Assembly: GCF_004358345.1 (NCBI RefSeq)
Contig: NZ_CP037952.1
Span: 2,790,001-2,854,000, forward strand
DNA from: Parashewanella spongiae
GTDB taxonomy: Bacteria > Pseudomonadota > Gammaproteobacteria > Enterobacterales > Shewanellaceae
DNA length: 64,000 nt
Reading direction: 5' to 3'
Below, in pieces: positions 1-64,000 of this stretch. The notes under the pieces are model-generated. The model was not told where the DNA came from and did no database searches. It saw only the letters and a list, made by a program, of their open reading frames with translations. How positions within the stretch are numbered: the first letter of the stretch is position 1; the number at the start of each line of letters is the position of its first letter. The translations under genes and the position numbers were made by a program.

Positions 1-85
1 TATATTCTATTTTCAAGTGTAATTGGTGTTAAATTTATTGGAAATAATAAATTCAAAAGGTAAAAATATAAAGTTAGAAAGATTG

Positions 86-109
86 AAGGCATAGAGATTT
101 CTACGCCTT
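86..109 (-). terminator. weak hairpin after the envelope operon
   Basis: AAGGC at 86-90 pairs with GCCTT at 105-109, with TAGA/TCTA continuing the stem inside. It lies just beyond the stop of the DUF4282 gene on the minus strand. The tract that follows on that strand is T-rich but not a clean U-run, so it is only a weak terminator candidate. Confidence 0.35.
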
Positions 110-116
110 ATAGCAA

Positions 117-368
117 TTATTCAGGCTTATTGGCAATCTTGTTTAGATTTTCGTGAATTTTAAACAAAACAATCAACAATTCACACCAAATTCTTGTGCC
201 AATAACGCCACCGATTAGAACACCAAGACCATATAACAAGCCACCTCCATATTGAGTGAACATAATCGATATGCTAGATATCACTGTCCCGAAAAGCATC
301 AACCAGTATACAAAGGTAATAATTTTTGGTGTCAGCATTGAATCAAAAAAGAATATATCTCTCATCAC
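117..368 (-). CDS. DUF4282 domain small membrane protein
   Basis: This 83-residue protein has two hydrophobic segments, at about residues 15-37 and 42-68. The N-terminal pattern (FFFDSMLTPKIITFVYWL) is that of the DUF4282 family, small inner-membrane proteins of unknown function. It follows the preceding gene (stop at 423) by 54 bases, a larger gap than anywhere else in the operon, so co-transcription is likely but less certain. It ends in a charged tail (HENLNKIANKPE). Family assignment is by remembered consensus; no function can be read from the sequence. Confidence 0.75.
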   Translation of the reverse strand: MMRDIFFFDSMLTPKIITFVYWLMLFGTVISSISIMFTQYGGGLLYGLGVLIGGVIGTRIWCELLIVLFKIHENLNKIANKPE

Positions 369-422
369 GTTTCCTTGTAGTTATAGATGTAATCTCAGTT
401 ACTTCATTGAAATACTCAGCAA

Positions 423-992
423 TCAGTGCTGAGTATTATTCAATTCTTTTTCCAGCTCCTTCATCGCTTTCTGAGCTTTAAATTCTTCATATAACGCTTC
501 TTTTGAAGTTGGATCGAGCTTTTTTCCTGAATTTTCAACTAGTTCATTAAATGCCTTTTCCGGGTCTGGCATTGAGACTAAAACACAAAGCTGTTTTGCA
601 TTATCCAATTTTGCAAATGCTACTTTTTCTGGTTTTGAACCGACCAAATTCTGTTCAGCAACTTGTTTACTTACTTGTTCGAAGGTTCCGCCAACATTAG
701 TGGCTTGTTCACTTTGGACTTTACGCTGATATAGCTTATCCAGCACAGCGGCCTTAACCTTTATCTGCTGTGTTAAATCTGCCCTTGCAGCAGCTACAGC
801 CTGAGCTTTATCAATCGACAGGCTTCCAGACCAAGGCACGCAAGAACTAGAAGCCAAAGCATTCTCTAATGTTGGTTGTAATACCCAAATAGGAACACTG
901 TCATCGTTATGAAGTGGAGTCGATTGGGTTGTAGGGGTTGAGTTACAAGCCGCAAGTACTAGAGTTGTGGATAGCATAATAAATTTTTTCAC
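423..992 (-). CDS. LPP20-type outer-membrane lipoprotein
   Basis: This 189-residue lipoprotein has a lipobox LAAC with the acylated Cys at residue 16. The centre (residues ~60-130) has the LPP20 pattern: a W/C-containing start, then an alanine-rich helix (KAQAVAAARADLTQQIKV), then a strand ending in CVLVSMP. LPP20 proteins include Helicobacter LPP20 and the Vibrio flagellar protein FlgP, which form rings or coats at the outer membrane. The C-terminus is a charged helix (residues ~150-189). It starts three bases after the stop of the lytic transglycosylase gene, so the two are translationally close. Its partner is inferred to be one of the other LPP20-like proteins of this operon. There is no flagellar gene in the window, so a flagellar role is not supported here. 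Confidence 0.75.
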   Translation of the reverse strand: MKKFIMLSTTLVLAACNSTPTTQSTPLHNDDSVPIWVLQPTLENALASSSCVPWSGSLSIDKAQAVAAARADLTQQIKVKAAVLDKLYQRKVQSEQATNVGGTFEQVSKQVAEQNLVGSKPEKVAFAKLDNAKQLCVLVSMPDPEKAFNELVENSGKKLDPTSKEALYEEFKAQKAMKELEKELNNTQH

Positions 993-995
993 GAA

Positions 996-2171
996 TTAAA
1001 TTCCTTTTATTTGTTGCTCGTAATCATCACTGCGCTTGAGTACTTTTCTCAAATAGTTTCGAGTTTCTTCAGCCGGAAGGTTGCGCAATAACTTTTGATG
1101 CAGTTGTTGAGGTGACATTAAGTTGGCGGCGATTGCAGCTCTGTTAAGTGAATTCGTTCCCGTTAATGTTTTGGCTACATTTCCAATACCAGTGTTATAT
1201 GCAGCAATACATAAGTATTTTCTTGAGGTTGCATTACGTACCGCTTTAAAATATCGCTGGTCAAGAATATGCAGATAAGCGCTGCCAGCTTCAATATTAT
1301 TTGAAGACTGATATAGATACTCAGGTGAGTAAAGCATCGGCTTACCATGCATTAACGCACTGACATCTTTTCCTGCTGTCGTTGGCACAATCTGCATTAG
1401 TCCAAATGCAGGAATAGGTGATCGAGCCATAGGGTTAAAGCTAGATTCAGTATGAATAATTGCGAGCAACAATGAAGGCGAAACATGCCAACGTCTCGCT
1501 TGTTTACTGACTTCCTTTAAAAACGGTTTTGCTTTCTGTGGTAGGCTTTGCTTTGGTAGAGCAAAAGTAACAGAAGTTGCTTGTGCGCCATAGGTTACTA
1601 CAGGTGCTTTCTCTGCAATTGCTTGTTGTACAAGAACTGGTGATAATAATTTAACTCCCTCATTTTCCAATGCAAAGGTCTGTTTAACGACCTTATTGCT
1701 CGTTTCTATTCTTTTCTTAACTAGAGTTTGCTCTGCACTTTGATAGACAGGATCATTTGAAAGTGCTTGTTGAGTGCTTTGATTTGCTATCTTTTTTAAG
1801 ACATTTTTAGCCTCAATAGTTGGGGATAAATTGCTATTTATTTTTTTAAACTCGATTTTAACTTTACCCGTATCATAATCAATACTGGTTCTGGTATTTA
1901 AATCATCGCTATAGCTCACCCACACTTTTTTACTTGGGAGAAGTGCTTTGTCCCACTTTTGACCTATTTGCTTTTTATATTGAGTTTCTGCTTGCTGCCA
2001 TGCAGTAACAAACTCGCCAAATTCCTCTATATGCTGTTGTTGGAATTGAGCAAACTCACTATGTTCCTGCTTTAAAAATAATTCAAAGTCTTCGTCTGTA
2101 GCCAAAGTTGATTGCGTAAACCCAACGAACACGAGTAAAGGTATAATGCTGTTTTTTTGAAATTGCATCAT
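996..2171 (-). CDS. MltC-like lytic murein transglycosylase
   Basis: The 391-residue protein has an N-terminal signal peptide (cleavage near residue 24, after STLA) but no lipobox, unlike E. coli MltC. Residues ~28-200 resemble the MltC N-terminal domain (DUF3393). Residues ~225-380 are a Slt-type lysozyme-like domain, with the catalytic Glu at 242 in IIHTESSFNP, followed by AFGLMQIVP and AAYNTGIGNV, the standard family-1 motifs. It would cleave peptidoglycan glycan strands with 1,6-anhydro formation in the periplasm. Setting it in an operon of LPP20/CsgG-like proteins suggests it opens the wall locally for a trans-envelope structure; that is inference. It is 15 bases downstream of the 241-residue protein gene. 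Confidence 0.85.
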   Translation of the reverse strand: MMQFQKNSIIPLLVFVGFTQSTLATDEDFELFLKQEHSEFAQFQQQHIEEFGEFVTAWQQAETQYKKQIGQKWDKALLPSKKVWVSYSDDLNTRTSIDYDTGKVKIEFKKINSNLSPTIEAKNVLKKIANQSTQQALSNDPVYQSAEQTLVKKRIETSNKVVKQTFALENEGVKLLSPVLVQQAIAEKAPVVTYGAQATSVTFALPKQSLPQKAKPFLKEVSKQARRWHVSPSLLLAIIHTESSFNPMARSPIPAFGLMQIVPTTAGKDVSALMHGKPMLYSPEYLYQSSNNIEAGSAYLHILDQRYFKAVRNATSRKYLCIAAYNTGIGNVAKTLTGTNSLNRAAIAANLMSPQQLHQKLLRNLPAEETRNYLRKVLKRSDDYEQQIKGI

Positions 2172-2186
2172 TTTGCTTTCCTTAAC

Positions 2187-2912
2187 TTAAAAGTAGCTGC
2201 GTAGATCATCAGCTTGTTCACTTTCCAAAGCTTCCTGCTTATCGATAATTTGGTTTCTTAAAGCTGTGCATTGCATCGACTTACAACCATCCAACAAGGC
2301 TAAAGCTTCATTTAATTTATTTGCTTGCAACCACATATTCCCTACAGCAACCTTCGACTCAATAAGGTGTAACTGTTGGTTAGTTAGGTGTTTATCAAGA
2401 TAAGCTAAGCCTTTATTTAAAGGAGATTGACTCGCAATAAGTGCGATAGAATCAGCTTTTGTTTGAGGTTGGTTAAGAGAAATTTCAATTACGCTGCGGA
2501 GGCGTTGTTTCTGCTTAGTTTCAATAAAATACCATGCTAGTTTTAGTGCTAGAAAAGCTTCATTTACTTCAACAGAATTTACATGAATATCGCCTGTACA
2601 ATTCAACCAGTCATTATTTTTCTGCTGTTGATAATTATTAATATCAGCATCAATAAAATGAACCTTGTCTGGAATAGTCAAATTAAGCTTTTCTGACAGT
2701 TTTAGCTTTATACTTTCTTGGCTTGGCAAGGTAAGTGCTCGACGGCAAGCCTGCTCTGCAGCAGGCTTAGCCGATGGCTTTAATATTTTTACCCTAGCCC
2801 CATTTTCGTTCGCTTGGCTTAGAAAAAAAGCACTACGTTTTTCAATGGTGCTGGGTGTATTAAAGTCGACCGAATGACTTGATAACGTTAGCAGCAATAA
2901 GCTGGTTAACAT
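2187..2912 (-). CDS. exported protein of unknown function
   Basis: This 241-residue protein begins with a short hydrophobic leader (MLTSLLLLTLSSHS). No family is recognised. Residues ~110-225 are helical and look TPR-like (KLAWYFIETKQKQRLRSVIE; LNEALALLDGCKSMQC). Four cysteines (two near 56-104, two near 209-214) could form disulphides in the periplasm. Its start codon overlaps the stop of the preceding gene by one base (TAATG), so translation is probably coupled. It sits directly between the 431-residue exported protein and the transglycosylase, and so is likely part of the same machine. Confidence 0.7.
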   Translation of the reverse strand: MLTSLLLLTLSSHSVDFNTPSTIEKRSAFFLSQANENGARVKILKPSAKPAAEQACRRALTLPSQESIKLKLSEKLNLTIPDKVHFIDADINNYQQQKNNDWLNCTGDIHVNSVEVNEAFLALKLAWYFIETKQKQRLRSVIEISLNQPQTKADSIALIASQSPLNKGLAYLDKHLTNQQLHLIESKVAVGNMWLQANKLNEALALLDGCKSMQCTALRNQIIDKQEALESEQADDLRSYF

Positions 2913-4207
2913 TAAAGGTCACCCTTCTTTGTTACCTGACCTGAAGCACCTTTTGGGTTTTCAGCCTTTTCGTTTTTGCCACCTACAGCTTTAATTTTTC
3001 TGCCAGTAGAGCTTACAGTACCGTGACCTTGTATCTTACTGACCATTTCTGCATTAGCTTTCTTTGCCGCAGCTTCTAAGCTAGGTGCATAAACCGCAAC
3101 CGTATATTGCCAATGACCATCAGCACTTTTGAAGCTTTTGGTATTCACACCCGCTGGTAATTTCCCTTGTGCAATGGTGGCATACTCATCACTGGTTTTA
3201 AGTTGATTTAGAAATTCACTTCTTTCTTCATCAAGTACTTTAACTTGTTGTGGGTCATTGAAATCAGGATCGTCATACTCGAACTGGGTTGTTCCTTCCA
3301 TTTGGTTTTCATCAAAACTACCTTGCCAGTAGACTTTTTCACCTTTCATTGTTGCTAAAAGCGCTGATCTTGCTCGTGTTTGGGATTGTCTCTTTGCAAC
3401 TTGCTTTAATTTACGAGCAACACTGGAACTCTTGTTATTGCGGATAATAGCTGAGCCATAACCTAAAATAATCGTTTCACCCGTTCTCGCATCTGAAAGT
3501 ACTTTAGCGCCGACAGGCGGAAGAACGCCACTTTTAATATCTTTTATAACTTGTTTGAAAATACTATTGGGATCAGTATTTACAACTAATGCACCACTAT
3601 TTTTACTGATCTGTGAACGAGTTTTTGGTGTAGAGATTAAACTAACTCGAACGGTTTTGTTTTCAACATCATCATTAACATCGAAAGTCACAAATCCAGC
3701 TAAAGATCCAGATACAGCTTCTTTACATGCTTCTGTCATTTTATTCTGAGTATTCGCAACGCCTTCGTTACCTGTTTCGATATTTTCAAGACTAAGGCTC
3801 GCCACATTATTACATTGATGTTCAACCCCTTTCATATTTTCTATGAGTTGCTTTTTCGCAACCAAATATGCTTGGTTATAGGCTCCACGCTTAGAAAGTA
3901 GAGTCGCATTCATGTTGTTATAACCGGTATAGCTGGCACTACCTATTGACAAAATACCTGTGCCGCTTCCTACTTGGATCATTTTCACACCGTCTTCGTC
4001 ATCTTCTAGCAGAGCTTGATGAGCGACAGCTACAGCGACTTTAGGATCGGACGATGCAACAACCACATCACCTTTTACTGTGACATTTTCTGCGCCTTCT
4101 ATGGTTGTATTTGGCGTTGCTGGAAGCATATCGGTTAGATCAAAATCATCACTTGCTTGAGAAGCGAATGAGAGGCTTAGCGCAAGTCCGAGAATGTGAA
4201 GTTTCAT
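2912..4207 (-). CDS. large exported protein of unknown function in envelope operon
   Basis: This 431-residue protein has a signal peptide (MKLHILGLALSLSFASQASD). It is not recognised with confidence. Residues ~85-190 contain a small Gly/Ser-rich strand followed by an alanine-rich helix (KRGAYNQAYLVAKKQLIENM) and a strand that carries FVTFDVNDD, an LPP20-reminiscent order. Residues ~360-400 have a second helix-strand block (YTVAVYAPSLEAAAKKANAE). The C-terminus is lysine/glycine rich. Nine bases separate it from the preceding gene. Two cysteines (near 132 and 161) may pair. It may be a periplasmic subunit that assembles with its LPP20-like neighbours. Confidence 0.7.
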   Translation of the reverse strand: MKLHILGLALSLSFASQASDDFDLTDMLPATPNTTIEGAENVTVKGDVVVASSDPKVAVAVAHQALLEDDEDGVKMIQVGSGTGILSIGSASYTGYNNMNATLLSKRGAYNQAYLVAKKQLIENMKGVEHQCNNVASLSLENIETGNEGVANTQNKMTEACKEAVSGSLAGFVTFDVNDDVENKTVRVSLISTPKTRSQISKNSGALVVNTDPNSIFKQVIKDIKSGVLPPVGAKVLSDARTGETIILGYGSAIIRNNKSSSVARKLKQVAKRQSQTRARSALLATMKGEKVYWQGSFDENQMEGTTQFEYDDPDFNDPQQVKVLDEERSEFLNQLKTSDEYATIAQGKLPAGVNTKSFKSADGHWQYTVAVYAPSLEAAAKKANAEMVSKIQGHGTVSSTGRKIKAVGGKNEKAENPKGASGQVTKKGDL

Positions 4208-4216
4208 TTTGTTTCC

Positions 4217-5587
4217 TTACAAATAAGTGAGCGTAAAGTTATTGTTAATTTTAATTTGAGGCAGTGGTTTTGCTGCAATGGCGGCTAATGCTAAATGAAC
4301 CACTTGCGCTAATTCTCCAGAACTGCCCTTGTAGCGAACTCGTACAACGGTATTGTTATTATTTTGATGAATAGCAACATTTGATACCCCAGCCAAAGTA
4401 TTAAACACTGAAGCTATGTGTTCAGTTTGCTTCAATAGTCTATTTGGTATGATGATTTCTCTTGATAAACCACCTCGAGCTACTACTTGAGTAAAACCTT
4501 TCTGTAAATTTTTGTGTAAGTCTTGCAATTGGTTTTCATCAGCAAAATGAACATCAATAAGATCAGTCATAATTGAATCGTCTTTTGGCAACGCAATGAG
4601 CGACGGATCATTTTTCCAACTTGAATAGATGTTATTATGATCTTTCACATTAATTCTGATATCCAACCTTTGATTATTACCACTAGTTCTTAGTTTAGCT
4701 TTGGCTTTTACTGTTAATGATGAGTCGGAAGTTACCTCTATTCCTTGTTCGCCTAACCAAGCCGAAATAACTGTTTTTAACGGTTCAGGGGCATCAACTT
4801 TCACATACGGAGAACCTATTTGGCTCAACATTTGTGATGCTTGTTGAATCAGTGGGCGTTTCTCAACCACAACATTCAAAGTAATTTGAATGCCTCGATT
4901 ATCCATTTTTGTGGAGTCTAATGTTTGCCAACTTTTAATCAGCCCTTCACTGTGCATAGAAAGCTGCTGCCCAATGATTTCTTTCATGCTGGTTGACTCA
5001 ACATCATTTTCGATTAGCAAATCGGTCTGAGAGGATTGAGCATGGCTCTGAGTAAGCCATACACCAACGACTTGTGAAACAGCTCTTTGCAGTGCATCAT
5101 TTTCAGCATTTTTTAATGCCGTTTTTCCCTGCTCAGGCCATCCTTCCCCAATAACGGTAACTGCGATCTGTTGCGCTGCATCATCCCATTTAACAGGCTG
5201 AATTTTGGCTTTAGTATTTAACGCTAAAGTTGCAGTTACACAAGTATCATTGCCTTCTAATCGAGGAGATGAAGTATCAATCATGAGTGCTTGATGCTGA
5301 ATGCCTTCCAAGAGTTGTTCACGATTTGATTCATATAAGCGATGAACATCATCGTTAACGATACTCACATCAGAACTGCTTGAATTTAGATTTAAGCTCT
5401 TATTGCCTTTAATGAACTCAGCCAAAATTGATGCTGCTTGTGCTTTCGCACTACTAATAGCCGTTGTACCTCGTCCATAAGCGCAGGCTTGTGTTTCAAG
5501 CCTGCCATCTTCAAGTACTATAACTTCAGCACTTACAGCAAAAGATAAACCCGTGACTACAGCAGCCAATACGGATTTATTTATCAT
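4217..5587 (-). CDS. exported LPP20/FlgT-reminiscent protein
   Basis: This 456-residue protein has a signal peptide (cleavage near SAVSA, residue 20). Residues ~25-125 and again ~140-245 show the same order: a strand with a conserved Gly, then an Ala-rich helix (SSAKAQAASILAEFIKG; TALKNAENDALQRAVSQVVG), then a long amphipathic stretch and a strand ending in hydrophobics. This is like the N-terminal domain of the Vibrio H-ring protein FlgT and LPP20 proteins. A third domain (~270-345) looks like a small alpha/beta fold. It overlaps the preceding CsgG-like gene by four bases (ATGA), so translation is coupled. The FlgT likeness is by pattern only; a profile search would decide. Confidence 0.65.
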   Translation of the reverse strand: MINKSVLAAVVTGLSFAVSAEVIVLEDGRLETQACAYGRGTTAISSAKAQAASILAEFIKGNKSLNLNSSSSDVSIVNDDVHRLYESNREQLLEGIQHQALMIDTSSPRLEGNDTCVTATLALNTKAKIQPVKWDDAAQQIAVTVIGEGWPEQGKTALKNAENDALQRAVSQVVGVWLTQSHAQSSQTDLLIENDVESTSMKEIIGQQLSMHSEGLIKSWQTLDSTKMDNRGIQITLNVVVEKRPLIQQASQMLSQIGSPYVKVDAPEPLKTVISAWLGEQGIEVTSDSSLTVKAKAKLRTSGNNQRLDIRINVKDHNNIYSSWKNDPSLIALPKDDSIMTDLIDVHFADENQLQDLHKNLQKGFTQVVARGGLSREIIIPNRLLKQTEHIASVFNTLAGVSNVAIHQNNNNTVVRVRYKGSSGELAQVVHLALAAIAAKPLPQIKINNNFTLTYL

Positions 5588-6711
5588 GTGCGGTTCTCCA
5601 AGAAGTTCTTTGGAGCACCTACAGATACTGCAAAAATTTTAGCCCCATTTGATGGGCGATAGATACCATTTTTAGCCTGCCTCTCAATTTTTTCGGCTTC
5701 TGAACTATTTTTCCAACGAATGATTTTTCCGTTAGCACTATTTTTTGAGGGAGAAACACTTGCAACACCAATTGGCTCAACAAAACCAGCTTCATAACTA
5801 AAAATGATCATTGTTTCGTTTTTCAAAACACCTGCATTTTGACCTCTGTCTAGGCTAATTTGATCGCCTTTAATTCCTAATACTTGTGCAGTAGCTGGCA
5901 TTTCAGAAAGCATGCGAGTAAGAAGAATATCGATGCCACGAGATGCCATGTCATTAAGTACCGCATTTACGTGTGCAGCATCAAAGTAACGGTAGCCACT
6001 TACATAACGATTACTCGCCTTGATATACTTCATTTCTGATCGTTCACGCACATCTTCAGACTTTACACGAATTTTTCCTAAATTCGGATGCGACAATTTT
6101 TCTCGAGTATAAGGGTTTAATACAGATGAAGTAATTTCTAACGTATAATCCATCCAACTGGTGATACTGCCTTCGCTCTTAACTGTTCTGAGTGAATCTA
6201 GCTTCACAACAAAATCAGGTTGAAGTACACGTTGAGATGCAACCTTCTTTGCTAATGCTTTGGCACCCTGTTGTTCAAGAAAGATTTTTTGTTCTTTTGA
6301 AACCGTATCGTCATCACGAGTGACGATACGAAAACGATTTATGCCTGCAAACTGGTTTTCAAGCATTTTTAATAAATTGTGATCGTCGAATTCTCTTAAC
6401 GCTTTAACGCCTTCACCCTCTCCAGACACTCCTGCCACATCAAAATACATACGAACAATAGGTTTCTTAAGTGGGCAACCTTCATTCTCTGTGTTTGGAT
6501 TAAAAGTACAATTATCTAATCCTTGAGTATCAAAATATGAAGGAACGACAATATCATCATCACGAAAATCGTATGCGCTTTTTGCAATTAGTGCACTTGA
6601 AGCACGATTTGAAACTTTAGTGGCTTGTGTTTGCGACGGAGGTGTACTTTTACAGCCAGCAAGAAAGGCTAAAGTTAATACCGACAGAGTGAGATTCTTA
6701 TAGAGTTTCAT
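5584..6711 (-). CDS. CsgG-like outer-membrane lipoprotein
   Basis: This 375-residue lipoprotein has a lipobox LAGC with Cys at residue 20. The middle (residues ~85-260) follows the CsgG/LpoB-type alpha/beta order: a strand with RIVTRDD after a helix, then QGAKALAKKVASQRVLQPDFVVKLDSL and a wide strand-turn-strand that ends in NAVLNDMASRGIDILL. The C-terminus (ISLDRGQNAGVLKNETMIIF) resembles the C-terminal domain of FlgT, also seen after CsgG domains. CsgG itself is a nonameric outer-membrane pore. Whether this one forms a pore or a periplasmic ring cannot be told here. It has no curli neighbours, so csgG is not used as a name. Eight bases separate it from the upstream gene. Confidence 0.65.
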   Translation of the reverse strand: MKLYKNLTLSVLTLAFLAGCKSTPPSQTQATKVSNRASSALIAKSAYDFRDDDIVVPSYFDTQGLDNCTFNPNTENEGCPLKKPIVRMYFDVAGVSGEGEGVKALREFDDHNLLKMLENQFAGINRFRIVTRDDDTVSKEQKIFLEQQGAKALAKKVASQRVLQPDFVVKLDSLRTVKSEGSITSWMDYTLEITSSVLNPYTREKLSHPNLGKIRVKSEDVRERSEMKYIKASNRYVSGYRYFDAAHVNAVLNDMASRGIDILLTRMLSEMPATAQVLGIKGDQISLDRGQNAGVLKNETMIIFSYEAGFVEPIGVASVSPSKNSANGKIIRWKNSSEAEKIERQAKNGIYRPSNGAKIFAVSVGAPKNFLENRT

Positions 6712-6719
6712 TTGTTATC

Positions 6720-7619
6720 CTATTGTTCAGAATTCCATTGGCGAATAGGTCTATTTAAAATGATGACCAGTCGATTTATGGCTTCGTCCTTAGCTGTTTC
6801 CATTGAACGGCCTGATGACGTTGCAACGATGTTGTATTCTTTTAATGTATTAAATGGATGAATTGAATGCGTGAATTTGATGTGTAAACTCGCCTCTACG
6901 TATTTAATATGTCCACTATCCGAGTAGCGCCAATTGAGTTGTGGTTGCACCCAAATTACTTTTGCGCCATTACATTTGAGTCTATTATCAATAGCGGCAA
7001 CCACATTTTTTGGTATTGAATTATTTATGATTTGACAAGATATTTGCTTTAACGCTTGTTGGTGATGTTGTTTTAGCTTTTTTAATTCCGATCTAAATTT
7101 TAATTGCTTTCCATCTAGAGCTTCTAAAACCTGCAAGATCTGGGTGCTTCGATGTAGTTCCTGCTCGTGTTCAAGAGCGTGAATAAACTGTTGCTCTACC
7201 GAAGCATCAGGAATAGCAAGTCGATTTAAACCTGAAAGTTCGCCATAGAGCGAGCCTATTAAGTGCTCTTTTTTAATCCCAAGCAGCATTGCCGTTTGCT
7301 GGCCTTTCGAAGAAGTTTTTATTTCTTCAACACCAACTAAATCGAAAGGTAAGCTCGTAGTTTGAATTTTTTGTTTGAATTCTGAATCAGAGGTTGAACC
7401 AGACTTGGAGATTTTTAAAGTTTGGCTAACGTTAATATTAATGCTGAGTTGCGATGCTATCTCTGCCAATGCCGCTTTATGGGCATTGACACGAGAATCA
7501 GCGACGCCCTGACCAACTATATAACCATCAAACTCTTGCTTTTGCATATCCCATTCAGGCCATGCAAAAGCAAAGTTAGTCACTAATAATAGAGGAAGAC
7601 CCGCTAACCATTTAAACAT
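6720..7619 (-). CDS. exported LPP20-domain protein
   Basis: This 299-residue protein has a signal peptide (MFKWLAGLPLLLVTNFAFA). It begins the mature part with WPEWDMQKQEFDGYIVGQG, then the LPP20 helix SRVNAHKAALAEIASQLSIN and a strand region to about residue 115. The second half (~165-299) has two cysteines (194, 215), a strand pair, and a second helix SGRSMETAKDEAINRLVII at the end that recalls another LPP20-type helix. Its ATG shares one base with the stop of the upstream lipoprotein gene (TAATG). It is probably a periplasmic or outer-membrane-associated subunit that stacks with the other LPP20-like proteins of the operon. Confidence 0.7.
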   Translation of the reverse strand: MFKWLAGLPLLLVTNFAFAWPEWDMQKQEFDGYIVGQGVADSRVNAHKAALAEIASQLSININVSQTLKISKSGSTSDSEFKQKIQTTSLPFDLVGVEEIKTSSKGQQTAMLLGIKKEHLIGSLYGELSGLNRLAIPDASVEQQFIHALEHEQELHRSTQILQVLEALDGKQLKFRSELKKLKQHHQQALKQISCQIINNSIPKNVVAAIDNRLKCNGAKVIWVQPQLNWRYSDSGHIKYVEASLHIKFTHSIHPFNTLKEYNIVATSSGRSMETAKDEAINRLVIILNRPIRQWNSEQ

Positions 7620-8332
7620 TAAAGCTTTTTGCCTTTTGCTTCGTGTTCAGCCTGTAATTGTTCAATTTGCTTTATAGTATCTTGCTCAATTGAGATAATT
7701 TCATTAGCATCCATTGCAAGTGATAATTGGTCTTTCGCTTTAATCAGAGCTGAACCTAAATCTTTTGTATCATCTTTTTTCTCGTCATCACTCGAGAAAG
7801 AAGAAAATAGCGAACTAGTAGCATTTAATGCTGTAGCTTTTGCTACGGCTGTACCGTGTTGCGAAAGAATATAAGCAGATTTAGCAATTTCTACTGTTAA
7901 ATCACCTGCTAGCTCAACATTCGAATCATAAATTGTTTCATTAGCACTGTTATAAGCCGTAATCTTGTGAGCAATTTTATCTCCATCATTGGTGATATCA
8001 GCATCGAACTTAGCAATCGCTTGTTTCAATTCCTCATCAGACTTACCACTGCTCGCATATAAAAATGCTTGTACATCTGTGTGATTAACTCTGAGCTGAC
8101 GATATTCTTCCATCACATTGCGTTGGCGCTTTAAGATGGCTGCTGAAATATTTAAAAACTCATCGACACCCGGTTGAATTTTTACGGATTCATAGCCAAG
8201 GTCATCCATTTGTGTAGTGAGTTCTTTAATAACTTTCGCTCTGTCTATACTGCCAGCTGATTTATCATCAGTTGAAACACAGCCAAAAATTAGGGGGGTA
8301 GCAATTAGAGAAGCAAGTAACGTTTTTTTCAT
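7619..8332 (-). CDS. lipoprotein, first gene of the envelope operon
   Basis: This 237-residue protein starts with a lipoprotein signal (LIFGC, Cys at residue 18). The rest is predicted helical and acidic. A conserved-looking segment, DDLGYESVKIQPGVDEFLNISAAILKRQRN as spread over residues ~42-72, precedes helical hairpins and a C-terminal coiled coil (residues ~205-235). No family is recognised. As the promoter-proximal gene it sets the start of the operon; the next gene overlaps its stop by one base. It may be an outer-membrane anchor for the LPP20-type proteins, which is inference from context only. Confidence 0.7.
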   Translation of the reverse strand: MKKTLLASLIATPLIFGCVSTDDKSAGSIDRAKVIKELTTQMDDLGYESVKIQPGVDEFLNISAAILKRQRNVMEEYRQLRVNHTDVQAFLYASSGKSDEELKQAIAKFDADITNDGDKIAHKITAYNSANETIYDSNVELAGDLTVEIAKSAYILSQHGTAVAKATALNATSSLFSSFSSDDEKKDDTKDLGSALIKAKDQLSLAMDANEIISIEQDTIKQIEQLQAEHEAKGKKL

Positions 8333-9386
8333 GATTCAATTCCTTTTATTATTTTTAGACAAGGAATTGCAAAGTTAAAAATTATTATTATTTTCAACAT
8401 CTACACTTCCTTGTAGTGTTGGCAACATAACTTATAACTAATTAACATAAAATATATATTTTAAAATCACGCTCTGTTTGCTGAGTAAATACTCAATTAG
8501 TGTTTTTTTTATACTCGAAGATGTTTAAAGCATATAAATTCAAGTAAATACCCATGAAAATGATTTTTTTCTGATGATGTCACTACGAACAAGGCGCTCA
8601 GCAGGAAAATATTCGATTTCATTTGAATGTGCACTTAATAAACACTTTGTAATTTTTTGAATCAAGAGTCGATTGGCAATAACTTAGTATTCAGTTTGAT
8701 TGGGAAAAGAAATTGTTGAAATTTCAGATGAGGCGTGTACCCCCCTTTTTAATCTCTGGGGTAGGATTCCCCGCCCCTTGAGGTTTTAGTTAATCTAGAT
8801 GAGACCCCGATGCTTGCGGCGTGATTATTCATTCAACTCGGGATCAATTAACTAAAAGATTCATTTTAATAATTATTTATAAGAGGTAGTAATGAAAGGG
8901 GAAAATGAAGCGCTAAATTAAAGGCAATTTAGTATTATTCTTTTACCTATTTGTTGTAAACCCTTTTGGTTTACATAATATTTTTTTAAATTTGTAATCA
9001 TAAGCTGAATGATTAACTTTACTTTACGATTCATTACCATATGGAAATGTATTTTGATTTAAGTTACCTTACGTGGTCTACAATCCTTTAGTACATGTAG
9101 TAATCCTGTAAAAATACCTAAAATAGGTCATATTTCTCTAAGTACATGTAACATGTTTATTCATAAACCTTATGAAAGGATTCTAAGTGCATGAATCTAT
9201 TGACTGAGCACCCGACCGACCAACCATGTAGTGATTATCTAGTGAGTATTTGTTAAATACTATGCGTAAAAAATTGTTAATACAGTTGCTTATGATCAAA
9301 GACTTCTAAATTGAGATTTGGGACAAACTTGAGACTTGAGATCAAATCTACTTCAGACCGATAAATTGAGATTATTAATCTTTAGT
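8333..9386. other. gene-free stretch with operon promoter region
   Basis: No convincing coding frame is present on either strand. The first ~150 bases are AT-rich and must hold the promoter of the envelope operon transcribed leftwards. A nested inverted repeat occupies 8758-8857 (listed separately). Short palindromes such as GTACATGTA occur near 9090-9160. Nothing resembling a tRNA, known riboswitch or toxin-antitoxin pair was seen. Confidence 0.5.
8758..8857. other. nested inverted repeat of unknown function
   Basis: TTTTAGTTAAT at 8784-8794 is matched perfectly by ATTAACTAAAA at 8847-8857, and CCCGA (8806-8810) pairs with TCGGG (8838-8842) inside it. Just upstream, GGGG (8758-8761) and CCCC (8769-8772) bracket a 7-base loop, after a run of six C. 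The block is GC-richer than its surroundings. It could be a structured RNA or the remnant of a mobile element; no family is recognised. Confidence 0.4.
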
Positions 9387-11675
9387 TCAAAAGCCTGTTA
9401 ACGACTCACGGTACTTTACTTTTTTAAAGTAAAAATAGTGATCCATAATACCTTTAATAGCAAGAATTAATGGATGATGATAGATATTGTGCTCTTTTAA
9501 GTTAGTTTGCTTAAGCTGAAATATTGCATAGTTAAAATGGTAATAGCCATAAGTATTTGTTAAAGACCAATTAATGCTTCCACCGTGGTTTTCAACAAGC
9601 CATTGCGCCAACTCAAAGTCATGTTTTCTCATTGCCAGCATCAGCGCATCAAGTTTATATTTTTGTTCATGTGCAGTTACATTCGCCCCTAGCTCGATAA
9701 ACCTTTTTGCTAGCTCAACCTGATTTTCTTCTATTGCCATCATTAAAGGAGTATCACCCGTTGTAATCGGTACATTCACATTATTAAATTTTTTCAGTAG
9801 CAACTCTGAAAGCTCAAACTTTTTTTGCTTTAGTGCTATCGTTAAGCATGTATATCCTTCAGTGTCCTGCTTTGAAAGTAACTTCTGTATAACACCTTTG
9901 GGTAACCTCCTTAGCGCCCATGGAGTTATATCGTCATTTTCGGATAATATCGCTATCATTAAAAAATTTTGCTTAAAGGTATTAGTTGCTTCTACATTAG
10001 CGTTGTTTCTTATGAGCATCTTGACCACTTCAGTTTGCCCCGTATGGGCTGCTAAAACTAGAGCTGTTCCATATTTCCCCTGTATGTTGATATGTTTGGA
10101 ATGTGGTATCAGCTTCAACGCCATTTGTTCATTCTTAATCACAATCGCTGATTGCAGCGGAGTTTTACCATCAAATTTTTCATCACAACTGACACCCCGA
10201 CTCAGCAATAAGTCAACCAATGAAAAATGTCCGCCGAGAACCGCCCAATACATTATGCCATATCCGGGTAATGTTTTCGCAGACGGTGTCGCTCCATTGA
10301 GGATTAACGCTTCTGCGGTCTTACTATCTCCTAAATCCATGGCTAGACTTAAAATGGTTCGTCTTACATTGCCTTTTTTGCCAAAATTACCCTCGGATTT
10401 AAGGTCGAGCATCTTTGGTTCAACATGTGGAATGAGCTTATGCGTTAACTCAGGGTTCCCTGCTTTTATCGCTTCCCCAATTATATTGATTCCGGCACGA
10501 AAACAGTCTTCCTCAAAGCCGTTAGCCAACATAGCTATCAACAACTTCTCATTATTTTTTTGGATACACTTAATGAGTTGAGCTCTATCGCTCGCACTCT
10601 TAATATTTAATTTATGCCCGTGTTCGACAAGCTCTAAGGCTATATCATCCATTTCATAATAAATTACCAATGCCAGTAACGAATACCCAACATATAATTT
10701 AGAACTCGGTTTCGCCTTGGATAAAAGTAGCGCTGCGATATTTCTTTTTTTTAATCGTATTGCCGTTGTTAATGGCGTATCACCTTCACTATCAATGGCC
10801 TCGGCATCACAATTTTTTTCTATCAATATTGGTACCATAGAATCAGCGAAATCTTCCATTACGGCTAAATGCAGAGCCGAAGTACCCTCGTTATCTTTAA
10901 GATTTAAGTCATTAACGTCTGACATTTTCTCGATTAAACACTCAGCCATTTGCTGCTTGCCTAGAGTTAGGGCCACAAGTAATGGTGTTTGTTTATTTTG
11001 ATTAGTCACAGATAAACCGATAGATAAGTTAAGCAACAATTTTAAGATCTCAAGTTTCCCATACCTTACTGCTACAAAAACAGCGGTTTCCCCTTGACGA
11101 TTTCTGTGCAGGAAATTGCATTCAGGAAAGGCATCTAAAAGCATCTTTACAACTGTTGTATTTTCGCTCATTATTGCAGCCATTAACAAAGAATACCCTG
11201 AATTTGGTGCCGCATAGAAAGTTATAAGGGGTTCTTTTAATAAGCGGGTTATTTCTTGCTCATTTCCACGCCACAAAGAACAATGCAAAAGATGACTGTT
11301 ATTTAGCATGATTTCTGTTTGCTTACACCATTCCCCCTCATTAGTTCCCACATTACTGCCAACTGAATTTCCCCTTCCAGCCTCATTATGAAAATTATTT
11401 ATTAATTTGCACGCCCATCTAGAATTTTTACCTAAAGTAACTAAAAATGAATGTGATTGTCTTGCACTCGTTGTCACTGAAATCGTATTTTTAGTTTCTA
11501 ATTCTTGCTCCGATAGTGCTGTAATTAATTCAGGGAGCATTGCAACATCAGGGAGCATTGCAACATCAGGGAACATTGCAACATCAGGTAAAGCATTAAT
11601 ACATGATTCAGAGCTCATCATTTTTAACCCCAATAGGTTTTGAACAATAACTTTACAAGAAAGAAAACTGAGCAC
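9387..11675 (-). CDS. ankyrin-repeat protein, family 1 copy A
   Basis: This 762-residue cytosolic-looking protein has no signal peptide. Residues ~20-145 are a unique N-terminal region shared with copies B and C. From ~145 to ~735 the chain is a long series of about 33-residue ankyrin repeats (for example GETAVFVAVRYGKLEILKLL, GTSALHLAVMEDFADSMVPI, GDTPLMMAIEENQVELAKRF). Ankyrin arrays bind proteins; the target is unknown. The GTG at 11675 has a good ribosome site (AAAGG seven bases upstream), while an ATG lies 19 codons later at 11618; the GTG is preferred. Copy A carries three 18-bp units coding LPDVAM where B and C have one. Very close relatives lie at 12570-16068 and 17382-20930. Confidence 0.8.
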   Translation of the reverse strand: MLSFLSCKVIVQNLLGLKMMSSESCINALPDVAMFPDVAMLPDVAMLPELITALSEQELETKNTISVTTSARQSHSFLVTLGKNSRWACKLINNFHNEAGRGNSVGSNVGTNEGEWCKQTEIMLNNSHLLHCSLWRGNEQEITRLLKEPLITFYAAPNSGYSLLMAAIMSENTTVVKMLLDAFPECNFLHRNRQGETAVFVAVRYGKLEILKLLLNLSIGLSVTNQNKQTPLLVALTLGKQQMAECLIEKMSDVNDLNLKDNEGTSALHLAVMEDFADSMVPILIEKNCDAEAIDSEGDTPLTTAIRLKKRNIAALLLSKAKPSSKLYVGYSLLALVIYYEMDDIALELVEHGHKLNIKSASDRAQLIKCIQKNNEKLLIAMLANGFEEDCFRAGINIIGEAIKAGNPELTHKLIPHVEPKMLDLKSEGNFGKKGNVRRTILSLAMDLGDSKTAEALILNGATPSAKTLPGYGIMYWAVLGGHFSLVDLLLSRGVSCDEKFDGKTPLQSAIVIKNEQMALKLIPHSKHINIQGKYGTALVLAAHTGQTEVVKMLIRNNANVEATNTFKQNFLMIAILSENDDITPWALRRLPKGVIQKLLSKQDTEGYTCLTIALKQKKFELSELLLKKFNNVNVPITTGDTPLMMAIEENQVELAKRFIELGANVTAHEQKYKLDALMLAMRKHDFELAQWLVENHGGSINWSLTNTYGYYHFNYAIFQLKQTNLKEHNIYHHPLILAIKGIMDHYFYFKKVKYRESLTGF
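11533..11586 (-). repeat. 18-bp tandem repeat x3 inside ankyrin gene A
   Basis: Three consecutive 18-base units start at 11533, 11551 and 11569; two are identical and the third differs at one base. Each adds six residues (LPDVAM as read in the protein) near the N-terminus. Copies B and C have one unit at this place, so the array expanded in copy A only and kept the frame. Confidence 0.9.
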
Positions 11676-11771
11676 AAATAAACCTTTATTAACTTTTATT
11701 CGATTCTACAGTTTTTTCTGCTTCAATTTTGCGCTTGTCCACTTTTCAGATATAACCAACAGAATTCAACT

Positions 11772-11918
11772 GAGTTCTCTTCCCTCCAACGAGGCTGGAA
11801 ACGAAGTAACGATAGTTTTGTATGTCGTTTAGTGCCTTTGCTTTTTTCTATAAAAGTCACTGGATACCAGCCTTCGCTGGTATGACAAAGATTGGTACTT
11901 TCTAAATCGCTAGATCCC
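11772..11918 (-). mobile_element. MITE1 copy upstream of ankyrin gene A (one end lost)
   Basis: This is a copy of the ~180-bp dispersed element, in reverse orientation. It keeps the end that reads GGGATCTAGCG inward (ending at 11918, followed by TTA) and the internal hairpin CCAGC/GCTGG. Its other end, which should carry GGAAAGTTGCGG, is deleted. The same insertion upstream of copy B has kept the opposite end. Confidence 0.8.
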
Positions 11919-11935
11919 TTACAGATTTTAGCGTT

Positions 11936-12310
11936 TGAAAATTGTCAGTATTCCTACTCGTTAAAGTATCTGCAATTTCTGGTAATGTTTTATCGAAAAA
12001 TTTATTCTCTGTCGAAACAATTTGCTTGACGCAAACATTACTTTCCAAAGTCGTTCAATCGGATTCAAGTTGGGACTATATGGCGGAAATTATGAAGTTT
12101 ATTATTGAGTAATTCAGCCTGCTCTTATACGCTATCTGCTCAATGGCAAGCCGCTCCATCTAAACTTTGCTGAGGAAGGTACTCTTGAATGTGTCGCTTA
12201 ACAGTCGTTTCATCAATTAGCAATACCTCAGCAATTAAAGAGTATGACCAACATTCAGAGCATATCAATATAACTTTAATTCAGACACTTACGACTGTCA
12301 TTAGACTTTT
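11936..12310 (-). pseudogene. IS630-family transposase remnant
   Basis: Reading leftwards, fragments of an IS630/Tc1-mariner-type transposase are visible in different frames. First comes an HTH-like piece (LIAEVLLIDETTVKRHIQEYL) at about 12180-12260, then PPYSPNLNPIERLWKVM at about 12050-12100, then FFDKTLPEIADTLTSR near 11950-12000. The central catalytic part is missing and the frames are broken, so it is dead. A related C-terminal piece lies at 16228-16325 upstream of copy B, which suggests that this remnant was carried along in the ankyrin gene duplications. Confidence 0.7.
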
Positions 12311-12353
12311 CATGCAGTGATTTGAGTGTTTACCAATTACAGTAATCAGTGAA

Positions 12354-12463
12354 TTTGGGTATTCAAATAAAAGGTGCTAGATTCCCACTTTCTTGGGAAT
12401 GACGAAATTACCACATGGAGTTGTTTATATATTGCTCACTCGTGCGCTTGCCCTGTATTATTT
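12354..12463. repeat. ~105-bp dispersed repeat with ATTCCCA hairpin
   Basis: This segment reappears inverted at 16858-16960. It holds the palindrome ATTCCCA...TGGGAAT, part of a hairpin family common in marine gammaproteobacteria. It lies between the IS630 remnant and the 3' flank of ankyrin copy B. Confidence 0.65.
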
Positions 12464-12569
12464 CCCCTACTCGCATTATCTACTAATTGATTCCTGTAAG
12501 TATATTGAGTGATAGAAGGTTGCATTCTTAGGCTTACAGGCATTAATTCATCTTTTAATCCAGAATCCA

Positions 12570-14375
12570 TCATGCCATAGCACTTTTAATAGCAAGAATT
12601 AATGGGTGATGCTCGATATTGTCATTTTCTAATTCAGGTCTATATAGATGAGATAATGCAGACTTCAAATGGGAATTACCATGAGTATTTATTAAAGACC
12701 AATTAATGCTACCTCCGTGGTTTTCAACAAGCCATTGCGCCAACTCAAAGTCATGCTGTATTATTGCCAGCATCAGCACATCAAATTTATTTCTTTGTTC
12801 ATGTGCAGTTACATTTGCCCCTAACTCGATAAACCTTTTTGCAAGTTCAACCTGATTTCCTTCTATTGCCATCATTAAGGGAGTATCACCTTCTGTAATA
12901 GGTACATTCACATTATTTAATTTTTCCAGTAGCAACTCTGAAAGCGCAAACTTTTTTCGACTTAGTGCTATCGTTAAGCATGTATATCCTTGAGTGTCCT
13001 GTTTTGAAAGTAACTTCTGTATAACACCTGTGGGTAATGTCCTTAGCGCCCATGGAGTTATTTCGTCATTTTCAGAAAGTATCGCTAGCATTAAAAAGTT
13101 TTGATTAAAGGTATTTGTTGCTTCTACATTAGCGTTATTACTTATGAGCACCTTGACCACTTCAGTTTGCCCCGTAAGGGCTGCTAAAACTAGAGCTGAA
13201 CCATCTTTACCCTGTGTGTTGATATCTTTGGAACGTGATATCAGCTTCAACGCCATTTGTTCATTCTTCTTCACAATCGCTGATTGCAGCGGAGTTCTAC
13301 CATAAATTTTTTCATCACAACTGACACCCCGACTCAGCAATAAGTCAACCAGTGAAGAATGTCCGCCGAGAACTGCCCAATACATTATGCTATACCCGGA
13401 GGATGGTTTCGCAAACGGTGTCGCTCCCTTGAGAATTAGCGCTTCTGCGGTCTTACTATCGCCTAAATCCATCGCTAGACTTAAAATCGTTCGGCTTACA
13501 CTGCCTATTTCGGGGTAATTAACCTCGAATTTAAGGTCGAGCATCTTCGGCTCAACGAGTGAAATGAGCTTATGCGCTAACTCAGAGTTCCCTGCTTTCA
13601 ACGCTTCCCCAATTATATTGATTTCGGCGCGAAAAAAGTCTTCCTCAAAGCCGTTAGCCAACATAGCAAACAACAACTCATCATTATTTTTTTGAATACA
13701 CTTAATGAGTTGAGCTCTATCGTTCGCACTATTAATATTTAATTTATGCCCGTGTTCGACAAGCTCTAGGGCTATATCATCCATTTTGTAATAAATGACC
13801 AATGCCAGTAACGAATATCCTTGATATAATTCAGAACTCGGTTTCGCCTTGGGTGAAAGTAGCGCTGCGATCTTCCTTTTTTCAAATCGTATTGCTGTTG
13901 TTAATGGCGTATCACCTTCACTATCAATGGCCTCGGTATCACAGTTTTTTTCAATCAATATTGGCACCATAGAATCAGCGAAGCCTTGCATTACGGCTAA
14001 ATGCAGAGCCGAAGTACCCTCGTTATCTTGAAAATTTAAGCCATTAATGTCTGACATATTCTCGATTAAACACTCAGCCATTTGCTGTCTACCTATAGCT
14101 AGGGCTACAAGTAATGGTGTTTGTTTTTTTTGATTCGTCACAGATAAATCGATAGATAAGTTAAGCAACAATTTTAAGATCTCAAGGTTCTCATACTTTA
14201 CTGCTACAAAAACAGCGGTTTCCCCTTGTCGATTTCTGTGCTGGAAATTGCATTCAGGACAGGCATCTAAAAGCATCTTTACAACTGTGGCATTTTCGCT
14301 CATTATTGCAGCCATTAATAAAGAATGTCCTGAACTTGGTACCGCATAGGAAGTCATATAGGGCTCTGTTAATAA
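12570..14375 (-). pseudogene. ankyrin-repeat family 1 copy B, 3' part split by IS
   Basis: This is the C-terminal ~600 residues of a family 1 ankyrin protein, reading on from MTSYAVPSSGHSLLMAAIMS to the stop at 12570. It aligns throughout with copy A (same repeats, same order) and differs by scattered substitutions. The upstream part of the gene lies at 15670-16068, on the far side of the ISAzo13-type element. Apart from the insertion the frame is open, so the disruption may be recent. It ends HPLILAIKSAMA, a slightly different C-terminus from copy A. A shortened protein from the internal ATG at 14357 is possible, but nothing shows that it is made. Confidence 0.85.
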
Positions 14376-15669
14376 GGGATGCTGCGACTTAGGTTATACC
14401 GACGTATAATCCAAACAGAGTAATTTACGGTTGCAGCCAAATGTCTACTTCAATTTACCTTTCTAGTGAGTCCAAAAGGATAATTAAACTTGCATCCAGT
14501 AAACTTCATGGGATGGAGAAAAGAGTTTTTATGGCCGAAGTATCCAAAACCTTCTGCTGTGGGAGTCCACGCTTAACTGAAACAGAATTTGGCTGGTGTC
14601 GAAAGGCTGTTGCGCTTGGGCTTCATGAACAAGAAACGGGCTTCGAGTGTTTCGGAAACTATGACGGAAAACCTCGAAGTGAAGTGAGTCAGCCTCAATT
14701 AGAAATAGATATTAGAGCGTTAGTAGATCCTGAATCGCAAGCCGACCCGAAGTTTAAAAATACGTTTGTGTATACCCGAATTACAGCGAAAGGCGTCAGA
14801 AAAAAGTTAATTGAAGAAAAAGGCTGGCTACCTGAAGAATTACCTAAAGAAAGAACCATTAACGACATATTAAATCGACTGGGATACAGACTTCGACGAG
14901 TCCAAAAAACTAAACCCCAAAAAAAATTCCTCAAACAGACGCTATCTTTGAAAACGTAAACAAAATCAATAAAGAAACAACCGGTAATAAAAAAGTCATC
15001 CGTATTAGTATCGACTGTAAAGCGACAGTTAATGTTGGTGAGTATTCCCGTTACGGTAAATCTCGTAGTGCTGATGCTGTTCAAGCGTTGGATCATGATA
15101 TGGAAATAAAAAAGAAAATGATCCCGTTCGGAATTCTTAACCTCGACAATGATCAACTTCATGTTTTTTATGGCAACTCAAATAAAACAAGTGACTTCAT
15201 TTGTGACGCACTTGAATGGTGGTGGGATTCAGTTAAAAGTGAAAATCTAGAAGTGGAAGAACTCATTATTTTTTCAGATAATGGTCCTGAAAATAGTGGC
15301 TGTCGTACTCAATACCTGTTTAGATTAGTAGCGTTTAGTGAACAATCGAAACTCAAGATTCGAAACGTCTACTACCCGCCATACCACAGTAAGTACAACC
15401 CGATAGAACGAGTCTGGTCATCGTTAGAGAGGCATTGGAATGGCACATTACTGAGTACAGCCAAAACGGTAATAGAATGGACAAAAACAATGACATGGAA
15501 AGCGATGAGCCCAGTAGTCAATTTAATTGATAAAATTTACTCAAAAGGAGTCAAGCTCAATAACAAAGAAAAAGAAGAGCTGGAAAGTAAAATAGTCAGA
15601 AATAGTGAATTACCAAAGTGGGATCTTACAATCACTCCAATTGCGGTAGATTTTTAAATGCTAGATCCC
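14376..15669 (+). mobile_element. ISAzo13-type insertion sequence
   Basis: The 1294-bp element starts GGGATGCTGCGAC and ends GCTAGATCCC, giving short imperfect terminal inverted repeats (GGGAT...GC at both ends). TAA flanks it at 14373-14375 and 15670-15672. Comparison with copy A, where this site reads TTAATAAGCGGG without insert, shows that TAA was duplicated on insertion. The single transposase gene fills the element. The element splits ankyrin gene B and is therefore younger than the family 1 duplications. Both ends match the two ends of MITE1. Confidence 0.9.
14441..15657 (+). pseudogene. ISAzo13-family transposase, one -1 frameshift
   Basis: The first frame (14441 to about 14926) gives an N-terminal DNA-binding part, MSTSIYLSS to RRVQKTKPQKK. 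The second frame continues PQTDAIFENVNKINKET to the end at 15657. The DDE catalytic residues appear as ISIDCKA, IFSDNGPENSG and NPIERVWSSLE, typical of the ISAzo13 family (DDE_ISAzo13). The two parts are joined across a run of eight A at 14919-14926; nine A would restore one frame. Either a base has been lost, or slippage on the A-run produces the whole enzyme. Apart from this, no stop or deletion is seen in its ~400 residues. Confidence 0.85.
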
Positions 15670-16068
15670 TAAGCGGGTTATTTCTTGCTCATTTCCACGC
15701 CACAAAGCATTATGTAAAAGATGGCTGTTATTTAACACGATTTCTGTTTGCTTACACCATTCCCCCTCATTAGTTTCCACATAACTTCCAACTGAATTTC
15801 CCCTTTCAGCCTCATTATGAAATTTATCTATTGACTTGCACGTCCATCTACAGTTTTTACCTAAAGTGACTAAAAATGAATGTGATTGTCTTCCACTCAT
15901 TGTCACTGAAATCGTATTTTTAGTTTTTAATTTTCGCTCCGATAATGCTGCTATTAATTCAGGGGGCATTGCAACATGAGGTAAAGCATTAGTACATGAT
16001 TCAGAACTCATTATTTTTAACCACAATTGATTTTGAACAACAACTTTACAATAAAGAAAATTGAGCAC
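15670..16068 (-). pseudogene. ankyrin-repeat family 1 copy B, 5' part
   Basis: This is the N-terminal ~130 residues of copy B up to the IS insertion (ends ...GNEQEITRL). GTG at 16068 follows a ribosome site AAAGG-like sequence as in copy A; ATG at 16011 is the alternative. It holds one LPDVAM-type unit rather than three. It belongs with 12570-14375 as one interrupted gene. Confidence 0.85.
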
Positions 16069-16165
16069 AAATTAACCTTTATTAACTTTTATTCGATTCA
16101 ACAGTTTTTTCTTCTTTAATTTTGCGCTTGTCCACTTTTCAGGTATACCAAAAAGAATTCAATTT

Positions 16166-16220
16166 AGGAAAGTTGCGGAAGAAAGTATACAGATGAGTTC
16201 TCGTCACTCTCGCGTTTAGC
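16166..16220 (-). mobile_element. MITE1 end upstream of ankyrin gene B
   Basis: The sequence from GGAAAGTTGCGG to GTTCTCGTCACTC is one end of MITE1, preceded by TTA. The rest of the element is deleted up to a residual TTTAGCG-type junction near 16215. It is the same insertion as at 11772-11918 upstream of copy A, with a complementary deletion. Confidence 0.75.
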
Positions 16221-16227
16221 GTTTGAA

Positions 16228-16325
16228 AAATGTCAGTAATCCTACTCGTTAAAGTATCTGCAATTTCAGGTAATGTTTTATCGAAAAATCTATTTACTCT
16301 TTGTCGAAACTCTTTGTCCGACAGA
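16228..16325 (-). pseudogene. IS630-family transposase C-terminal fragment
   Basis: On the minus strand an uninterrupted frame reads DKEFRQRVNRFFDKTLPEIA then DTLTSRITDIFQTL. It is the C-terminus of an IS630-type transposase and matches the broken copy at 11936-12310, but is less damaged. No other part of the transposase is present here. Confidence 0.7.
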
Positions 16326-16440
16326 ACTATTGAGTGATAGAAGGTTGCATTCTTAGGCTTACAGGCTTTAATTCATCTTTTAGTCCAGAATAGAGTCCAT
16401 CACGCCATAACATTTTTAACACTCGATGCTGCAGTTTTTA
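16326..16440 (-). pseudogene. 3' remnant of a further ankyrin gene copy
   Basis: About 80 bases here match the 3' flank and last codons of copy B (12480-12590), including AGTGATAGAAGG and the end ...VMA-stop. Upstream the sequence diverges into unrecognised DNA. It suggests that a fourth family 1 gene once lay here and was deleted. Confidence 0.55.
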
Positions 16441-16857
16441 GCGCTTGATAAGTTTTTAGCGCTTGATAAAAAGTTGATTTGACTTCATAGATCAAACTCC
16501 CCTGCTGCGACTCCATGCTAAGACATCCGAAGCATAATCTGCATCACAACAGCAGTCTGATGTGTTAGATTGAACTCAGAGACTATATTCGTCAAGCACT
16601 TCATTATGTTCATTCGTAGCCTTTCAATTGTTACTCAACGGTTACTCAATTTTTTGATACTCTAACTGTTTCATTATCCTTAATTACTACCTTTTTAAAG
16701 TTAACAAGAACTGGGCGGCTTTTGAACGGAGAAGTTTAGGCGTTTTCAAGTCAACGGGGTTATGCTGGATATTCTGCAAAGCCAAAATCCCTTTACATTA
16801 ACAACTTCAAGCAAGTATTGCCAATATATTCAAACATTATCAGTTAACAAACGGTCA

Positions 16858-16960
16858 GGGCAACCGCACGAGTGAGTGATAGATACAACTCCATTTGGTA
16901 ATTTCGTCATTCCCACGAAAGTGGGAATCTAGTGCCCTACCCTTATATTGTATACCCAAA
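16858..16960. repeat. ~105-bp dispersed repeat with ATTCCCA hairpin
   Basis: This is the inverted partner of the repeat at 12354-12463, with the hairpin CATTCCCAC...GTGGGAATC. It is directly followed by MITE2. Confidence 0.65.
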
Positions 16961-16967
16961 GTTATTA

Positions 16968-17229
16968 GGGTCTGTTTATCTTTCGTGATTATTTTTGCAG
17001 CGATAAATTGGTCGTTTTATATAAGACAGAGCTTGTGCGGTTTGGTATTCCAAATAAGCAAGCGATAATGCAGTAGAAATGATCAACTTACGCTGTCTTA
17101 GATGCTTTTGAGCGTTCACTGTTCTGTGTTGTAACCCGTTTACTTAGATGACTAAGCTTCACGGCTTACGCCTTGAACAGATAAACGCTCAAATAGCACA
17201 AAATTTAATCCTGAAAGATAAACAGCCCC
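16968..17229. mobile_element. MITE2, complete copy (262 bp)
   Basis: The ends GGGTCTGTTTATCTTTC and GAAAGATAAACAGCCCC form 17-bp inverted repeats with one mismatch. The interior has an arrangement of inverted pieces such as TTGAGCGTT...AACGCTCAA. It codes for nothing. A partial copy with the same right end lies at about 57120-57298. No clear target duplication was found. Confidence 0.75.
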
Positions 17230-17381
17230 TTGTATCATCTGTAAATTGAACTCTGTTGGGTATACCTGAAAAGTGGACAAGCGCAAAATTGAAGCAGAAA
17301 AAACTGTAGAATCGAATAAAAGTTAATAAAGGTTAATTTGTACTCAGCTTTCTTTCTTGTAATGTTGTTGTTCAAAATCTA

Positions 17382-20300
17382 TTGTGGTTAAAAATAATGA
17401 GCTCTGAATCATGTACTAATGCATTACCTCATGTTGCAATGCTCCCTGAATTAATAGCAGCATTTTCGAAGCAAAAACTAGAAACGAAAAATACAATTTC
17501 AGTGACAATGAGTGGAAAACAATCACATTCATTTTTAGTCTCTTTAGGTAAACGTTCTAGATGGACGTGCGAATCAATAGATAAATTTCATAATGAGACA
17601 AAAAGGGGAAATTCAGTTGGAAGTTATGTGGAAACTAATGAGGGGGAATGGTGTAAGCAAACAGAAACAGTGCTAAATAACAGCCATCTATTGCATTATG
17701 CTTTGTGGAGTGGAAATGAGCAAGAAATAACCCGCTTATTAGCAGAGCCCTTTATGACTTCCTATGCGGCACCAAAGTTAGGGTATTCTTTGTTAATGGC
17801 TGCAATAATGAGCAATAACACAAAAATTGTGAAGATGCTTTTAGATGCCTGTCCTGAATGCAATTTCCAGCACAGAAATAGACAAGGGGAAAGTGCTGTT
17901 TTTGTAGCAATAAGGTATGGGAAGCTTGAGATCTTAAAATTGTTGCTTAACTTATCTATCGATTTATCTGTGACGAATCAAAAAAAACAAACACCATTAC
18001 TTTTGGCCCTAGCTTCAGGCAAGCAGCAAATGGCTGAGTGTTTAATCGAAAAAATGTCAGACATTAATGGCTTAAATCTTCAAGATAACGAGGGTACTTC
18101 GGCTCTGCATTTGGCCGTAATGCAAAATTTCGCTGATTCTATGGTACCAATATTGATAGAAAAAAATTGTGATACTGAGGCCATTGATAGTGAAGGTGAT
18201 ACGCCATTAACAACGGCATTACTACAAAAAAAAAGGAATATCGCAGCGCTACTTTCACCCATGGCGAAACCGAGTTCTGAATTATATCATGGATATTCGT
18301 TACTGGCATTGGTCAGTTATTATAAAATGGATGATATAGCCTTAGAGCTTGCCGAACACGGGCATAAATTAAATATTAAGAGTGAGAACGATAGATTTCA
18401 ACTCATTAAGTGTATCCAAAAAAATAATGAAAAGTTGTTGTTAGCTATGTTGGCTAACGGCTTTGAGGAAGACTGTTTTCGTGCCGGAGTCAATATAACT
18501 GGGGAAGCGGTAAAAGCAGGGAACCCTGAGTTAGCGCATAAGCTCATTTCACTCGTTGAGCCGAAGATGCTCGACCTTAAATTCGAAGTTAGTTATGCCA
18601 ACAAAGGCAGTATAAGCCGAACCACTTTAAGTCTAGCCATGGATTTAGGCGATAGTAAGACCGCAGAAGCGCTAATTCTCAAGGGAGCGATACTGTCTGC
18701 GAAAACATTATCCGGATATGACATAATGAATTGGGCGGTTCTCGATGGGCATTCTTCACTGGTTGACTTATTGCTGAGTCGGAGTGTTAGTTGTGATGAA
18801 AAATTTGATGGTAGAACTCCGCTGCAATCAGCGATTGTGAAGAAGAATGAACAAATGGCGTTGAAGCTGATATCACATACAAAAGATATCAACACACATG
18901 GTAAAGATGGATCAGCTCTAGTTTTAGCAGCCCATACAGGGCAAACTGAAGTGGTCAAGGTGCTCATAAGTAACAACGCTAATGTAGAAGCAACAAATAC
19001 CTTTAATCGAAACTTTTTAATGCTAGCGATACCTTCTGAAAATGACGAAATAACTCCATGGGCGCTAAGGACATTACCCACTGGTGTTATACAGAAGTTA
19101 CTTTCAAAACAGGACATTAATGGATATACATGCTTAACACTAGCACTAACTCACAAAAAGTTTGCGCTTTCAGAGTTGCTACTGGAAAAATTAAATAATG
19201 TGAATGTACCGATTACAGAAGGTGATACTCCTTTAATGATGGCAATAGAAGAAAATCAGGTTGAGCTTGCAAAAAGGTTTATCGAATTAGGGGCAAGTGT
19301 AAATGCACATGAACAAAGAAATAAATTTGATGTGCTGATGCTGGCAATATCAAAACATAACTTTGAATTGGCGCAATGGCTTGTTGAAAATCACGGTGAT
19401 AGCATTAATTGGTCTTTAATAAATATTTATGGAAGATCCCATTTAAGCGCTGCATTATTTCAGCTTAAGAGAGCTAAATTAGGAAGTGTCAATTTCGCGC
19501 TTCACCCATTAATTCTTGCTATTCAAACTGTTAACAAGAAGCCAAGTGATATTTGCCGACGTTTTGCAACTGAGCCCTTCTCCACTACTCCACAATCAAG
19601 CACTCAATATACCAAGCAAATACAGCAACCATCTTCCTCCCCTAGTCCCTTCAATACTCAGACCAGTGCGCTTATTCACTCTTGGAAACTGGAACAGAAA
19701 AGCAAAAATCAACTGGGTATTGAATTAAATGCATTAATTGCTCGTTGCACTAAAATTTCGCAGCTTATTGAAATCATTCACACCCTAAAAAACGACAAAC
19801 GAGTCATGGAAACATCATGGGACATAGGGTTAATCCATGAATTGTTACACAAAGCTACCGAGTTTTCTGACAGCCATTCATCTAATTTCGATGGCATTTT
19901 TAGTGACATAACACGATTTAAATCTTCCTATGAAGCGAAAACATGCACACTATTACTGAAATTAAATAAGTTAAATTTAAATTTTTCAGATGCCAAAGGA
20001 TTGATGCTAGGCAATGCACCTGAACTCAGCCTAATACAACAATGGGGCATCAAGCCTGATGTTGCCATTTACTGTGCCTTTCTGTCGGTATGCGCTGAAA
20101 CTGGGCATTATGCAGAAGCCGAATCATTGGTGTTGGGCGATGGCGCTCACACTACAGGCAGTTTAATGCAACAATATTGGAACCAGGCTCATGTTGCCAT
20201 TTACAATGCCTTTATCATGGTATGCGCTAAAACTGGCCAGTTTGATAGAGCTTGGCAACTGGTGTGTGGTGATAAGCCCATGATGGGACTTCATTTGCCA

Positions 20301-20930
20301 TTAAAGGTAGATTCAATCACTTGCCTGAATTTGCTGACTGCCTGCGTTGAAATGAAGCGTTATGCAGAAGCCAAAATATTGGTGTTGGGCGATACAGTTA
20401 CAGCCAGCTTAATGCTGCAATGGGGTATCAAGCCTAATGTTGCCATTTGCAATGCCTTTATCATGGTATGCGCTAAAACTGGCCAGTTTGATAGTGCTTG
20501 GCAACTGGTGTGTGGTAATAAGCCCATAATGGCACCTGATTTGCCATTAAAGGTAGATTCAATCACCTGCGTGAATCTGCTGACTGCTTGCGCTGAAGCG
20601 GGGCGTTTTACAGAAGCCAAAATATTGGTGTTAGGCGATACAGTTACAGCCAGCTTAATGCTGCAATGGGGCATCAAGCCTGATGTTGCCATTTACAATG
20701 CATTTATTAAAGTATGTATTAAGGCTAAGGAATTTGACACTTTAATATGGTATTTAGAAAAAATAATGAACAAATGTAACATGAGTACTCTTTCACAAAT
20801 AGATATTCAACTAACGCCGCTTGAAAAAGCTAATTGCATAAGCAAAATTGATAAAGGGATAACACAAGGAATATATGAAAAAAATGTTGGCTTAATGAAT
20901 CTTCTTCTTTCGCGAGGAGCTAAACATTAA
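17382..20930 (+). CDS. ankyrin-repeat protein copy C with PPR-like C-terminal extension
   Basis: This protein has 1182 residues from the TTG at 17382; the ATG at 17397 (MSSESC) is the likelier start, because the GTG used in copies A and B is GTA here (17340-17342). Residues ~1-716 match ankyrin copies A and B repeat by repeat. After a Ser/Pro/Gln-rich linker (~717-770) and a helical region come units of the form QWGIKPDVAIYNAFIKVCxK with AKTGQFDRAWQLV, the pentatricopeptide pattern (residues ~885-1150). PPR arrays usually bind RNA and are common in eukaryotes but rare in bacteria. The PPR part contains 246-bp tandem DNA repeats. The gene points opposite to A and B. No export signal is visible. 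Function is unknown; protein or RNA scaffolding is inference. Confidence 0.8.
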   Translation: MWLKIMSSESCTNALPHVAMLPELIAAFSKQKLETKNTISVTMSGKQSHSFLVSLGKRSRWTCESIDKFHNETKRGNSVGSYVETNEGEWCKQTETVLNNSHLLHYALWSGNEQEITRLLAEPFMTSYAAPKLGYSLLMAAIMSNNTKIVKMLLDACPECNFQHRNRQGESAVFVAIRYGKLEILKLLLNLSIDLSVTNQKKQTPLLLALASGKQQMAECLIEKMSDINGLNLQDNEGTSALHLAVMQNFADSMVPILIEKNCDTEAIDSEGDTPLTTALLQKKRNIAALLSPMAKPSSELYHGYSLLALVSYYKMDDIALELAEHGHKLNIKSENDRFQLIKCIQKNNEKLLLAMLANGFEEDCFRAGVNITGEAVKAGNPELAHKLISLVEPKMLDLKFEVSYANKGSISRTTLSLAMDLGDSKTAEALILKGAILSAKTLSGYDIMNWAVLDGHSSLVDLLLSRSVSCDEKFDGRTPLQSAIVKKNEQMALKLISHTKDINTHGKDGSALVLAAHTGQTEVVKVLISNNANVEATNTFNRNFLMLAIPSENDEITPWALRTLPTGVIQKLLSKQDINGYTCLTLALTHKKFALSELLLEKLNNVNVPITEGDTPLMMAIEENQVELAKRFIELGASVNAHEQRNKFDVLMLAISKHNFELAQWLVENHGDSINWSLINIYGRSHLSAALFQLKRAKLGSVNFALHPLILAIQTVNKKPSDICRRFATEPFSTTPQSSTQYTKQIQQPSSSPSPFNTQTSALIHSWKLEQKSKNQLGIELNALIARCTKISQLIEIIHTLKNDKRVMETSWDIGLIHELLHKATEFSDSHSSNFDGIFSDITRFKSSYEAKTCTLLLKLNKLNLNFSDAKGLMLGNAPELSLIQQWGIKPDVAIYCAFLSVCAETGHYAEAESLVLGDGAHTTGSLMQQYWNQAHVAIYNAFIMVCAKTGQFDRAWQLVCGDKPMMGLHLPLKVDSITCLNLLTACVEMKRYAEAKILVLGDTVTASLMLQWGIKPNVAICNAFIMVCAKTGQFDSAWQLVCGNKPIMAPDLPLKVDSITCVNLLTACAEAGRFTEAKILVLGDTVTASLMLQWGIKPDVAIYNAFIKVCIKAKEFDTLIWYLEKIMNKCNMSTLSQIDIQLTPLEKANCISKIDKGITQGIYEKNVGLMNLLLSRGAKH
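20159..20720 (+). repeat. 246-bp tandem repeats coding PPR-like units
   Basis: Two full direct repeats start at 20159 and 20405 and a third partial one at 20651. The spacing is exactly 246 bases, or 82 residues, equal to two PPR-like helix-turn-helix modules each. The copies are nearly identical at DNA level over most of their length, pointing to recent in-frame amplification. Confidence 0.85.
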
Positions 20931-21264
20931 TCGAAATATCTATGAAACGGGTAGCGATGAGTTGATATTGTACCCAAGGTTTACCACCTTCCTCGGAAGC
21001 AAAGTCGGGGATCATCGCCATTTTTTTGATACGCTATGTAAAGCTACATTATTGCACTTTGAGCACATACATAGCTCTGAATTGAGCATTTAATTATTGT
21101 AATTGGTATTACCTAGACTATCTCCTGCGAGGTACTTGTAGTCGAGTAAAGATCATACCGTACTAAACAGCTTTTTGGCAAAAGTGAAGATACAAATCAA
21201 CACCTTATGTTTACACTAGAAAATTGTAAAAGATTGAAGAACTCCATCTTCACTCGCTTACAGT
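20931..21264. other. gene-free stretch with MITE3 fragment
   Basis: It holds the right end of MITE3 at about 21052-21110 (TTGCACTTTGAGCACATAC ... GTAATTGGTAT) and, before it, an unassigned fragment near 20955-21020 that may derive from a transposase. It separates convergent ankyrin genes C and D. No terminator with a U-run was recognised. Confidence 0.5.
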
Positions 21265-23856
21265 TTATTTTTTCGCAAAAAACACACCTATTTTATCTTT
21301 CGTGGATACCAACTTAATACCTTTCCATTCCAGTATTAGAGTAACTACAACCTCATGCTTATATTTACGTGCCAGTTTTAGCGGTGACATTCCAAATTCT
21401 TTACTAAACAATCGAATAGAATCTATCGGATGTGTGGATAAATAATCTAGCAGTACCTTCACCACCTTCTCTTTACCAAAACGGCAAGCCACATGCAATG
21501 GCGTATCTTTATATCTTGGATGCACTCTGGTCAGCCCGATATCGGCATTAGGGTTCTGCCCTTTATAATCCAGCAGTACCTTCACAACACCATCATGACC
21601 GGCGATACAAGCCCCAAGCAGCGGCGTATTCTTAGATTCTGGATGCACCTTGGTTAGCCCGATATCGGCCATAGGGTACTGCCCCTTATAATACATCAGT
21701 ACCTTCACCACGCCATCATGACCGGAAATACAAGCCTCATGCAGTGGCGTATTGGGAATAATGGCGTGCATTTTTGCTAGCCCGATATCGGCCTTAGGGT
21801 ACTGCCGTTTATAATCCAGCAGCAACTTCACCACCTTCTCTTTACCAAGATTGCAGGCCGCATGCAGTGGTGTAGTCTTAAATGTTGAATGCTCCCTAGT
21901 CAGCCCGATATTAGCATTAGGGTTCTGCCCTTTATAATTCAGCAATTCCTTCACCACACCATCATGACCAGCGATACAAGCCTCCAACAGTGGTGTATTA
22001 TGACTTGTTGAATGCTCTCTGGTTAGCCCAATATCGGCATTAGGGTGCTGCCCCGTATAATCCAGCAGTACCTTCACCACCTTCTCTTTACCAAGACCGC
22101 ATGCCGCATGCAGTGGCGTATCCCCGTTTTTGTTAGCGCTATTAACCTCAACACTAGGAGTCTTCAATAATGCTTCCACCACATCCGCTCGTCCAAAGTA
22201 CGCTGCGATATGCAACAGTTGATTATCATTTTTAAGGATTGGTAAAGTGTAATGTATTACTTCATTGAAATTAACCTGATGACTCAATAAATCAATTAAT
22301 TTTGGCCAGTCTCTTGAATTTATCCAAGCTCGCCAATTAAGTGAACTTAAAGGTACCTCATCTGCTCCTGAGCTATGAAGCGCTTGTATTATAGAAAAAC
22401 TGACGCCGCCTGAGATGCATTGCTGCAATAAGTCTTGTTTACGGTTTAACGGTAAGGTTTGCCAAACCTCTCTGTTATTCAGGTATTTTTCTACTACATC
22501 ATCGTATTTTGCATTAAATTCAGTTAATCGCTCAACAATTTGCTTACTCCAAACAGTGACAAACTCCGACTGAACTTTTAACTGTTCAAGGTGCCTACAT
22601 AACGTATCACTGTAGAGCCTCTGCCATGTATGTGACAATAAACACATCATCAACGGACGTTTATCAAACACGGGAAGACAGTAAACAACAAGTGCTGCCA
22701 GCGCACAAAAATCACCACAATAAAGTTTTTTACACCAGTGGCTGACATTGCCAGTGTAATCCGTTAGCTCAGGCTTTTCCGGTATAAATGCACTTTCTAA
22801 AAAAAGTGTTAGCTGTTGGTCTGTGTGAATGCGCTTTAAAATCTCATTACTGATGCTATCTCTTGTCTGGCTGCCATAATAAAAATGGTTAGGAGCAAGT
22901 TTTAATAACGCAGACCAAGCGTTTTCCTTTAACCGATCAACTATGTCATTCATTTCAATTAACAGATCATCATTATCATCTTCAGACTGAATGTATTGCT
23001 CTTTCAGGAATAATACCTGCTGCGATAAATCCATATAATCGTCAATACTGCCCAATAAACGGCGGTGATAATCTTCTGGGGCAGTGAGAAGTAAATCATA
23101 AATATCTGACGCAAACAGGTCGTGCAGCGGTAACTTAAAATGAGTGTCTTTCTGAGAGTCGATCCCAGTAAGCAACCAAGGCACCGCCGCCGCTAAATGT
23201 ACCCGATTGGCAGATCTAACCTTTGAAGTTAACTTCAGGAATGCGTCACTCATTTGATCCCGACACAATAAATTAAAAATCGTTGTCGATGGCCTATCAC
23301 ACAATTCTAAACGAATACGAAGACCGTCTATGCACTGCCATTCACCTTCGCTTTCAACCGCCATAGGAAATGCTCCCAGATGAAGCAGCTGTTGTGATTC
23401 AGGCCAGTGTTTCATTTTGTTCAGTCGGTTTGAGAGTTCAACAAGAAAACATAAGGCGTCATCCGGTAATTGTTGATCGAAATTGATCTGACCAATAATA
23501 TGCGTCTTTAATTTTTCGAGTCGCGCAAAATAATCCTCCCTGCCTTTTTTGTCCCGAGCTAGAATGGTCTTTCCTTGTTGCTCAGCCCGCATTATTACGC
23601 CTGTTAATTTTTCATCAAAATTTGCCCCTGGTAACTTCGCTATATCATCAGGTAACTCCAGTTCGGCATGTTTTTCCGTTACTTCTTCATCACGAATAAA
23701 CTTGAGGAATGAATCATATTGCCCAAGCGGGCTGACCATAAACAACTGACCGTCAATATTAACGGTGTTTGATTCAAGGTTTGCCTTCTGAGGCTGAAAG
23801 TCTAACTGTGCAGCGATTGAAGTATTTGAGCTGACGGCGCCTAGGGGATTGCACAT
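21265..23856 (-). CDS. ankyrin-repeat protein, family 2 copy D
   Basis: This 863-residue protein has no signal peptide. Residues ~1-535 form a unique, mostly helical N-terminal region with no recognised family. Ankyrin repeats begin near 538 (DNQLLHIAAYFGRADVVEAL). Residues 592-796 are five consecutive units of exactly 41 residues, each with KVVKVLLDYKGQxPxADIGL followed by TPLHxACxxGKE/GHD. A 67-residue C-terminal cap closes the array. The extended 41-residue unit is an ankyrin repeat with an 8-residue loop insertion. It is a tandem duplicate of copy E, including the upstream MITE1. The target is unknown; intracellular protein binding is inferred. Confidence 0.8.
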   Translation of the reverse strand: MCNPLGAVSSNTSIAAQLDFQPQKANLESNTVNIDGQLFMVSPLGQYDSFLKFIRDEEVTEKHAELELPDDIAKLPGANFDEKLTGVIMRAEQQGKTILARDKKGREDYFARLEKLKTHIIGQINFDQQLPDDALCFLVELSNRLNKMKHWPESQQLLHLGAFPMAVESEGEWQCIDGLRIRLELCDRPSTTIFNLLCRDQMSDAFLKLTSKVRSANRVHLAAAVPWLLTGIDSQKDTHFKLPLHDLFASDIYDLLLTAPEDYHRRLLGSIDDYMDLSQQVLFLKEQYIQSEDDNDDLLIEMNDIVDRLKENAWSALLKLAPNHFYYGSQTRDSISNEILKRIHTDQQLTLFLESAFIPEKPELTDYTGNVSHWCKKLYCGDFCALAALVVYCLPVFDKRPLMMCLLSHTWQRLYSDTLCRHLEQLKVQSEFVTVWSKQIVERLTEFNAKYDDVVEKYLNNREVWQTLPLNRKQDLLQQCISGGVSFSIIQALHSSGADEVPLSSLNWRAWINSRDWPKLIDLLSHQVNFNEVIHYTLPILKNDNQLLHIAAYFGRADVVEALLKTPSVEVNSANKNGDTPLHAACGLGKEKVVKVLLDYTGQHPNADIGLTREHSTSHNTPLLEACIAGHDGVVKELLNYKGQNPNANIGLTREHSTFKTTPLHAACNLGKEKVVKLLLDYKRQYPKADIGLAKMHAIIPNTPLHEACISGHDGVVKVLMYYKGQYPMADIGLTKVHPESKNTPLLGACIAGHDGVVKVLLDYKGQNPNADIGLTRVHPRYKDTPLHVACRFGKEKVVKVLLDYLSTHPIDSIRLFSKEFGMSPLKLARKYKHEVVVTLILEWKGIKLVSTKDKIGVFFAKK
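21469..22083 (-). repeat. five 123-bp ankyrin-coding tandem repeats (gene D)
   Basis: Five units of 123 bases lie end to end, each coding 41 residues. Neighbouring units are very similar at DNA level, so unequal crossing-over or slippage can change their number without breaking the frame. Copy E has six such units. Confidence 0.9.
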
Positions 23857-23899
23857 TCACGTTCCAATTCATTGTCTTCGATGAGTTGATAAATTGTAA

Positions 23900-24080
23900 G
23901 AGTTCTAGCGAGTTAGAAAGTACCAATCTTTATCATGCCAGCGAAGGCTGGTATCCAGTGACTTTTTATAGAAAAAAGTAAAGGCACTAGACTACCGACA
24001 TACAAAACTGTCGTTACTTCGTTTCCAACCTGCGCTCGAGTGACGAGAACTCATCGGTATACTTTCTTCCGCAACTTTTG
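23900..24080 (+). mobile_element. MITE1 copy upstream of ankyrin gene D
   Basis: This 181-bp element runs from GAGTTCTAGCGAG to CGCAACTTTTG and is flanked by TAA on both sides (23897-23899, 24081-24083). The internal hairpins CCAGC/GCTGG are present. The same insertion occurs upstream of gene E, so it predates the D/E duplication. Confidence 0.85.
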
Positions 24081-24184
24081 TAAGCGGTCAATATGAAGCG
24101 TCTTTCAAAATTAAATCTAATGGTAATAACTATCTTTTATATCTAACTGCTAACCAATATACCCCACCTTCACTCGCTTACAGT

Positions 24185-26893
24185 TTATTTTTTCGCAAAA
24201 AAAACACCTATTTTATCTGTTGTGGACACTAACTTAATACCTTTCCATTCCAGTATGAGGTTAACTATAACCTCATGCTTATATTTTCGTGCCAGTTTTA
24301 GCGGTGACATTCCAAATTCATTACTAAACAATCGAATTGAATCTATCGGATGTGTGGATAAATAATCCAGTAGTACCTTCACTACCTTCTCATTACCAAG
24401 ACAGCAGGCCACATGCAATGGCGTATCTTTATATATTGAATGCACTCTGGTCAGCCCGATATCGGCTTTAGGGTACTGCCCCTTATAATCCAGAAGTACC
24501 TTCACTACGCCATCATTACCGGCGATACAAGCCCCATGCATTGGTGTATTCTTAGTATATGAATTCTTCATGACCAGCCCGATATCGCCATTAGGGTGCT
24601 GCCCCTTATAATCCAGCAGTACCTTTACCACACCATCATGACCAACGACACATGCCTCATGCAGTGGCGTATTTTTACATGTTGAATGCTCCCTGTTCAG
24701 CCCAATATCAGCCTTAGGTTCTTGCCCCTTATAATCAAGCAGTACCTTCACCACCTTCTCTTTACCAAGGCGGCAGGCCACATGCAGTGGCGTATTTTTA
24801 TATGTTGAATTTTGCCTGTTCAGCCCGATATCAGCTTTAGGGTACTGCCTCTTATAATCTAGCAGCACCTTCACTACAGCATAATGGCCAGCGATACAAG
24901 CCACATGCAATGGCGTAGTCTTAGATATTGGATGTTCCTTGGCTAGCCCGATATCAGCTTTAGGGTGCTGCCTCTTATAATCCAGCATTACCTTCACCAC
25001 ACCATCATGACCAGCGTTACAAGCATAATGCAGTGGCGTACTTTGATATGTTGAATGCTCCCTAGTCAGCCCTATATCAACTTTAGGGTTCTGCCCTTTA
25101 TAATTCAGCAGTACCTTCACCACCTTATCTTTAGCAATCCGGCAAGCCATAAGCAGTGGCGTATACCCGATTTCGTTAGTACTATTAACTTCAATACTCG
25201 GAGTCTTCAATAATGCTTCCACCACATCCTCTCGCCCAAAGTACGCTGCGATATGCAACAGTTGATTATCACTTTTAAGGATTGGTAAAGCGTAATGTAT
25301 TACTTCATTGAAATTAACCTGATGTCTCAATAAATGAATTAATTTTGGCCAGTCTCTTGAATTTACCCAAGCTCGCCAATCAAGTGAACTTAAATGCACC
25401 TCATCTGCTCCTGAATTACGAAGCGCTTGTATTGTAGAAAAACTGACGCCGCCTGAAATGCACTGCTGCAATAAGTCTTGTTTACGATTTAACGGTAAGG
25501 TTTGCCAACCCTCTCTGTTATTCAGGTATTTTTCTACTACATCACCGTATTTTGCATTAAATTCAGTTAATCGCTCAACAATTTGCTTACTCCAAACAGT
25601 GACGAACTCCGACTTAACTTTTAACTGTTCAAGGTGCCTACATAACGTATCACGGTAGAGCGCCTGCCATGTATGTGACAATAAACACATCATCAACGGT
25701 CGTTTATCAAACACGGGAAGACAGTAAACAACAAGTGCTGCCAGCGCACAAAAATCACCACAATAAAGTTTTTCACACCAGTGGCTGATATTGCCAGTGT
25801 AATCCGTTAGCTCAGGCTTTTCCGGTATAAATGCACTCTCTAAAAAAAGTGTTAGCTGCTGGTCTGTGTGAATGCGCTTTAAAATCTCATTACTGATGCT
25901 ATCTCTTGTCTGGCTGCCATCATAAAAATGGTTAGGAGCCAGTTTTAATAACACAGTCCAAGCATTTTCCTTTAACCGATCAACTATGCCATTCATTTCC
26001 ATTAGTAGATCATCATCCTCAGACTGAAGGTATTGCTCTTTCAGAAATAATACCTGCTGCGATAATTCCAAATAATCGTCAATACTGCTCAGTAAACGGC
26101 GGTGATAATTTTCTGGGGTAGTGAGAAGTAAATCATAAATATCTGACGCAAACAGGTCGTGCAGCGGTAACTTAAAATGAGTGTCTTTATGAGAGACGAT
26201 CCCTGTAAGCAACCAAGGCACCGTCGCCGCTAAATGTACTCGGTAGTCAAATCTAACCTTTGAAGTTAACTTCAGTAATGCGTCACTCATTTGTTCCCGA
26301 CACAATAAGTTAAAAATCGTTGTCGATGGCCTATCACACAAACCCAAACGAATACGAAGCCCGTCTATGCACCGCCATTCAGTTTCGCTTTCAACCGCCA
26401 TAGGAAAGGCTCCCAGATGAAGCAGCTGCTGTGATTCAGGCCAGAGTTTCATTTCGTCCAGTCTGTTTGAAAATTCAACAAGAAAAAGTAAGGCGTCATC
26501 CGGTAATTGTTGAGCGAAATTGATTTGACCAATAATATGCGTCTTTAATTTTTCGAGTCGCGCAAAATAATCCTCCCTGCCTTTGGTGTCCCGAGCTAGA
26601 ATGGCCTCTCCTTGTTGCTCAGCCCGCATTATCACTCTTGTTAATTTTTCATCAAAATTTGCTCCTGGTAACTTCGCTACATCATCAGTTAACTCTAGTT
26701 CAGCGTGGTTTTTCGTTACTTCTTCATCACGAATAAATTTGAGGAATGCATCATATTGCCCAAGCAGGCTGACCCTAAACAACTGACCGTCAATATCAAC
26801 GGTGTTTGATTCAAGGTTTGCTTTCTGAGGCTGAAAGTTTAACTGTGCAGCGATTGAAGTGTTTGAGCTGACAGCGCCTAGGGGATTGCACAT
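24185..26893 (-). CDS. ankyrin-repeat protein, family 2 copy E
   Basis: This 902-residue paralogue of copy D has the same N-terminal region (MCNPLGAVSSNTSIAAQL start), the same ankyrin entry (near 538) and the same 67-residue C-terminal cap. Residues 590-835 are six 41-residue ankyrin units against five in D. The only other length difference is two residues lost in an acidic stretch (SEDDDLLMEM versus SEDDNDDLLIEM), so 863 + 41 - 2 = 902. Both copies keep a full open frame, suggesting both are expressed or that the duplication is recent. Confidence 0.8.
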   Translation of the reverse strand: MCNPLGAVSSNTSIAAQLNFQPQKANLESNTVDIDGQLFRVSLLGQYDAFLKFIRDEEVTKNHAELELTDDVAKLPGANFDEKLTRVIMRAEQQGEAILARDTKGREDYFARLEKLKTHIIGQINFAQQLPDDALLFLVEFSNRLDEMKLWPESQQLLHLGAFPMAVESETEWRCIDGLRIRLGLCDRPSTTIFNLLCREQMSDALLKLTSKVRFDYRVHLAATVPWLLTGIVSHKDTHFKLPLHDLFASDIYDLLLTTPENYHRRLLSSIDDYLELSQQVLFLKEQYLQSEDDDLLMEMNGIVDRLKENAWTVLLKLAPNHFYDGSQTRDSISNEILKRIHTDQQLTLFLESAFIPEKPELTDYTGNISHWCEKLYCGDFCALAALVVYCLPVFDKRPLMMCLLSHTWQALYRDTLCRHLEQLKVKSEFVTVWSKQIVERLTEFNAKYGDVVEKYLNNREGWQTLPLNRKQDLLQQCISGGVSFSTIQALRNSGADEVHLSSLDWRAWVNSRDWPKLIHLLRHQVNFNEVIHYALPILKSDNQLLHIAAYFGREDVVEALLKTPSIEVNSTNEIGYTPLLMACRIAKDKVVKVLLNYKGQNPKVDIGLTREHSTYQSTPLHYACNAGHDGVVKVMLDYKRQHPKADIGLAKEHPISKTTPLHVACIAGHYAVVKVLLDYKRQYPKADIGLNRQNSTYKNTPLHVACRLGKEKVVKVLLDYKGQEPKADIGLNREHSTCKNTPLHEACVVGHDGVVKVLLDYKGQHPNGDIGLVMKNSYTKNTPMHGACIAGNDGVVKVLLDYKGQYPKADIGLTRVHSIYKDTPLHVACCLGNEKVVKVLLDYLSTHPIDSIRLFSNEFGMSPLKLARKYKHEVIVNLILEWKGIKLVSTTDKIGVFFAKK
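24389..25126 (-). repeat. six 123-bp ankyrin-coding tandem repeats (gene E)
   Basis: Six units of 123 bases each code a 41-residue ankyrin module. They match the five units of gene D and form part of the ~3-kb tandem duplication of about 21250-24170 and 24171-27205. Confidence 0.9.
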
Positions 26894-26936
26894 TCACATT
26901 CCAATTCTTTGTCTTCGATGAATTGATAAATTGTAA

Positions 26937-27116
26937 AGGATCTAGAGACTTAGGAAGTACCAATCTTTGTCATGCCAGCGAAGGCTGGTATCAAGTGACT
27001 TTTATAGAAAAAAGCAAAGGCACTAGACTACCGACATACAAAACTGTCGTTACTTCGTTTCCTGCCTGCGCTTGAGTGACGAGAACTCATCGGTATACTT
27101 TCTTCCGCAACTTTTG
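26937..27116 (+). mobile_element. MITE1 copy upstream of ankyrin gene E
   Basis: This 180-bp element starts AGGATCTAGAG and ends CGCAACTTTTG, with TAA at 26934-26936 and 27117-27119. The flanking DNA is the same as at the gene D copy. Confidence 0.85.
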
Positions 27117-27119
27117 TAA

Positions 27120-27487
27120 GCGGTCAATATGAAGCGTCTTTCAAAATTTAGTTTAATGGTAATAACTATCCCTTATATCTAACTGCTAACCAATATTACA
27201 CCTTCAGATACTAGGAAACCTTACGACACCATTGCTGTAATACAGGTAAATTCATTGACGAAAAATTTATCATATCACAAAAAATTCAGATTAATAATGT
27301 TTGACAAGTTTTCAACCAATGGCCTAATAAGTATCCATAACAATATAGATTTTTTAGGAAAATAGAGAAGCAGTTGATATTCAACGGTAAGTGGTGGCTG
27401 AGATTTTAAGGAAATAAATCAATATATACTTAAAGTTTATATAGATCTTCTCAGAGAAATTTTAATTGGTTTCAAATGGCGTTCTCA
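27120..27487. other. gene-free AT-rich stretch
   Basis: The first ~85 bases repeat the DNA upstream of gene D (the end of the tandem duplication, to about 27205). The rest is AT-rich with no frame, repeat or RNA signal recognised. Confidence 0.5.
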
Positions 27488-28095
27488 TTATTTATTGTGG
27501 TGGTAATTCCAAAGTACGTTTAGTTTCTTACTGTTTTGATATACAGTGCATTCAATAGCAACGCCTTTTTCGCTCCAACCATACGGTAAGTTCGACTTCT
27601 GGGAAAAGCCTGATTCATCAAAATAATAAAGATCTATTACCCCTTCCTTTTCCATTTCTACACAACTCACTAATTCATCGTAGGCTCTTTCAAAATAGAC
27701 TTCATTTCGCTGTTTTTTAAGTGAATGTCTCATGCGTTTATGGCTGTAGTTAAAATTTTTTATCGTCCGTTTTACTGTGCCTAGACTGCACTCTTTACCT
27801 GTTGAATTCTGTATTAAAGGCTGCGCTCTTTTAAGTTGATGAGGCTCTTCATCAACAAATGATTTTAAGAGTGAAGCTTCCTCTTGAGAGTAAATACTAG
27901 GTCGACCTGAACGTTTGTCATCAAATAAACTTGAGACACCTTGCTCGTACCAAGCGGTAATCCAGTTTGATACTGTAATTTCGCAAACTTCGAAAATGTC
28001 AGCTATCTGTTTAATTGAAAACTTCTTATTACTTAACAGAAATGCGTGTGCTCTGGTTCGACTACAATCTTGAAGAAGTGCGAACGGGCTATGTG
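27488..28095 (-). pseudogene. IS630-family transposase, truncated at both ends
   Basis: A single open frame on the minus strand reads SRTRAHAFLLSNKKFSIKQI near 28065-28005, an HTH (EITVSNWITAWYEQG), then SGRPSIYSQEEASLLKSF, a helical linker, and the first catalytic Asp region YYFDESGFSQ near 27630. It stops at 27488 soon after LNVLW, where the family continues with the rest of the DDE domain. No start codon precedes the fragment at about 28095. The ATG at 27733 (MRHSLKK) is internal. It is a dead fragment missing roughly the C-terminal half of the catalytic domain. Confidence 0.75.
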
Positions 28096-28128
28096 CTTAG
28101 TACAAAGTAATTGAATAAAATTAAGCAG

Positions 28129-28199
28129 GAGCCGTATACGAGACCCGTACGTACGGTTCTGCGAGAGGGATGGGGCACTAACGCCTCACCCTACTCGAT
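28129..28199 (+). ncRNA. group II intron 3' fragment (domains V and VI)
   Basis: GAGCCGTA (28129-28136) pairs with TACGGTTC (28152-28159), with TACG/CGTA as the upper stem and CG as the two-base bulge: the domain V hairpin of group II introns. After a short joiner, GAGGGATGGGGC and GCCTCACCCTACTC form domain VI, with ACTAAC holding the bulged branch-point A. The 3' end would be ...CGAT at 28199. No intron-encoded reverse transcriptase or domains I-IV lie upstream, where an IS630 fragment is found instead. It cannot splice alone. It is followed directly by MITE3. Confidence 0.75.
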
Positions 28200-28206
28200 G
28201 TTTCTA

Positions 28207-28524
28207 ATACCAATTACAGTAATTAAATGCTCAACTCAGAGCTGTGTATGCGCACAAATTGCAAACGAAATTGGTGAAAACACAGTTATTCTACGTTGAG
28301 AAAATTTGTTGAAGTAATTTTTGCGCATACAAGCTCCCTGAGGGTAAGGCTAAAGGCTTCCATTACTGCGTTGCATGTTCTTGAATTATCCCGACAAATG
28401 CACTAAGTGCGTTGAACGCCAGTTTTGTATGGCGGCCGTAGGGAATATAGTACTTCGAACATACGCCTTGTACTGGAAACCTTTAGATCTTGCTGAGTGA
28501 GAGATTAATTACTGTAATTGGTAT
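28207..28524. mobile_element. MITE3, long copy (318 bp)
   Basis: The ends ATACCAATTACAGTAATTAA and its exact complement TTAATTACTGTAATTGGTAT form 20-bp perfect inverted repeats. TA at both outer ends fits Tc1/IS630-type insertion at TA. It has no transposase. Other copies or parts are at 21052-21110, 29464-29859 and 35821-35898. Confidence 0.8.
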
Positions 28525-28535
28525 AATTAATTATT

Positions 28536-28979
28536 TTATGTAATTTTTCGTAGATAAACTTGGTGATCTGTTTCGAAGTAATCGCTGAAACCAAGCATTC
28601 TCATAACAGGAACTAATGGATTTTCATGGCGCATTCTTACCTTAAGTAAATCACCTTTATTTATATGATTATCAATCAGATTTACTAAGACTTGTTGTAA
28701 TAGTGAATTATGCTCAGTATCGTACCATAGCTGTATGTCTTCTATTTCTGTATTGTCTTGTTCTTTTTTAAAGGTAACTCTTCCTACATCAACCCCATCT
28801 AACGAGATTATTTCTGAAGTTTCTTGACCAAACCTTGCTTGTTTTAATCTAATAAAATGATTTTTATCGTGCTCATAAGGCCATAATGCATTTAAATATG
28901 ATTTCAATTCATTTTGAATTAACAGGTTAACGAAAGGCCAATCTTTTTCTTCAGCTTGTCTGAGCTCGATATTAGGCAT
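28536..28979 (-). CDS. GNAT-family acetyltransferase
   Basis: This 147-residue protein begins MPNIELRQAEEKDWPFVNLL, the usual first strand and helix of GNAT N-acetyltransferases. It ends NPLVPVMRMLGFSDYFETDH, the conserved last strand-helix (NxxxxxxYxxxGF-like) with the acetyl-CoA pocket nearby. The central acetyl-CoA loop (R/QxxGxG/A) is not clear, so its substrate and even its activity are uncertain. It stands alone between mobile elements, with MITE3 downstream and MITE1 upstream, and looks like an island passenger. Confidence 0.65.
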   Translation of the reverse strand: MPNIELRQAEEKDWPFVNLLIQNELKSYLNALWPYEHDKNHFIRLKQARFGQETSEIISLDGVDVGRVTFKKEQDNTEIEDIQLWYDTEHNSLLQQVLVNLIDNHINKGDLLKVRMRHENPLVPVMRMLGFSDYFETDHQVYLRKIT

Positions 28980-29002
28980 GTGTTACTCCGATCAATTATT
29001 AA

Positions 29003-29182
29003 GGGCTCTAGCGATTTAGCAAGTACCAATCTTTGTCATGGCAGCGAAGGCTGATATCCAGTGACTTTTATAGAAAAAAGTAAAGACACTAGACTATCGA
29101 CATACAAAACTGTCGTTACTTCGTTTCCAGCCTGCGCTGTAGTGACGAGAAATCATTGGTATAGTTTCTTCCGCAACTTTCC
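29003..29182 (+). mobile_element. MITE1, complete copy (180 bp)
   Basis: The element runs from GGGCTCTAGCG to GCAACTTTCC, with TAA at 29000-29002 and 29183-29185. It lies just upstream of the GNAT gene start, where it may influence expression. Confidence 0.85.
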
Positions 29183-29463
29183 TAAGTAAGTTCTAATTTA
29201 AAAATCGACATGCCTGTCATAGAAATATTGATTCCATTATCAATAAGCGTAGCCTTAAATTTGGTGATCGCTATCAAGCTAAATACACCAAAAAAAGTAA
29301 AACGAATTATTTTCAAAAATAAAATAAGTTAGTTGCCGTAACTACTTGTAACTTAAAGGATAAATCGTTTTATGAATTAAGATTAAAACCATATGAAAGA
29401 TGATTTAGGCTGTTAAATCGATTGAAAGCAGTCTTAGATTTTTTGAGAATGGCTTAATATTTA
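29183..29463. other. unassigned DNA between two MITEs
   Basis: A broken plus-strand reading (SLKFGDRYQAKYTKK, then FYELRLKPYER) suggests the 3' end of a transposase, but the family is not recognised and frames are interrupted. No intact gene is present. Confidence 0.35.
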
Positions 29464-29859
29464 GTACCAATTACAGAGATAAATCTCTCACTCACCAAGA
29501 GCTAAGGGATCTAGCGATTTAGAAAGTACCAACCTTTATCATACCAGCGAAGGCACTAGTTTCCAGCCTGCGCTGGAGTGACGAGACTCATAGGTATACG
29601 TTCTTCCGCAACTTTCCTAAAGGGTTTCAGTGCTAGGCACAAGCTCGAAGAACCATTGCAATAATTCAAGTACTTGTAACGCAGTAATGGAACCCTTTAG
29701 CCTTGCTTTTGGGGAGCTTGTATGTTGTCAAAACTGTCTTGACGTAGCAATGTAATAACTACAGCTTTTTAGGTCGGTAACAATGTCTTTATCAATTTCG
29801 ATTGCACTTTGAGCACATACATAGCTCAGAATTGAGCAGTTAATTACTGTAATTGGTAT
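29464..29859. mobile_element. MITE3 copy interrupted by MITE1
   Basis: The left end TACCAATTACAG is at 29465 and the right end TTAATTACTGTAATTGGTAT at 29840-29859. MITE1 (29506-29617) sits inside. Downstream parts match the interior of the copy at 28207-28524 only in places, so MITE3 has variable interiors. Its right end is 16 bases from the stop of the S1/P1 nuclease gene. Confidence 0.75.
29506..29617 (+). mobile_element. MITE1, internally deleted copy nested in MITE3
   Basis: This 112-bp copy runs from GGGATCTAGCG to GCAACTTTCC, flanked by TAA (29503-29505 and 29618-29620). The uninterrupted target (GAGCTAAAGGGTTTC in this orientation) exists in the MITE3 copy near 35850-35865, confirming the boundaries and the 3-bp duplication. 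The middle is deleted relative to full copies. Confidence 0.9.
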
Positions 29860-29875
29860 AACTTTGTATTTGCTA

Positions 29876-30670
29876 TCAAGAAGCAAAAATATTATTTAAA
29901 ATATTCGCAAGACGAATTCCTGCCTGTTGCATGCGCTGTTCAACTTCCGATCTATGCTTGAAAATATAACCATAACCTAAGTCAGGTTTCCCTGATCCAT
30001 CAACTCGATAGTCATAAACTTTATTCCTAAGAACCATCGATTCTTTCGCCCAATCGGTATAGTCACCTAATATCCAAGATTGTCTGTTCTTGTGACTTAT
30101 AGGTAAGAAGTCGACATATTCAGTGTAACTTAACTGCTGATGCTCAATGATAAGTGTGTCCCAAACATTATGGAAGTTATAACGATTAGTTTCGCCAAAC
30201 CACTTTACCGGAATACTAGTTCCGCCTTTATCAGCCGCTCGACTTACATGCAAAGGCTGGTGTAAATCACCCATAAAGTGAATTAAGAAAGCCAACGCTT
30301 GCCACCTTTTTTCATTACTGAGTGACGAATCGCTTAGTTGATTCTCAAATCTTTCAAGAGCTTCGAGGATGTCTCCAGCAGAACTTCTTGGCAACTTTTC
30401 CCAATCAGCATCATCTTCTACATTGATATAATGCCAAGCAGAAGCATGTCTCCAATTCTTATCAGACTTGATCTCATCTGGCCAAGTTGAAAGCCGAGCT
30501 AATGGTATTCCGCTAGTTATTTTCATCAACTGTGCGTGAGCATTAACAGTAAGATATTGCTCAGCTATTTCAGCTACGATTCTATGACCATTTCGGCCAA
30601 ATGCAGAGACTTCAAAACAAGTCAAAAAAACAACAAGTGAAGTAAATAAAACAACTGCTAACTTTCTCAT
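29876..30670 (-). CDS. S1/P1-type secreted nuclease
   Basis: This 264-residue protein has a signal peptide (cleavage after VSA at residue 23). The zinc-binding residues of the S1/P1 family are all in register: H29, D65, H80, H131, D135, H141, H167 and D171, with the same spacing as in P1 nuclease (5, 36, 15, 51, 4, 6, 26, 4). The mature first residue, Trp in most family members, is Phe24 here; since the backbone amine and carbonyl make the zinc contacts, activity is still plausible. The family degrades single-stranded DNA and RNA and removes 3' phosphates, probably for scavenging phosphate and nucleosides outside the cell. It is divergent from the TonB-dependent receptor gene. Confidence 0.85.
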   Translation of the reverse strand: MRKLAVVLFTSLVVFLTCFEVSAFGRNGHRIVAEIAEQYLTVNAHAQLMKITSGIPLARLSTWPDEIKSDKNWRHASAWHYINVEDDADWEKLPRSSAGDILEALERFENQLSDSSLSNEKRWQALAFLIHFMGDLHQPLHVSRAADKGGTSIPVKWFGETNRYNFHNVWDTLIIEHQQLSYTEYVDFLPISHKNRQSWILGDYTDWAKESMVLRNKVYDYRVDGSGKPDLGYGYIFKHRSEVEQRMQQAGIRLANILNNIFAS

Positions 30671-31042
30671 ATATAGTCCTAAGTATTATTATTTTAAAAT
30701 ATCACCTCATTTTAATGTTACGTTTTGTTTACATCGAGGTGAATTAATTTAGCTAAAAACTTTCGTTTTTAAAAGAAGGTTTCTCATACCCCCTATTCCT
30801 ACAGGCTTTGTTTAAAAAACTAAAAAATCGAAAAATAAACAAGCGTTTTAAAAACAACTGATCATGAATTTTCTGTTTCATTATTGTAATGAAATTGTAG
30901 GAAAAATCTGTTTTAATTCGCACCTGATTCCATTTACAACAAATTGGAATTTTTTTGCTTAATTTTGCCAGTTTAAAAATAAGATAAAAAAGCAAAAAAC
31001 AGATTAGATTTTAACCATATAATACCTCTACTAAAGGAAAAT
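30671..31042. promoter_or_regulatory. divergent promoter region of nuclease and receptor genes
   Basis: These 372 AT-rich bases separate the divergent S1/P1 nuclease and TonB-dependent receptor genes and must hold both promoters. AAAGG at 31033-31037 is the ribosome site of the receptor. Long A- and T-runs near 30765-31000 are notable; no operator palindrome was recognised. Confidence 0.5.
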
Positions 31043-34000
31043 GTGATGACCAATCATCGTCTCTCACGGATCTCGAGTGCGTTAATTCTCGCATTAGGGT
31101 TAAGTACCTCTGCTCTTGCTGCCGACACTTCATCTGCAGTTAAAGGGGAAATAGTTGGACCTCTTGGAAATCCAGCTGCCGGTACTACTGTAACTCTCGT
31201 GCATGTACCATCTGGTACAAGTAAAACAGTTACAGTTAACAACTCCGGATTGTTCTCAGCTAAAGGTTTACGTGTTGGTGGTCCCTACACCATCAAGATT
31301 GATTCAAATAAATTCAAAGATCGCTTAGTTAAAGATGTTTTTTTGAATTTAGGTGAGCCACTAGACCTTAGCTTTAAACTAGATAAAGATGATACTGAAA
31401 CTATTGTTGTTAAGGGGTCGCGTTTAACAGCAACAGAATATGGCTCAACAAGCCCTGCTACTCACTTCAACCTTTCAGACCTAGAAAATGCTGCATCAGC
31501 AGATCGTGATATCAAAGACTTAGTTCGTATTGATCCACGTATCAATATTGAAGAGGCGGACGGTGAAGAAGCCATTCTTTGTGCAGGCAGTAACCCGAGA
31601 TATAGTAGTTTAACCGTCGATGGTGTTCGTATGAATGACAGCTTCGGTTTGAACCGTAATGGTTATCCTACAGTTAGAATGCCATTTTCATTTAGCTCTT
31701 TAGACCAAATTGAAGTAGAAATAGCTCCGTTTGGTGTTGAAGCTGGTGGCTTTACTGGTTGTAACATTAATGCAGTTACTAAATCAGGCACTAATGAAGT
31801 ACACGGAAGTGTATTTTATGATTATTCAAGCGACTCTCTTCGAGGAGACAAAATAAAAGGTGAAGACGTAGATGTTGGTGATTACACTGAGGAACGTTTT
31901 GGCTTTGACGTTGGTTTACCGCTTATCGAAGACAAGCTTTTCTTCTTTGGTGCTTATGAAAAATTAGAAGGTGCACAAATTTTCCAATACGACGCACTAG
32001 GAAATCAAATCTCTCAAGCTGAACTTGATCGTGTTATTCGTATCGCAAAAGATGTGTATGGTTATGATGCCGGTGGTACACCAGCTTCTATGCCTGTTGA
32101 AGATGAAAAAGTACTGGTTAAACTTGACTGGAATATTAATGATAATCACCGTGCTTCATTAGTTTATAACTATAATGATGGTTTTCGCATAGATCAATCA
32201 GATGAACGAAATAATACAATAACTCTTTCTAACCACTTTTATGAAGTGGGTGCTAAATTAAATTCAATTGTTGGTTCGTTATACTCAGATTGGAGTGATG
32301 ACTTTTCAACAGAATTGCGTGTTGGACAAATTAAGTTAGACAACCGTCAACAATCTATTGATGCTGCGAGTGGGTTTGGTGAAATTCAAATTGAACGAAT
32401 TAATGGAGCCAGCATTTATATCGGCCCTGATGATTCGCGTCAATCCAATGATCTTGACTGGAAAAGCCAAACATTAAAGCTGAGCGGTTCTTATTATTTG
32501 GATAGCCATACCATCACAGCTGGTTATGAATATGAGAATTTAAATGTATTTAATTTATTCATGCAGCACACTATTGGTGAATATCGTTTTAATGGCCTAG
32601 ATGATTTCGAAGCTGGTCTTGCAGATGATATTTATTACAATAACTCTGCAGGAACGAATAACCCTAATGATGCAGCTGCGAATTTTGAATATGCTACTCA
32701 TGCAGCTTATATTCAAGATGAATATACATTCGAAGATGTAGATCTTTCGATAGTATTTGGTTTACGTTACGATTGGTATACCAGTGATGATAAGCCACGC
32801 TATAACGAAGTTTTCCACAACCGTTACGGCTTTAGGAATGATGAAACTCTTGACGGTAAAAACTTATTACAACCTAGATTTGGTTTTAATTGGCGTGTTG
32901 AAGATAACCTAGAGATACGTGGTGGATTTGGACTATATTCTGGCGGTAATCCAAATGTATGGATTTCAAATTCTTACTCTAACGATGGTATAACAAACAT
33001 CGATACCTATCGCCGTGACTCCCAATTACTTAATGATGATGGCACACCTATTGATGGTTTGTTCAGTGGCGAAGGTCGGCCTATCTTTGATCCACTACAA
33101 GACCAAGTTGATGAAGTTACAAATAACAACCCTGCTTTAGGTAATGAGCCATCAGTTAATGCAATCGATCGGGATTTTGAAATTCCATCAGAATGGAAAT
33201 ATAACTTAGGTTTTACTTACACCACTGAAAACGATTATGTGATTCAAGGTGACTTCCTTTACTCTCAAAAGCAAGATAGTGCAATTATTACTGCTGCTCA
33301 TTGGGATAACGCGAGTCGTACAGAAGCTTCTGATGGTCGTGCAGTCTACGACTATATTGTTGTCGGTCAAGATGAAGATGGCGATGATGTAAAACGTAAT
33401 TTCCGTAAGAGTGACTTTGTATTAACCAATGCAAGGGAAAATGGTAAATCAACTACCGTTTCATTCGCGATTAAGAAAGAATACGATTTTGGTCTAGATG
33501 CCTCTTTTGGGTATGCATTTAACCGTTCAGAAGATGTTTCACCTATGACCAGTGCTGTTTCGTTTTCAAACTTTACAGGTTTTGCTACAACTGATGCACA
33601 AAATCCTGGTTTAGCCACTTCGAATTATGAAACACCACATAGATTCACTTTCAACTTGCATTATGGAACTGAATTTTTTGATGGTTACAAAACTGGATTC
33701 ACTTTGTTTGGTTCCCATACTCAAGGTCGCCCTATTTCTTATGCATTTGATGGATTGAGTGTTGGTGCAACAGAGTTTAGAAGCCGTAGACAATTACTTT
33801 ATATTCCAACAATAGATGATGCGAACGTTACTTATGGCGACGATTTTGATCAAACCGCCTTTAATCAATTTGTTGAAGATAAAGGCTTTACACGTGGTGA
33901 AATAGTTGATCGTAATTCACATAACTCTTCATGGCACACTCGCCTTGATTTTCGTGTAGATCAACAATTGCCGGGTTTTTACAAAGATCATAAAGCAAGT

Positions 34001-34216
34001 GCATATTTAGTCATCAAAAATTTAGCTAATATGTTGAATGATGATTGGGGTGTGAAAAAAGTTGGTAACTTTACTGCTCAAAATGTTGTTGACGCGTCTT
34101 TAAATAGTGACGGTACATACGTTTATAATGAGTTTTTACCTGATAATGCTGAAGAAACTACTTTCTTAGCACAATCATTATGGGAAGTACGTCTAGGTGT
34201 TAAATACACATTCTAA
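31043..34216 (+). CDS. Oar-like TonB-dependent outer-membrane receptor
   Basis: This protein has 1057 residues from the GTG at 31043; the ATG at 31046 is the likelier start. A signal peptide ends near ALAAD (residue 27). Residues ~32-110 are a CarboxypepD_reg-like beta domain (VKGEIVGPLGNPAAGTTVTL), then a plug domain (~135-250, with YSSLTVDGVRMNDSFGLNRN and QIEVEIAPFGVEAGGFTGC), then a 22-strand-type barrel that ends EVRLGVKYTF with the terminal aromatic. This order matches Oar/OmpA-related TonB-dependent transporters of marine bacteria, which take up peptides, glycans or siderophores. The substrate is not readable. It has its own strong terminator at 34237-34267. Two plug/barrel cysteines pairs (CAGS, TGCN) are unusual but common in the Oar group. 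Confidence 0.85.
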   Translation: MMTNHRLSRISSALILALGLSTSALAADTSSAVKGEIVGPLGNPAAGTTVTLVHVPSGTSKTVTVNNSGLFSAKGLRVGGPYTIKIDSNKFKDRLVKDVFLNLGEPLDLSFKLDKDDTETIVVKGSRLTATEYGSTSPATHFNLSDLENAASADRDIKDLVRIDPRINIEEADGEEAILCAGSNPRYSSLTVDGVRMNDSFGLNRNGYPTVRMPFSFSSLDQIEVEIAPFGVEAGGFTGCNINAVTKSGTNEVHGSVFYDYSSDSLRGDKIKGEDVDVGDYTEERFGFDVGLPLIEDKLFFFGAYEKLEGAQIFQYDALGNQISQAELDRVIRIAKDVYGYDAGGTPASMPVEDEKVLVKLDWNINDNHRASLVYNYNDGFRIDQSDERNNTITLSNHFYEVGAKLNSIVGSLYSDWSDDFSTELRVGQIKLDNRQQSIDAASGFGEIQIERINGASIYIGPDDSRQSNDLDWKSQTLKLSGSYYLDSHTITAGYEYENLNVFNLFMQHTIGEYRFNGLDDFEAGLADDIYYNNSAGTNNPNDAAANFEYATHAAYIQDEYTFEDVDLSIVFGLRYDWYTSDDKPRYNEVFHNRYGFRNDETLDGKNLLQPRFGFNWRVEDNLEIRGGFGLYSGGNPNVWISNSYSNDGITNIDTYRRDSQLLNDDGTPIDGLFSGEGRPIFDPLQDQVDEVTNNNPALGNEPSVNAIDRDFEIPSEWKYNLGFTYTTENDYVIQGDFLYSQKQDSAIITAAHWDNASRTEASDGRAVYDYIVVGQDEDGDDVKRNFRKSDFVLTNARENGKSTTVSFAIKKEYDFGLDASFGYAFNRSEDVSPMTSAVSFSNFTGFATTDAQNPGLATSNYETPHRFTFNLHYGTEFFDGYKTGFTLFGSHTQGRPISYAFDGLSVGATEFRSRRQLLYIPTIDDANVTYGDDFDQTAFNQFVEDKGFTRGEIVDRNSHNSSWHTRLDFRVDQQLPGFYKDHKASAYLVIKNLANMLNDDWGVKKVGNFTAQNVVDASLNSDGTYVYNEFLPDNAEETTFLAQSLWEVRLGVKYTF

Positions 34217-34236
34217 ATAGTTTCATTATTTAGGCC

Positions 34237-34267
34237 AAAGCCAGTAACAATAGTTACTGGCTTTTTA
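34237..34267 (+). terminator. Rho-independent terminator of receptor gene
   Basis: AAAGCCAGTAAC (34237-34248) pairs perfectly with GTTACTGGCTTT (34253-34264) around the loop AATA, and T-rich sequence follows. It lies 20 bases after the receptor stop codon. Confidence 0.9.
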
Positions 34268-34369
34268 TTAGAGTGCTATAAAAGCGTCAAATCATAAATT
34301 CCTATCTCAGTACATGCAATATTACGCCATGCTATAATTTCGTTTTTTATTCTGCGAAGTTATCATCAA

Positions 34370-35785
34370 ATGGCTCAAATTAGTTCTGATTTTATTGACA
34401 ACATTAAAACCCAATTTCCTGAACATCTTTCTTTTGATAAATTTATAGAATATTGTCATAAACCATTGCGTCGTTCTATTCGAGTAAATACCCTCCGCAT
34501 TACTGTTGATTCATTTCTTAAAATGATGGAATCCAAAGGGTGGACTTTCGAGTCAATCCCTTGGTGTGAGTCAGGGTTTTGGATTACAACTCCAAACATT
34601 GATGGTATTGGGAATGTGTTAGAACATTTACAAGGCCTCTTTTATATTCAAGAGGCAAGTTCAATGTTGCCTCCAATTGCATTATTTGATGAATTGAATT
34701 CAGCAGATAATGTACTTGATATGGCTGCAGCACCTGGTTCAAAAACCACCCAAATAGCAGCAATGATGAATAATAGTGGAAGTTTGATTGCTAATGAATA
34801 TTCGTCAAGTAGAGTTAAAATGCTACACGCTAATATCGTGCGGATGGGAGTCAAAAACTGCACATTAACCCATTTTGATGCCACTGTATTTGGTCAATAC
34901 TTATTCGAAGAGTTTGATGCAATATTACTTGATGCGCCATGTGGTGGCGAAGGCACAGTAAGAAAAGATCCTTCCGCGTTAAAAGATTGGAGCCTTGATA
35001 AAGTGCTCTCTATTTCTGAAAAACAAAAAGAACTGATTCAATCAGCTTTTGCAGCGCTTAAAGTTGGCGGGACATTAATTTATTCGACTTGTACACTGAG
35101 CCAACAAGAAAATCAACAGGTTTGCCTTTATCTAAAAGAGTTATACCCTGAAGCTGTTGAATTTGTATCACTTCACCAATTATTTGATGGAAGCAGAAAG
35201 TCATGTACGCCTGAAGGCTTCTTGCATGTATGGCCACAACTATTCGATAGTGAAGGTTTTTTTGTAGCTAAAATCAAAAAATTACAATCCATCGAAAAAA
35301 TAAAACCTGAACCAAAATTGAATACTAAGTTTCCATATACTCCGATTCGGATTAAAGAAAAAAAAGATTTAATGCTTTGGCTTGAAAATTCATACGGTAT
35401 TACACTGCCGGCAGATGCTCCAATCATGTGTAGAGAAAACCAGTATTGGTTGTTCCCAATCCACTTTAAGCATCTTATGTTAAGAATGCGATACCAAAGA
35501 ATTGGTCTTAAACTTGCTGAACAAAAAGGAAAGCGTTTAAAAGTAAGTCACGAAGCTATTGTTTCGCTCTGTTCAACGAGTGAGCATCGAATTGAATTAA
35601 CAGAACTACAAGCTGTCGAATATTTGAAAGGTCGAGACATTCAACTAGATATTGCAGAAAAGTCATTAGGTGAAAAAATAGTTTGTCACAAATCTAGTCC
35701 ATTAGGCTTAGTAAAGCATTTAGGAAATAGACTAAAGAACAATTTACCTAGAGATTTAGTCAGGGATAATACTGCTATTGGTTAA
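34370..35785 (+). CDS. rsmF: 16S rRNA m5C1407 methyltransferase RsmF
   Basis: This 471-residue protein is about the length of E. coli RsmF (YebU, 479). The methyltransferase core holds the SAM motif VLDMAAAPGSKTTQIAAMM (residues ~118-136), DAPCGGEGT with one catalytic Cys, and YSTCTLSQQENQ with the nucleophile Cys; these are the two cysteines of m5C methyltransferases. The C-terminal ~170 residues match the RsmF-specific extension with a PUA-like domain. It methylates C1407 in helix 44 of the 30S subunit. A lone gene with its own promoter region after the receptor terminator; a 3' MITE3 follows. Confidence 0.9.
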   Translation: MAQISSDFIDNIKTQFPEHLSFDKFIEYCHKPLRRSIRVNTLRITVDSFLKMMESKGWTFESIPWCESGFWITTPNIDGIGNVLEHLQGLFYIQEASSMLPPIALFDELNSADNVLDMAAAPGSKTTQIAAMMNNSGSLIANEYSSSRVKMLHANIVRMGVKNCTLTHFDATVFGQYLFEEFDAILLDAPCGGEGTVRKDPSALKDWSLDKVLSISEKQKELIQSAFAALKVGGTLIYSTCTLSQQENQQVCLYLKELYPEAVEFVSLHQLFDGSRKSCTPEGFLHVWPQLFDSEGFFVAKIKKLQSIEKIKPEPKLNTKFPYTPIRIKEKKDLMLWLENSYGITLPADAPIMCRENQYWLFPIHFKHLMLRMRYQRIGLKLAEQKGKRLKVSHEAIVSLCSTSEHRIELTELQAVEYLKGRDIQLDIAEKSLGEKIVCHKSSPLGLVKHLGNRLKNNLPRDLVRDNTAIG

Positions 35786-35820
35786 TGAAAATTTTAACCA
35801 ACAAATATGTTTATTTAATT

Positions 35821-35898
35821 ATACCAATTAAAGTAACGACTTGCACTGAAACCCTTTAGCTCTTGGCTGAGTGAGAGATTAATTACTGTAATTGGTAT
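35821..35898. mobile_element. MITE3, short copy (78 bp)
   Basis: ATACCAATTAAAGTAA at the left and TTAATTACTGTAATTGGTAT at the right form the ends. The middle (GAAACCCTTTAGCTCTTGG) is the empty counterpart of the site where MITE1 entered the copy at 29464-29859. It lies 35 bases after the rsmF stop. Confidence 0.8.
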
Positions 35899-35923
35899 TA
35901 CACTAAAAAAATCGAAAAGTTTT

Positions 35924-36074
35924 TTGGCAAAAACTAAATTAGTGTCCTAGACTAATTAATATTGAATTTCATTATTAGTGAGTTTCAAGCTCATTAATGA
36001 AAACCGAGTAGCGCACGGCTCGAAAGAGCCATTTCCCAATGCCCAAGCAACCTAGTTGTTTGGGCTTTTTTTTT
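35924..36074 (+). ncRNA. candidate small RNA with promoter and terminator
   Basis: TTGGCA (35924-35929) and TAGACT (35948-35953) are separated by 18 bases, like -35 and -10 boxes. Downstream come a hairpin TTAGTGAG/CTCATTAA (~35975-35997), a hairpin GGCTC-GAAA-GAGCC (~36018-36031), and a strong terminator at 36041-36074. Nothing in between encodes a protein. The three-hairpin layout of about 115 nt is typical of a bacterial sRNA; no known family is recognised. Alternatively the last hairpin simply terminates rsmF transcripts. Confidence 0.35.
36041..36074 (+). terminator. Rho-independent terminator
   Basis: GCCCAAGCAAC (36041-36051) pairs with GTTGTTTGGGC (36055-36065, one mismatch or G:U) around CTA, followed by nine T. 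It faces plus-strand transcripts coming from rsmF or from the candidate small RNA; the convergent tatD gene ends at 36105. Confidence 0.9.
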
Positions 36075-36104
36075 ATCAAAAAATTACCTTCTTCAAAATG
36101 GGAA

Positions 36105-36887
36105 CTATCTCAATTTATTGGCACAACTAAAGAGCTTAAAGAAATTTTCACTGGTATATTTGGCAAGTTCATCATAATTTTCGCCACGTAATTCAGCTAC
36201 AAACTCAGCAACATCACGAACAAATGCTGGTTGGTTTTCTTTACCTCTATGGGGAACTGGTGCTAAATAAGGAGAGTCTGTTTCAACTAACAACCTATCT
36301 TTAGGGACTTTACGAATAACGCTTCTTAATTCACCTGCATTCTTGAAAGTTACAATCCCTGAAACTGAAATGTAAAAACCTAAATCTAAGGCCGCTTTCG
36401 CCATTTCCCAGTTTTCGGTAAAGCAATGCAATACACCACCTACTTTATCGGCTTGCCCTGCTTTTAGCATTGCGATTGTATCTTCACGAGCATCTCGGGT
36501 ATGAACAATCAGTGGTTTGTTTATATCTACGGCTAACTTGATTTGTTTTTCGAAGCAGTCTTGTTGTTGAGCTTTGGTTTCATTCGAGTAAAAATAATCT
36601 AAACCTGTCTCTCCAATTGCAACAACTCTTTCATCTGCCGCTGTTAACTTCAAACTATCTACATCAAGCCCTGACTCTACATCCAAAGGGTGAACACCTG
36701 AAGACAAGAACACTTGAGGAAAAGCCGCTACTTTTTCTTTCATATCGCAAAATTCTTGTTGTCGTACATTTACGCATAAAAAGTACTCTACCCCACGTTT
36801 TGAGGCTGTTTCGATAATAGTTTTTAAATTTGAGTGATCTGGGGCAGATTTTAGGCGATCTAAGTGACAGTGCGAATCAATTAACAC
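36105..36887 (-). CDS. TatD-family metal-dependent hydrolase (YcfH type)
   Basis: This 260-residue protein has all metal ligands of the TatD amidohydrolase barrel: H6 and H8 in DSHCHLD, E93 in AIGETGLDYFY, H129 in LIVHTRDA, H154 in GVLHCFTE and D204 in VETDSPYLAP. The family has 3'-5' DNA/RNA exonuclease activity or D-aminoacyl-tRNA deacylase-like roles. Last gene of the nine-gene minus-strand operon mrp-udk-dcd-pabC-mltG-tmk-holB-pilZ-tatD; the gap to pilZ is 41 bases. The order holB-pilZ-tatD is conserved in Pseudomonas and many relatives. Confidence 0.9.
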   Translation of the reverse strand: MLIDSHCHLDRLKSAPDHSNLKTIIETASKRGVEYFLCVNVRQQEFCDMKEKVAAFPQVFLSSGVHPLDVESGLDVDSLKLTAADERVVAIGETGLDYFYSNETKAQQQDCFEKQIKLAVDINKPLIVHTRDAREDTIAMLKAGQADKVGGVLHCFTENWEMAKAALDLGFYISVSGIVTFKNAGELRSVIRKVPKDRLLVETDSPYLAPVPHRGKENQPAFVRDVAEFVAELRGENYDELAKYTSENFFKLFSCANKLR

Positions 36888-36928
36888 AAATGAAGTCCGA
36901 TTTAAAAATAATGGGAAAGGATAACGAG

Positions 36929-37252
36929 CTACATGGTAGAGGTCAAATCTCCAGAGCCTAAATTACTCGCCAGTAATTTTTCAATTTGCAGTCGTTGTTC
37001 ATCTGAATCGGTTTCAAGTTTAATTCCAACACCAACTGGACGGCCACCTGATGCACCGATTGGGTTTATCCAGACAACAGTGCCTGATAATTGGTTTTCG
37101 GAACCATTTGGGAGCTGATAAGAGATTTCTAAAAAATCCCCAAGATGGTGAGAATGATGTGTAGGGATAAAAATAGCGGCTGGTTTGATAAACGGCATGT
37201 AAGAACGATATAGCTCATTCAACGACTTAAATTCCATTTTAATGTCGACCAT
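36929..37252 (-). CDS. pilZ: PilZ-domain protein (type IV pilus PilZ)
   Basis: This protein has 107 residues from the TTG/ATG at 37252. The PilZ beta-barrel order is visible (FIPTHHSHHLGDFLEISYQL, SGTVVWINP, GVGIKLE), but the N-terminal RxxxR c-di-GMP motif is absent, as in the canonical type IV pilus PilZ of Pseudomonas and Xanthomonas, which acts through PilB and FimX rather than by binding c-di-GMP. Position between holB and tatD supports this. No pilus genes are in the window. Confidence 0.85.
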   Translation of the reverse strand: MVDIKMEFKSLNELYRSYMPFIKPAAIFIPTHHSHHLGDFLEISYQLPNGSENQLSGTVVWINPIGASGGRPVGVGIKLETDSDEQRLQIEKLLASNLGSGDLTSTM

Positions 37253-37286
37253 TCATCCCACCATATATTGCAAGCAATATTTTCAA

Positions 37287-38213
37287 TTATCTATTAACTA
37301 GGTGCCGATATTTCAATATAAATTGTTGGCACAATGCTGGAGCATTAATATTACTCATTAAACTCAATCTTTGGCGCATGTGCATGACTTCAGCTGCTAA
37401 TTTAACGACTTCAGCTTGTAATAAAGCATCATTAAACTTGTTTTGTAAAATAAATTGCCTAAAAACGAGATACAAAACATCTAACACATCAACAATAGTT
37501 TGTTCATCGACTGTTAAAAAACTAGCACACAGATGACCAGCCGACAAACTTTGACTCCAATTATTTCTATAATTCAATAACTTGTTATAGTGTCCGGACG
37601 AGATACTTTCGATTAAACCTAATGGCCCACCGACTATAGGAATGCACCAATTCGTACCTTTATATTCTGGAGATTGTGAAATTAACCAATCATTAATTTG
37701 AGACTTCGAGGGTTTTTTAACTAATATATTTTGGCAGCGGCTTGTAATTGTCGGCATTAACAATCCAAAACTTTCAGTTTGCAATAATAATAGTGTTTGC
37801 TTTCCAGGCTCTTCCAGCGTTTTCAACAATGCATTAGCTGCAGATTTATTAAGCTTTTCACAGCTGTAAATTATTGCAATTCGCCAACCACCTTGTTGTG
37901 CCGTTTCTGTTAGATCACCGCATAATTCACGAATTTGATCAACTTTAATTTGATTACCATCTGGAACAATTTGATGGAAATCAGGGTGATTACCTGACTC
38001 GACTAGGGTACAGCTTTTACAAAGACCGCAAGGAGTAAACTGAGTAGGCCTTTCACAGAAAGTGAGTTGAGCTAAACTACCAAGCAACTGTTTAGCGCCA
38101 TAACCTTTTTCTAAGCTCAAAAGCTGTGCATGAGAAACTGATTTTTTTTCTAATTGACGCGAAAATATATGTTTGGCCTCATCAAGCCAAGGCAGCTCAT
38201 TTAGCTTAACCAT
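37287..38213 (-). CDS. holB: DNA polymerase III subunit delta' (HolB)
   Basis: This 308-residue protein is a clamp-loader subunit. Residues ~45-75 hold a zinc-binding Cys cluster ([18 protein letters not shown]) and later the sensor-1 helix region ([20 protein letters not shown]), with no ATP-binding Walker A lysine, as usual for delta'. It overlaps tmk by 13 bases, so both are translated from the same message. Together they join DNA precursor synthesis (Tmk, Dcd) and replication in one operon. Confidence 0.9.
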
Positions 38214-38836
38214 GGCATAGCCTTTAAAGCACTGATAATGTCTTTGTGAACTTCTGTCATTGCCTGACTTGCATCGATGACATGTATACTTTCATCTTCT
38301 GTTGCAATTGATAAGTAACGAGATCTTGCTCTTTCAAAAAAGTCTAATTTTTGTTGCTCAATTCGGTCAAGCGCTCCACGAGAAGCGGCACGTTGCAAAC
38401 CTAGGGAAGGTTCTATATCTAAATAAAGTGTCAAATCAGGCTTGAAGTCCTTTAATGTTGCTTCACTAATGACATCTACTAAATCACCAAGTCCTCTGCC
38501 CCCACCTTGATACGCTAATGAAGATAGATTATGACGGTCGCCTAGCACCCACTTGCCATTATTTAATGCTGGTTTGATGACGTTTGCGATTAACTGCGCG
38601 CGGGCTGCGTAAATAAGCAAGCATTCTGCTTCGTCACATAAGGGATCTGTTTTATCGGCGATTTTAACTAAATCACGCATTTTTTCCGCAAGAGGTGTAC
38701 CGCCTGGCTCTCTGGTGCAAACAAGTTTAGTGCCTGTATGCTTTTCAATGTAGTCACGTACTAAAGTAATAGCACTTGATTTTCCTGCACCCTCTAGGCC
38801 TTCAATAACTATAAATTTGCCTTCATACTCATTCAT
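38201..38836 (-). CDS. tmk: thymidylate kinase
   Basis: This 211-residue enzyme phosphorylates dTMP to dTDP. The P-loop GLEGAGKS is at residues 13-20, followed by the nucleotide-binding [11 protein letters not shown] and the substrate motif [14 protein letters not shown] with the LID GGGRG. Length is standard. Overlaps mltG by four bases (ATGA) upstream and holB by 13 bases downstream. Confidence 0.92.
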
Positions 38837-39843
38837 TTTTTATTTCTCTGATACTTATTCACTGCGCGATTATGCTCTTTCAGCGTTGTAGAAAATACAT
38901 GACTTCCATCATTTTTAGATACGAAATAAAGGAAACTGACATCAGATGGATGTGCGGCGGCCTTAATCGATGCAATACTTGGTGCGGCTATTGGAGTTGG
39001 TGGAAGACCATTAATTCTGTAGGTATTAAATGCTGTTCGCTCTCTAAGATCTTTTTTTCTGATATTTCCATTAAACCTATCTCCCATTCCGTATATTACG
39101 GTGGGATCGGTTTGTAATCGCATCTTTTTTCGTAAGCGATTGTTAAATACAGCTGAAATTATCTCACGCTCTTCTGACTTTCCAGTCTCTTTTTCAATGA
39201 TAGAGGCTAATATTAACAATTCATAAGCCGATTTAAGAGGGATATTTTTTGCTCTATTTCTCCACGACTTATTTAATTCTACATTCATTTTAAGATAACT
39301 TTGAGTCAAAATTTCATTCACACTTGTCGAAGAAGTGTAATGATAGGTATCAGGATAAAATTTACCTTCAGGAAGACCTGTGTCATCTCCTTGTTCAAGC
39401 AACACATTTAAAAATGCATCTTCACTGACTTTTAATCGAGGTTGTTTATTTAAAGTGTTCAGCCACTGTTTAACGGTGTGACCCTCGATAAGTGAGACAC
39501 TGTAATTTTTAACGGAACCTTTGTGCAGTTTAGATAAAAGAGATTTTGGTGTATCAGTCACGTCTAATTGATAAACCCCTTTTTTGATGCTCATTAACTG
39601 AGGGTTTAACTTAACAAAGGCTTTGATTTTCCATATATCTTTTATTACTTTTTGCCTTTGTAGTTTAAGCAGTGTTCCATTTAAAGATGCGCCAGATTCA
39701 ACCCAAAGTTCTCTTGGCTGAGTAATATTTATAGGTGCTTCTACATAATCAAAAATATTTTTATACAAGAATGCACATGCAATTATCGCAAAGAGAATAA
39801 GTATGGTTAAGACTTTAATCAGTGAAATAATCCATCTTCTCAC
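38833..39843 (-). CDS. mltG: endolytic transglycosylase MltG
   Basis: This 336-residue protein has a single N-terminal membrane anchor (residues ~6-28), a LysM-like subdomain (~45-115) and the YceG catalytic domain. The conserved [14 protein letters not shown] motif at ~213-226 holds the catalytic Glu (217 or 219). It cuts nascent peptidoglycan next to the membrane and sets glycan strand length. It overlaps pabC by four bases at its start; the pabC-mltG-tmk-holB order is that of E. coli. Confidence 0.92.
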
Positions 39844-40673
39844 AATGTCACTCCTAGAGAATTTCTGAGGGAATTAACGCCATCCCACATATCAAACAGT
39901 TGTTGATTAATTTTTTTAATTGCAACAACGCCAAATAAACTATTTGTTATAAACACATATTTAGCGCACATTAAGCTATTTATTGAGATTTCTGTTACTG
40001 ATACAGGATGATTCATTTCAGGCAATGCCATCAAAACTTGCTCACGCATCACTCCTGATACTCCACAATTGGACATGACAGGTGTGCACCAAACACCATC
40101 AATGAAAGCAAAAATATTAGCCATAGATGATTCTGCGACATTATTATTAGGATCAAGCACTAACCAATCATCAAAACCATCGGGAAGTAACACTGATTTT
40201 ATTAGAACTTGCTCTAATCTATTAAGGTGCTTTATTCCTGCAAGTAACGGCTGATTAGCAAGCTTCACCTCAGAAATCGACAAAGATACTCCTTGTGATT
40301 GCCAACCTTTATAATGGTCGGGTAAATCAAAAATTGTAATGATTTCTGTATATTGAGCGTTTTGGCTCGGTGCATAACCTCGCCCACCTTCGCCGCGAGT
40401 AAGGAGAAATTTGATGCCTCGGTTGGGATTTTCTTTTGCTAGTTGTTTTATAAGCAGTATTGAAGATGGTGTGATTTTCCAAAAATCTTCACCATCAAAA
40501 AATTTTAATCGTTGACTGCCCTGTTCAAGGCGGGAACAATGAGCATCGAAGAATTGAATACAGCCTCCATCATCAATTCTCATTGTTGCAAATACGCCAT
40601 CCCCGTAGGTTAACCCACGATTAGATGAGTTTACCAGCGTTCCCTGCTGTCCATTTATCCAAGTATCAGACAT
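39840..40673 (-). CDS. pabC: aminodeoxychorismate lyase
   Basis: This 277-residue protein is a class IV PLP enzyme that converts aminodeoxychorismate to p-aminobenzoate and pyruvate for folate. NRGLTYGDGVFATMR starts the fold, AGIKHLNRLEQ holds the PLP Lys (K148), and SSMANIFAF and GVSGVMREQVL give the phosphate cup and C-terminal signature. It is separated from dcd by two bases and overlaps mltG by four. Class IV PLP proteins can be branched-chain or D-amino-acid transaminases, but the mltG neighbour makes pabC clear. Confidence 0.9.
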   Translation of the reverse strand: MSDTWINGQQGTLVNSSNRGLTYGDGVFATMRIDDGGCIQFFDAHCSRLEQGSQRLKFFDGEDFWKITPSSILLIKQLAKENPNRGIKFLLTRGEGGRGYAPSQNAQYTEIITIFDLPDHYKGWQSQGVSLSISEVKLANQPLLAGIKHLNRLEQVLIKSVLLPDGFDDWLVLDPNNNVAESSMANIFAFIDGVWCTPVMSNCGVSGVMREQVLMALPEMNHPVSVTEISINSLMCAKYVFITNSLFGVVAIKKINQQLFDMWDGVNSLRNSLGVTL

Positions 40674-40675
40674 TT

Positions 40676-41257
40676 TTAGTCCTGACTAATACGGCTGGCA
40701 ACGGCTTCTTGTTGATCTTTATACTTTGCATTTTTACGTGTGTTATAAGGCTTAGCAACTGCTGTATTTAAACGTTCAAAATTCAATGCACCAATCGTCA
40801 TTTTAGGTCTTAACGCAAGTGGCAACTTACCACTGTTAAAGAACTCAAGAACTATCTTACCCTGCCATCCGGGATCGATACGGTGTGCAGTTACGTGTAC
40901 CATTAAACCTAAGCGAGCTAGTGAAGAACGACCATCAAGCCAACCAACGATATCTGCTGGTAACATAACGTTTTCGTAAGTCACGGCTAGTGCTAATTGA
41001 CCAGGGTGGAGGAAGAAAGCTTCACCCTCAGGAATGTCGATTTGATCACTCATAACGCGGTCAAGTGCCTCTTGCACATCAGATTTAGCGCCGCTTAAAT
41101 CAATATAAGGAGCAGTGTGATCATTGAAAACTCGAAATTGGTCGCCTAAGCGTACATCCATACTTACTCCGCTTATAGCATCATCACTAGGTCGTGGCGA
41201 GATTACGATTTCACCGTCATCTAAACTCTTTATAATTTCAATATCCGTTAATCGCAT
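40676..41257 (-). CDS. dcd: dCTP deaminase
   Basis: This 193-residue enzyme deaminates dCTP to dUTP, the main route to thymidylate in gammaproteobacteria. Signature [33 protein letters not shown] with the catalytic Glu, and a C-terminal tail that closes over the nucleotide. It lies between udk and pabC in the same operon, as part of nucleotide supply. Confidence 0.93.
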
Positions 41258-41289
41258 ATCGCTTACTACTCCTTGTTATAAAAAATTAG

Positions 41290-41928
41290 CTATTTAGCCA
41301 GTAAGTGCTGAATTCTAGTTTTTAGAATATCAGTTGCGATTCTATTTTTACCACCGCGTGGAACAATAATATCAGCATGTTGCTTAGAAGGTTCGATAAA
41401 TTGAAGAAACATTGGTCGAACAGTCTGTTTATATTGTGAAATAACTGATTCCATAGTTCTTTCACGTTCCTCAACATCGCGTTGTAAACGTCTTAAAAAA
41501 CAAATATCTAATGGTGTATCCATAAAAACACTGGCATCAAACAATTCACGCAATTTAGGATCGGTTAAAAGTAAAATTCCTTCTAAGATGATCACTTTCT
41601 TTGGTGTTATGCTGGTTGTATCGGCAAGTCGAGTATGCTCAGTATAACTATATTTCGGAATTTGAATTTCTTTACCCGATTTAAGCTTTAATAAATCTTG
41701 TCTTAATAGTTCATGATCCATCGACTTTGGATGATCGTAATTTGTTTTTACTCTTTCTTCCATCGTCATGTGACTTTGGTCATGATAATAAGCATCTTCA
41801 TTTATGACGGCAATTTGCTCTGTGCCTAAATCACGACGAAGTTCATCATAAATTGTTCGTGCAATTAGACTTTTACCTGAAGCCGAAGCACCTGTTATTG
41901 CTATGACGACACACTGCGGAGAATTCAT
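41290..41928 (-). CDS. udk: uridine kinase
   Basis: This 212-residue protein has a P-loop [10 protein letters not shown] near the N-terminus, then [23 protein letters not shown] and IILEGILLL, the standard uridine-cytidine kinase motifs. It phosphorylates uridine and cytidine in pyrimidine salvage. 32 bases upstream of dcd; 11 bases after mrp. Confidence 0.93.
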
Positions 41929-41939
41929 ACTGTTAAACC

Positions 41940-42776
41940 TTACTCATCATCTGAAATACTGATTGATACACTGCTGTTTTGTTGAGATGCAACTTCAACG
42001 ATCGTTTTTCGTGCTACTTCTTGATACAACTCGCTAAATGCTGAATCAGGATCCGAAACAATTAACGGTTGGCCTGAGTCCATAGCTTCACGTACTTGAA
42101 CGTGTAACGGTATTGCTCCTAAAAATGGTATTAGATATTTTTCGGCGGTTCTTTTACCACCATCGGTGCCAAATATATGTTCTTTGTGATCACAATTGCT
42201 ACAGATATGGAAACTCATATTTTCAATCAATCCTAAGATTGGCACATTAACTTTTTGAAACATGTTAATGCCTTTCCGAGCATCTGCTAACGCAATATCT
42301 TGGGGTGTCGTAACAATGATAGCCCCAGTAAGTGGTATTTTTTGTGAAAGCGTTAACTGTATATCACCCGTACCAGGCGGTAAATCTACAATAAGATAGT
42401 CTAACTCTGGCCATTGTGTTTCATTAATCAATTGAGTGAGTGCTCCAGCCGCCATTGGTCCGCGCCAAACGGCGGCATCTTCGCTTTTGATTATAAAACC
42501 TATTGACTGAGCAACAATCCCATACGCATTTGCAGCAGTCATTTGCTTTTCCCCAACGGCTTGGGGAGTGAAGTCTGATAGGCCAAGCATAATTGGAATT
42601 GAGGGGCCGTAAATATCAGCATCCAAAACACCAACTTTATAACCTTCTTTTGCAAGTGCTAATGCTAAATTTACTGTAGTTGTAGACTTGCCAACGCCAC
42701 CTTTGCCTGACGCAATGGCAATAACATGCTTAATACCCGCTAAAGCTTCCATTTCAATACCTAACTTCACGAACAA
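41940..42776 (-). CDS. Mrp/ApbC-type iron-sulfur cluster carrier ATPase (short form)
   Basis: The protein has 278 residues from the TTG at 42776; the ATG at 42752 (MEALAG) is the likelier start. The deviant Walker [11 protein letters not shown], the DLPPGTGD motif and the cluster-binding CxxC (ICSNCDH) are in place, so it can carry and transfer Fe-S clusters. The N-terminal MIP18/DUF59 domain of E. coli Mrp (~90 residues) is absent, and the upstream DNA has a stop in frame close by. First gene of the operon, divergent from metG as in many gammaproteobacteria. Confidence 0.88.
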
Positions 42777-42951
42777 AATATTTATTATTTTGAGTGAATA
42801 ATATCTTTAAAAAATTTTTTGCAAGTGTACCAGATAATGACAAAAAGATTAGTGCAGAATTAGTGCATTTAACCGATATACTAATGAAAAATGAGTAAGC
42901 ATAAGTTAATATGCTACCTAATATTTCGAGCAATTAATGAATCAATGAAAA
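42777..42951. promoter_or_regulatory. divergent promoter region mrp/metG
   Basis: These 175 AT-rich bases separate divergent mrp and metG and must hold both promoters. No operator palindrome or RNA leader was recognised. Confidence 0.5.
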
Positions 42952-44988
42952 ATGGCTGAAACAAAACGTAAAATTCTACTAACTTATGCTCTTCCATATG
43001 CAAATGGCTCTATTCATCTTGGACATATGTTAGGATTTATAAAAACCGACATTTGGTCGCGTTATCAAAAACTACGTGGTAATGAATGTCATTTTGTTTG
43101 TGCCGATGATGCACATGGCACACCCATTATGCTATCAGCTCAAAAAATGGGAATTTCTCCTGAAGAAATGATTGCAGATGTTCAAAAAGAGCATGAGCAG
43201 GATTTTTCAGATTTTGGTATCGATTTCGATAATTATCATACAACACACAGTGAAGAAAACCGTGAACTCGCAAGCTCAATCTATCTGAAACTTAAAGAAA
43301 ATGGGCATATAAAAGTTAAAACTATTTCTCAGTTATTTGACCCTGATAAGTCGATGTTTTTGCCTGATCGTTTCGTGAAAGGTACCTGCCCAAAGTGTAA
43401 GTCAGATGATCAATACGGTGATAATTGCGATGCTTGTGGTGCAACATATAGCCCTACTGAACTCATCAATCCAAAATCTGCCGTTTCCGGCGCAACACCA
43501 ATCATGAAAGATTCTGAGCATTATTTTTTTGACCTTCCAGCATTTGAGGGGATGTTAAAGGAGTGGGTTCATTCAGGATCCCTTCAATCTGAAATGGCTA
43601 ATAAACTAAATGAATGGTTTGGGCAAGGTCTTCAGCAATGGGATATCAGCCGTGATGATCCTTACTTTGGCTTTGAAATTCCTGAAGCACCGGGTAAATA
43701 TTTTTATGTTTGGTTAGATGCTCCTATTGGATACATGGGATCATTTAAAAATCTATGTGATAAGCGTGATGATTTAAACTTCGATGAATTTTGGGATAAA
43801 GATTCGAAAGCCGAAGTTTATCATTTTATTGGTAAAGATATCATGTACTTCCATAGCCTTTTCTGGCCAGCATTATTAGACGGTTCAGGCTATCGACAAC
43901 CAACAAACGTATATACTCACGGATTTGTTACCGTCAACGGCTCAAAGATGTCTAAGTCTAAAGGCACCTTCATCAAGGCTCGAACTTATTTAGAGCATCT
44001 TCAGCCTGAATACCTTCGTTATTATTACGCCGCCAAATTGAGCAGTAGAATTGATGACTTAGATTTAAATCTTGAAGACTTTGCACAAAGAGTTAACTCC
44101 GATCTTGTTGGAAAACTGGTTAACCTTGCATCAAGAACAGCTGGTTTTATCAAAAAACGCTTCGATGGAAAATTAGCTACAATTTCAGATATGAGTTTAA
44201 TCACTCAAGCACTTGAAAAGAAAGACACCATTGCAGAATGCTATGAAGGCCGCGAATTTGGCAAAGGCATGCGTGAAATTATGGCTCTCGCTGATGTGGC
44301 TAATGCTTATGTAGCAGAGCAAGCTCCTTGGCAACTTGTTAAAGATGATGAAAAACTTCCTCAAGCACACCAAGTTTGTTCAATTGCATTAAACATGTTC
44401 CGTATCCTTGCGACCTATCTAAAGCCTGTACTGCCAAAACTTGCTTCTGATGTTGAGGCATTTATGAATACCGAGCTTTTATGGAGCAATTTAGACGCTG
44501 ACTTTAGTCAGCATGAAATTAATGCGTTTAAACCAATGATGCAGCGTGTTGATATGGATAAAGTGGAGGCAATGGTTGCAAACTCGAAAGAAAATCTTGA
44601 AGCAACGCAGGAACCTGAGGCAGCTAAAACAACGAGCCCATTGGATCACGACCCAATATCAGAAACCATTAACTTTGACGACTTCGCCAAACTTGATCTC
44701 CGCATTGCCCGAATAGCCAAAGCTGAACATGTCGAAAAAGCGAATAAACTTCTCAAACTTCAGCTCGATTTAGGCGGAGAAACCAAACAAGTTTTTGCTG
44801 GTATTAAGTCAGCTTATGCTCCAGAAGCTCTTGAAGGTAAATTAACGGTTATGGTTGCTAACTTAGAACCAAGAAAAATGCGTTTTGGAATGTCAGAAGG
44901 TATGGTTTTGGCTGCGGGTCCTGGTGGCAAGGATCTTTGGATTTTAGAACCTCACGATGGTGCGCAACCTGGTATGAGAGTTAAGTAA
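42952..44988 (+). CDS. metG: methionyl-tRNA synthetase
   Basis: This 678-residue class I enzyme has the HIGH-type motif at SIHLGHMLG, the KMSKS motif at [11 protein letters not shown], and a zinc knuckle [20 protein letters not shown]. The C-terminal ~110 residues are a tRNA-binding OB domain ([20 protein letters not shown]) that also mediates dimer formation. It charges both initiator and elongator tRNAMet. Ends in a strong bidirectional terminator that it shares with the convergent trhO gene. Confidence 0.95.
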
Positions 44989-45000
44989 AACCAAAATTAA

Positions 45001-45033
45001 AAACAGCTCTCAATTTGATTGAGAGCTGTTTTG
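45001..45033. terminator. bidirectional terminator between metG and trhO
   Basis: AAACAGCTCTCAAT pairs with ATTGAGAGCTGTTT around TTG, with A-rich and T-rich flanks on the two sides, so it can end both metG (plus) and trhO (minus) transcripts. Confidence 0.9.
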
Positions 45034-45055
45034 TTAGAAAAGCAATTTATAATAA

Positions 45056-46063
45056 TTATTTCTTTTGTTGTTGTGCTTTTAAACTTGCTTTCTTTTTGCG
45101 TCGATTTTCAATCACACCTTTTACATCACTACCAATATGAGCTTCGTTTCTCTCCTTAGCAAGTTGAACTTGGCGTTCACGTTCACTGAAACGTTGTTTT
45201 TGGGCATCGCTAATTTTATCAATGCACTTTGGACAGCTCACTCCTTTTACATAATCAGCACTTTCCATGTCAGCGTCTGTTATTGGTAATCGGCAGGCAT
45301 TACACTGTTGATACTGACCTTTTTCTAAATTGTGGTTCACTGCAACACGGTTATCGAATACGAAACATTCACCTTCCCATAGGCTTTCTTCTTGTTTTAC
45401 TTCTTCAAGATATTTTAAAATACCACCTTCTAAATGATAAACTTCATCAAAACCTTGTTCTTTCATATAAGCCGTGGATTTTTCACAACGAATACCACCG
45501 GTACAAAACATAGCCACTTTTTTATTTTGTTTAGGATCTAGATTATCCTTTGCGTACTGTGGGAACTCTCTGAATGTTTCAGTTTTTGGGTTTACTGCAT
45601 GCTTAAATGTTCCGATTTCAATTTCATATTGGTTTCGAGTATCAATAACTGTGACATCAGGATCAGATATTAGAGCATTCCATTCACTCGGTTTGACATA
45701 GGTACCAACAACCTTCTTAGGATCAACCCCGTCTACACCCATTGTCACAATTTCTTTTTTGAGTTTTACCTTAGTTCGATAAAATGGGATTTCATTCTCA
45801 TAAGAAAACTTAGTAACAATACTTTCTAAGCCCTTTTGCTGTTCGAACCAATCAAGTAATACACGAACAGATTTTTGTGTGCCTGCAACGGTCCCATTAA
45901 TCCCTTCACTTGCAAGCAATAAAGTCCCTTTAATGTAAAGCTCGGTCATTTTTGAAAGCAAAGGTTTTTGGATATCTTCGAAATTTGGTAAATCTACGAA
46001 CTTGTATAACGCACACACACAAATTTGTTCAACCGAAGAGTTTTGGAGTTGATCTTTTGACAT
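45056..46063 (-). CDS. trhO: tRNA uridine-34 hydroxylase TrhO
   Basis: This 335-residue protein (YceA) has an N-terminal YceA-specific domain, then a rhodanese domain (~residues 118-225) with the active-site Cys in [12 protein letters not shown], and a C-terminal Cys pair region ([17 protein letters not shown]). It makes 5-hydroxyuridine at position 34 of several tRNAs, the first step to cmo5U/mcmo5U, in an oxygen-dependent manner. A lone gene convergent with metG. Confidence 0.9.
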
Positions 46064-46668
46064 TAATACCTCTTGCTAGCTGATTTAATCTAAATAAATT
46101 GGTTGAACGCACAATTTAACTTTAATTTATTAAAGTTAAATACAAAATTAAACAACCCGAATTCACCCATCAAGTGAGTGACGAACATTCATAGACTTGC
46201 CAAAATCACCGCTAGCTGTGTTATAAATTTTTCAAGTAAAACCACTACTTGCTGCTATTCATTCCTTGCTATCAGTATTTTTTCTGCGTATATGAACGCT
46301 CCCAACCGTTTTATTTAGGTTTAAGAAGCAGACTAGCCTAAATTCACTTATTGAAATGCATTGATATAGATCATGTATTTTAGACATTTCGTCACTAAAT
46401 TGCAGCAAAAAAGAAAATTCTCTCAAAGTTGCAAGCGATAACTACACCAAAGAATATCTACGAAACAGGGAGTTTTTCTGTGAATTGAAAGGAAGAAATT
46501 AACACTGATGCCATAAAGAAATGAATAGCATAACAGTGTCATTGGTTAAACAGACATATAAATAACCCTCTCCTAGAAATTTAAAAGAGAGGATATTTAT
46601 TCAAATAAAGCTCAACAATCAGGTTGTTACAATTGTTTACAGTTATTGAAATAAGTGTTGAAATATAA
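46064..46668. other. gene-free stretch between trhO and hrpA
   Basis: Over 600 bases without a convincing gene. It holds the trhO promoter at its left end, a hairpin TAACTTTA/TAAAGTTA near 46125-46140, and CCTCTC (46567-46572) with GAGAGG (46587-46592), a possible weak terminator for hrpA. The rest shows no recognised repeat. Confidence 0.45.
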
Positions 46669-49600
46669 TCATCCAAGACTTTGCAGCTTGATCATGACTC
46701 TTTTTTCACTTATTGGGTATTTAGTTCCGAGTATTTGTGCAAAGCAACTCACACGATACTCTTCGATCATCCACCGTGCTTCTGTTAATTCTTCAGGAAT
46801 AGCTGCCATTTTTGGTAATTTATCTAATTGCGCCTGAAGCGCTTGTTCGACTTTATTAATCGAATGCATGTGCAGACGATCTCTATTGGGGTCTACAGGA
46901 AGCTTCTCTAAACGGTTTTCGATGGCTTTAAGATAGCGTAAAACATCTGGTAACCTTTTCCAACCTGATGTTTCAACAAAACCTTTGAAAACCAACCTGT
47001 CTAAATGGCTTTGTATATCACTCATCGCAAATGCAATATCTAAGCTTATTTTGCCTTTTAATCGCTTTTTAATTTTTTGATAGCAAGTAAGAATTTCTTC
47101 CGCTTGAAGAGCAATTTTTTCAGCGCTTCCATTCAGCTCTTGCCTTACCCAGTCTCTTGCTATATCAAAATCTGTTTGATTACGAACATCTAACTTTTTT
47201 TCATCAAGTAGCTGGTCAACTGCGGCCGCGACAATATCATCGATCAGTATTTGAACTTGACCAAAAGGGTTAAAATACATAGATAATTTGGCTTTATTTG
47301 GAAGCTTTTGTTGTAAATGCTTAACTGGTGATGGAATATTTATTAATAACAAACGTCGTAAACCAACTTTGTGCACTGCAGCAGCTTGATGTTCGTTATC
47401 AAATAATTTGATTGCAACCGTATTTTTATTATCAACTAAGGCAGGAAACGCCTTAACTTCGAAATTCCCGCGGCGTTGTTCGTATTGCTTTGGTAAGTCA
47501 CCAAAACTCCAGGTTTCGAGTTTGTCTTGTTCAATACCAGAGTCAGCTACATTTCTTATAGCCTGATTTACTTTTCCTTGAAGTGTTGCTTGAAGCTCTG
47601 GTAAGTCTCTTCCCTGTGCGACTAATTTCCCACGTTCATCTTCAATTTTAAAGTTAATGGTTAAATGCGTAGTGAGTTGGCTTAAGTCAAAATCATCTTC
47701 ACTTACTTGTGTGCCACTCATTCTTAATAGCTGTTTGCACATAGAAGTAAGCAAATCTGATTCAAAAGGTTTCATCGCTTGCACACAAGCAGCCGCATAG
47801 TCGGGGGCAGGTACGAAATTACGACGCAATGTTTTAGGTAATGACTTTATCAATGCGATACATTTTTCAAGTCGTAAACCAGCCACCAACCAATCAAAGC
47901 CTTCATCTTCTATTTGGTTCAGCAAAGCAACAGGAATATGCACCGAAACACCATCATCTTCGGTTCCTGGCTCAAACTGATAACTTAAAGGAAGAGTTAA
48001 GTTACCTTGATACCAATTATCAGGAAAATCTAATTTTGAAATATGATCTGCATCTCGCTTATACAGCATTTCAGGATCAAAATGTAATAACTGGGGATTC
48101 TTAGCTTTAGCTTGTTTCCACCATTTATAAAATGTAGGAGCACTGTATATTCCCTCCGGAATATGCTGTTCGTAAAAGTCCACCAGCACCTGTTCATCAA
48201 CAAGGATGTCTCGACGGCGGGATTTATGTTCAAGCTGTTCAATTTGATCAAGCTGTTGTTGGTTATGTTTGAAGAAGGTTTCTTTGGTTTTTAATTCACC
48301 ATTGGCCAGTGCGCTACGAATGAATATCTCACGAGCTTGAACCGGATCAACTTTTCCAAACTGAATTTTACGTTTGTGAACTGTTGTTAAACCGTAAAGA
48401 ACCTGATTCTCAAATGCGACAACACTGCCTTGCCTTGCTTCAAAATGTGGTTCGATGTAATTTTTCTTTATCAAATGCCCTGCAAGAGGCTCTATCCATT
48501 CTGGATCAAATTTTGCGCACGTACGTGCAAACAACTTAGAGGTTTCCGTTAACTCTGCTGTCATGACCCATTTAGGTCCCTTTTTAGCGAGTGGTGAGCC
48601 CGGGAAAATGAAGAATTTACGGTTCCTTGCACCTAAATATTCATTATTATCTTTAAAACCAATATGACTCAATAAACCTGACAACAATGCTTGATGCACA
48701 GAATCTCCTGTCAACAACGTATTATCGTCGGAAGATTTTTGATCGTGAAGTTTCCATTTTAGTTCGTGAGCTGATTGACGGAGTTGTGAATACAAGTCTT
48801 GCCATTCTCTAACTCTCATATAGGCTAAAAATTCAGTCTTACATGTTTTTCGAAATTGACTTGCTGACAGTTCTTTTTGCAAGCCTTGTACGTATTGCCA
48901 TAAATTAAGCCAACTAGCAAAATCTGACGTTTTATCGCTGTATTTGCTATGAGCTTCATCTGCAGCTTGCTTCTTATCTATAGGTCTTTCTCTAGGATCT
49001 TGAATAGATAAAGCAGCAGCAATTACCATTACTTCTTGCAGACAACCTAATTTATTTGCTTCAATCACCATTCGTGCCAATCGTGGATCTACAGGTAAAT
49101 GTGCTAATTGCTTACCTAAAGGCGTAAGCTGCAGCTGCCCTTTTCTTTTTTGTACCGCTGTAAGTTCTTCAAGCAGTAGAAAACCATCTTTTATATGTCG
49201 CTCATCAGGTGGCTGAATAAATGGAAAACCAGAAATTTGGCCAAGACCAAGGGAAAGCATTTGCAAAATAACGGATGCAAGATTAGTTCTTAGAATTTCG
49301 GGATCAGTAAATTCGGGTCGATTAATAAAATCTTGCTCATCATACAGCCGAATGCATATACCTGCACTTACACGACCGCAACGTCCTTGACGCTGATTAG
49401 CACTAGCTTGTGATATGGGTTCAATTGGTAGGCGTTGAACTTTTGTTCGATAACTGTAACGGCTAATACGAGCAGTGCCGGGATCTATGACATATCGAAT
49501 ACCGGGCACCGTTAAAGATGTCTCCGCGACGTTGGTTGCTAATACGATACGCCTTCCAATATGACTATTAAACACTTTCGATTGTTCGCCATAGGAAAGA

Positions 49601-50565
49601 CGTGCATATAAAGGCAATATTTCAGTATCACGATATTGCCGTTTCTTTAACTGGTCTGCTGTATCACGAATTTCACGTTCACCATTCATGAAAATCAGTA
49701 TATCCCCAGCCCCTTCTGACATTAACTCCTCTACAGCGGCAAAAACCCCTTCTGTGGTATCGAGATCTTCACCTTCATCTTGCAATAGAGGACGATAACG
49801 GGTTTCAACAGGGTAAGTACGTCCTGAAACTTCGATTATAGGTGCGCCAGAGAAATGTTGAGAAAAACGTTCAACGTCTATCGTTGCAGAAGTAATGATC
49901 ACCTTTAAGTCGCGGCGTTTTTTTAATATATTTTTCAAATACCCTAAAATGAAATCGATATTTAGGCTTCTTTCATGAGCCTCATCAATGATTATTGTGT
50001 CATACTGATTTAGATATTTATCACTGGTAAGTTCAGCAAGTAAAATACCGTCAGTCATCAACTTAATATAACTGGTCTCTTTTATCGAATCAGCAAACCT
50101 GACTTTAAATCCTACCGCTTTTCCTAACGGTGAATTCATTTCTTCTGCTATACGTGTAGCAACCGAACGAGCAGCAAGCCTTCTCGGCTGTGTATGACCA
50201 ATTAGTCCACGACTCCCTAATCCTAACTCTAAGCAAATTTTAGGTAACTGTGTGGTTTTCCCAGATCCTGTTTCACCTGCAATAATAACGACTTGGTTTT
50301 TAGCTATTGCATCAGAAATCTCATCACGTTTTTGAGAAATTGGTAAGCTTTCTGGATAAGTAATTTGAGGTCTATTATCGCGTCGTGAATCAGCTTTAAC
50401 TTTTGCGAATATCGCTCGCTCTGAAAGCGCTTCAAGCTCGGCTTGTTTTTTAGGTGAATCAGCTTCTTTATTTAGTCGAAACAAACGACGACGGATTTTC
50501 GCCGTATCTAGCATGAAACCTTGATTCAAAAAGGAATGAGAAAGAGGATTAGAAGCCGAAGTCAA
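46669..50565 (-). CDS. hrpA: ATP-dependent RNA helicase HrpA
   Basis: The protein has 1298 residues from the TTG at 50565; the ATG at 50514 (MLDTAKIRRR), with AAGG eight bases before it, is also possible and gives 1281. DEAH-box motifs: GETGSGKTTQ, IIDEAHERS, TSATID and QRQGRCGR. After the helicase core come HA2 and OB regions and the long HrpA-specific C-terminal DUF3418. It resolves stalled ribosomes on mRNA and affects mRNA processing in E. coli. A lone gene, divergent from tamA. Confidence 0.92.
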   Translation of the reverse strand: MTSASNPLSHSFLNQGFMLDTAKIRRRLFRLNKEADSPKKQAELEALSERAIFAKVKADSRRDNRPQITYPESLPISQKRDEISDAIAKNQVVIIAGETGSGKTTQLPKICLELGLGSRGLIGHTQPRRLAARSVATRIAEEMNSPLGKAVGFKVRFADSIKETSYIKLMTDGILLAELTSDKYLNQYDTIIIDEAHERSLNIDFILGYLKNILKKRRDLKVIITSATIDVERFSQHFSGAPIIEVSGRTYPVETRYRPLLQDEGEDLDTTEGVFAAVEELMSEGAGDILIFMNGEREIRDTADQLKKRQYRDTEILPLYARLSYGEQSKVFNSHIGRRIVLATNVAETSLTVPGIRYVIDPGTARISRYSYRTKVQRLPIEPISQASANQRQGRCGRVSAGICIRLYDEQDFINRPEFTDPEILRTNLASVILQMLSLGLGQISGFPFIQPPDERHIKDGFLLLEELTAVQKRKGQLQLTPLGKQLAHLPVDPRLARMVIEANKLGCLQEVMVIAAALSIQDPRERPIDKKQAADEAHSKYSDKTSDFASWLNLWQYVQGLQKELSASQFRKTCKTEFLAYMRVREWQDLYSQLRQSAHELKWKLHDQKSSDDNTLLTGDSVHQALLSGLLSHIGFKDNNEYLGARNRKFFIFPGSPLAKKGPKWVMTAELTETSKLFARTCAKFDPEWIEPLAGHLIKKNYIEPHFEARQGSVVAFENQVLYGLTTVHKRKIQFGKVDPVQAREIFIRSALANGELKTKETFFKHNQQQLDQIEQLEHKSRRRDILVDEQVLVDFYEQHIPEGIYSAPTFYKWWKQAKAKNPQLLHFDPEMLYKRDADHISKLDFPDNWYQGNLTLPLSYQFEPGTEDDGVSVHIPVALLNQIEDEGFDWLVAGLRLEKCIALIKSLPKTLRRNFVPAPDYAAACVQAMKPFESDLLTSMCKQLLRMSGTQVSEDDFDLSQLTTHLTINFKIEDERGKLVAQGRDLPELQATLQGKVNQAIRNVADSGIEQDKLETWSFGDLPKQYEQRRGNFEVKAFPALVDNKNTVAIKLFDNEHQAAAVHKVGLRRLLLINIPSPVKHLQQKLPNKAKLSMYFNPFGQVQILIDDIVAAAVDQLLDEKKLDVRNQTDFDIARDWVRQELNGSAEKIALQAEEILTCYQKIKKRLKGKISLDIAFAMSDIQSHLDRLVFKGFVETSGWKRLPDVLRYLKAIENRLEKLPVDPNRDRLHMHSINKVEQALQAQLDKLPKMAAIPEELTEARWMIEEYRVSCFAQILGTKYPISEKRVMIKLQSLG

Positions 50566-50749
50566 AATGTAAACCTATAACAAATATTAAAGTCGCTGAT
50601 ACTAACAAGTAAACCCAATAATTGGTATGTTAATACCTCAATTTTTGCGGTTCAAATATACTGTTTTCCTTGCACCTTTACTGTTTCCTTACGACAATAA
50701 GTTTAGGTTACGGCACTTCTTATTTGTTTTGTGACGAAGAGAGAAATCA

Positions 50750-52588
50750 TTGAACAACAACATTCGTTTACTGTTATTGATTATTGTTTATTTTTTTGTG
50801 TTTTCTGCCGTTGCTAAAAATGAGCAGTTAATTGAGATAAATGTTGATGGCGTTAATGAGCAGGTAAGACAAAACATTAAAGCTTATTTAAACCCTTTAC
50901 CTAAAAGTAAATCACAACGACGAGCGTTTATATTTAATGCAAAAAACCAGATTCGTAATGCTATGGAGTCTTTAGGCTATTATCAATTCCGATCTTCAAC
51001 AAAACTAATTCGAAACGAACATAGCCCTTGGTTATTCGAAATATCAATAGAAAGGGGCTCACCAACATTAATAAATTCAGTTGAAATTGAGGTCAAAGGT
51101 GAACTCCATAATGATCAAAAGTACATTCATTGGCGCTCAAAAGTAAAACTGAAACCCAATGAAAGGTTAAACCACGGGAATTATATAGATACGAAAGATC
51201 AGCTTATTGGTTTGGCTCTTTCACATGGATATTTTGATGCCAAATACAGTACATCTCAAATCGTCATTAACCGAAGCTTAAAAGTTGCAAATATTAAACT
51301 GATACTTGATTCAGGAACAAGATACCAATTCGGATCGGTTAACTTCAAAGGCTATACCCTCGACACTAATCTTCTTAGCCAATTAACACCATTTAGCCGT
51401 GGTGATCCTTATACAACAACTTCAATCTCAAAATTAAATCGGGAATTGAGTTCATCTGGTTACTTTAGAAATATAAAAGTCATTCCACAACTTAGCAGTA
51501 CAATTAATGAAACGATTCCAATCAAAGTGGAGCTTCAAAATCGCCCAAGACATTCAATCGATCTTGGCTTAGGAGCGGATGGAGGTGGATCCACTGACAG
51601 AAATATAGACCCAAGAGTTCGGTTTACTTGGCGAACGCCACAAATCAATAAACATGGACATTCACAAGAAACTATCAGTGAGTGGTCACGAGACAGACCC
51701 AAACTGAGAACGAGCTATACTATTCCGCTAACTCACCCACTAAATGACCAATTAAAAATCAGATTTGGATTATTTAGAGATAAGTATGGCGTTACGCAAG
51801 TATACAAACCCATTCAAAGAGAGTTTGATACAACTGACAAGCTCGAATCGGAAAAAGTTTTGATTGGAGTAGGAAGACAACAAACGCTAACGAATGGGTG
51901 GTTACGCAACTACTCTATATTGGGCATGAAAGAAAAGTATATTCAAGAAGATGTCATTCATTCTCCTCGTTATTTTATATTCGGGATAAATTATTCTCAT
52001 ACCAAAAGAGGCGACGACACGCTAGATCCTATATCAGGTTTCAGACAAACTTATAATTTTGAGTATGCCGATCCAGTATTTGGCTCCAGCATTCGATTGG
52101 CTCGATTACAAGCAAGATTTAAGTGGGTATTTACGCCAATTGAGGATCATAGGTTTGTTTCACGCCTAGATTTAGGCATAAACATTACCAAATCTGACAA
52201 ACTTTCGAAAATAGCCCCATCTTTACGTTATTTTGCAGGTGGCGATCAAAGTATCCGTGGATACGGATATCAAGAGCTCGGTCCTTATAGAGAATATATT
52301 GATTCTAACGGAGACTTATTTCGTCAAGTTATAGGTGGACGATATTTAGCAGTTGCAAGCATCGAATATCAATATTATTTAAACAAAAATTGGCGTTTAG
52401 CAACATTTGTAGATGCAGGTAATGCGTATGACTTGAGTCAATTTAAACCATTAGTTTCAATTGGAGCTGGAATTCACTGGATATCACCTGTCGGGCCAAT
52501 TAAGCTTGATTTGGGTATTGGGCTTAATGAAACAGAAACTGTAGCAAGATCATGGCGATTTCACCTCACTATGGGTTCAACGTTATGA
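50750..52588 (+). CDS. tamA: TamA, outer-membrane part of the TAM complex
   Basis: The 612-residue protein begins at a TTG at 50750, with AGAGAG eight bases upstream; no ATG fits. A signal peptide is followed by three POTRA domains (residues ~25-265) and an Omp85-type barrel with FAGGDQSIRGYGYQELGP (the conserved RGY loop motif) and a C-terminal strand that ends RFHLTMGSTL. With TamB it inserts autotransporters and other outer-membrane proteins and moves lipids across the periplasm. It overlaps tamB by four bases (ATGA). Confidence 0.92.
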   Translation: MNNNIRLLLLIIVYFFVFSAVAKNEQLIEINVDGVNEQVRQNIKAYLNPLPKSKSQRRAFIFNAKNQIRNAMESLGYYQFRSSTKLIRNEHSPWLFEISIERGSPTLINSVEIEVKGELHNDQKYIHWRSKVKLKPNERLNHGNYIDTKDQLIGLALSHGYFDAKYSTSQIVINRSLKVANIKLILDSGTRYQFGSVNFKGYTLDTNLLSQLTPFSRGDPYTTTSISKLNRELSSSGYFRNIKVIPQLSSTINETIPIKVELQNRPRHSIDLGLGADGGGSTDRNIDPRVRFTWRTPQINKHGHSQETISEWSRDRPKLRTSYTIPLTHPLNDQLKIRFGLFRDKYGVTQVYKPIQREFDTTDKLESEKVLIGVGRQQTLTNGWLRNYSILGMKEKYIQEDVIHSPRYFIFGINYSHTKRGDDTLDPISGFRQTYNFEYADPVFGSSIRLARLQARFKWVFTPIEDHRFVSRLDLGINITKSDKLSKIAPSLRYFAGGDQSIRGYGYQELGPYREYIDSNGDLFRQVIGGRYLAVASIEYQYYLNKNWRLATFVDAGNAYDLSQFKPLVSIGAGIHWISPVGPIKLDLGIGLNETETVARSWRFHLTMGSTL

Positions 52589-55500
52589 ATAGAAAATCCT
52601 TTAAAACCCTTATCCGCTTTGCGATATATTTATCATTAACCTGCTTAATTTGTTTTGCATTACTCATTGGTACTACTTTTGGGAGTAAGGTCGCTATTCA
52701 TTTGGTCGATTTATTCATGCCATCACTCAGTGTCAAATATGGATCTGGGACGATTAATCGAAATTTAGTTCTTGAGGCCGCTGGTTGGAAATCAGATGGG
52801 GTTACAATTATCACTTCAAATTTGAATGTGAAGTGGAAGCCAAGTTGTATTTTGCGTAAACAACTTTGCCTAGACCACTTATCAGCAACAGATACAAACA
52901 TTGTTGTTTATAATTCATCAAAACTGAACAATGATAAAATTTTGACCATTAATTCTAATAACTCTTCAAAATTTCACATGCCCGTCACAATACAGATAGG
53001 GGATGCTCGTTTTAACAATATTAATGTCAATGTTTATGGGCAGCATTACGAAGCCAAAGACTTAATTTTCTCGGGAAGATGGCTTAAAGATGGTTTGACG
53101 TTACGAAGCTTCAATAGCTCTAATCTTAAAATAAGTGGTATTTCTAAGACACAAAATCAACCAGCCAACGTAAGTAGTTCAAATAGACCCATTACATTGC
53201 CCGAAGTTCGTTTACCTTTTCCCATTTCAGTTCAACAGTCTCATTTAACTCAAAGTCAAATTGAGCTTTTTAATAAAACCTTCGATATTGATGACATGAA
53301 AGTAATCGGAAATTGGTTAGGAACCAAGCTGCAGATTACAGAGTTATACATTGATTATGAACGCAACAAACTTAACACCAGTGGCGTCGTTAATTTTACT
53401 GATAATTACCCACTAAACTTGACGTCTAGCCTGATATTGGCCGAGCAACAAAAAATAAATAATTTTCCAAGTAATTATTTCGCAGAACTCCTACATGGTA
53501 TTAAACAACAATCTGTATATACAGAAATAACCAATGATTTATCAAAACTTAAGATAGACGCTAATCTATCAGGTGATATTAATACTCAAATTACAGCACA
53601 ATTAAATTTACTTACGCCAAACACTCCAATTAACGTAAAAGTATCTGAGCTCAACGCTGCTTTCTCATTTAAAGATGAAAACTATATAGCAAGTAATGCC
53701 AATTTGATGTTACAAGGGGATCTTTCACAAGCACAACTTAAGATAAATGGTGATTTTGAATCGTCCTATTTTCCACACTTAAATGTTCGCGCTAATACCA
53801 CACTATTTGAAACTGGTGTAAATATTTCATCTGCCGATATTAAAACTGCAGGCGGTGATGTTAACTTAACAGGTTCCATAGAATGGAAAAATGGTTACAA
53901 GTGGAATACTAAAGCTCAATTCAACGATTTTTTTGTAAAGAATATTAGCTCTAAAATATTTAATTCTGTACCAGACTCACAACTCAATGGTTTTATTGAA
54001 ACGAAAGGTTTTTGGAATCAAGAGCATTGGCAACTGAACATCGAAAACAGTGATCTTTCAGGATTTTTAAACCAGTTTCCACTAGCAATCAAAGGAACCA
54101 TTGAAATCAATTCCGATTACAAGATGATAGGAGAAACTTTTTATGCCGAACTACTAGGAAGTCAAGTTAAGCTCAACAAATCTACAATAAAAGGTGTTTC
54201 TTCAACTGATGCTTCAATTGTGATACCTGATCTGTCTAATTGGTATGCATCTATTCGAGGTAAGCTTGATGCGAAATTAACAACAATAGAGCCATCAAAA
54301 TCAGAACATTCAAACGGTTTTGATTATAATATTCGTCTAAGTAATTTTCAGTTTCAACAATATGTGTCAGAAACTATTTCAGCTGATGGTCAGTTTTTTC
54401 CTAAAGACAATCTGTTCTTCAAAACAAAAATCACAAGCCAGAAGTTTTATATTGATCAATATTTAATTAATTCCTTAAGTGTGAAAGGTAAAGGTGACCA
54501 AAACGTTCAGAACTTTGAAGTAAATCTTAACAGTCTCTATAACTTACAATCAAAAATACAAAGCCGCCGAGTTAATAACAATTGGAAGATAAAGATTCCA
54601 GTGTTCGATGTTTATACGGAAGATTCCCGTTGGATGATTAATAATGCAATTCAAATGAGCTGGGATCAGCAAAACCTAATAGGACAAGTAAAGACATTTT
54701 GCCTGAAGAATGATTCATTATCGGCTTGTCTAAAGAGTCCAGCAAATTTCGGTAAAGAAGGTTCAATAACTGGCCTTCTAGAAGGAAGGTTTGATCATTT
54801 AATAAGTCCCTTTTTACCTCCTCATTTAGCTGTTGAAGGAAGCGTGAGATTAAACGCCGATATTGACTGGAAAGCAAAACAAAAACCAATCGCTCAAATT
54901 TCATTAGCTTTAGATCCTGGGAAAGCCGTTTTATATCCGCATAGTAAAATATCGACTGAATTTGACTATCAATCCCTAACTCTAGCCGCAAAACTCAGTA
55001 AAAAATCACTGAAATTAGAATCAAAGCTTGTAGCCAATGATCTTATTAATTGGAATACAGAGGTTCAAATAACCACTAGCCCACCTCATAAGCTAAATGG
55101 GTACATCAAACTTAATAATATTCAGCTCACTCCTTTTTCTGGTTTTTTCCCTATGTATGAAAATTTAAGTGGTCGAGTTTCAAGCCAATTAAATTTACAT
55201 GGTTCACTGGATGTTCCAACAATTACAGGTGTTATTGACCTAGACGATGCTGAATTCTCGCTAGTACGGAATCCGACAAGGGTTCATAACTTACACCTTA
55301 ATTTAAAATTGCTAAATCAAAGTGGTCAGCTTACGGGAAACTGGAAAATGGGTGAAGGCGATGCCAAGTTAAGCGGCAATATTGCGTGGCCACAAGGTAA
55401 GCTAAGCGGAAACCTTAATATTTCAGGTGACAATTTAACTTTAATACAACCACCATTAGCTATTCTTTCTGTTAGTCCAGATGTTTCAGTGGACCTAGCT

Positions 55501-56373
55501 GAAAACAACATTGATGTAAATGGAGCAATTAATGTCGAAGGTGGTGAAATTACAATTGCTCCATTGCCTCAACAAGGCGTCCCATTATCGGATGATGTTG
55601 TATTTTCAGACGAAGAAGCAATTGATATTAAGGAAGAATACCTACAAATCTCATCCAATTTAGATATAGATGTACAAGATAGCCTGAAAATTGAAGGTTC
55701 AGGCTTATCTGGCAACCTTTCAGGAAAGCTTTCTTATAGGCAAGAAGCTGAAAGTCCACCAGCTTTATTTGGAAATATAAAAATTAACAAAGGTATCTAT
55801 CGCTTTTTAGGACAAACTCTTGAGATATCACAAGGAACCTTAGACTTTTCAGGCCAAACGAATAACCCATCTTTAAATATCGAAGCAACAAAACTAATTA
55901 AAGATGAAGATCTCAATGTTGGTGTACGTATTGTTGGTACAGCTCAAAAGCCAATTGTTTCGCTTTTTTCAAACCCAAATAAAGATCAAGCTGAAATTGT
56001 CTCCTACTTAATACAAGGTAGAGGCTTTAATAATTATGATGATCAAGCAAACAACAGTTTATTGTTAAGCGCCGCACTCACACTTGGTACTCACTTAGGA
56101 GACAATACAATTGCTGACATCGGAGAATCAGCAGAAAACCTATTAGGAAACTTAGGGATTTCCAATTTACAATTGAATGCTAATGATGATGGTAAAATAG
56201 CTGTCAGTGGGTTTTTCGGCAAAAAACTTCGGGTAAAATACGGGTACGGTGTTTTTTCTCCCGGTTATGAACTTTCATTGAGATATTATTTATTGTCGCA
56301 ACTTTACTTAGAGAGTATTTCAAGTGCGCTTGGTCAATCACTTGATATTTATTATCGATTTAATATCGAATAA
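52585..56373 (+). CDS. tamB: TamB, periplasm-spanning partner of TamA
   Basis: The start at 52585 (MNRKSFKTLIRF) overlaps the tamA stop as ATGA and is chosen over an upstream in-frame ATG at 52552. The 1262 residues begin with a membrane anchor (~8-30), followed by a long beta-taco built of repeated beta strands, and the C-terminal DUF490 (TamB_C, ~residues 920-1262) with GNIKINKGIYRFLGQTLE and ISQGTLDFSG and the final strands that contact TamA. It forms the bridge between the membranes. Confidence 0.93.
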   Translation: MNRKSFKTLIRFAIYLSLTCLICFALLIGTTFGSKVAIHLVDLFMPSLSVKYGSGTINRNLVLEAAGWKSDGVTIITSNLNVKWKPSCILRKQLCLDHLSATDTNIVVYNSSKLNNDKILTINSNNSSKFHMPVTIQIGDARFNNINVNVYGQHYEAKDLIFSGRWLKDGLTLRSFNSSNLKISGISKTQNQPANVSSSNRPITLPEVRLPFPISVQQSHLTQSQIELFNKTFDIDDMKVIGNWLGTKLQITELYIDYERNKLNTSGVVNFTDNYPLNLTSSLILAEQQKINNFPSNYFAELLHGIKQQSVYTEITNDLSKLKIDANLSGDINTQITAQLNLLTPNTPINVKVSELNAAFSFKDENYIASNANLMLQGDLSQAQLKINGDFESSYFPHLNVRANTTLFETGVNISSADIKTAGGDVNLTGSIEWKNGYKWNTKAQFNDFFVKNISSKIFNSVPDSQLNGFIETKGFWNQEHWQLNIENSDLSGFLNQFPLAIKGTIEINSDYKMIGETFYAELLGSQVKLNKSTIKGVSSTDASIVIPDLSNWYASIRGKLDAKLTTIEPSKSEHSNGFDYNIRLSNFQFQQYVSETISADGQFFPKDNLFFKTKITSQKFYIDQYLINSLSVKGKGDQNVQNFEVNLNSLYNLQSKIQSRRVNNNWKIKIPVFDVYTEDSRWMINNAIQMSWDQQNLIGQVKTFCLKNDSLSACLKSPANFGKEGSITGLLEGRFDHLISPFLPPHLAVEGSVRLNADIDWKAKQKPIAQISLALDPGKAVLYPHSKISTEFDYQSLTLAAKLSKKSLKLESKLVANDLINWNTEVQITTSPPHKLNGYIKLNNIQLTPFSGFFPMYENLSGRVSSQLNLHGSLDVPTITGVIDLDDAEFSLVRNPTRVHNLHLNLKLLNQSGQLTGNWKMGEGDAKLSGNIAWPQGKLSGNLNISGDNLTLIQPPLAILSVSPDVSVDLAENNIDVNGAINVEGGEITIAPLPQQGVPLSDDVVFSDEEAIDIKEEYLQISSNLDIDVQDSLKIEGSGLSGNLSGKLSYRQEAESPPALFGNIKINKGIYRFLGQTLEISQGTLDFSGQTNNPSLNIEATKLIKDEDLNVGVRIVGTAQKPIVSLFSNPNKDQAEIVSYLIQGRGFNNYDDQANNSLLLSAALTLGTHLGDNTIADIGESAENLLGNLGISNLQLNANDDGKIAVSGFFGKKLRVKYGYGVFSPGYELSLRYYLLSQLYLESISSALGQSLDIYYRFNIE

Positions 56374-56409
56374 GAGTTTACCTGATTACCTACAAAGTTC
56401 AGCTAATTT

Positions 56410-56515
56410 AGACCTCATTCCAGCGAATTCTTGCAACGAAGTAACCACAGTTTTGTGTATCTGTAATCTAGCGACGTTTTTCCTTAGAAAAGAACTAGAT
56501 ACCAGTACATGCTGG
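56410..56515. repeat. degenerate relative of MITE1
   Basis: ACGAAGTAAC, ACAGTTTTGTGTAT, CTAGCGACG and a CCAGTAC...CTGGTA hairpin occur in an order similar to MITE1 but much diverged. No inverted-repeat ends survive. Probably an old copy. Confidence 0.35.
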
Positions 56516-56522
56516 TAGATAC

Positions 56523-56547
56523 AAAAAAGCGCCCTTAGGCGCTTTTT
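56523..56547. terminator. bidirectional terminator between tamB and rplY
   Basis: AAAAAAGCGCC pairs with GGCGCTTTTT around CTTA. On the minus strand it follows the rplY stop closely and ends its transcript; on the plus strand it can stop tamB read-through. Confidence 0.9.
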
Positions 56548-56562
56548 CGACTTATTTACTCA

Positions 56563-56850
56563 TTAAGCGTAAACAAAATCGACATGTTCAATTAAAGTTT
56601 TGTAAGCGTGGCGCTGCATTGCTTGCACACGAACTTTAACTTCTTTACCATCTAAAGCAATTGTCAATTCACTTGTATAGAAGTCTTCGTTTTCTTGAAT
56701 GTGAATGATATCTTTGTGATCAAAAACAATAGAAACAGCTTCTTTACCTTTACCATAGATAACTGCAGGCACTTTATTCGCGTGACGTAGGCGGCGGCTC
56801 GAACCTTTCCCTATTTCAGTACGGATTTGTGCTTCGATAGTGTAAGACAT
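56563..56850 (-). CDS. rplY: ribosomal protein L25, short form
   Basis: 95 residues from the ATG at 56850 ([10 protein letters not shown]), preceded by GTGAG; an in-frame GTG at 56862 would add four residues. [20 protein letters not shown] and [10 protein letters not shown] are the L25/TL5 5S rRNA-binding motifs. This is the short E. coli-type form without the Ctc C-terminal domain. Alone, with its own terminator. Confidence 0.92.
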
Positions 56851-56862
56851 AATTAAACTCAC

Positions 56863-57410
56863 TTATTTATATATTTAAATTAAGACCATCACCTCGACCA
56901 GTGACAATCCATGAAAAGCTGCGGGATAATAGCAAATCAACAATCTATGAGCAAGCTTAAGGAAAATTAACAACATATAGTGCAATTTATCAACTTGTAT
57001 GATTTTCTTTTTAATTCAAATATAGAAACAATCTATTTCGCCTGAACACCAAGGAAAGTTGCGGAAGAAAGTATACCTATGAGTTCTCGTCACTCCAGCG
57101 CAGGCTGGAAGCGATAACGCAGCACCTTTTATTTAGAAAGAGCGACCAATTTACGCTCTCTCTTTCTTCGATGCTTTTGAGCATTCACTGTTCTGTGTTG
57201 TGACCAGCTCACTTAGATGGCTAAGCATCACTGCTTACGCCTTGAACAGATAAATGCTCAAATAGCACAAAATTTAATCCTGAAAGATCAACAGACCCTA
57301 GTGCCTTTGCTTTTTCTATAAAAGTCACTGGATACCAGCCTTCGCTGGTATGACAAAGCTTGGTACTTTCTAAATCGCTAGCTCCCTTAGTTCAGGCGAA
57401 ATATTAATTC
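56863..57410. other. gene-free stretch with nested mobile DNA
   Basis: Holds the rplY promoter region at the left, then MITE1 (57051-57386) with a MITE2 piece inside. A perfect 13-bp inverted repeat brackets the insertion (57035-57047 and 57390-57402). No gene is present. Confidence 0.6.
57051..57386 (-). mobile_element. composite MITE1/MITE2 insertion
   Basis: The GGAAAGTTGCGG end of MITE1 begins near 57053 and runs to about 57115. MITE2-like sequence follows to its end GATCAACAGACCC at 57298. From 57299 the rest of MITE1 resumes (GTGCCTTTGC ... CTAGCTCCC, ending 57386). About 30 bases of the MITE1 middle are missing. The left MITE2 end is not present, so the join is not a simple insertion. 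Confidence 0.75.
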
Positions 57411-59507
57411 TTACTTTAACTGTTGCATCAAATATGCATAAGTCATTGCCCGTAGTTCAGCGGCCTGAGTATTATCTGCAGCTCCAGCGTGACCGCCTTC
57501 GATATTTTCATAATATAAAACATCAATGCCCATGTCTTCCATCTTAGCGACCATTTTACGTGCGTGGCCTGGATGAACTCGATCATCACGTGTTGAAGTC
57601 GTGAAAAATACTTTTGGATAATGAACCTCTTTTTTCAAATTATGATATGGGGAATAAGTTTTAATGTAATCCCATTCATCAGCAATATCGGGATTTCCGT
57701 ACTCACCCATCCAGCTTGCACCTGCAAGTAATTTATTAAAACGTTTCATATCTAATAAAGGCACTTGACAAACCACAGCATTATACAAATCAGGACGACG
57801 GGTAAATGCCGCACCCATTAACAAACCACCGTTACTGCCGCCTTGTATTCCAAGATTTTTACTCGAAGTAATTTTGCGTGCAATAAGATCTTCTGCAATT
57901 GCTTCAAAATCTTCATAGGCTTTATGACGGTTTTTCTTTAATGCCGCTTGATGCCATGCAGGGCCGTACTCTCCACCACCACGAATATTAGACAAAACAT
58001 AAACACCGCCTTGCTCTAACCAGTTTTTCCCTAATAAAGCTGAGTAAGATGGCCTTAGTGATACCTCAAATCCACCGTATCCATAGAGCAAGGTTGGGTT
58101 TTTACCGTTAAACTGTGTTTCTTTTGCCATGACAACAAAGTATGGGACTTTTGTGCCATCTTTTGATGTCGCAAAGTGTTGCTCCGTTTTGAATTTATCC
58201 GCAGCAAACTGTTGAGGCATCGCTTTAACTTTATTAATGCTCAAGTTGTTACCATTTACACGATAGAGTGATGAAGGCTCAAGGAAACTTGTATAAGTGA
58301 CAAAAAAATCGTTACTGTCTTGCTTTACGTCAAATACACTGATCGCACCATTAACATCGAAAGGTACAGTTTCATCTATCCATTTTCCTTTACCGTTTGA
58401 CTGATAACGTACTAATTTACTTTTTACATTATCAAGCCAGTTAACAAATATCGCGCTCTTAGTAAAACTAAGGCCTGATATAGAAGCTGTTGGTGTCGGC
58501 TCAACAAATACTTTGTATTTTGGTTTTTGATTCAGCAAAGCACCAACGGGAGTGTATACAATAGTGCCTTGTTTAAAGGTTTTACCATTAGAGGTTAAAT
58601 CACTTTTTAACTCTATATACAAATTGCCTTTGAAATAACCCTGCAAACTTGCATCATCCGGTAGCGGTAATGAAATTAGTTTACCGTCTTGATAGACACT
58701 TTGCTTTGATGTGTAAAAAGTTTCAGATTCATATACCAAGTTTAACGGCGTTTTATCGTCATACATGACATAAGCGCCAATAGATACAGATTGTTGTTTA
58801 CCACGGTAAACCACTTTTGCTTCACTTAAATCTGTTCCGCGTGTCCATAACTTAACAACTTTTGGATAACCCGAATCGGTAGCACCTTCATCTCCGCCGA
58901 AATCAGTACCAACAAAGACATGATTCTTATCTATCCAGCTGAGGCCTGATTTAGCTTCTGGTAAAAAGAATGGTTTTTCTGATTTAGGAACAAAATCTTT
59001 GGTTGAAAGATCAAATTCTCTAATTTCAACTGCATCTGCACCACCTCTTGATAAGGAAACTAGACAGCGAATGTTATCTGGATATTGGCAGTTCATGCCT
59101 TTATATACCCAATTAACACCCTCTTTTTTCCCTAACGCATCGATATCTAGCACGGTTTCCCATTTAGGCTCGGCTTTGACGTACTCTTCCATTGTTGTAC
59201 GGCGGTAAATACCACGGGTATGAGTTTCATCTTTCCAAAAGTTATATAAATAATCGCCGCGACGACTTGCATAGGGAATTCTTTCTTTCGAGTTATAAAT
59301 ATCTAACCCGTTATTTACTAGATCATTAAATTTTGAGTACGACTTAATTGATTTGGCTGAAACGGCATTATGCTGTTTAACCCACTCCATTGGCTTAGCG
59401 CCTTCAACATCTTCAAGCCATATAAATTTGTCTTGCTCAGCATGGACCGTATTTGACATCATTAATGTCATCCCTGCTACTAGCAAAGGAGATATTTTCT
59501 TGTTCAT
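57411..59507 (-). CDS. secreted prolyl oligopeptidase (S9A)
   Basis: This 698-residue protein has a signal peptide (cleavage near VHA, residue 23), so it acts in the periplasm or outside. Residues ~25-420 are the seven-bladed propeller and the rest the alpha/beta-hydrolase domain. The catalytic triad is Ser558 in QGGSNGGLL, Asp642 in TRDDRVHP and His673 in IEGGHAGA. It cuts short peptides after proline. Common in Alteromonadales that live on protein. The stop codon is only eight bases from a 13-bp inverted repeat that a composite MITE has split. Confidence 0.9.
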   Translation of the reverse strand: MNKKISPLLVAGMTLMMSNTVHAEQDKFIWLEDVEGAKPMEWVKQHNAVSAKSIKSYSKFNDLVNNGLDIYNSKERIPYASRRGDYLYNFWKDETHTRGIYRRTTMEEYVKAEPKWETVLDIDALGKKEGVNWVYKGMNCQYPDNIRCLVSLSRGGADAVEIREFDLSTKDFVPKSEKPFFLPEAKSGLSWIDKNHVFVGTDFGGDEGATDSGYPKVVKLWTRGTDLSEAKVVYRGKQQSVSIGAYVMYDDKTPLNLVYESETFYTSKQSVYQDGKLISLPLPDDASLQGYFKGNLYIELKSDLTSNGKTFKQGTIVYTPVGALLNQKPKYKVFVEPTPTASISGLSFTKSAIFVNWLDNVKSKLVRYQSNGKGKWIDETVPFDVNGAISVFDVKQDSNDFFVTYTSFLEPSSLYRVNGNNLSINKVKAMPQQFAADKFKTEQHFATSKDGTKVPYFVVMAKETQFNGKNPTLLYGYGGFEVSLRPSYSALLGKNWLEQGGVYVLSNIRGGGEYGPAWHQAALKKNRHKAYEDFEAIAEDLIARKITSSKNLGIQGGSNGGLLMGAAFTRRPDLYNAVVCQVPLLDMKRFNKLLAGASWMGEYGNPDIADEWDYIKTYSPYHNLKKEVHYPKVFFTTSTRDDRVHPGHARKMVAKMEDMGIDVLYYENIEGGHAGAADNTQAAELRAMTYAYLMQQLK

Positions 59508-59584
59508 TTTAGTATTCCATAAAAAATGTGCAGTATGACTATACCTAAACTTTTTAGTAAGTTAAATTTATCAACCAAGTAAAC

Positions 59585-59692
59585 GGCTTATCAAAATGTA
59601 ACCAAATTTGATAAGCCAAAACTTGAAAAGATTTATAAGTTTTGAGGACTGATAAAGCCGTTAAAATATTTAAAATAAAAACTCAACGGCTT
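59585..59692. other. two hairpins after the DUF885 gene
   Basis: GGCTTATCAAA (59585-59595) pairs with TTTGATAAGCC (59607-59617), and AAGCCGTT (59655-59662) with AACGGCTT (59685-59692). Both lie between the DUF885 stop and the prolyl oligopeptidase start. Either may stop transcription on the minus strand, though U-runs are short. Confidence 0.4.
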
Positions 59693-59706
59693 CACACTCA
59701 AGACAA

Positions 59707-61491
59707 TTACAATTCTGCAAGCATTAACTGACGAATATACTTAACAGGAGCACTACCATAGCTTAAAAATTTCTCATGAAACGTTTTTAAGTTGAAGTCA
59801 TCACCTTTTAATTTCTTATACTCTTCACGAAAATCATAGATCTCTCTATATCCTGAGTAATAGCTGGTTAACTGTACTTGACTCAAGGTTGCTCGGCGCC
59901 ATTTACCTTCTGCTTCTGCTTGCTGTTGAAAAGCTTCATCCATCATTAAGCTTAAAGCTTCATCTTTTGTCATTTCTTGAGTTTGAATGCTGTAGTCCAA
60001 AATGGTGTTACAAATCACTCTTAGATTCCACTTGTAATACATCAGCCACATTTCTGGCTCCATATCGCCATAACCTTGCTCTAACATCATTCTTTCAGTG
60101 TAAACAGCCCAGCCTTCAACCATTGCGCCGTTACCAAAAAGACTCTTCACCAAACTTGGCGACTCATTGGAATATACTAGCTGAGTGTAATGACCTGGTA
60201 TGGCTTCATGAATGTTTAAAACTTGCAAGATCCAATGGTTATATTCCCGTAAATAACTTTCTGCTTGTTCGTCAGACATACCATCTAAGGGGGTTACGTT
60301 GTAGTAGGTGTTGCCTTTTTTATCGTATGGACCTGGTGCACTGATTGAAGCCCCTGCAAAGCCTCGCATATATTCTGGAGTTTTTCGCACTACAAGTGGT
60401 TTGCTTGGATCTAACGTAATCAAGTTTTTATCATTTACAAATTTAACCAAGGCTGGTATTTGTGCTTTTACTTCTTCGACAAAATTTTCACGCTTAACGT
60501 GTTTACTCGATAATTTATCTATGAGTTGTTTAATTGCAAGGTTTGCTTGTTCTGGCTTTTTGGTGTCGAAATATTTTGACCATAGCTTATCTGTGAGCTT
60601 AGCCATTTCAGCTTGGATATTGTCTTTATCAGCAACCGCTTTTTGATATAGTTGTTTTGCAGACATTCCAGACTGAATATTTAGTGCGAACTTTTCTTCA
60701 TATAACTTTTCACCAATGCGGAAACTTCGGCTGCCTTCTTTTGCCAATTTGCTTTCAAGAATAGTTAACCATTCAATTTGTTGGTTAACCGCTGTGATGG
60801 CAGAATCAAAACGTTTTTTAAATAGTGCTTTATCATCAGTTGGTAAAGATGAGTCATTTACTTTCTCAAGTAACTTATCTGACAATACAGAAAATACACC
60901 TTTGTTTTGTTGAATTGCTAACTGAGTATGTTCAATTGTTGGTTGGTGAATGTTTTGTCTTGCGGCTTCATAATAGGCTGGTACATTTTCGAGGCGACCT
61001 AATACTGATTTGAGCCGTTCATCTAGTGGAGCAAAATCTTCATTAATGATTTGAGCAAAACCACCCGCAACATTATATTTAGACGGATCCCATTGCCATG
61101 ATTTACCACGATTAATATTCCACTCTAGACTATCGAGCAAATTTTCAATCAGACGGTAATCAATGACTTGGTTGGTTGATAATGTTTCTTCGGCAATATT
61201 TTCTAACTTTAAACGCTGTTGTTTTACAAAAGCGATAGTTTTATTACGACTGTCCTCATTCGGGATAACTAAAATGGAATCAAATTTATGGAAACCACTG
61301 TAAAGAGCCCAAGTCGGGAATTGTTGCCAGAGACTATCAATGAAATTAGTTGAGAATTCAGTGAACTGGTGATTTTTTACATCAATGTGTTGCATTTCTT
61401 CTTGCGTAGCAGGAACACTGACATCAGGCCCACATGCCGTTAACCCTGTAATAGAGAAAAGTACCGCAAGTGAAAGAACTGTTTTTTTCAT
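59707..61491 (-). CDS. DUF885 lipoprotein, putative zinc peptidase
   Basis: This 594-residue lipoprotein has a lipobox LTAC (Cys at residue 20). It is a DUF885 protein with the signature HEAIPGHYTQL, an HExxPGH-type motif expected to bind zinc, followed by a conserved Glu in GAMVEGWAVYTERM. Members are thought to be peptidases but the substrate is not established. A strongly helical protein. It lies directly upstream of the prolyl oligopeptidase on the same strand (199 bases apart), so both may take part in use of peptides outside the cell. Confidence 0.85.
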   Translation of the reverse strand: MKKTVLSLAVLFSITGLTACGPDVSVPATQEEMQHIDVKNHQFTEFSTNFIDSLWQQFPTWALYSGFHKFDSILVIPNEDSRNKTIAFVKQQRLKLENIAEETLSTNQVIDYRLIENLLDSLEWNINRGKSWQWDPSKYNVAGGFAQIINEDFAPLDERLKSVLGRLENVPAYYEAARQNIHQPTIEHTQLAIQQNKGVFSVLSDKLLEKVNDSSLPTDDKALFKKRFDSAITAVNQQIEWLTILESKLAKEGSRSFRIGEKLYEEKFALNIQSGMSAKQLYQKAVADKDNIQAEMAKLTDKLWSKYFDTKKPEQANLAIKQLIDKLSSKHVKRENFVEEVKAQIPALVKFVNDKNLITLDPSKPLVVRKTPEYMRGFAGASISAPGPYDKKGNTYYNVTPLDGMSDEQAESYLREYNHWILQVLNIHEAIPGHYTQLVYSNESPSLVKSLFGNGAMVEGWAVYTERMMLEQGYGDMEPEMWLMYYKWNLRVICNTILDYSIQTQEMTKDEALSLMMDEAFQQQAEAEGKWRRATLSQVQLTSYYSGYREIYDFREEYKKLKGDDFNLKTFHEKFLSYGSAPVKYIRQLMLAEL

Positions 61492-61562
61492 TATGATATC
61501 CCAAACAAATTATATGGTGTTCGATATCATACGCGATTTAACAAGCTTGATAAGTATAATTT

Positions 61563-61758
61563 AACCTGAGATCGGGATAATAAAACCTATAACTCAATGT
61601 TTTATAGGCAATAAGTTAAATTCAACCTACCTGTGCGGTTAGTTTCGTCTAGTTCAAGCCGTAATTTACTGTAATAGCCGGTTTTTTCAGAGAATTACAA
61701 CACTGGAATAGGCGGAAATAGCTGTGCTGTAGAGGTGTGCTTATCCTGAGTTCAGGTT
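61563..61758. mobile_element. MITE4 (196 bp)
   Basis: AACCTGAGATCGGGATAA at the left and TTATCCTGAGTTCAGGTT at the right are inverted repeats with 15 of 18 matches. The interior includes the hairpin CCTATAA/TTATAGG and no gene. It is the only copy in the window, so its being mobile rests on the inverted ends. Confidence 0.6.
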
Positions 61759-61790
61759 AGTCAATTTACGAATTTCAAAATCAAAACCAA

Positions 61791-61819
61791 TAAAAATGCC
61801 AGCAATAGCCGGCATTTTT
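61791..61819 (-). terminator. terminator of serS
   Basis: AAAAATGCC pairs with GGCATTTTT around AGCAATAGCC on the minus-strand side, 25 bases after the serS stop codon. A T-run follows on the minus strand. Confidence 0.85.
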
Positions 61820-61843
61820 GTATACATAAAAAAGGTTAAAACG

Positions 61844-63133
<1,290 letters not shown>

Positions 63134-63147
63134 TCAATTCTTATTTA

Positions 63148-63522
63148 TTAAACGCGAGAAATAACAAGCTGCTGAGCAAGGTAAACCATAAATAAACAAA
63201 GGCATACGTTCAGCAACACATTCAAAAATGCTTGTAACCAATCTCCTTCTTGCATCAGTAAGAAGGTTTCATTTGAAAAAGTGGAAAAAGTTGTCAGCGC
63301 ACCCAGCATTCCAACACCAAAAAAGGCTTTGTAGTCTGGCGGTACATGTGAAACTTCACCAAGAGTAAAAATTAATCCCATTAAAAACGAACCGATTACA
63401 TTAACTAACAGTGTACCAAAAGGAAAACCGGTTCCAAACACTTGAATCATAAATATTGAGATCAAATATCGTAAAGTGGCACCGATTGCACCGCCCACAG
63501 CAACAAAGAGCACGTTAATCAT
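63148..63522 (-). CDS. crcB: fluoride channel CrcB (Fluc)
   Basis: From the ATG at 63522 ([11 protein letters not shown]) the protein has 124 residues; a GTG at 63537 would add five. Four membrane helices with [10 protein letters not shown] and the Phe-box/Thr track [13 protein letters not shown] are the Fluc hallmarks. Dimers export fluoride. It overlaps the rarA stop by eight bases. No crcB riboswitch is to be expected here because transcription comes from rarA. Confidence 0.92.
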
Positions 63523-64000
63523 AACGTTTTCTCTCACTTATAAGGTCAAGTTCTGATAATTGCTCTAATTTTGATTGGATTCGTTTTTCAAAACCATGAC
63601 TTGTAGGGTGATAAAGTTTTACATCCTTAAACTCTTCTGGGAAATAATTCTCACCTGCTGCATAGCTATTTGGCTCATCATGAGCGTAACGATACTCAGC
63701 ACCATAACCTATATCTTTCATCAAGTTGGTAGGTGCATTTCGAAGATGAATTGGTACTGGCTTGTCTCCACCATCTCTTGCTAATGCTCTGGCCGCTTTA
63801 AAAGCGGTATAAACGGCATTACTTTTTGGTGCGCTGGCTAAATACAAAACAGCTTGCGCGATAGCCCGCTCCCCTTCACTTGGGCCAACACGATGAAAAC
63901 AGTCCCATGCATTAAGAGCAACTGTCATTGCATTTGGATCGGCGTTGCCTATATCTTCAGAAGCAATAGCAAGAAGCCTACGGGCAACGTATAAGGGATC
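63515..64000 (-). CDS. rarA: replication-associated recombination protein RarA, 3' part
   Basis: The minus-strand frame is open from the window edge. [20 protein letters not shown], then [20 protein letters not shown] and [18 protein letters not shown] are the C-terminal tetramer domain of RarA/MgsA, a clamp-loader-like AAA+ protein at stalled forks. The AAA+ part lies beyond the window. Order rarA-crcB-serS is typical of Vibrio and Alteromonadales. Confidence 0.93.

Follow-up and report, generated by a model that had tools for sequence, protein, structure and literature searches.

What does a set of LPP20- and FlgT-type proteins do when it is encoded next to a lytic transglycosylase and away from flagellar genes? 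To our knowledge, ring-forming LPP20/FlgT proteins are known mainly from flagella. We addressed this question in a 64,000-nucleotide stretch of the Parashewanella spongiae genome (referred to as the window), in which an initial annotation had described a minus-strand operon of seven exported-protein genes at 423..8332. The operon is confirmed, but it contains eight genes rather than seven (C1:2790423-2798332) and, as had been claimed, stands outside the flagellar and curli loci. No description of this operon was found in the literature searched. Since different outer parts accompany this core in relatives, the operon seems to belong to a genuine, undescribed cell-envelope system.

An operon of eight exported proteins

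The eight open reading frames, all on the minus strand at 423-8332, are separated by gaps of 3, 15, 9, and 8 bases or overlap by 1, 4, and 1 bases, within the maximum spacing of 15 bases reported earlier. All eight proteins begin with an export signal, as judged by reading of the sequence, and a pattern count places a lipobox in g1, g6, and g8. When compared with two genomes of the same genus, the genes show far more synonymous than nonsynonymous change (pN 0.05 to 0.46, highest in g7; pS 0.66 to 0.83), with dS saturated in 13 of the 16 comparisons. This pattern, together with the joint occurrence of the eight genes in 11 loci, indicates that the operon is more than a chance arrangement.

The presumed promoter region is a 1.05-kb AT-rich stretch 5′ of the operon (8333..9386, no strand assigned), with a G+C content of 30% versus 39% in the operon; promoter-like sites in positions 1-9400 are no more frequent than in shuffled sequences. 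A neighboring gene, g0 (117..368, minus strand), encodes a DUF4282 membrane protein (PF14110, 2.9e-14) and lies outside the counted system. It is also close to the operon in L005 and L019, and in L106 it adjoins a stub of g1. Near the operon, none of the genes was recognizable as encoding an energy source, a substrate, or an appendage, and the genes outside the operon at 19 loci have in common only small clusters, each found in 2 to 4 loci and of general kinds or from near kin. A role in defense was rejected, the sole PADLOC match being a weak one between g3 and a Lon model (E 0.0029).

Two of the genes encode LPP20-type proteins, as previously suggested: g1 (423..992), a lipoprotein of 189 amino acids with the lipobox LAAC, and g7 (6720..7619), an exported protein of 299 amino acids. 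The window proteins match Pfam LPP20 (PF02169) under its cutoff of 25.9 bits (g1, E 0.068, 14.1 bits; g7, E 3.9e-4, 21.2 bits), and some orthologues exceed it, namely, 3 of the 10 g1 proteins scanned singly (L076, L097, and L098) and 2 of the 8 g7-type proteins scanned (L020, 32.0 bits; L097, 31.7 bits). The g1 lipobox pattern is found in 17 of 18 aligned proteins. The lytic transglycosylase of the initial annotation is g2 (996..2171, 391 amino acids), an MltC-like protein with an SLT domain (PF01464, 1e-24) and the catalytic residue Glu242; the Glu-Ser pair is kept in all 16 aligned g2 proteins. Its match to Mltc_N (PF11873) is barely above the cutoff (23.9 versus 22.6 bits), and its score against the MltC equivalog NF008670 is below the cutoff (180 versus 375 bits). 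The window g2 has no lipobox, and the pattern occurs in 2 of the 16 aligned proteins.

Upstream of g2 lie g3 (2187..2912), an exported protein of 241 amino acids with no Pfam match, and g4 (2912..4207), an exported protein of 431 amino acids that hhalign identifies as distant DUF6844 kin (94% over 349 columns with family g4v). PF20891 (DUF6844) is matched in L076 (E 4.3e-27), with no match in the window g4 or anywhere in the host genome; the AF2 model of g4 has a pLDDT of 35. The gene at the place of g3 in a divergent type (L077, 11868-12974) matches TPR_17 (1.4e-5), and its relation to g3 is unsupported by hhalign.

The protein encoded by g5 (4217..5587, 456 amino acids) is exported and FlgT_N-like, with two SHS2/LPP20-like blocks. 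Its described resemblance to FlgT with duplicated blocks is in keeping with the L077 orthologue, which matches LPP20 in the first block (E 0.028) and FlgT_N in the second (E 7.6e-4), both weakly and under the cutoffs. In hhalign comparisons, g5 aligns with g5x (92.5% over 92 columns) and g5w aligns with FlgT (90% over 115 columns), while the direct g5-FlgT comparison gives 34%. The neighboring g6 (5584..6711, 375 amino acids) had been called a CsgG-like lipoprotein. The lipoprotein part stands, with a lipobox in 15 of 15 aligned proteins, but the window g6 has no Pfam match, CsgG included, and its sequence relation to CsgG and FlgT appears distant. It comprises a region distantly like CsgG and the FlgT middle domain and a small C-terminal, FlgT_C-like beta-barrel; the AF2 model has pLDDT values mostly of 57-89 at residues 273-366 and <50 up to residue 272. 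Against a FlgT-like family, one member of which is a two-domain CsgG plus FlgT_C protein, hhalign gives 92% over 173 columns, and only 18-19% without this bridging protein. The first gene of the operon, g8 (7619..8332), encodes a lipoprotein of 237 amino acids without a known fold or a significant Pfam match (lipobox IFGC; pattern in 12 of 15 aligned proteins) and is present in 11 of 11 long forms and in 6 mid forms.

A shared base with exchangeable heads

The gene set is modular and has an exchangeable head, a modularity that is new here. Conservation of gene order had been singled out for checking, and the genes are kept as a block rather than only singly: all eight occur together in 11 loci, window included, with their order unchanged in 9 (one of which has an additional gene) and with g7 and g8 transposed in 2. 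These loci belong to Shewanella and its genus group, Idiomarinaceae, Alteromonas, Pseudoalteromonas, and two further genomes. The g6 profile has a match in 17 of 394 genomes, although in 3 of the 17 (G136, G162, and G265) the match extends over no more than profile positions 4-63.

Among the 31 loci examined, g1 is present in 30 and g2 in 29 (missing from 2), and the two occur together in 29. Fifteen of these loci encode a protein with an ETEC_3214 domain, which is probably anchored in the inner membrane and is called the anchor below; the DUF6844-related g4 is encoded in 16 loci, and both in 1. The window operon has no anchor. In L020, the anchor scores 98 bits against the NCBIfam domain (cutoff 35). 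The locus counts leave out L018 (operon placed as in L005), L104 and L105 (other transglycosylases), and L086-L090, which were handled as a separate related set. Seven of nine places hand-picked among the matches listed contain the system. Beyond the initial annotation, the analysis thus adds an eighth gene, the modularity, the ETEC_3214 partner, and the sets that join LpoB, DUF6844, and FlgT-like proteins.

In some loci the base has no head, and in others it carries two head genes or the set g7-g8-g6-g5, to which g4/g3 are added in some cases; the minimal form consists of the anchor, the LPP20 lipoprotein, and the SLT protein (L098 and L100). Several forms occupy one site in one genus: anchor-g1-SLT in L098 and L100, anchor-[g7 g8 g6 g5]-g1-SLT in L022, and anchor-[g7 X2]-g1-SLT in L102. 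The flanking proteins at this site are 78-95% identical to those of L022 in L098 and L100 and 54-83% identical in L102. Base genes likewise cluster across head types in the g1 and g2 trees: L020 falls beside L106/L101 and L022 beside L098/L100, and L072/L073 join L099 in the g2 tree. On a Pseudoalteromonas replicon, a stub of the long-form g1 adjoins the short form.

A possible envelope assembly and its alternatives

We tentatively propose, as a plausible reading somewhat short of probable, that the eight genes specify one periplasmic/outer-membrane assembly: an outer-membrane scaffold, possibly ring-shaped, that would rest on a dedicated wall hydrolase. The base would consist of the transglycosylase g2 and the LPP20 lipoprotein g1, which, from the outer membrane, would recruit or confine g2 so that glycan strands are opened locally. 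Where present (15 of 31 loci), the anchor would be part of the base in the inner membrane and connect the two membranes through the wall; the eight-gene form has g4 and g3 in its stead, and these may assume its role. The base would carry an outer-membrane head that can be exchanged and that here comprises g7, g8, g6, and g5, with LPP20- and FlgT-type blocks and a lipoprotein with distant CsgG/FlgT-like parts. By inference, the head would make up a ring or collar in the outer membrane, with g2 clearing wall to make room for it; the assembly might serve as a port, as a base for adhesion, or to stiffen the outer membrane locally. More doubtful is the broader reading of a non-flagellar, non-curli machine whose wall-hydrolase base joins inner and outer membranes and whose whole heads are exchanged by lineages. 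We hold no more firmly that the head options of such a machine would be none, an LPP20 protein with a CsgG-type or other lipoprotein, or the FlgT-like g7-g8-g6-g5 set. Such exchange might be favored by pressure from phages or competitors.

The main rival is a wall-control set, in which LpoB-like g1, g6, and g8 would switch on g2 and a wall synthase locally, with no ring or channel; we consider it possible but on the unlikely side. This reading is opened by L086-L090, smaller related sets in which LpoB (TIGR02722, 163 bits in L086, cutoff 110.55; PF13036 above cutoff in L086 and L089) accompanies a FlgT-like protein and DUF6844, joined in L089 by a DUF1425 protein. It would also suit a minimal form of just an anchor, an LPP20 lipoprotein, and an SLT protein. 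Alignment of an LpoB profile gives 90.6% over 99 columns for g6w and 78% over 65 columns for g6, although one FlgT-like row in that profile may inflate the match; TIGR02722 and PF13036 match none of the eight window proteins. The operon as a simple LpoB replacement is rejected, since the host encodes LpoB at another place (C1:568317), as do 49 of 60 relatives. Several LPP20/FlgT-type proteins seem beyond a regulator's need.

An improbable alternative is a CsgG/HfaB-like port exporting or anchoring an unknown surface protein or polymer, as the CsgG-family lipoproteins of three short forms would suggest (L106, 26.0 bits; L107, 40.8 bits; L101, 36.9 bits; Pfam cutoff 20.8). Yet the window g6, which has no such match, gave no profile alignment with the host's true CsgG (2.8%), and no homology was found between g6 and the short-form lipoproteins (CsgG-type X, 4.7%; X2, 5.9%), so homology of long and short heads at g6 is unsupported; the X2-FlgT comparison gave 55%. 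Moreover, no curli, holdfast, or substrate genes are annotated beside the three named replicon loci. Still less probable, and in our view very unlikely, is a second H-ring, that is, an accessory flagellar collar encoded away from the flagellar locus. Parts of the operon have relatives in FlgT and in the LPP20 group, of which FlgP is a member, but the host flagellar locus already has its own FlgT (C1:3671513) and LPP20-type FlgP (3669356), along with FlgI (3657070), so that the operon, which lies elsewhere, is not a displaced H-ring or a supply of missing H-ring parts. The presence of flagellar FlgI in all 20 searched genomes with g6 (short-form genomes left out) is weak and uninformative, because FlgI is found in 110 of 148 genomes of the order regardless and the 20 genomes share descent. 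FlgT_C, furthermore, occurs in 89 of those 148 genomes, yet g6 in only 17 of 394.

If the proposed assembly is real, the LPP20/FlgT toolkit, with its own wall hydrolase, builds outer-membrane structures beyond flagella. The system gives functional context to DUF6844 and the ETEC_3214 domain, both uncharacterized families, and the one-site series (no head, two-gene head, and four-gene head) offers natural strains for testing each module.

Comparison with known systems

Like MltC, g2 has an SLT domain, part of the MltC N-domain, and the catalytic Glu; unlike MltC, it lacks a lipobox, scores far under the NF008670 cutoff, does not qualify as an outer-membrane lipoprotein, and is accompanied by the LPP20 lipoprotein g1 in 29 of 29 loci having g2. 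The ETEC_3214 protein of Escherichia coli H10407, which is described as 245 amino acids long, without a known function, and encoded on the island of a type II secretion system (PMC5554520), shares its NCBIfam domain with the anchor, a domain absent from the window operon. The L086-L090 sets resemble the operon in combining DUF6844, a FlgT_N/CsgG-like protein, and outer-membrane-type lipoproteins but differ in that true LpoB is present and a g2-type SLT protein was not found; in the part of the sequence read, the g6-like two-domain protein of L089 has no lipobox, unlike g6. With CsgG/HfaB of curli and holdfast, the likeness is the CsgG-family lipoprotein of the three short forms; the differences are the lack of annotated curli or holdfast genes beside the named replicon loci and the lack of a Pfam match, or of a profile match to the host's CsgG, for the window g6. 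A further report describes an SHS2 fold common to FlgP, Lpp20, and FlgT, with rings made by FlgP and FlgT, whose SHS2 domains carry a beta-hairpin insert between the helix and the second strand (PMC12222027). The operon shares with the Vibrio/Shewanella H-ring (FlgO, FlgP, and FlgT) its FlgT_N-like and LPP20-type domains, its lipoproteins, and its occurrence in Gammaproteobacteria, but it stands apart from flagellar genes with an SLT gene alongside. Whereas FlgT of the H-ring is one chain with N, M, and C domains, the FlgT-like domains here appear to be divided, the FlgT_N-like part lying in g5 and the M/C-like part in g6.

Composition of the operon

The minus strand at 423-8332 carries a close-packed run of eight genes, one more than the seven proposed in the initial annotation, in which neighbors are separated by no more than 15 bases or overlap by 1 to 4 bases. 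In operon order these are g8 (7619-8332), g7 (6720-7619), g6 (5584-6711), g5 (4217-5587), g4 (2912-4207), g3 (2187-2912), g2 (996-2171), and g1 (423-992). By reading of the sequence alone, all eight products begin with an export signal, and g1, g6, and g8 carry a lipobox. The residue following the lipobox governs lipoprotein sorting, and residues other than Asp direct the protein to the outer membrane; because this residue is not Asp in g1, g6, or g8, outer-membrane sorting is expected for each. Relative to two genomes of the same genus, synonymous change exceeds nonsynonymous change in every gene (pN 0.05-0.46, pS 0.66-0.83; dS is saturated in 13 of 16 comparisons), and g7 is under the weakest constraint.

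The lytic transglycosylase g2 matches the Pfam SLT domain (E 1e-24) and a portion of the MltC N-domain; it scores only 180 bits against the MltC model, for which 375 are needed, and its catalytic Glu-Ser is kept in 16/16 aligned proteins. The LPP20-type assignment of g1 and g7 falls under the Pfam cut-off in the window but exceeds it in relatives (3/10 g1 and 2/8 g7-type proteins scanned). For g5, earlier described as FlgT-like with LPP20-like blocks, the first block of an orthologue matches LPP20 weakly and the second resembles FlgT_N under the cut-off (E 7.6e-4); in profile alignments, FlgT reached 90% over 115 columns with a divergent g5 family (g5w) and 34% with g5 itself. The CsgG-like identity of g6 is the weakest of these assignments: its alignment with a FlgT-like family reached 92% (173 columns) when the family included a two-domain protein (Pfam CsgG and FlgT_C matches), but only 18-19% when that protein was left out, as also with FlgT. 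The relation to FlgT/CsgG-type proteins is distant. In its AF2 model, only the final ~95 residues can be used, and these form a small beta-barrel. Profile alignment places g4 as a remote relative of DUF6844 proteins: it reached 94%, across 349 columns, against a family matching PF20891 at 4e-27. No family was assigned to g3 or g8. The negative control, g2 in 19 profile-comparison pairs, never exceeded 2.7%.

Distribution and modular make-up

We compared 31 loci (the window, 5 from genome contigs, 3 Pseudoalteromonas replicons, 15 found via g6, and 7 via the transglycosylase), all scanned with the same profiles over stretches of 7-20 kb; L078 stops at a contig end, L003 and L004 are near copies, and the window's genome and G001 belong to the same genus group. 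A conserved multigene neighborhood, as the initial annotation envisaged, was indeed found: 11/31 loci hold the full eight-gene set, with g7 ahead of g8 in L070 and L074 and one additional gene in L020. Five loci (L023, L076-L079) carry a divergent version with the same gene kinds, a changed order, and some genes absent, and six (L021, L022, L071, L072, L073, L075) carry g7, g8, g6, g5, and g1 without g3/g4; in five of these six, SLT and the anchor (an ETEC_3214-domain protein) are also present. Seven have a short form, in which g1 and g2 (the base) join a two-gene head, and the remaining two are minimal, consisting of anchor, g1, and g2. Genes g1 and g2 occur together in 29/31 loci; within the stretches scanned, neither is present in L023, and g2 is missing from L071. 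The g7 gene of L072 (525-1504) is broken into two frames but forms a single frame in L073, a near relative. Spread is patchy, with g6 in 7/60 relatives, 17/394 genomes of the order (3 of the 17 matching the N terminus only), and 2/369 of the class, counting the window's genome. The system is real and conserved, an envelope system in which known families are combined in a new way; a literature search for a description of such an operon found none.

The anchor (98 bits in L020, cut-off 35; not in the window operon) has a hydrophobic N-terminal stretch and is probably an inner-membrane anchor. It is present in 15/31 loci and DUF6844-kin g4 in 16/31, the two co-occurring only in L020 and both missing from L071, counts that are not a statistical test because the loci share descent. 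At one chromosomal site in one genus, the arrangement is anchor-g1-SLT (L098, L100), anchor-[g7 g8 g6 g5]-g1-SLT (L022), or anchor-[g7 X2]-g1-SLT (L102), X2 being an alternative short-head lipoprotein; flanking proteins are 84-95% (L098), 78-95% (L100), and 54-83% (L102) identical to those of L022, and the immediate right-hand neighbors in L102 are unlike those in L022. Anchor and g1 therefore bracket a g7-g8-g6-g5 unit that is gained or lost.

The g2 tree (29 rows) and the g1 tree (30 rows) point the same way, with base genes clustering across head types: L020 with L106 and L101 (100/99 in each tree), L022 with L098 and L100 (g2 100/100; g1 99/99), and, in the g2 tree, L072/L073 with L099 (100/99; g1 only 83/72). 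Long-branch warnings concern L107, L075, L074, and L106, and further rows in the g1 tree. Short heads contain a g7-type protein, weakly LPP20-like in L101, L106, and L107, where the lipoprotein is of the CsgG family above cut-off; X2 had no Pfam match in the two scanned. Profile comparison found no homology of g6 to the CsgG-family or X2 lipoproteins; the long and the short head are therefore alternatives in position, and kinship of their lipoproteins is unsupported. The L106 gene at 4077-4910 is annotated as a TonB-dependent receptor, yet it encodes just 277 aa and resembles LPP20 weakly (E 0.0015); the label is probably a misannotation.

A probable replacement scar and the genomic surroundings

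Two Pseudoalteromonas replicons, HL-AS1 and HL-AS2, match in their flanks (80-87% DNA identity) as far as a LysE-type gene; there HL-AS1 carries the eight-gene form (L007) and HL-AS2 the short form in opposite orientation (L106). On the far side of the latter, HL-AS2 retains a 60-residue frame. Its final 52 residues match the end of HL-AS1 long-form g1 at 85% identity, compared with 42% over 38 to HL-AS2's own g1. After this stub comes a DUF4282 gene; its product and the DUF4282 protein beside window g1 are 78% identical. The simplest reading is that the short form replaced the long form, which suggests equivalent roles or a common insertion hot spot. Together, these comparisons provide good evidence for module exchange within the system. 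In the window (117-368) and in two relatives, the DUF4282 membrane protein gene adjoins the operon; in HL-AS2 it adjoins the stub. It may encode a forgotten partner.

The operon may adjoin a variable island. Left of the window, L025 holds genes that, by sequence look, we take to resemble a type I restriction-modification system (1-5182; G000:C1:2780000-2785181) and a RES-Xre toxin-antitoxin pair (8254-9224). A presumed transposase-like frame pair adjoining the operon in G003 (L019 1115-2379) is in line with a mobile context. Upstream of the operon, two large, closely similar proteins, presumably ankyrin-repeat-like, lie in tandem (9387-11675, 762 aa; 12570-14357, 595 aa). The window also contains a group II intron match (28127-28199, 49.2 bits, Rfam) and an SdsR/RyeB small RNA (35977-36073, 50.9 bits).

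Scaffold or wall control

The operon is not a displaced flagellar or curli set. The host genome (5.47 Mb, one contig) has its own FlgT (3671513), LPP20-type FlgP (3669356), and FlgI (3657070), and its sole Pfam CsgG match lies at 4903751; the operon thus does not supply H-ring parts missing from the flagellar locus, the alternative raised by the initial annotation. The gene between FlgP and FlgT we take, by its place, to be FlgO.

We favor, tentatively and at somewhat less than even confidence, an outer-membrane scaffold that is assembled through the wall. Its base, comprising g1, g2, and the inner-membrane anchor or g4/g3, would open and span the wall, and the head (g7, g8, g6, g5) would be placed at the outer membrane. 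Our confidence in this explanation is lowered because g6 and the short-form lipoproteins lack detected homology. That the theme is instead control of wall synthesis and cutting is the main rival reading, somewhat less likely than the scaffold, its strongest support being five further DUF6844 loci (L086-L090) that carry a FlgT-like protein, LpoB (163 bits in L086, cut-off 110.55), and a ~465-aa lipoprotein with weak TPR matches at most. The FlgT-like protein has a CsgG/LpoB-like middle in L087 and L089, and none was matched in that of L086; L089 also encodes a DUF1425 protein. A g2-type SLT was looked for in L086-L090, and none was found. The host's LpoB is encoded at 568317.

For the scaffold, ring formation by the system's proteins may be proposed by analogy. 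One study describes an SHS2 fold common to FlgP, Lpp20, and FlgT, with a hairpin insert linked to ring formation (PMC12222027), and in another the H-ring is reported to help the flagellum cross the outer membrane (PMC7693769). Unassigned complexes on Shewanella oneidensis vesicles, seen by cryo-ET (PMC8455137), could only speculatively be tied to this operon. The flagellar H-ring is made of SHS2-type proteins, FlgP and FlgT, which are kin to the LPP20/FlgT-type parts of the operon.
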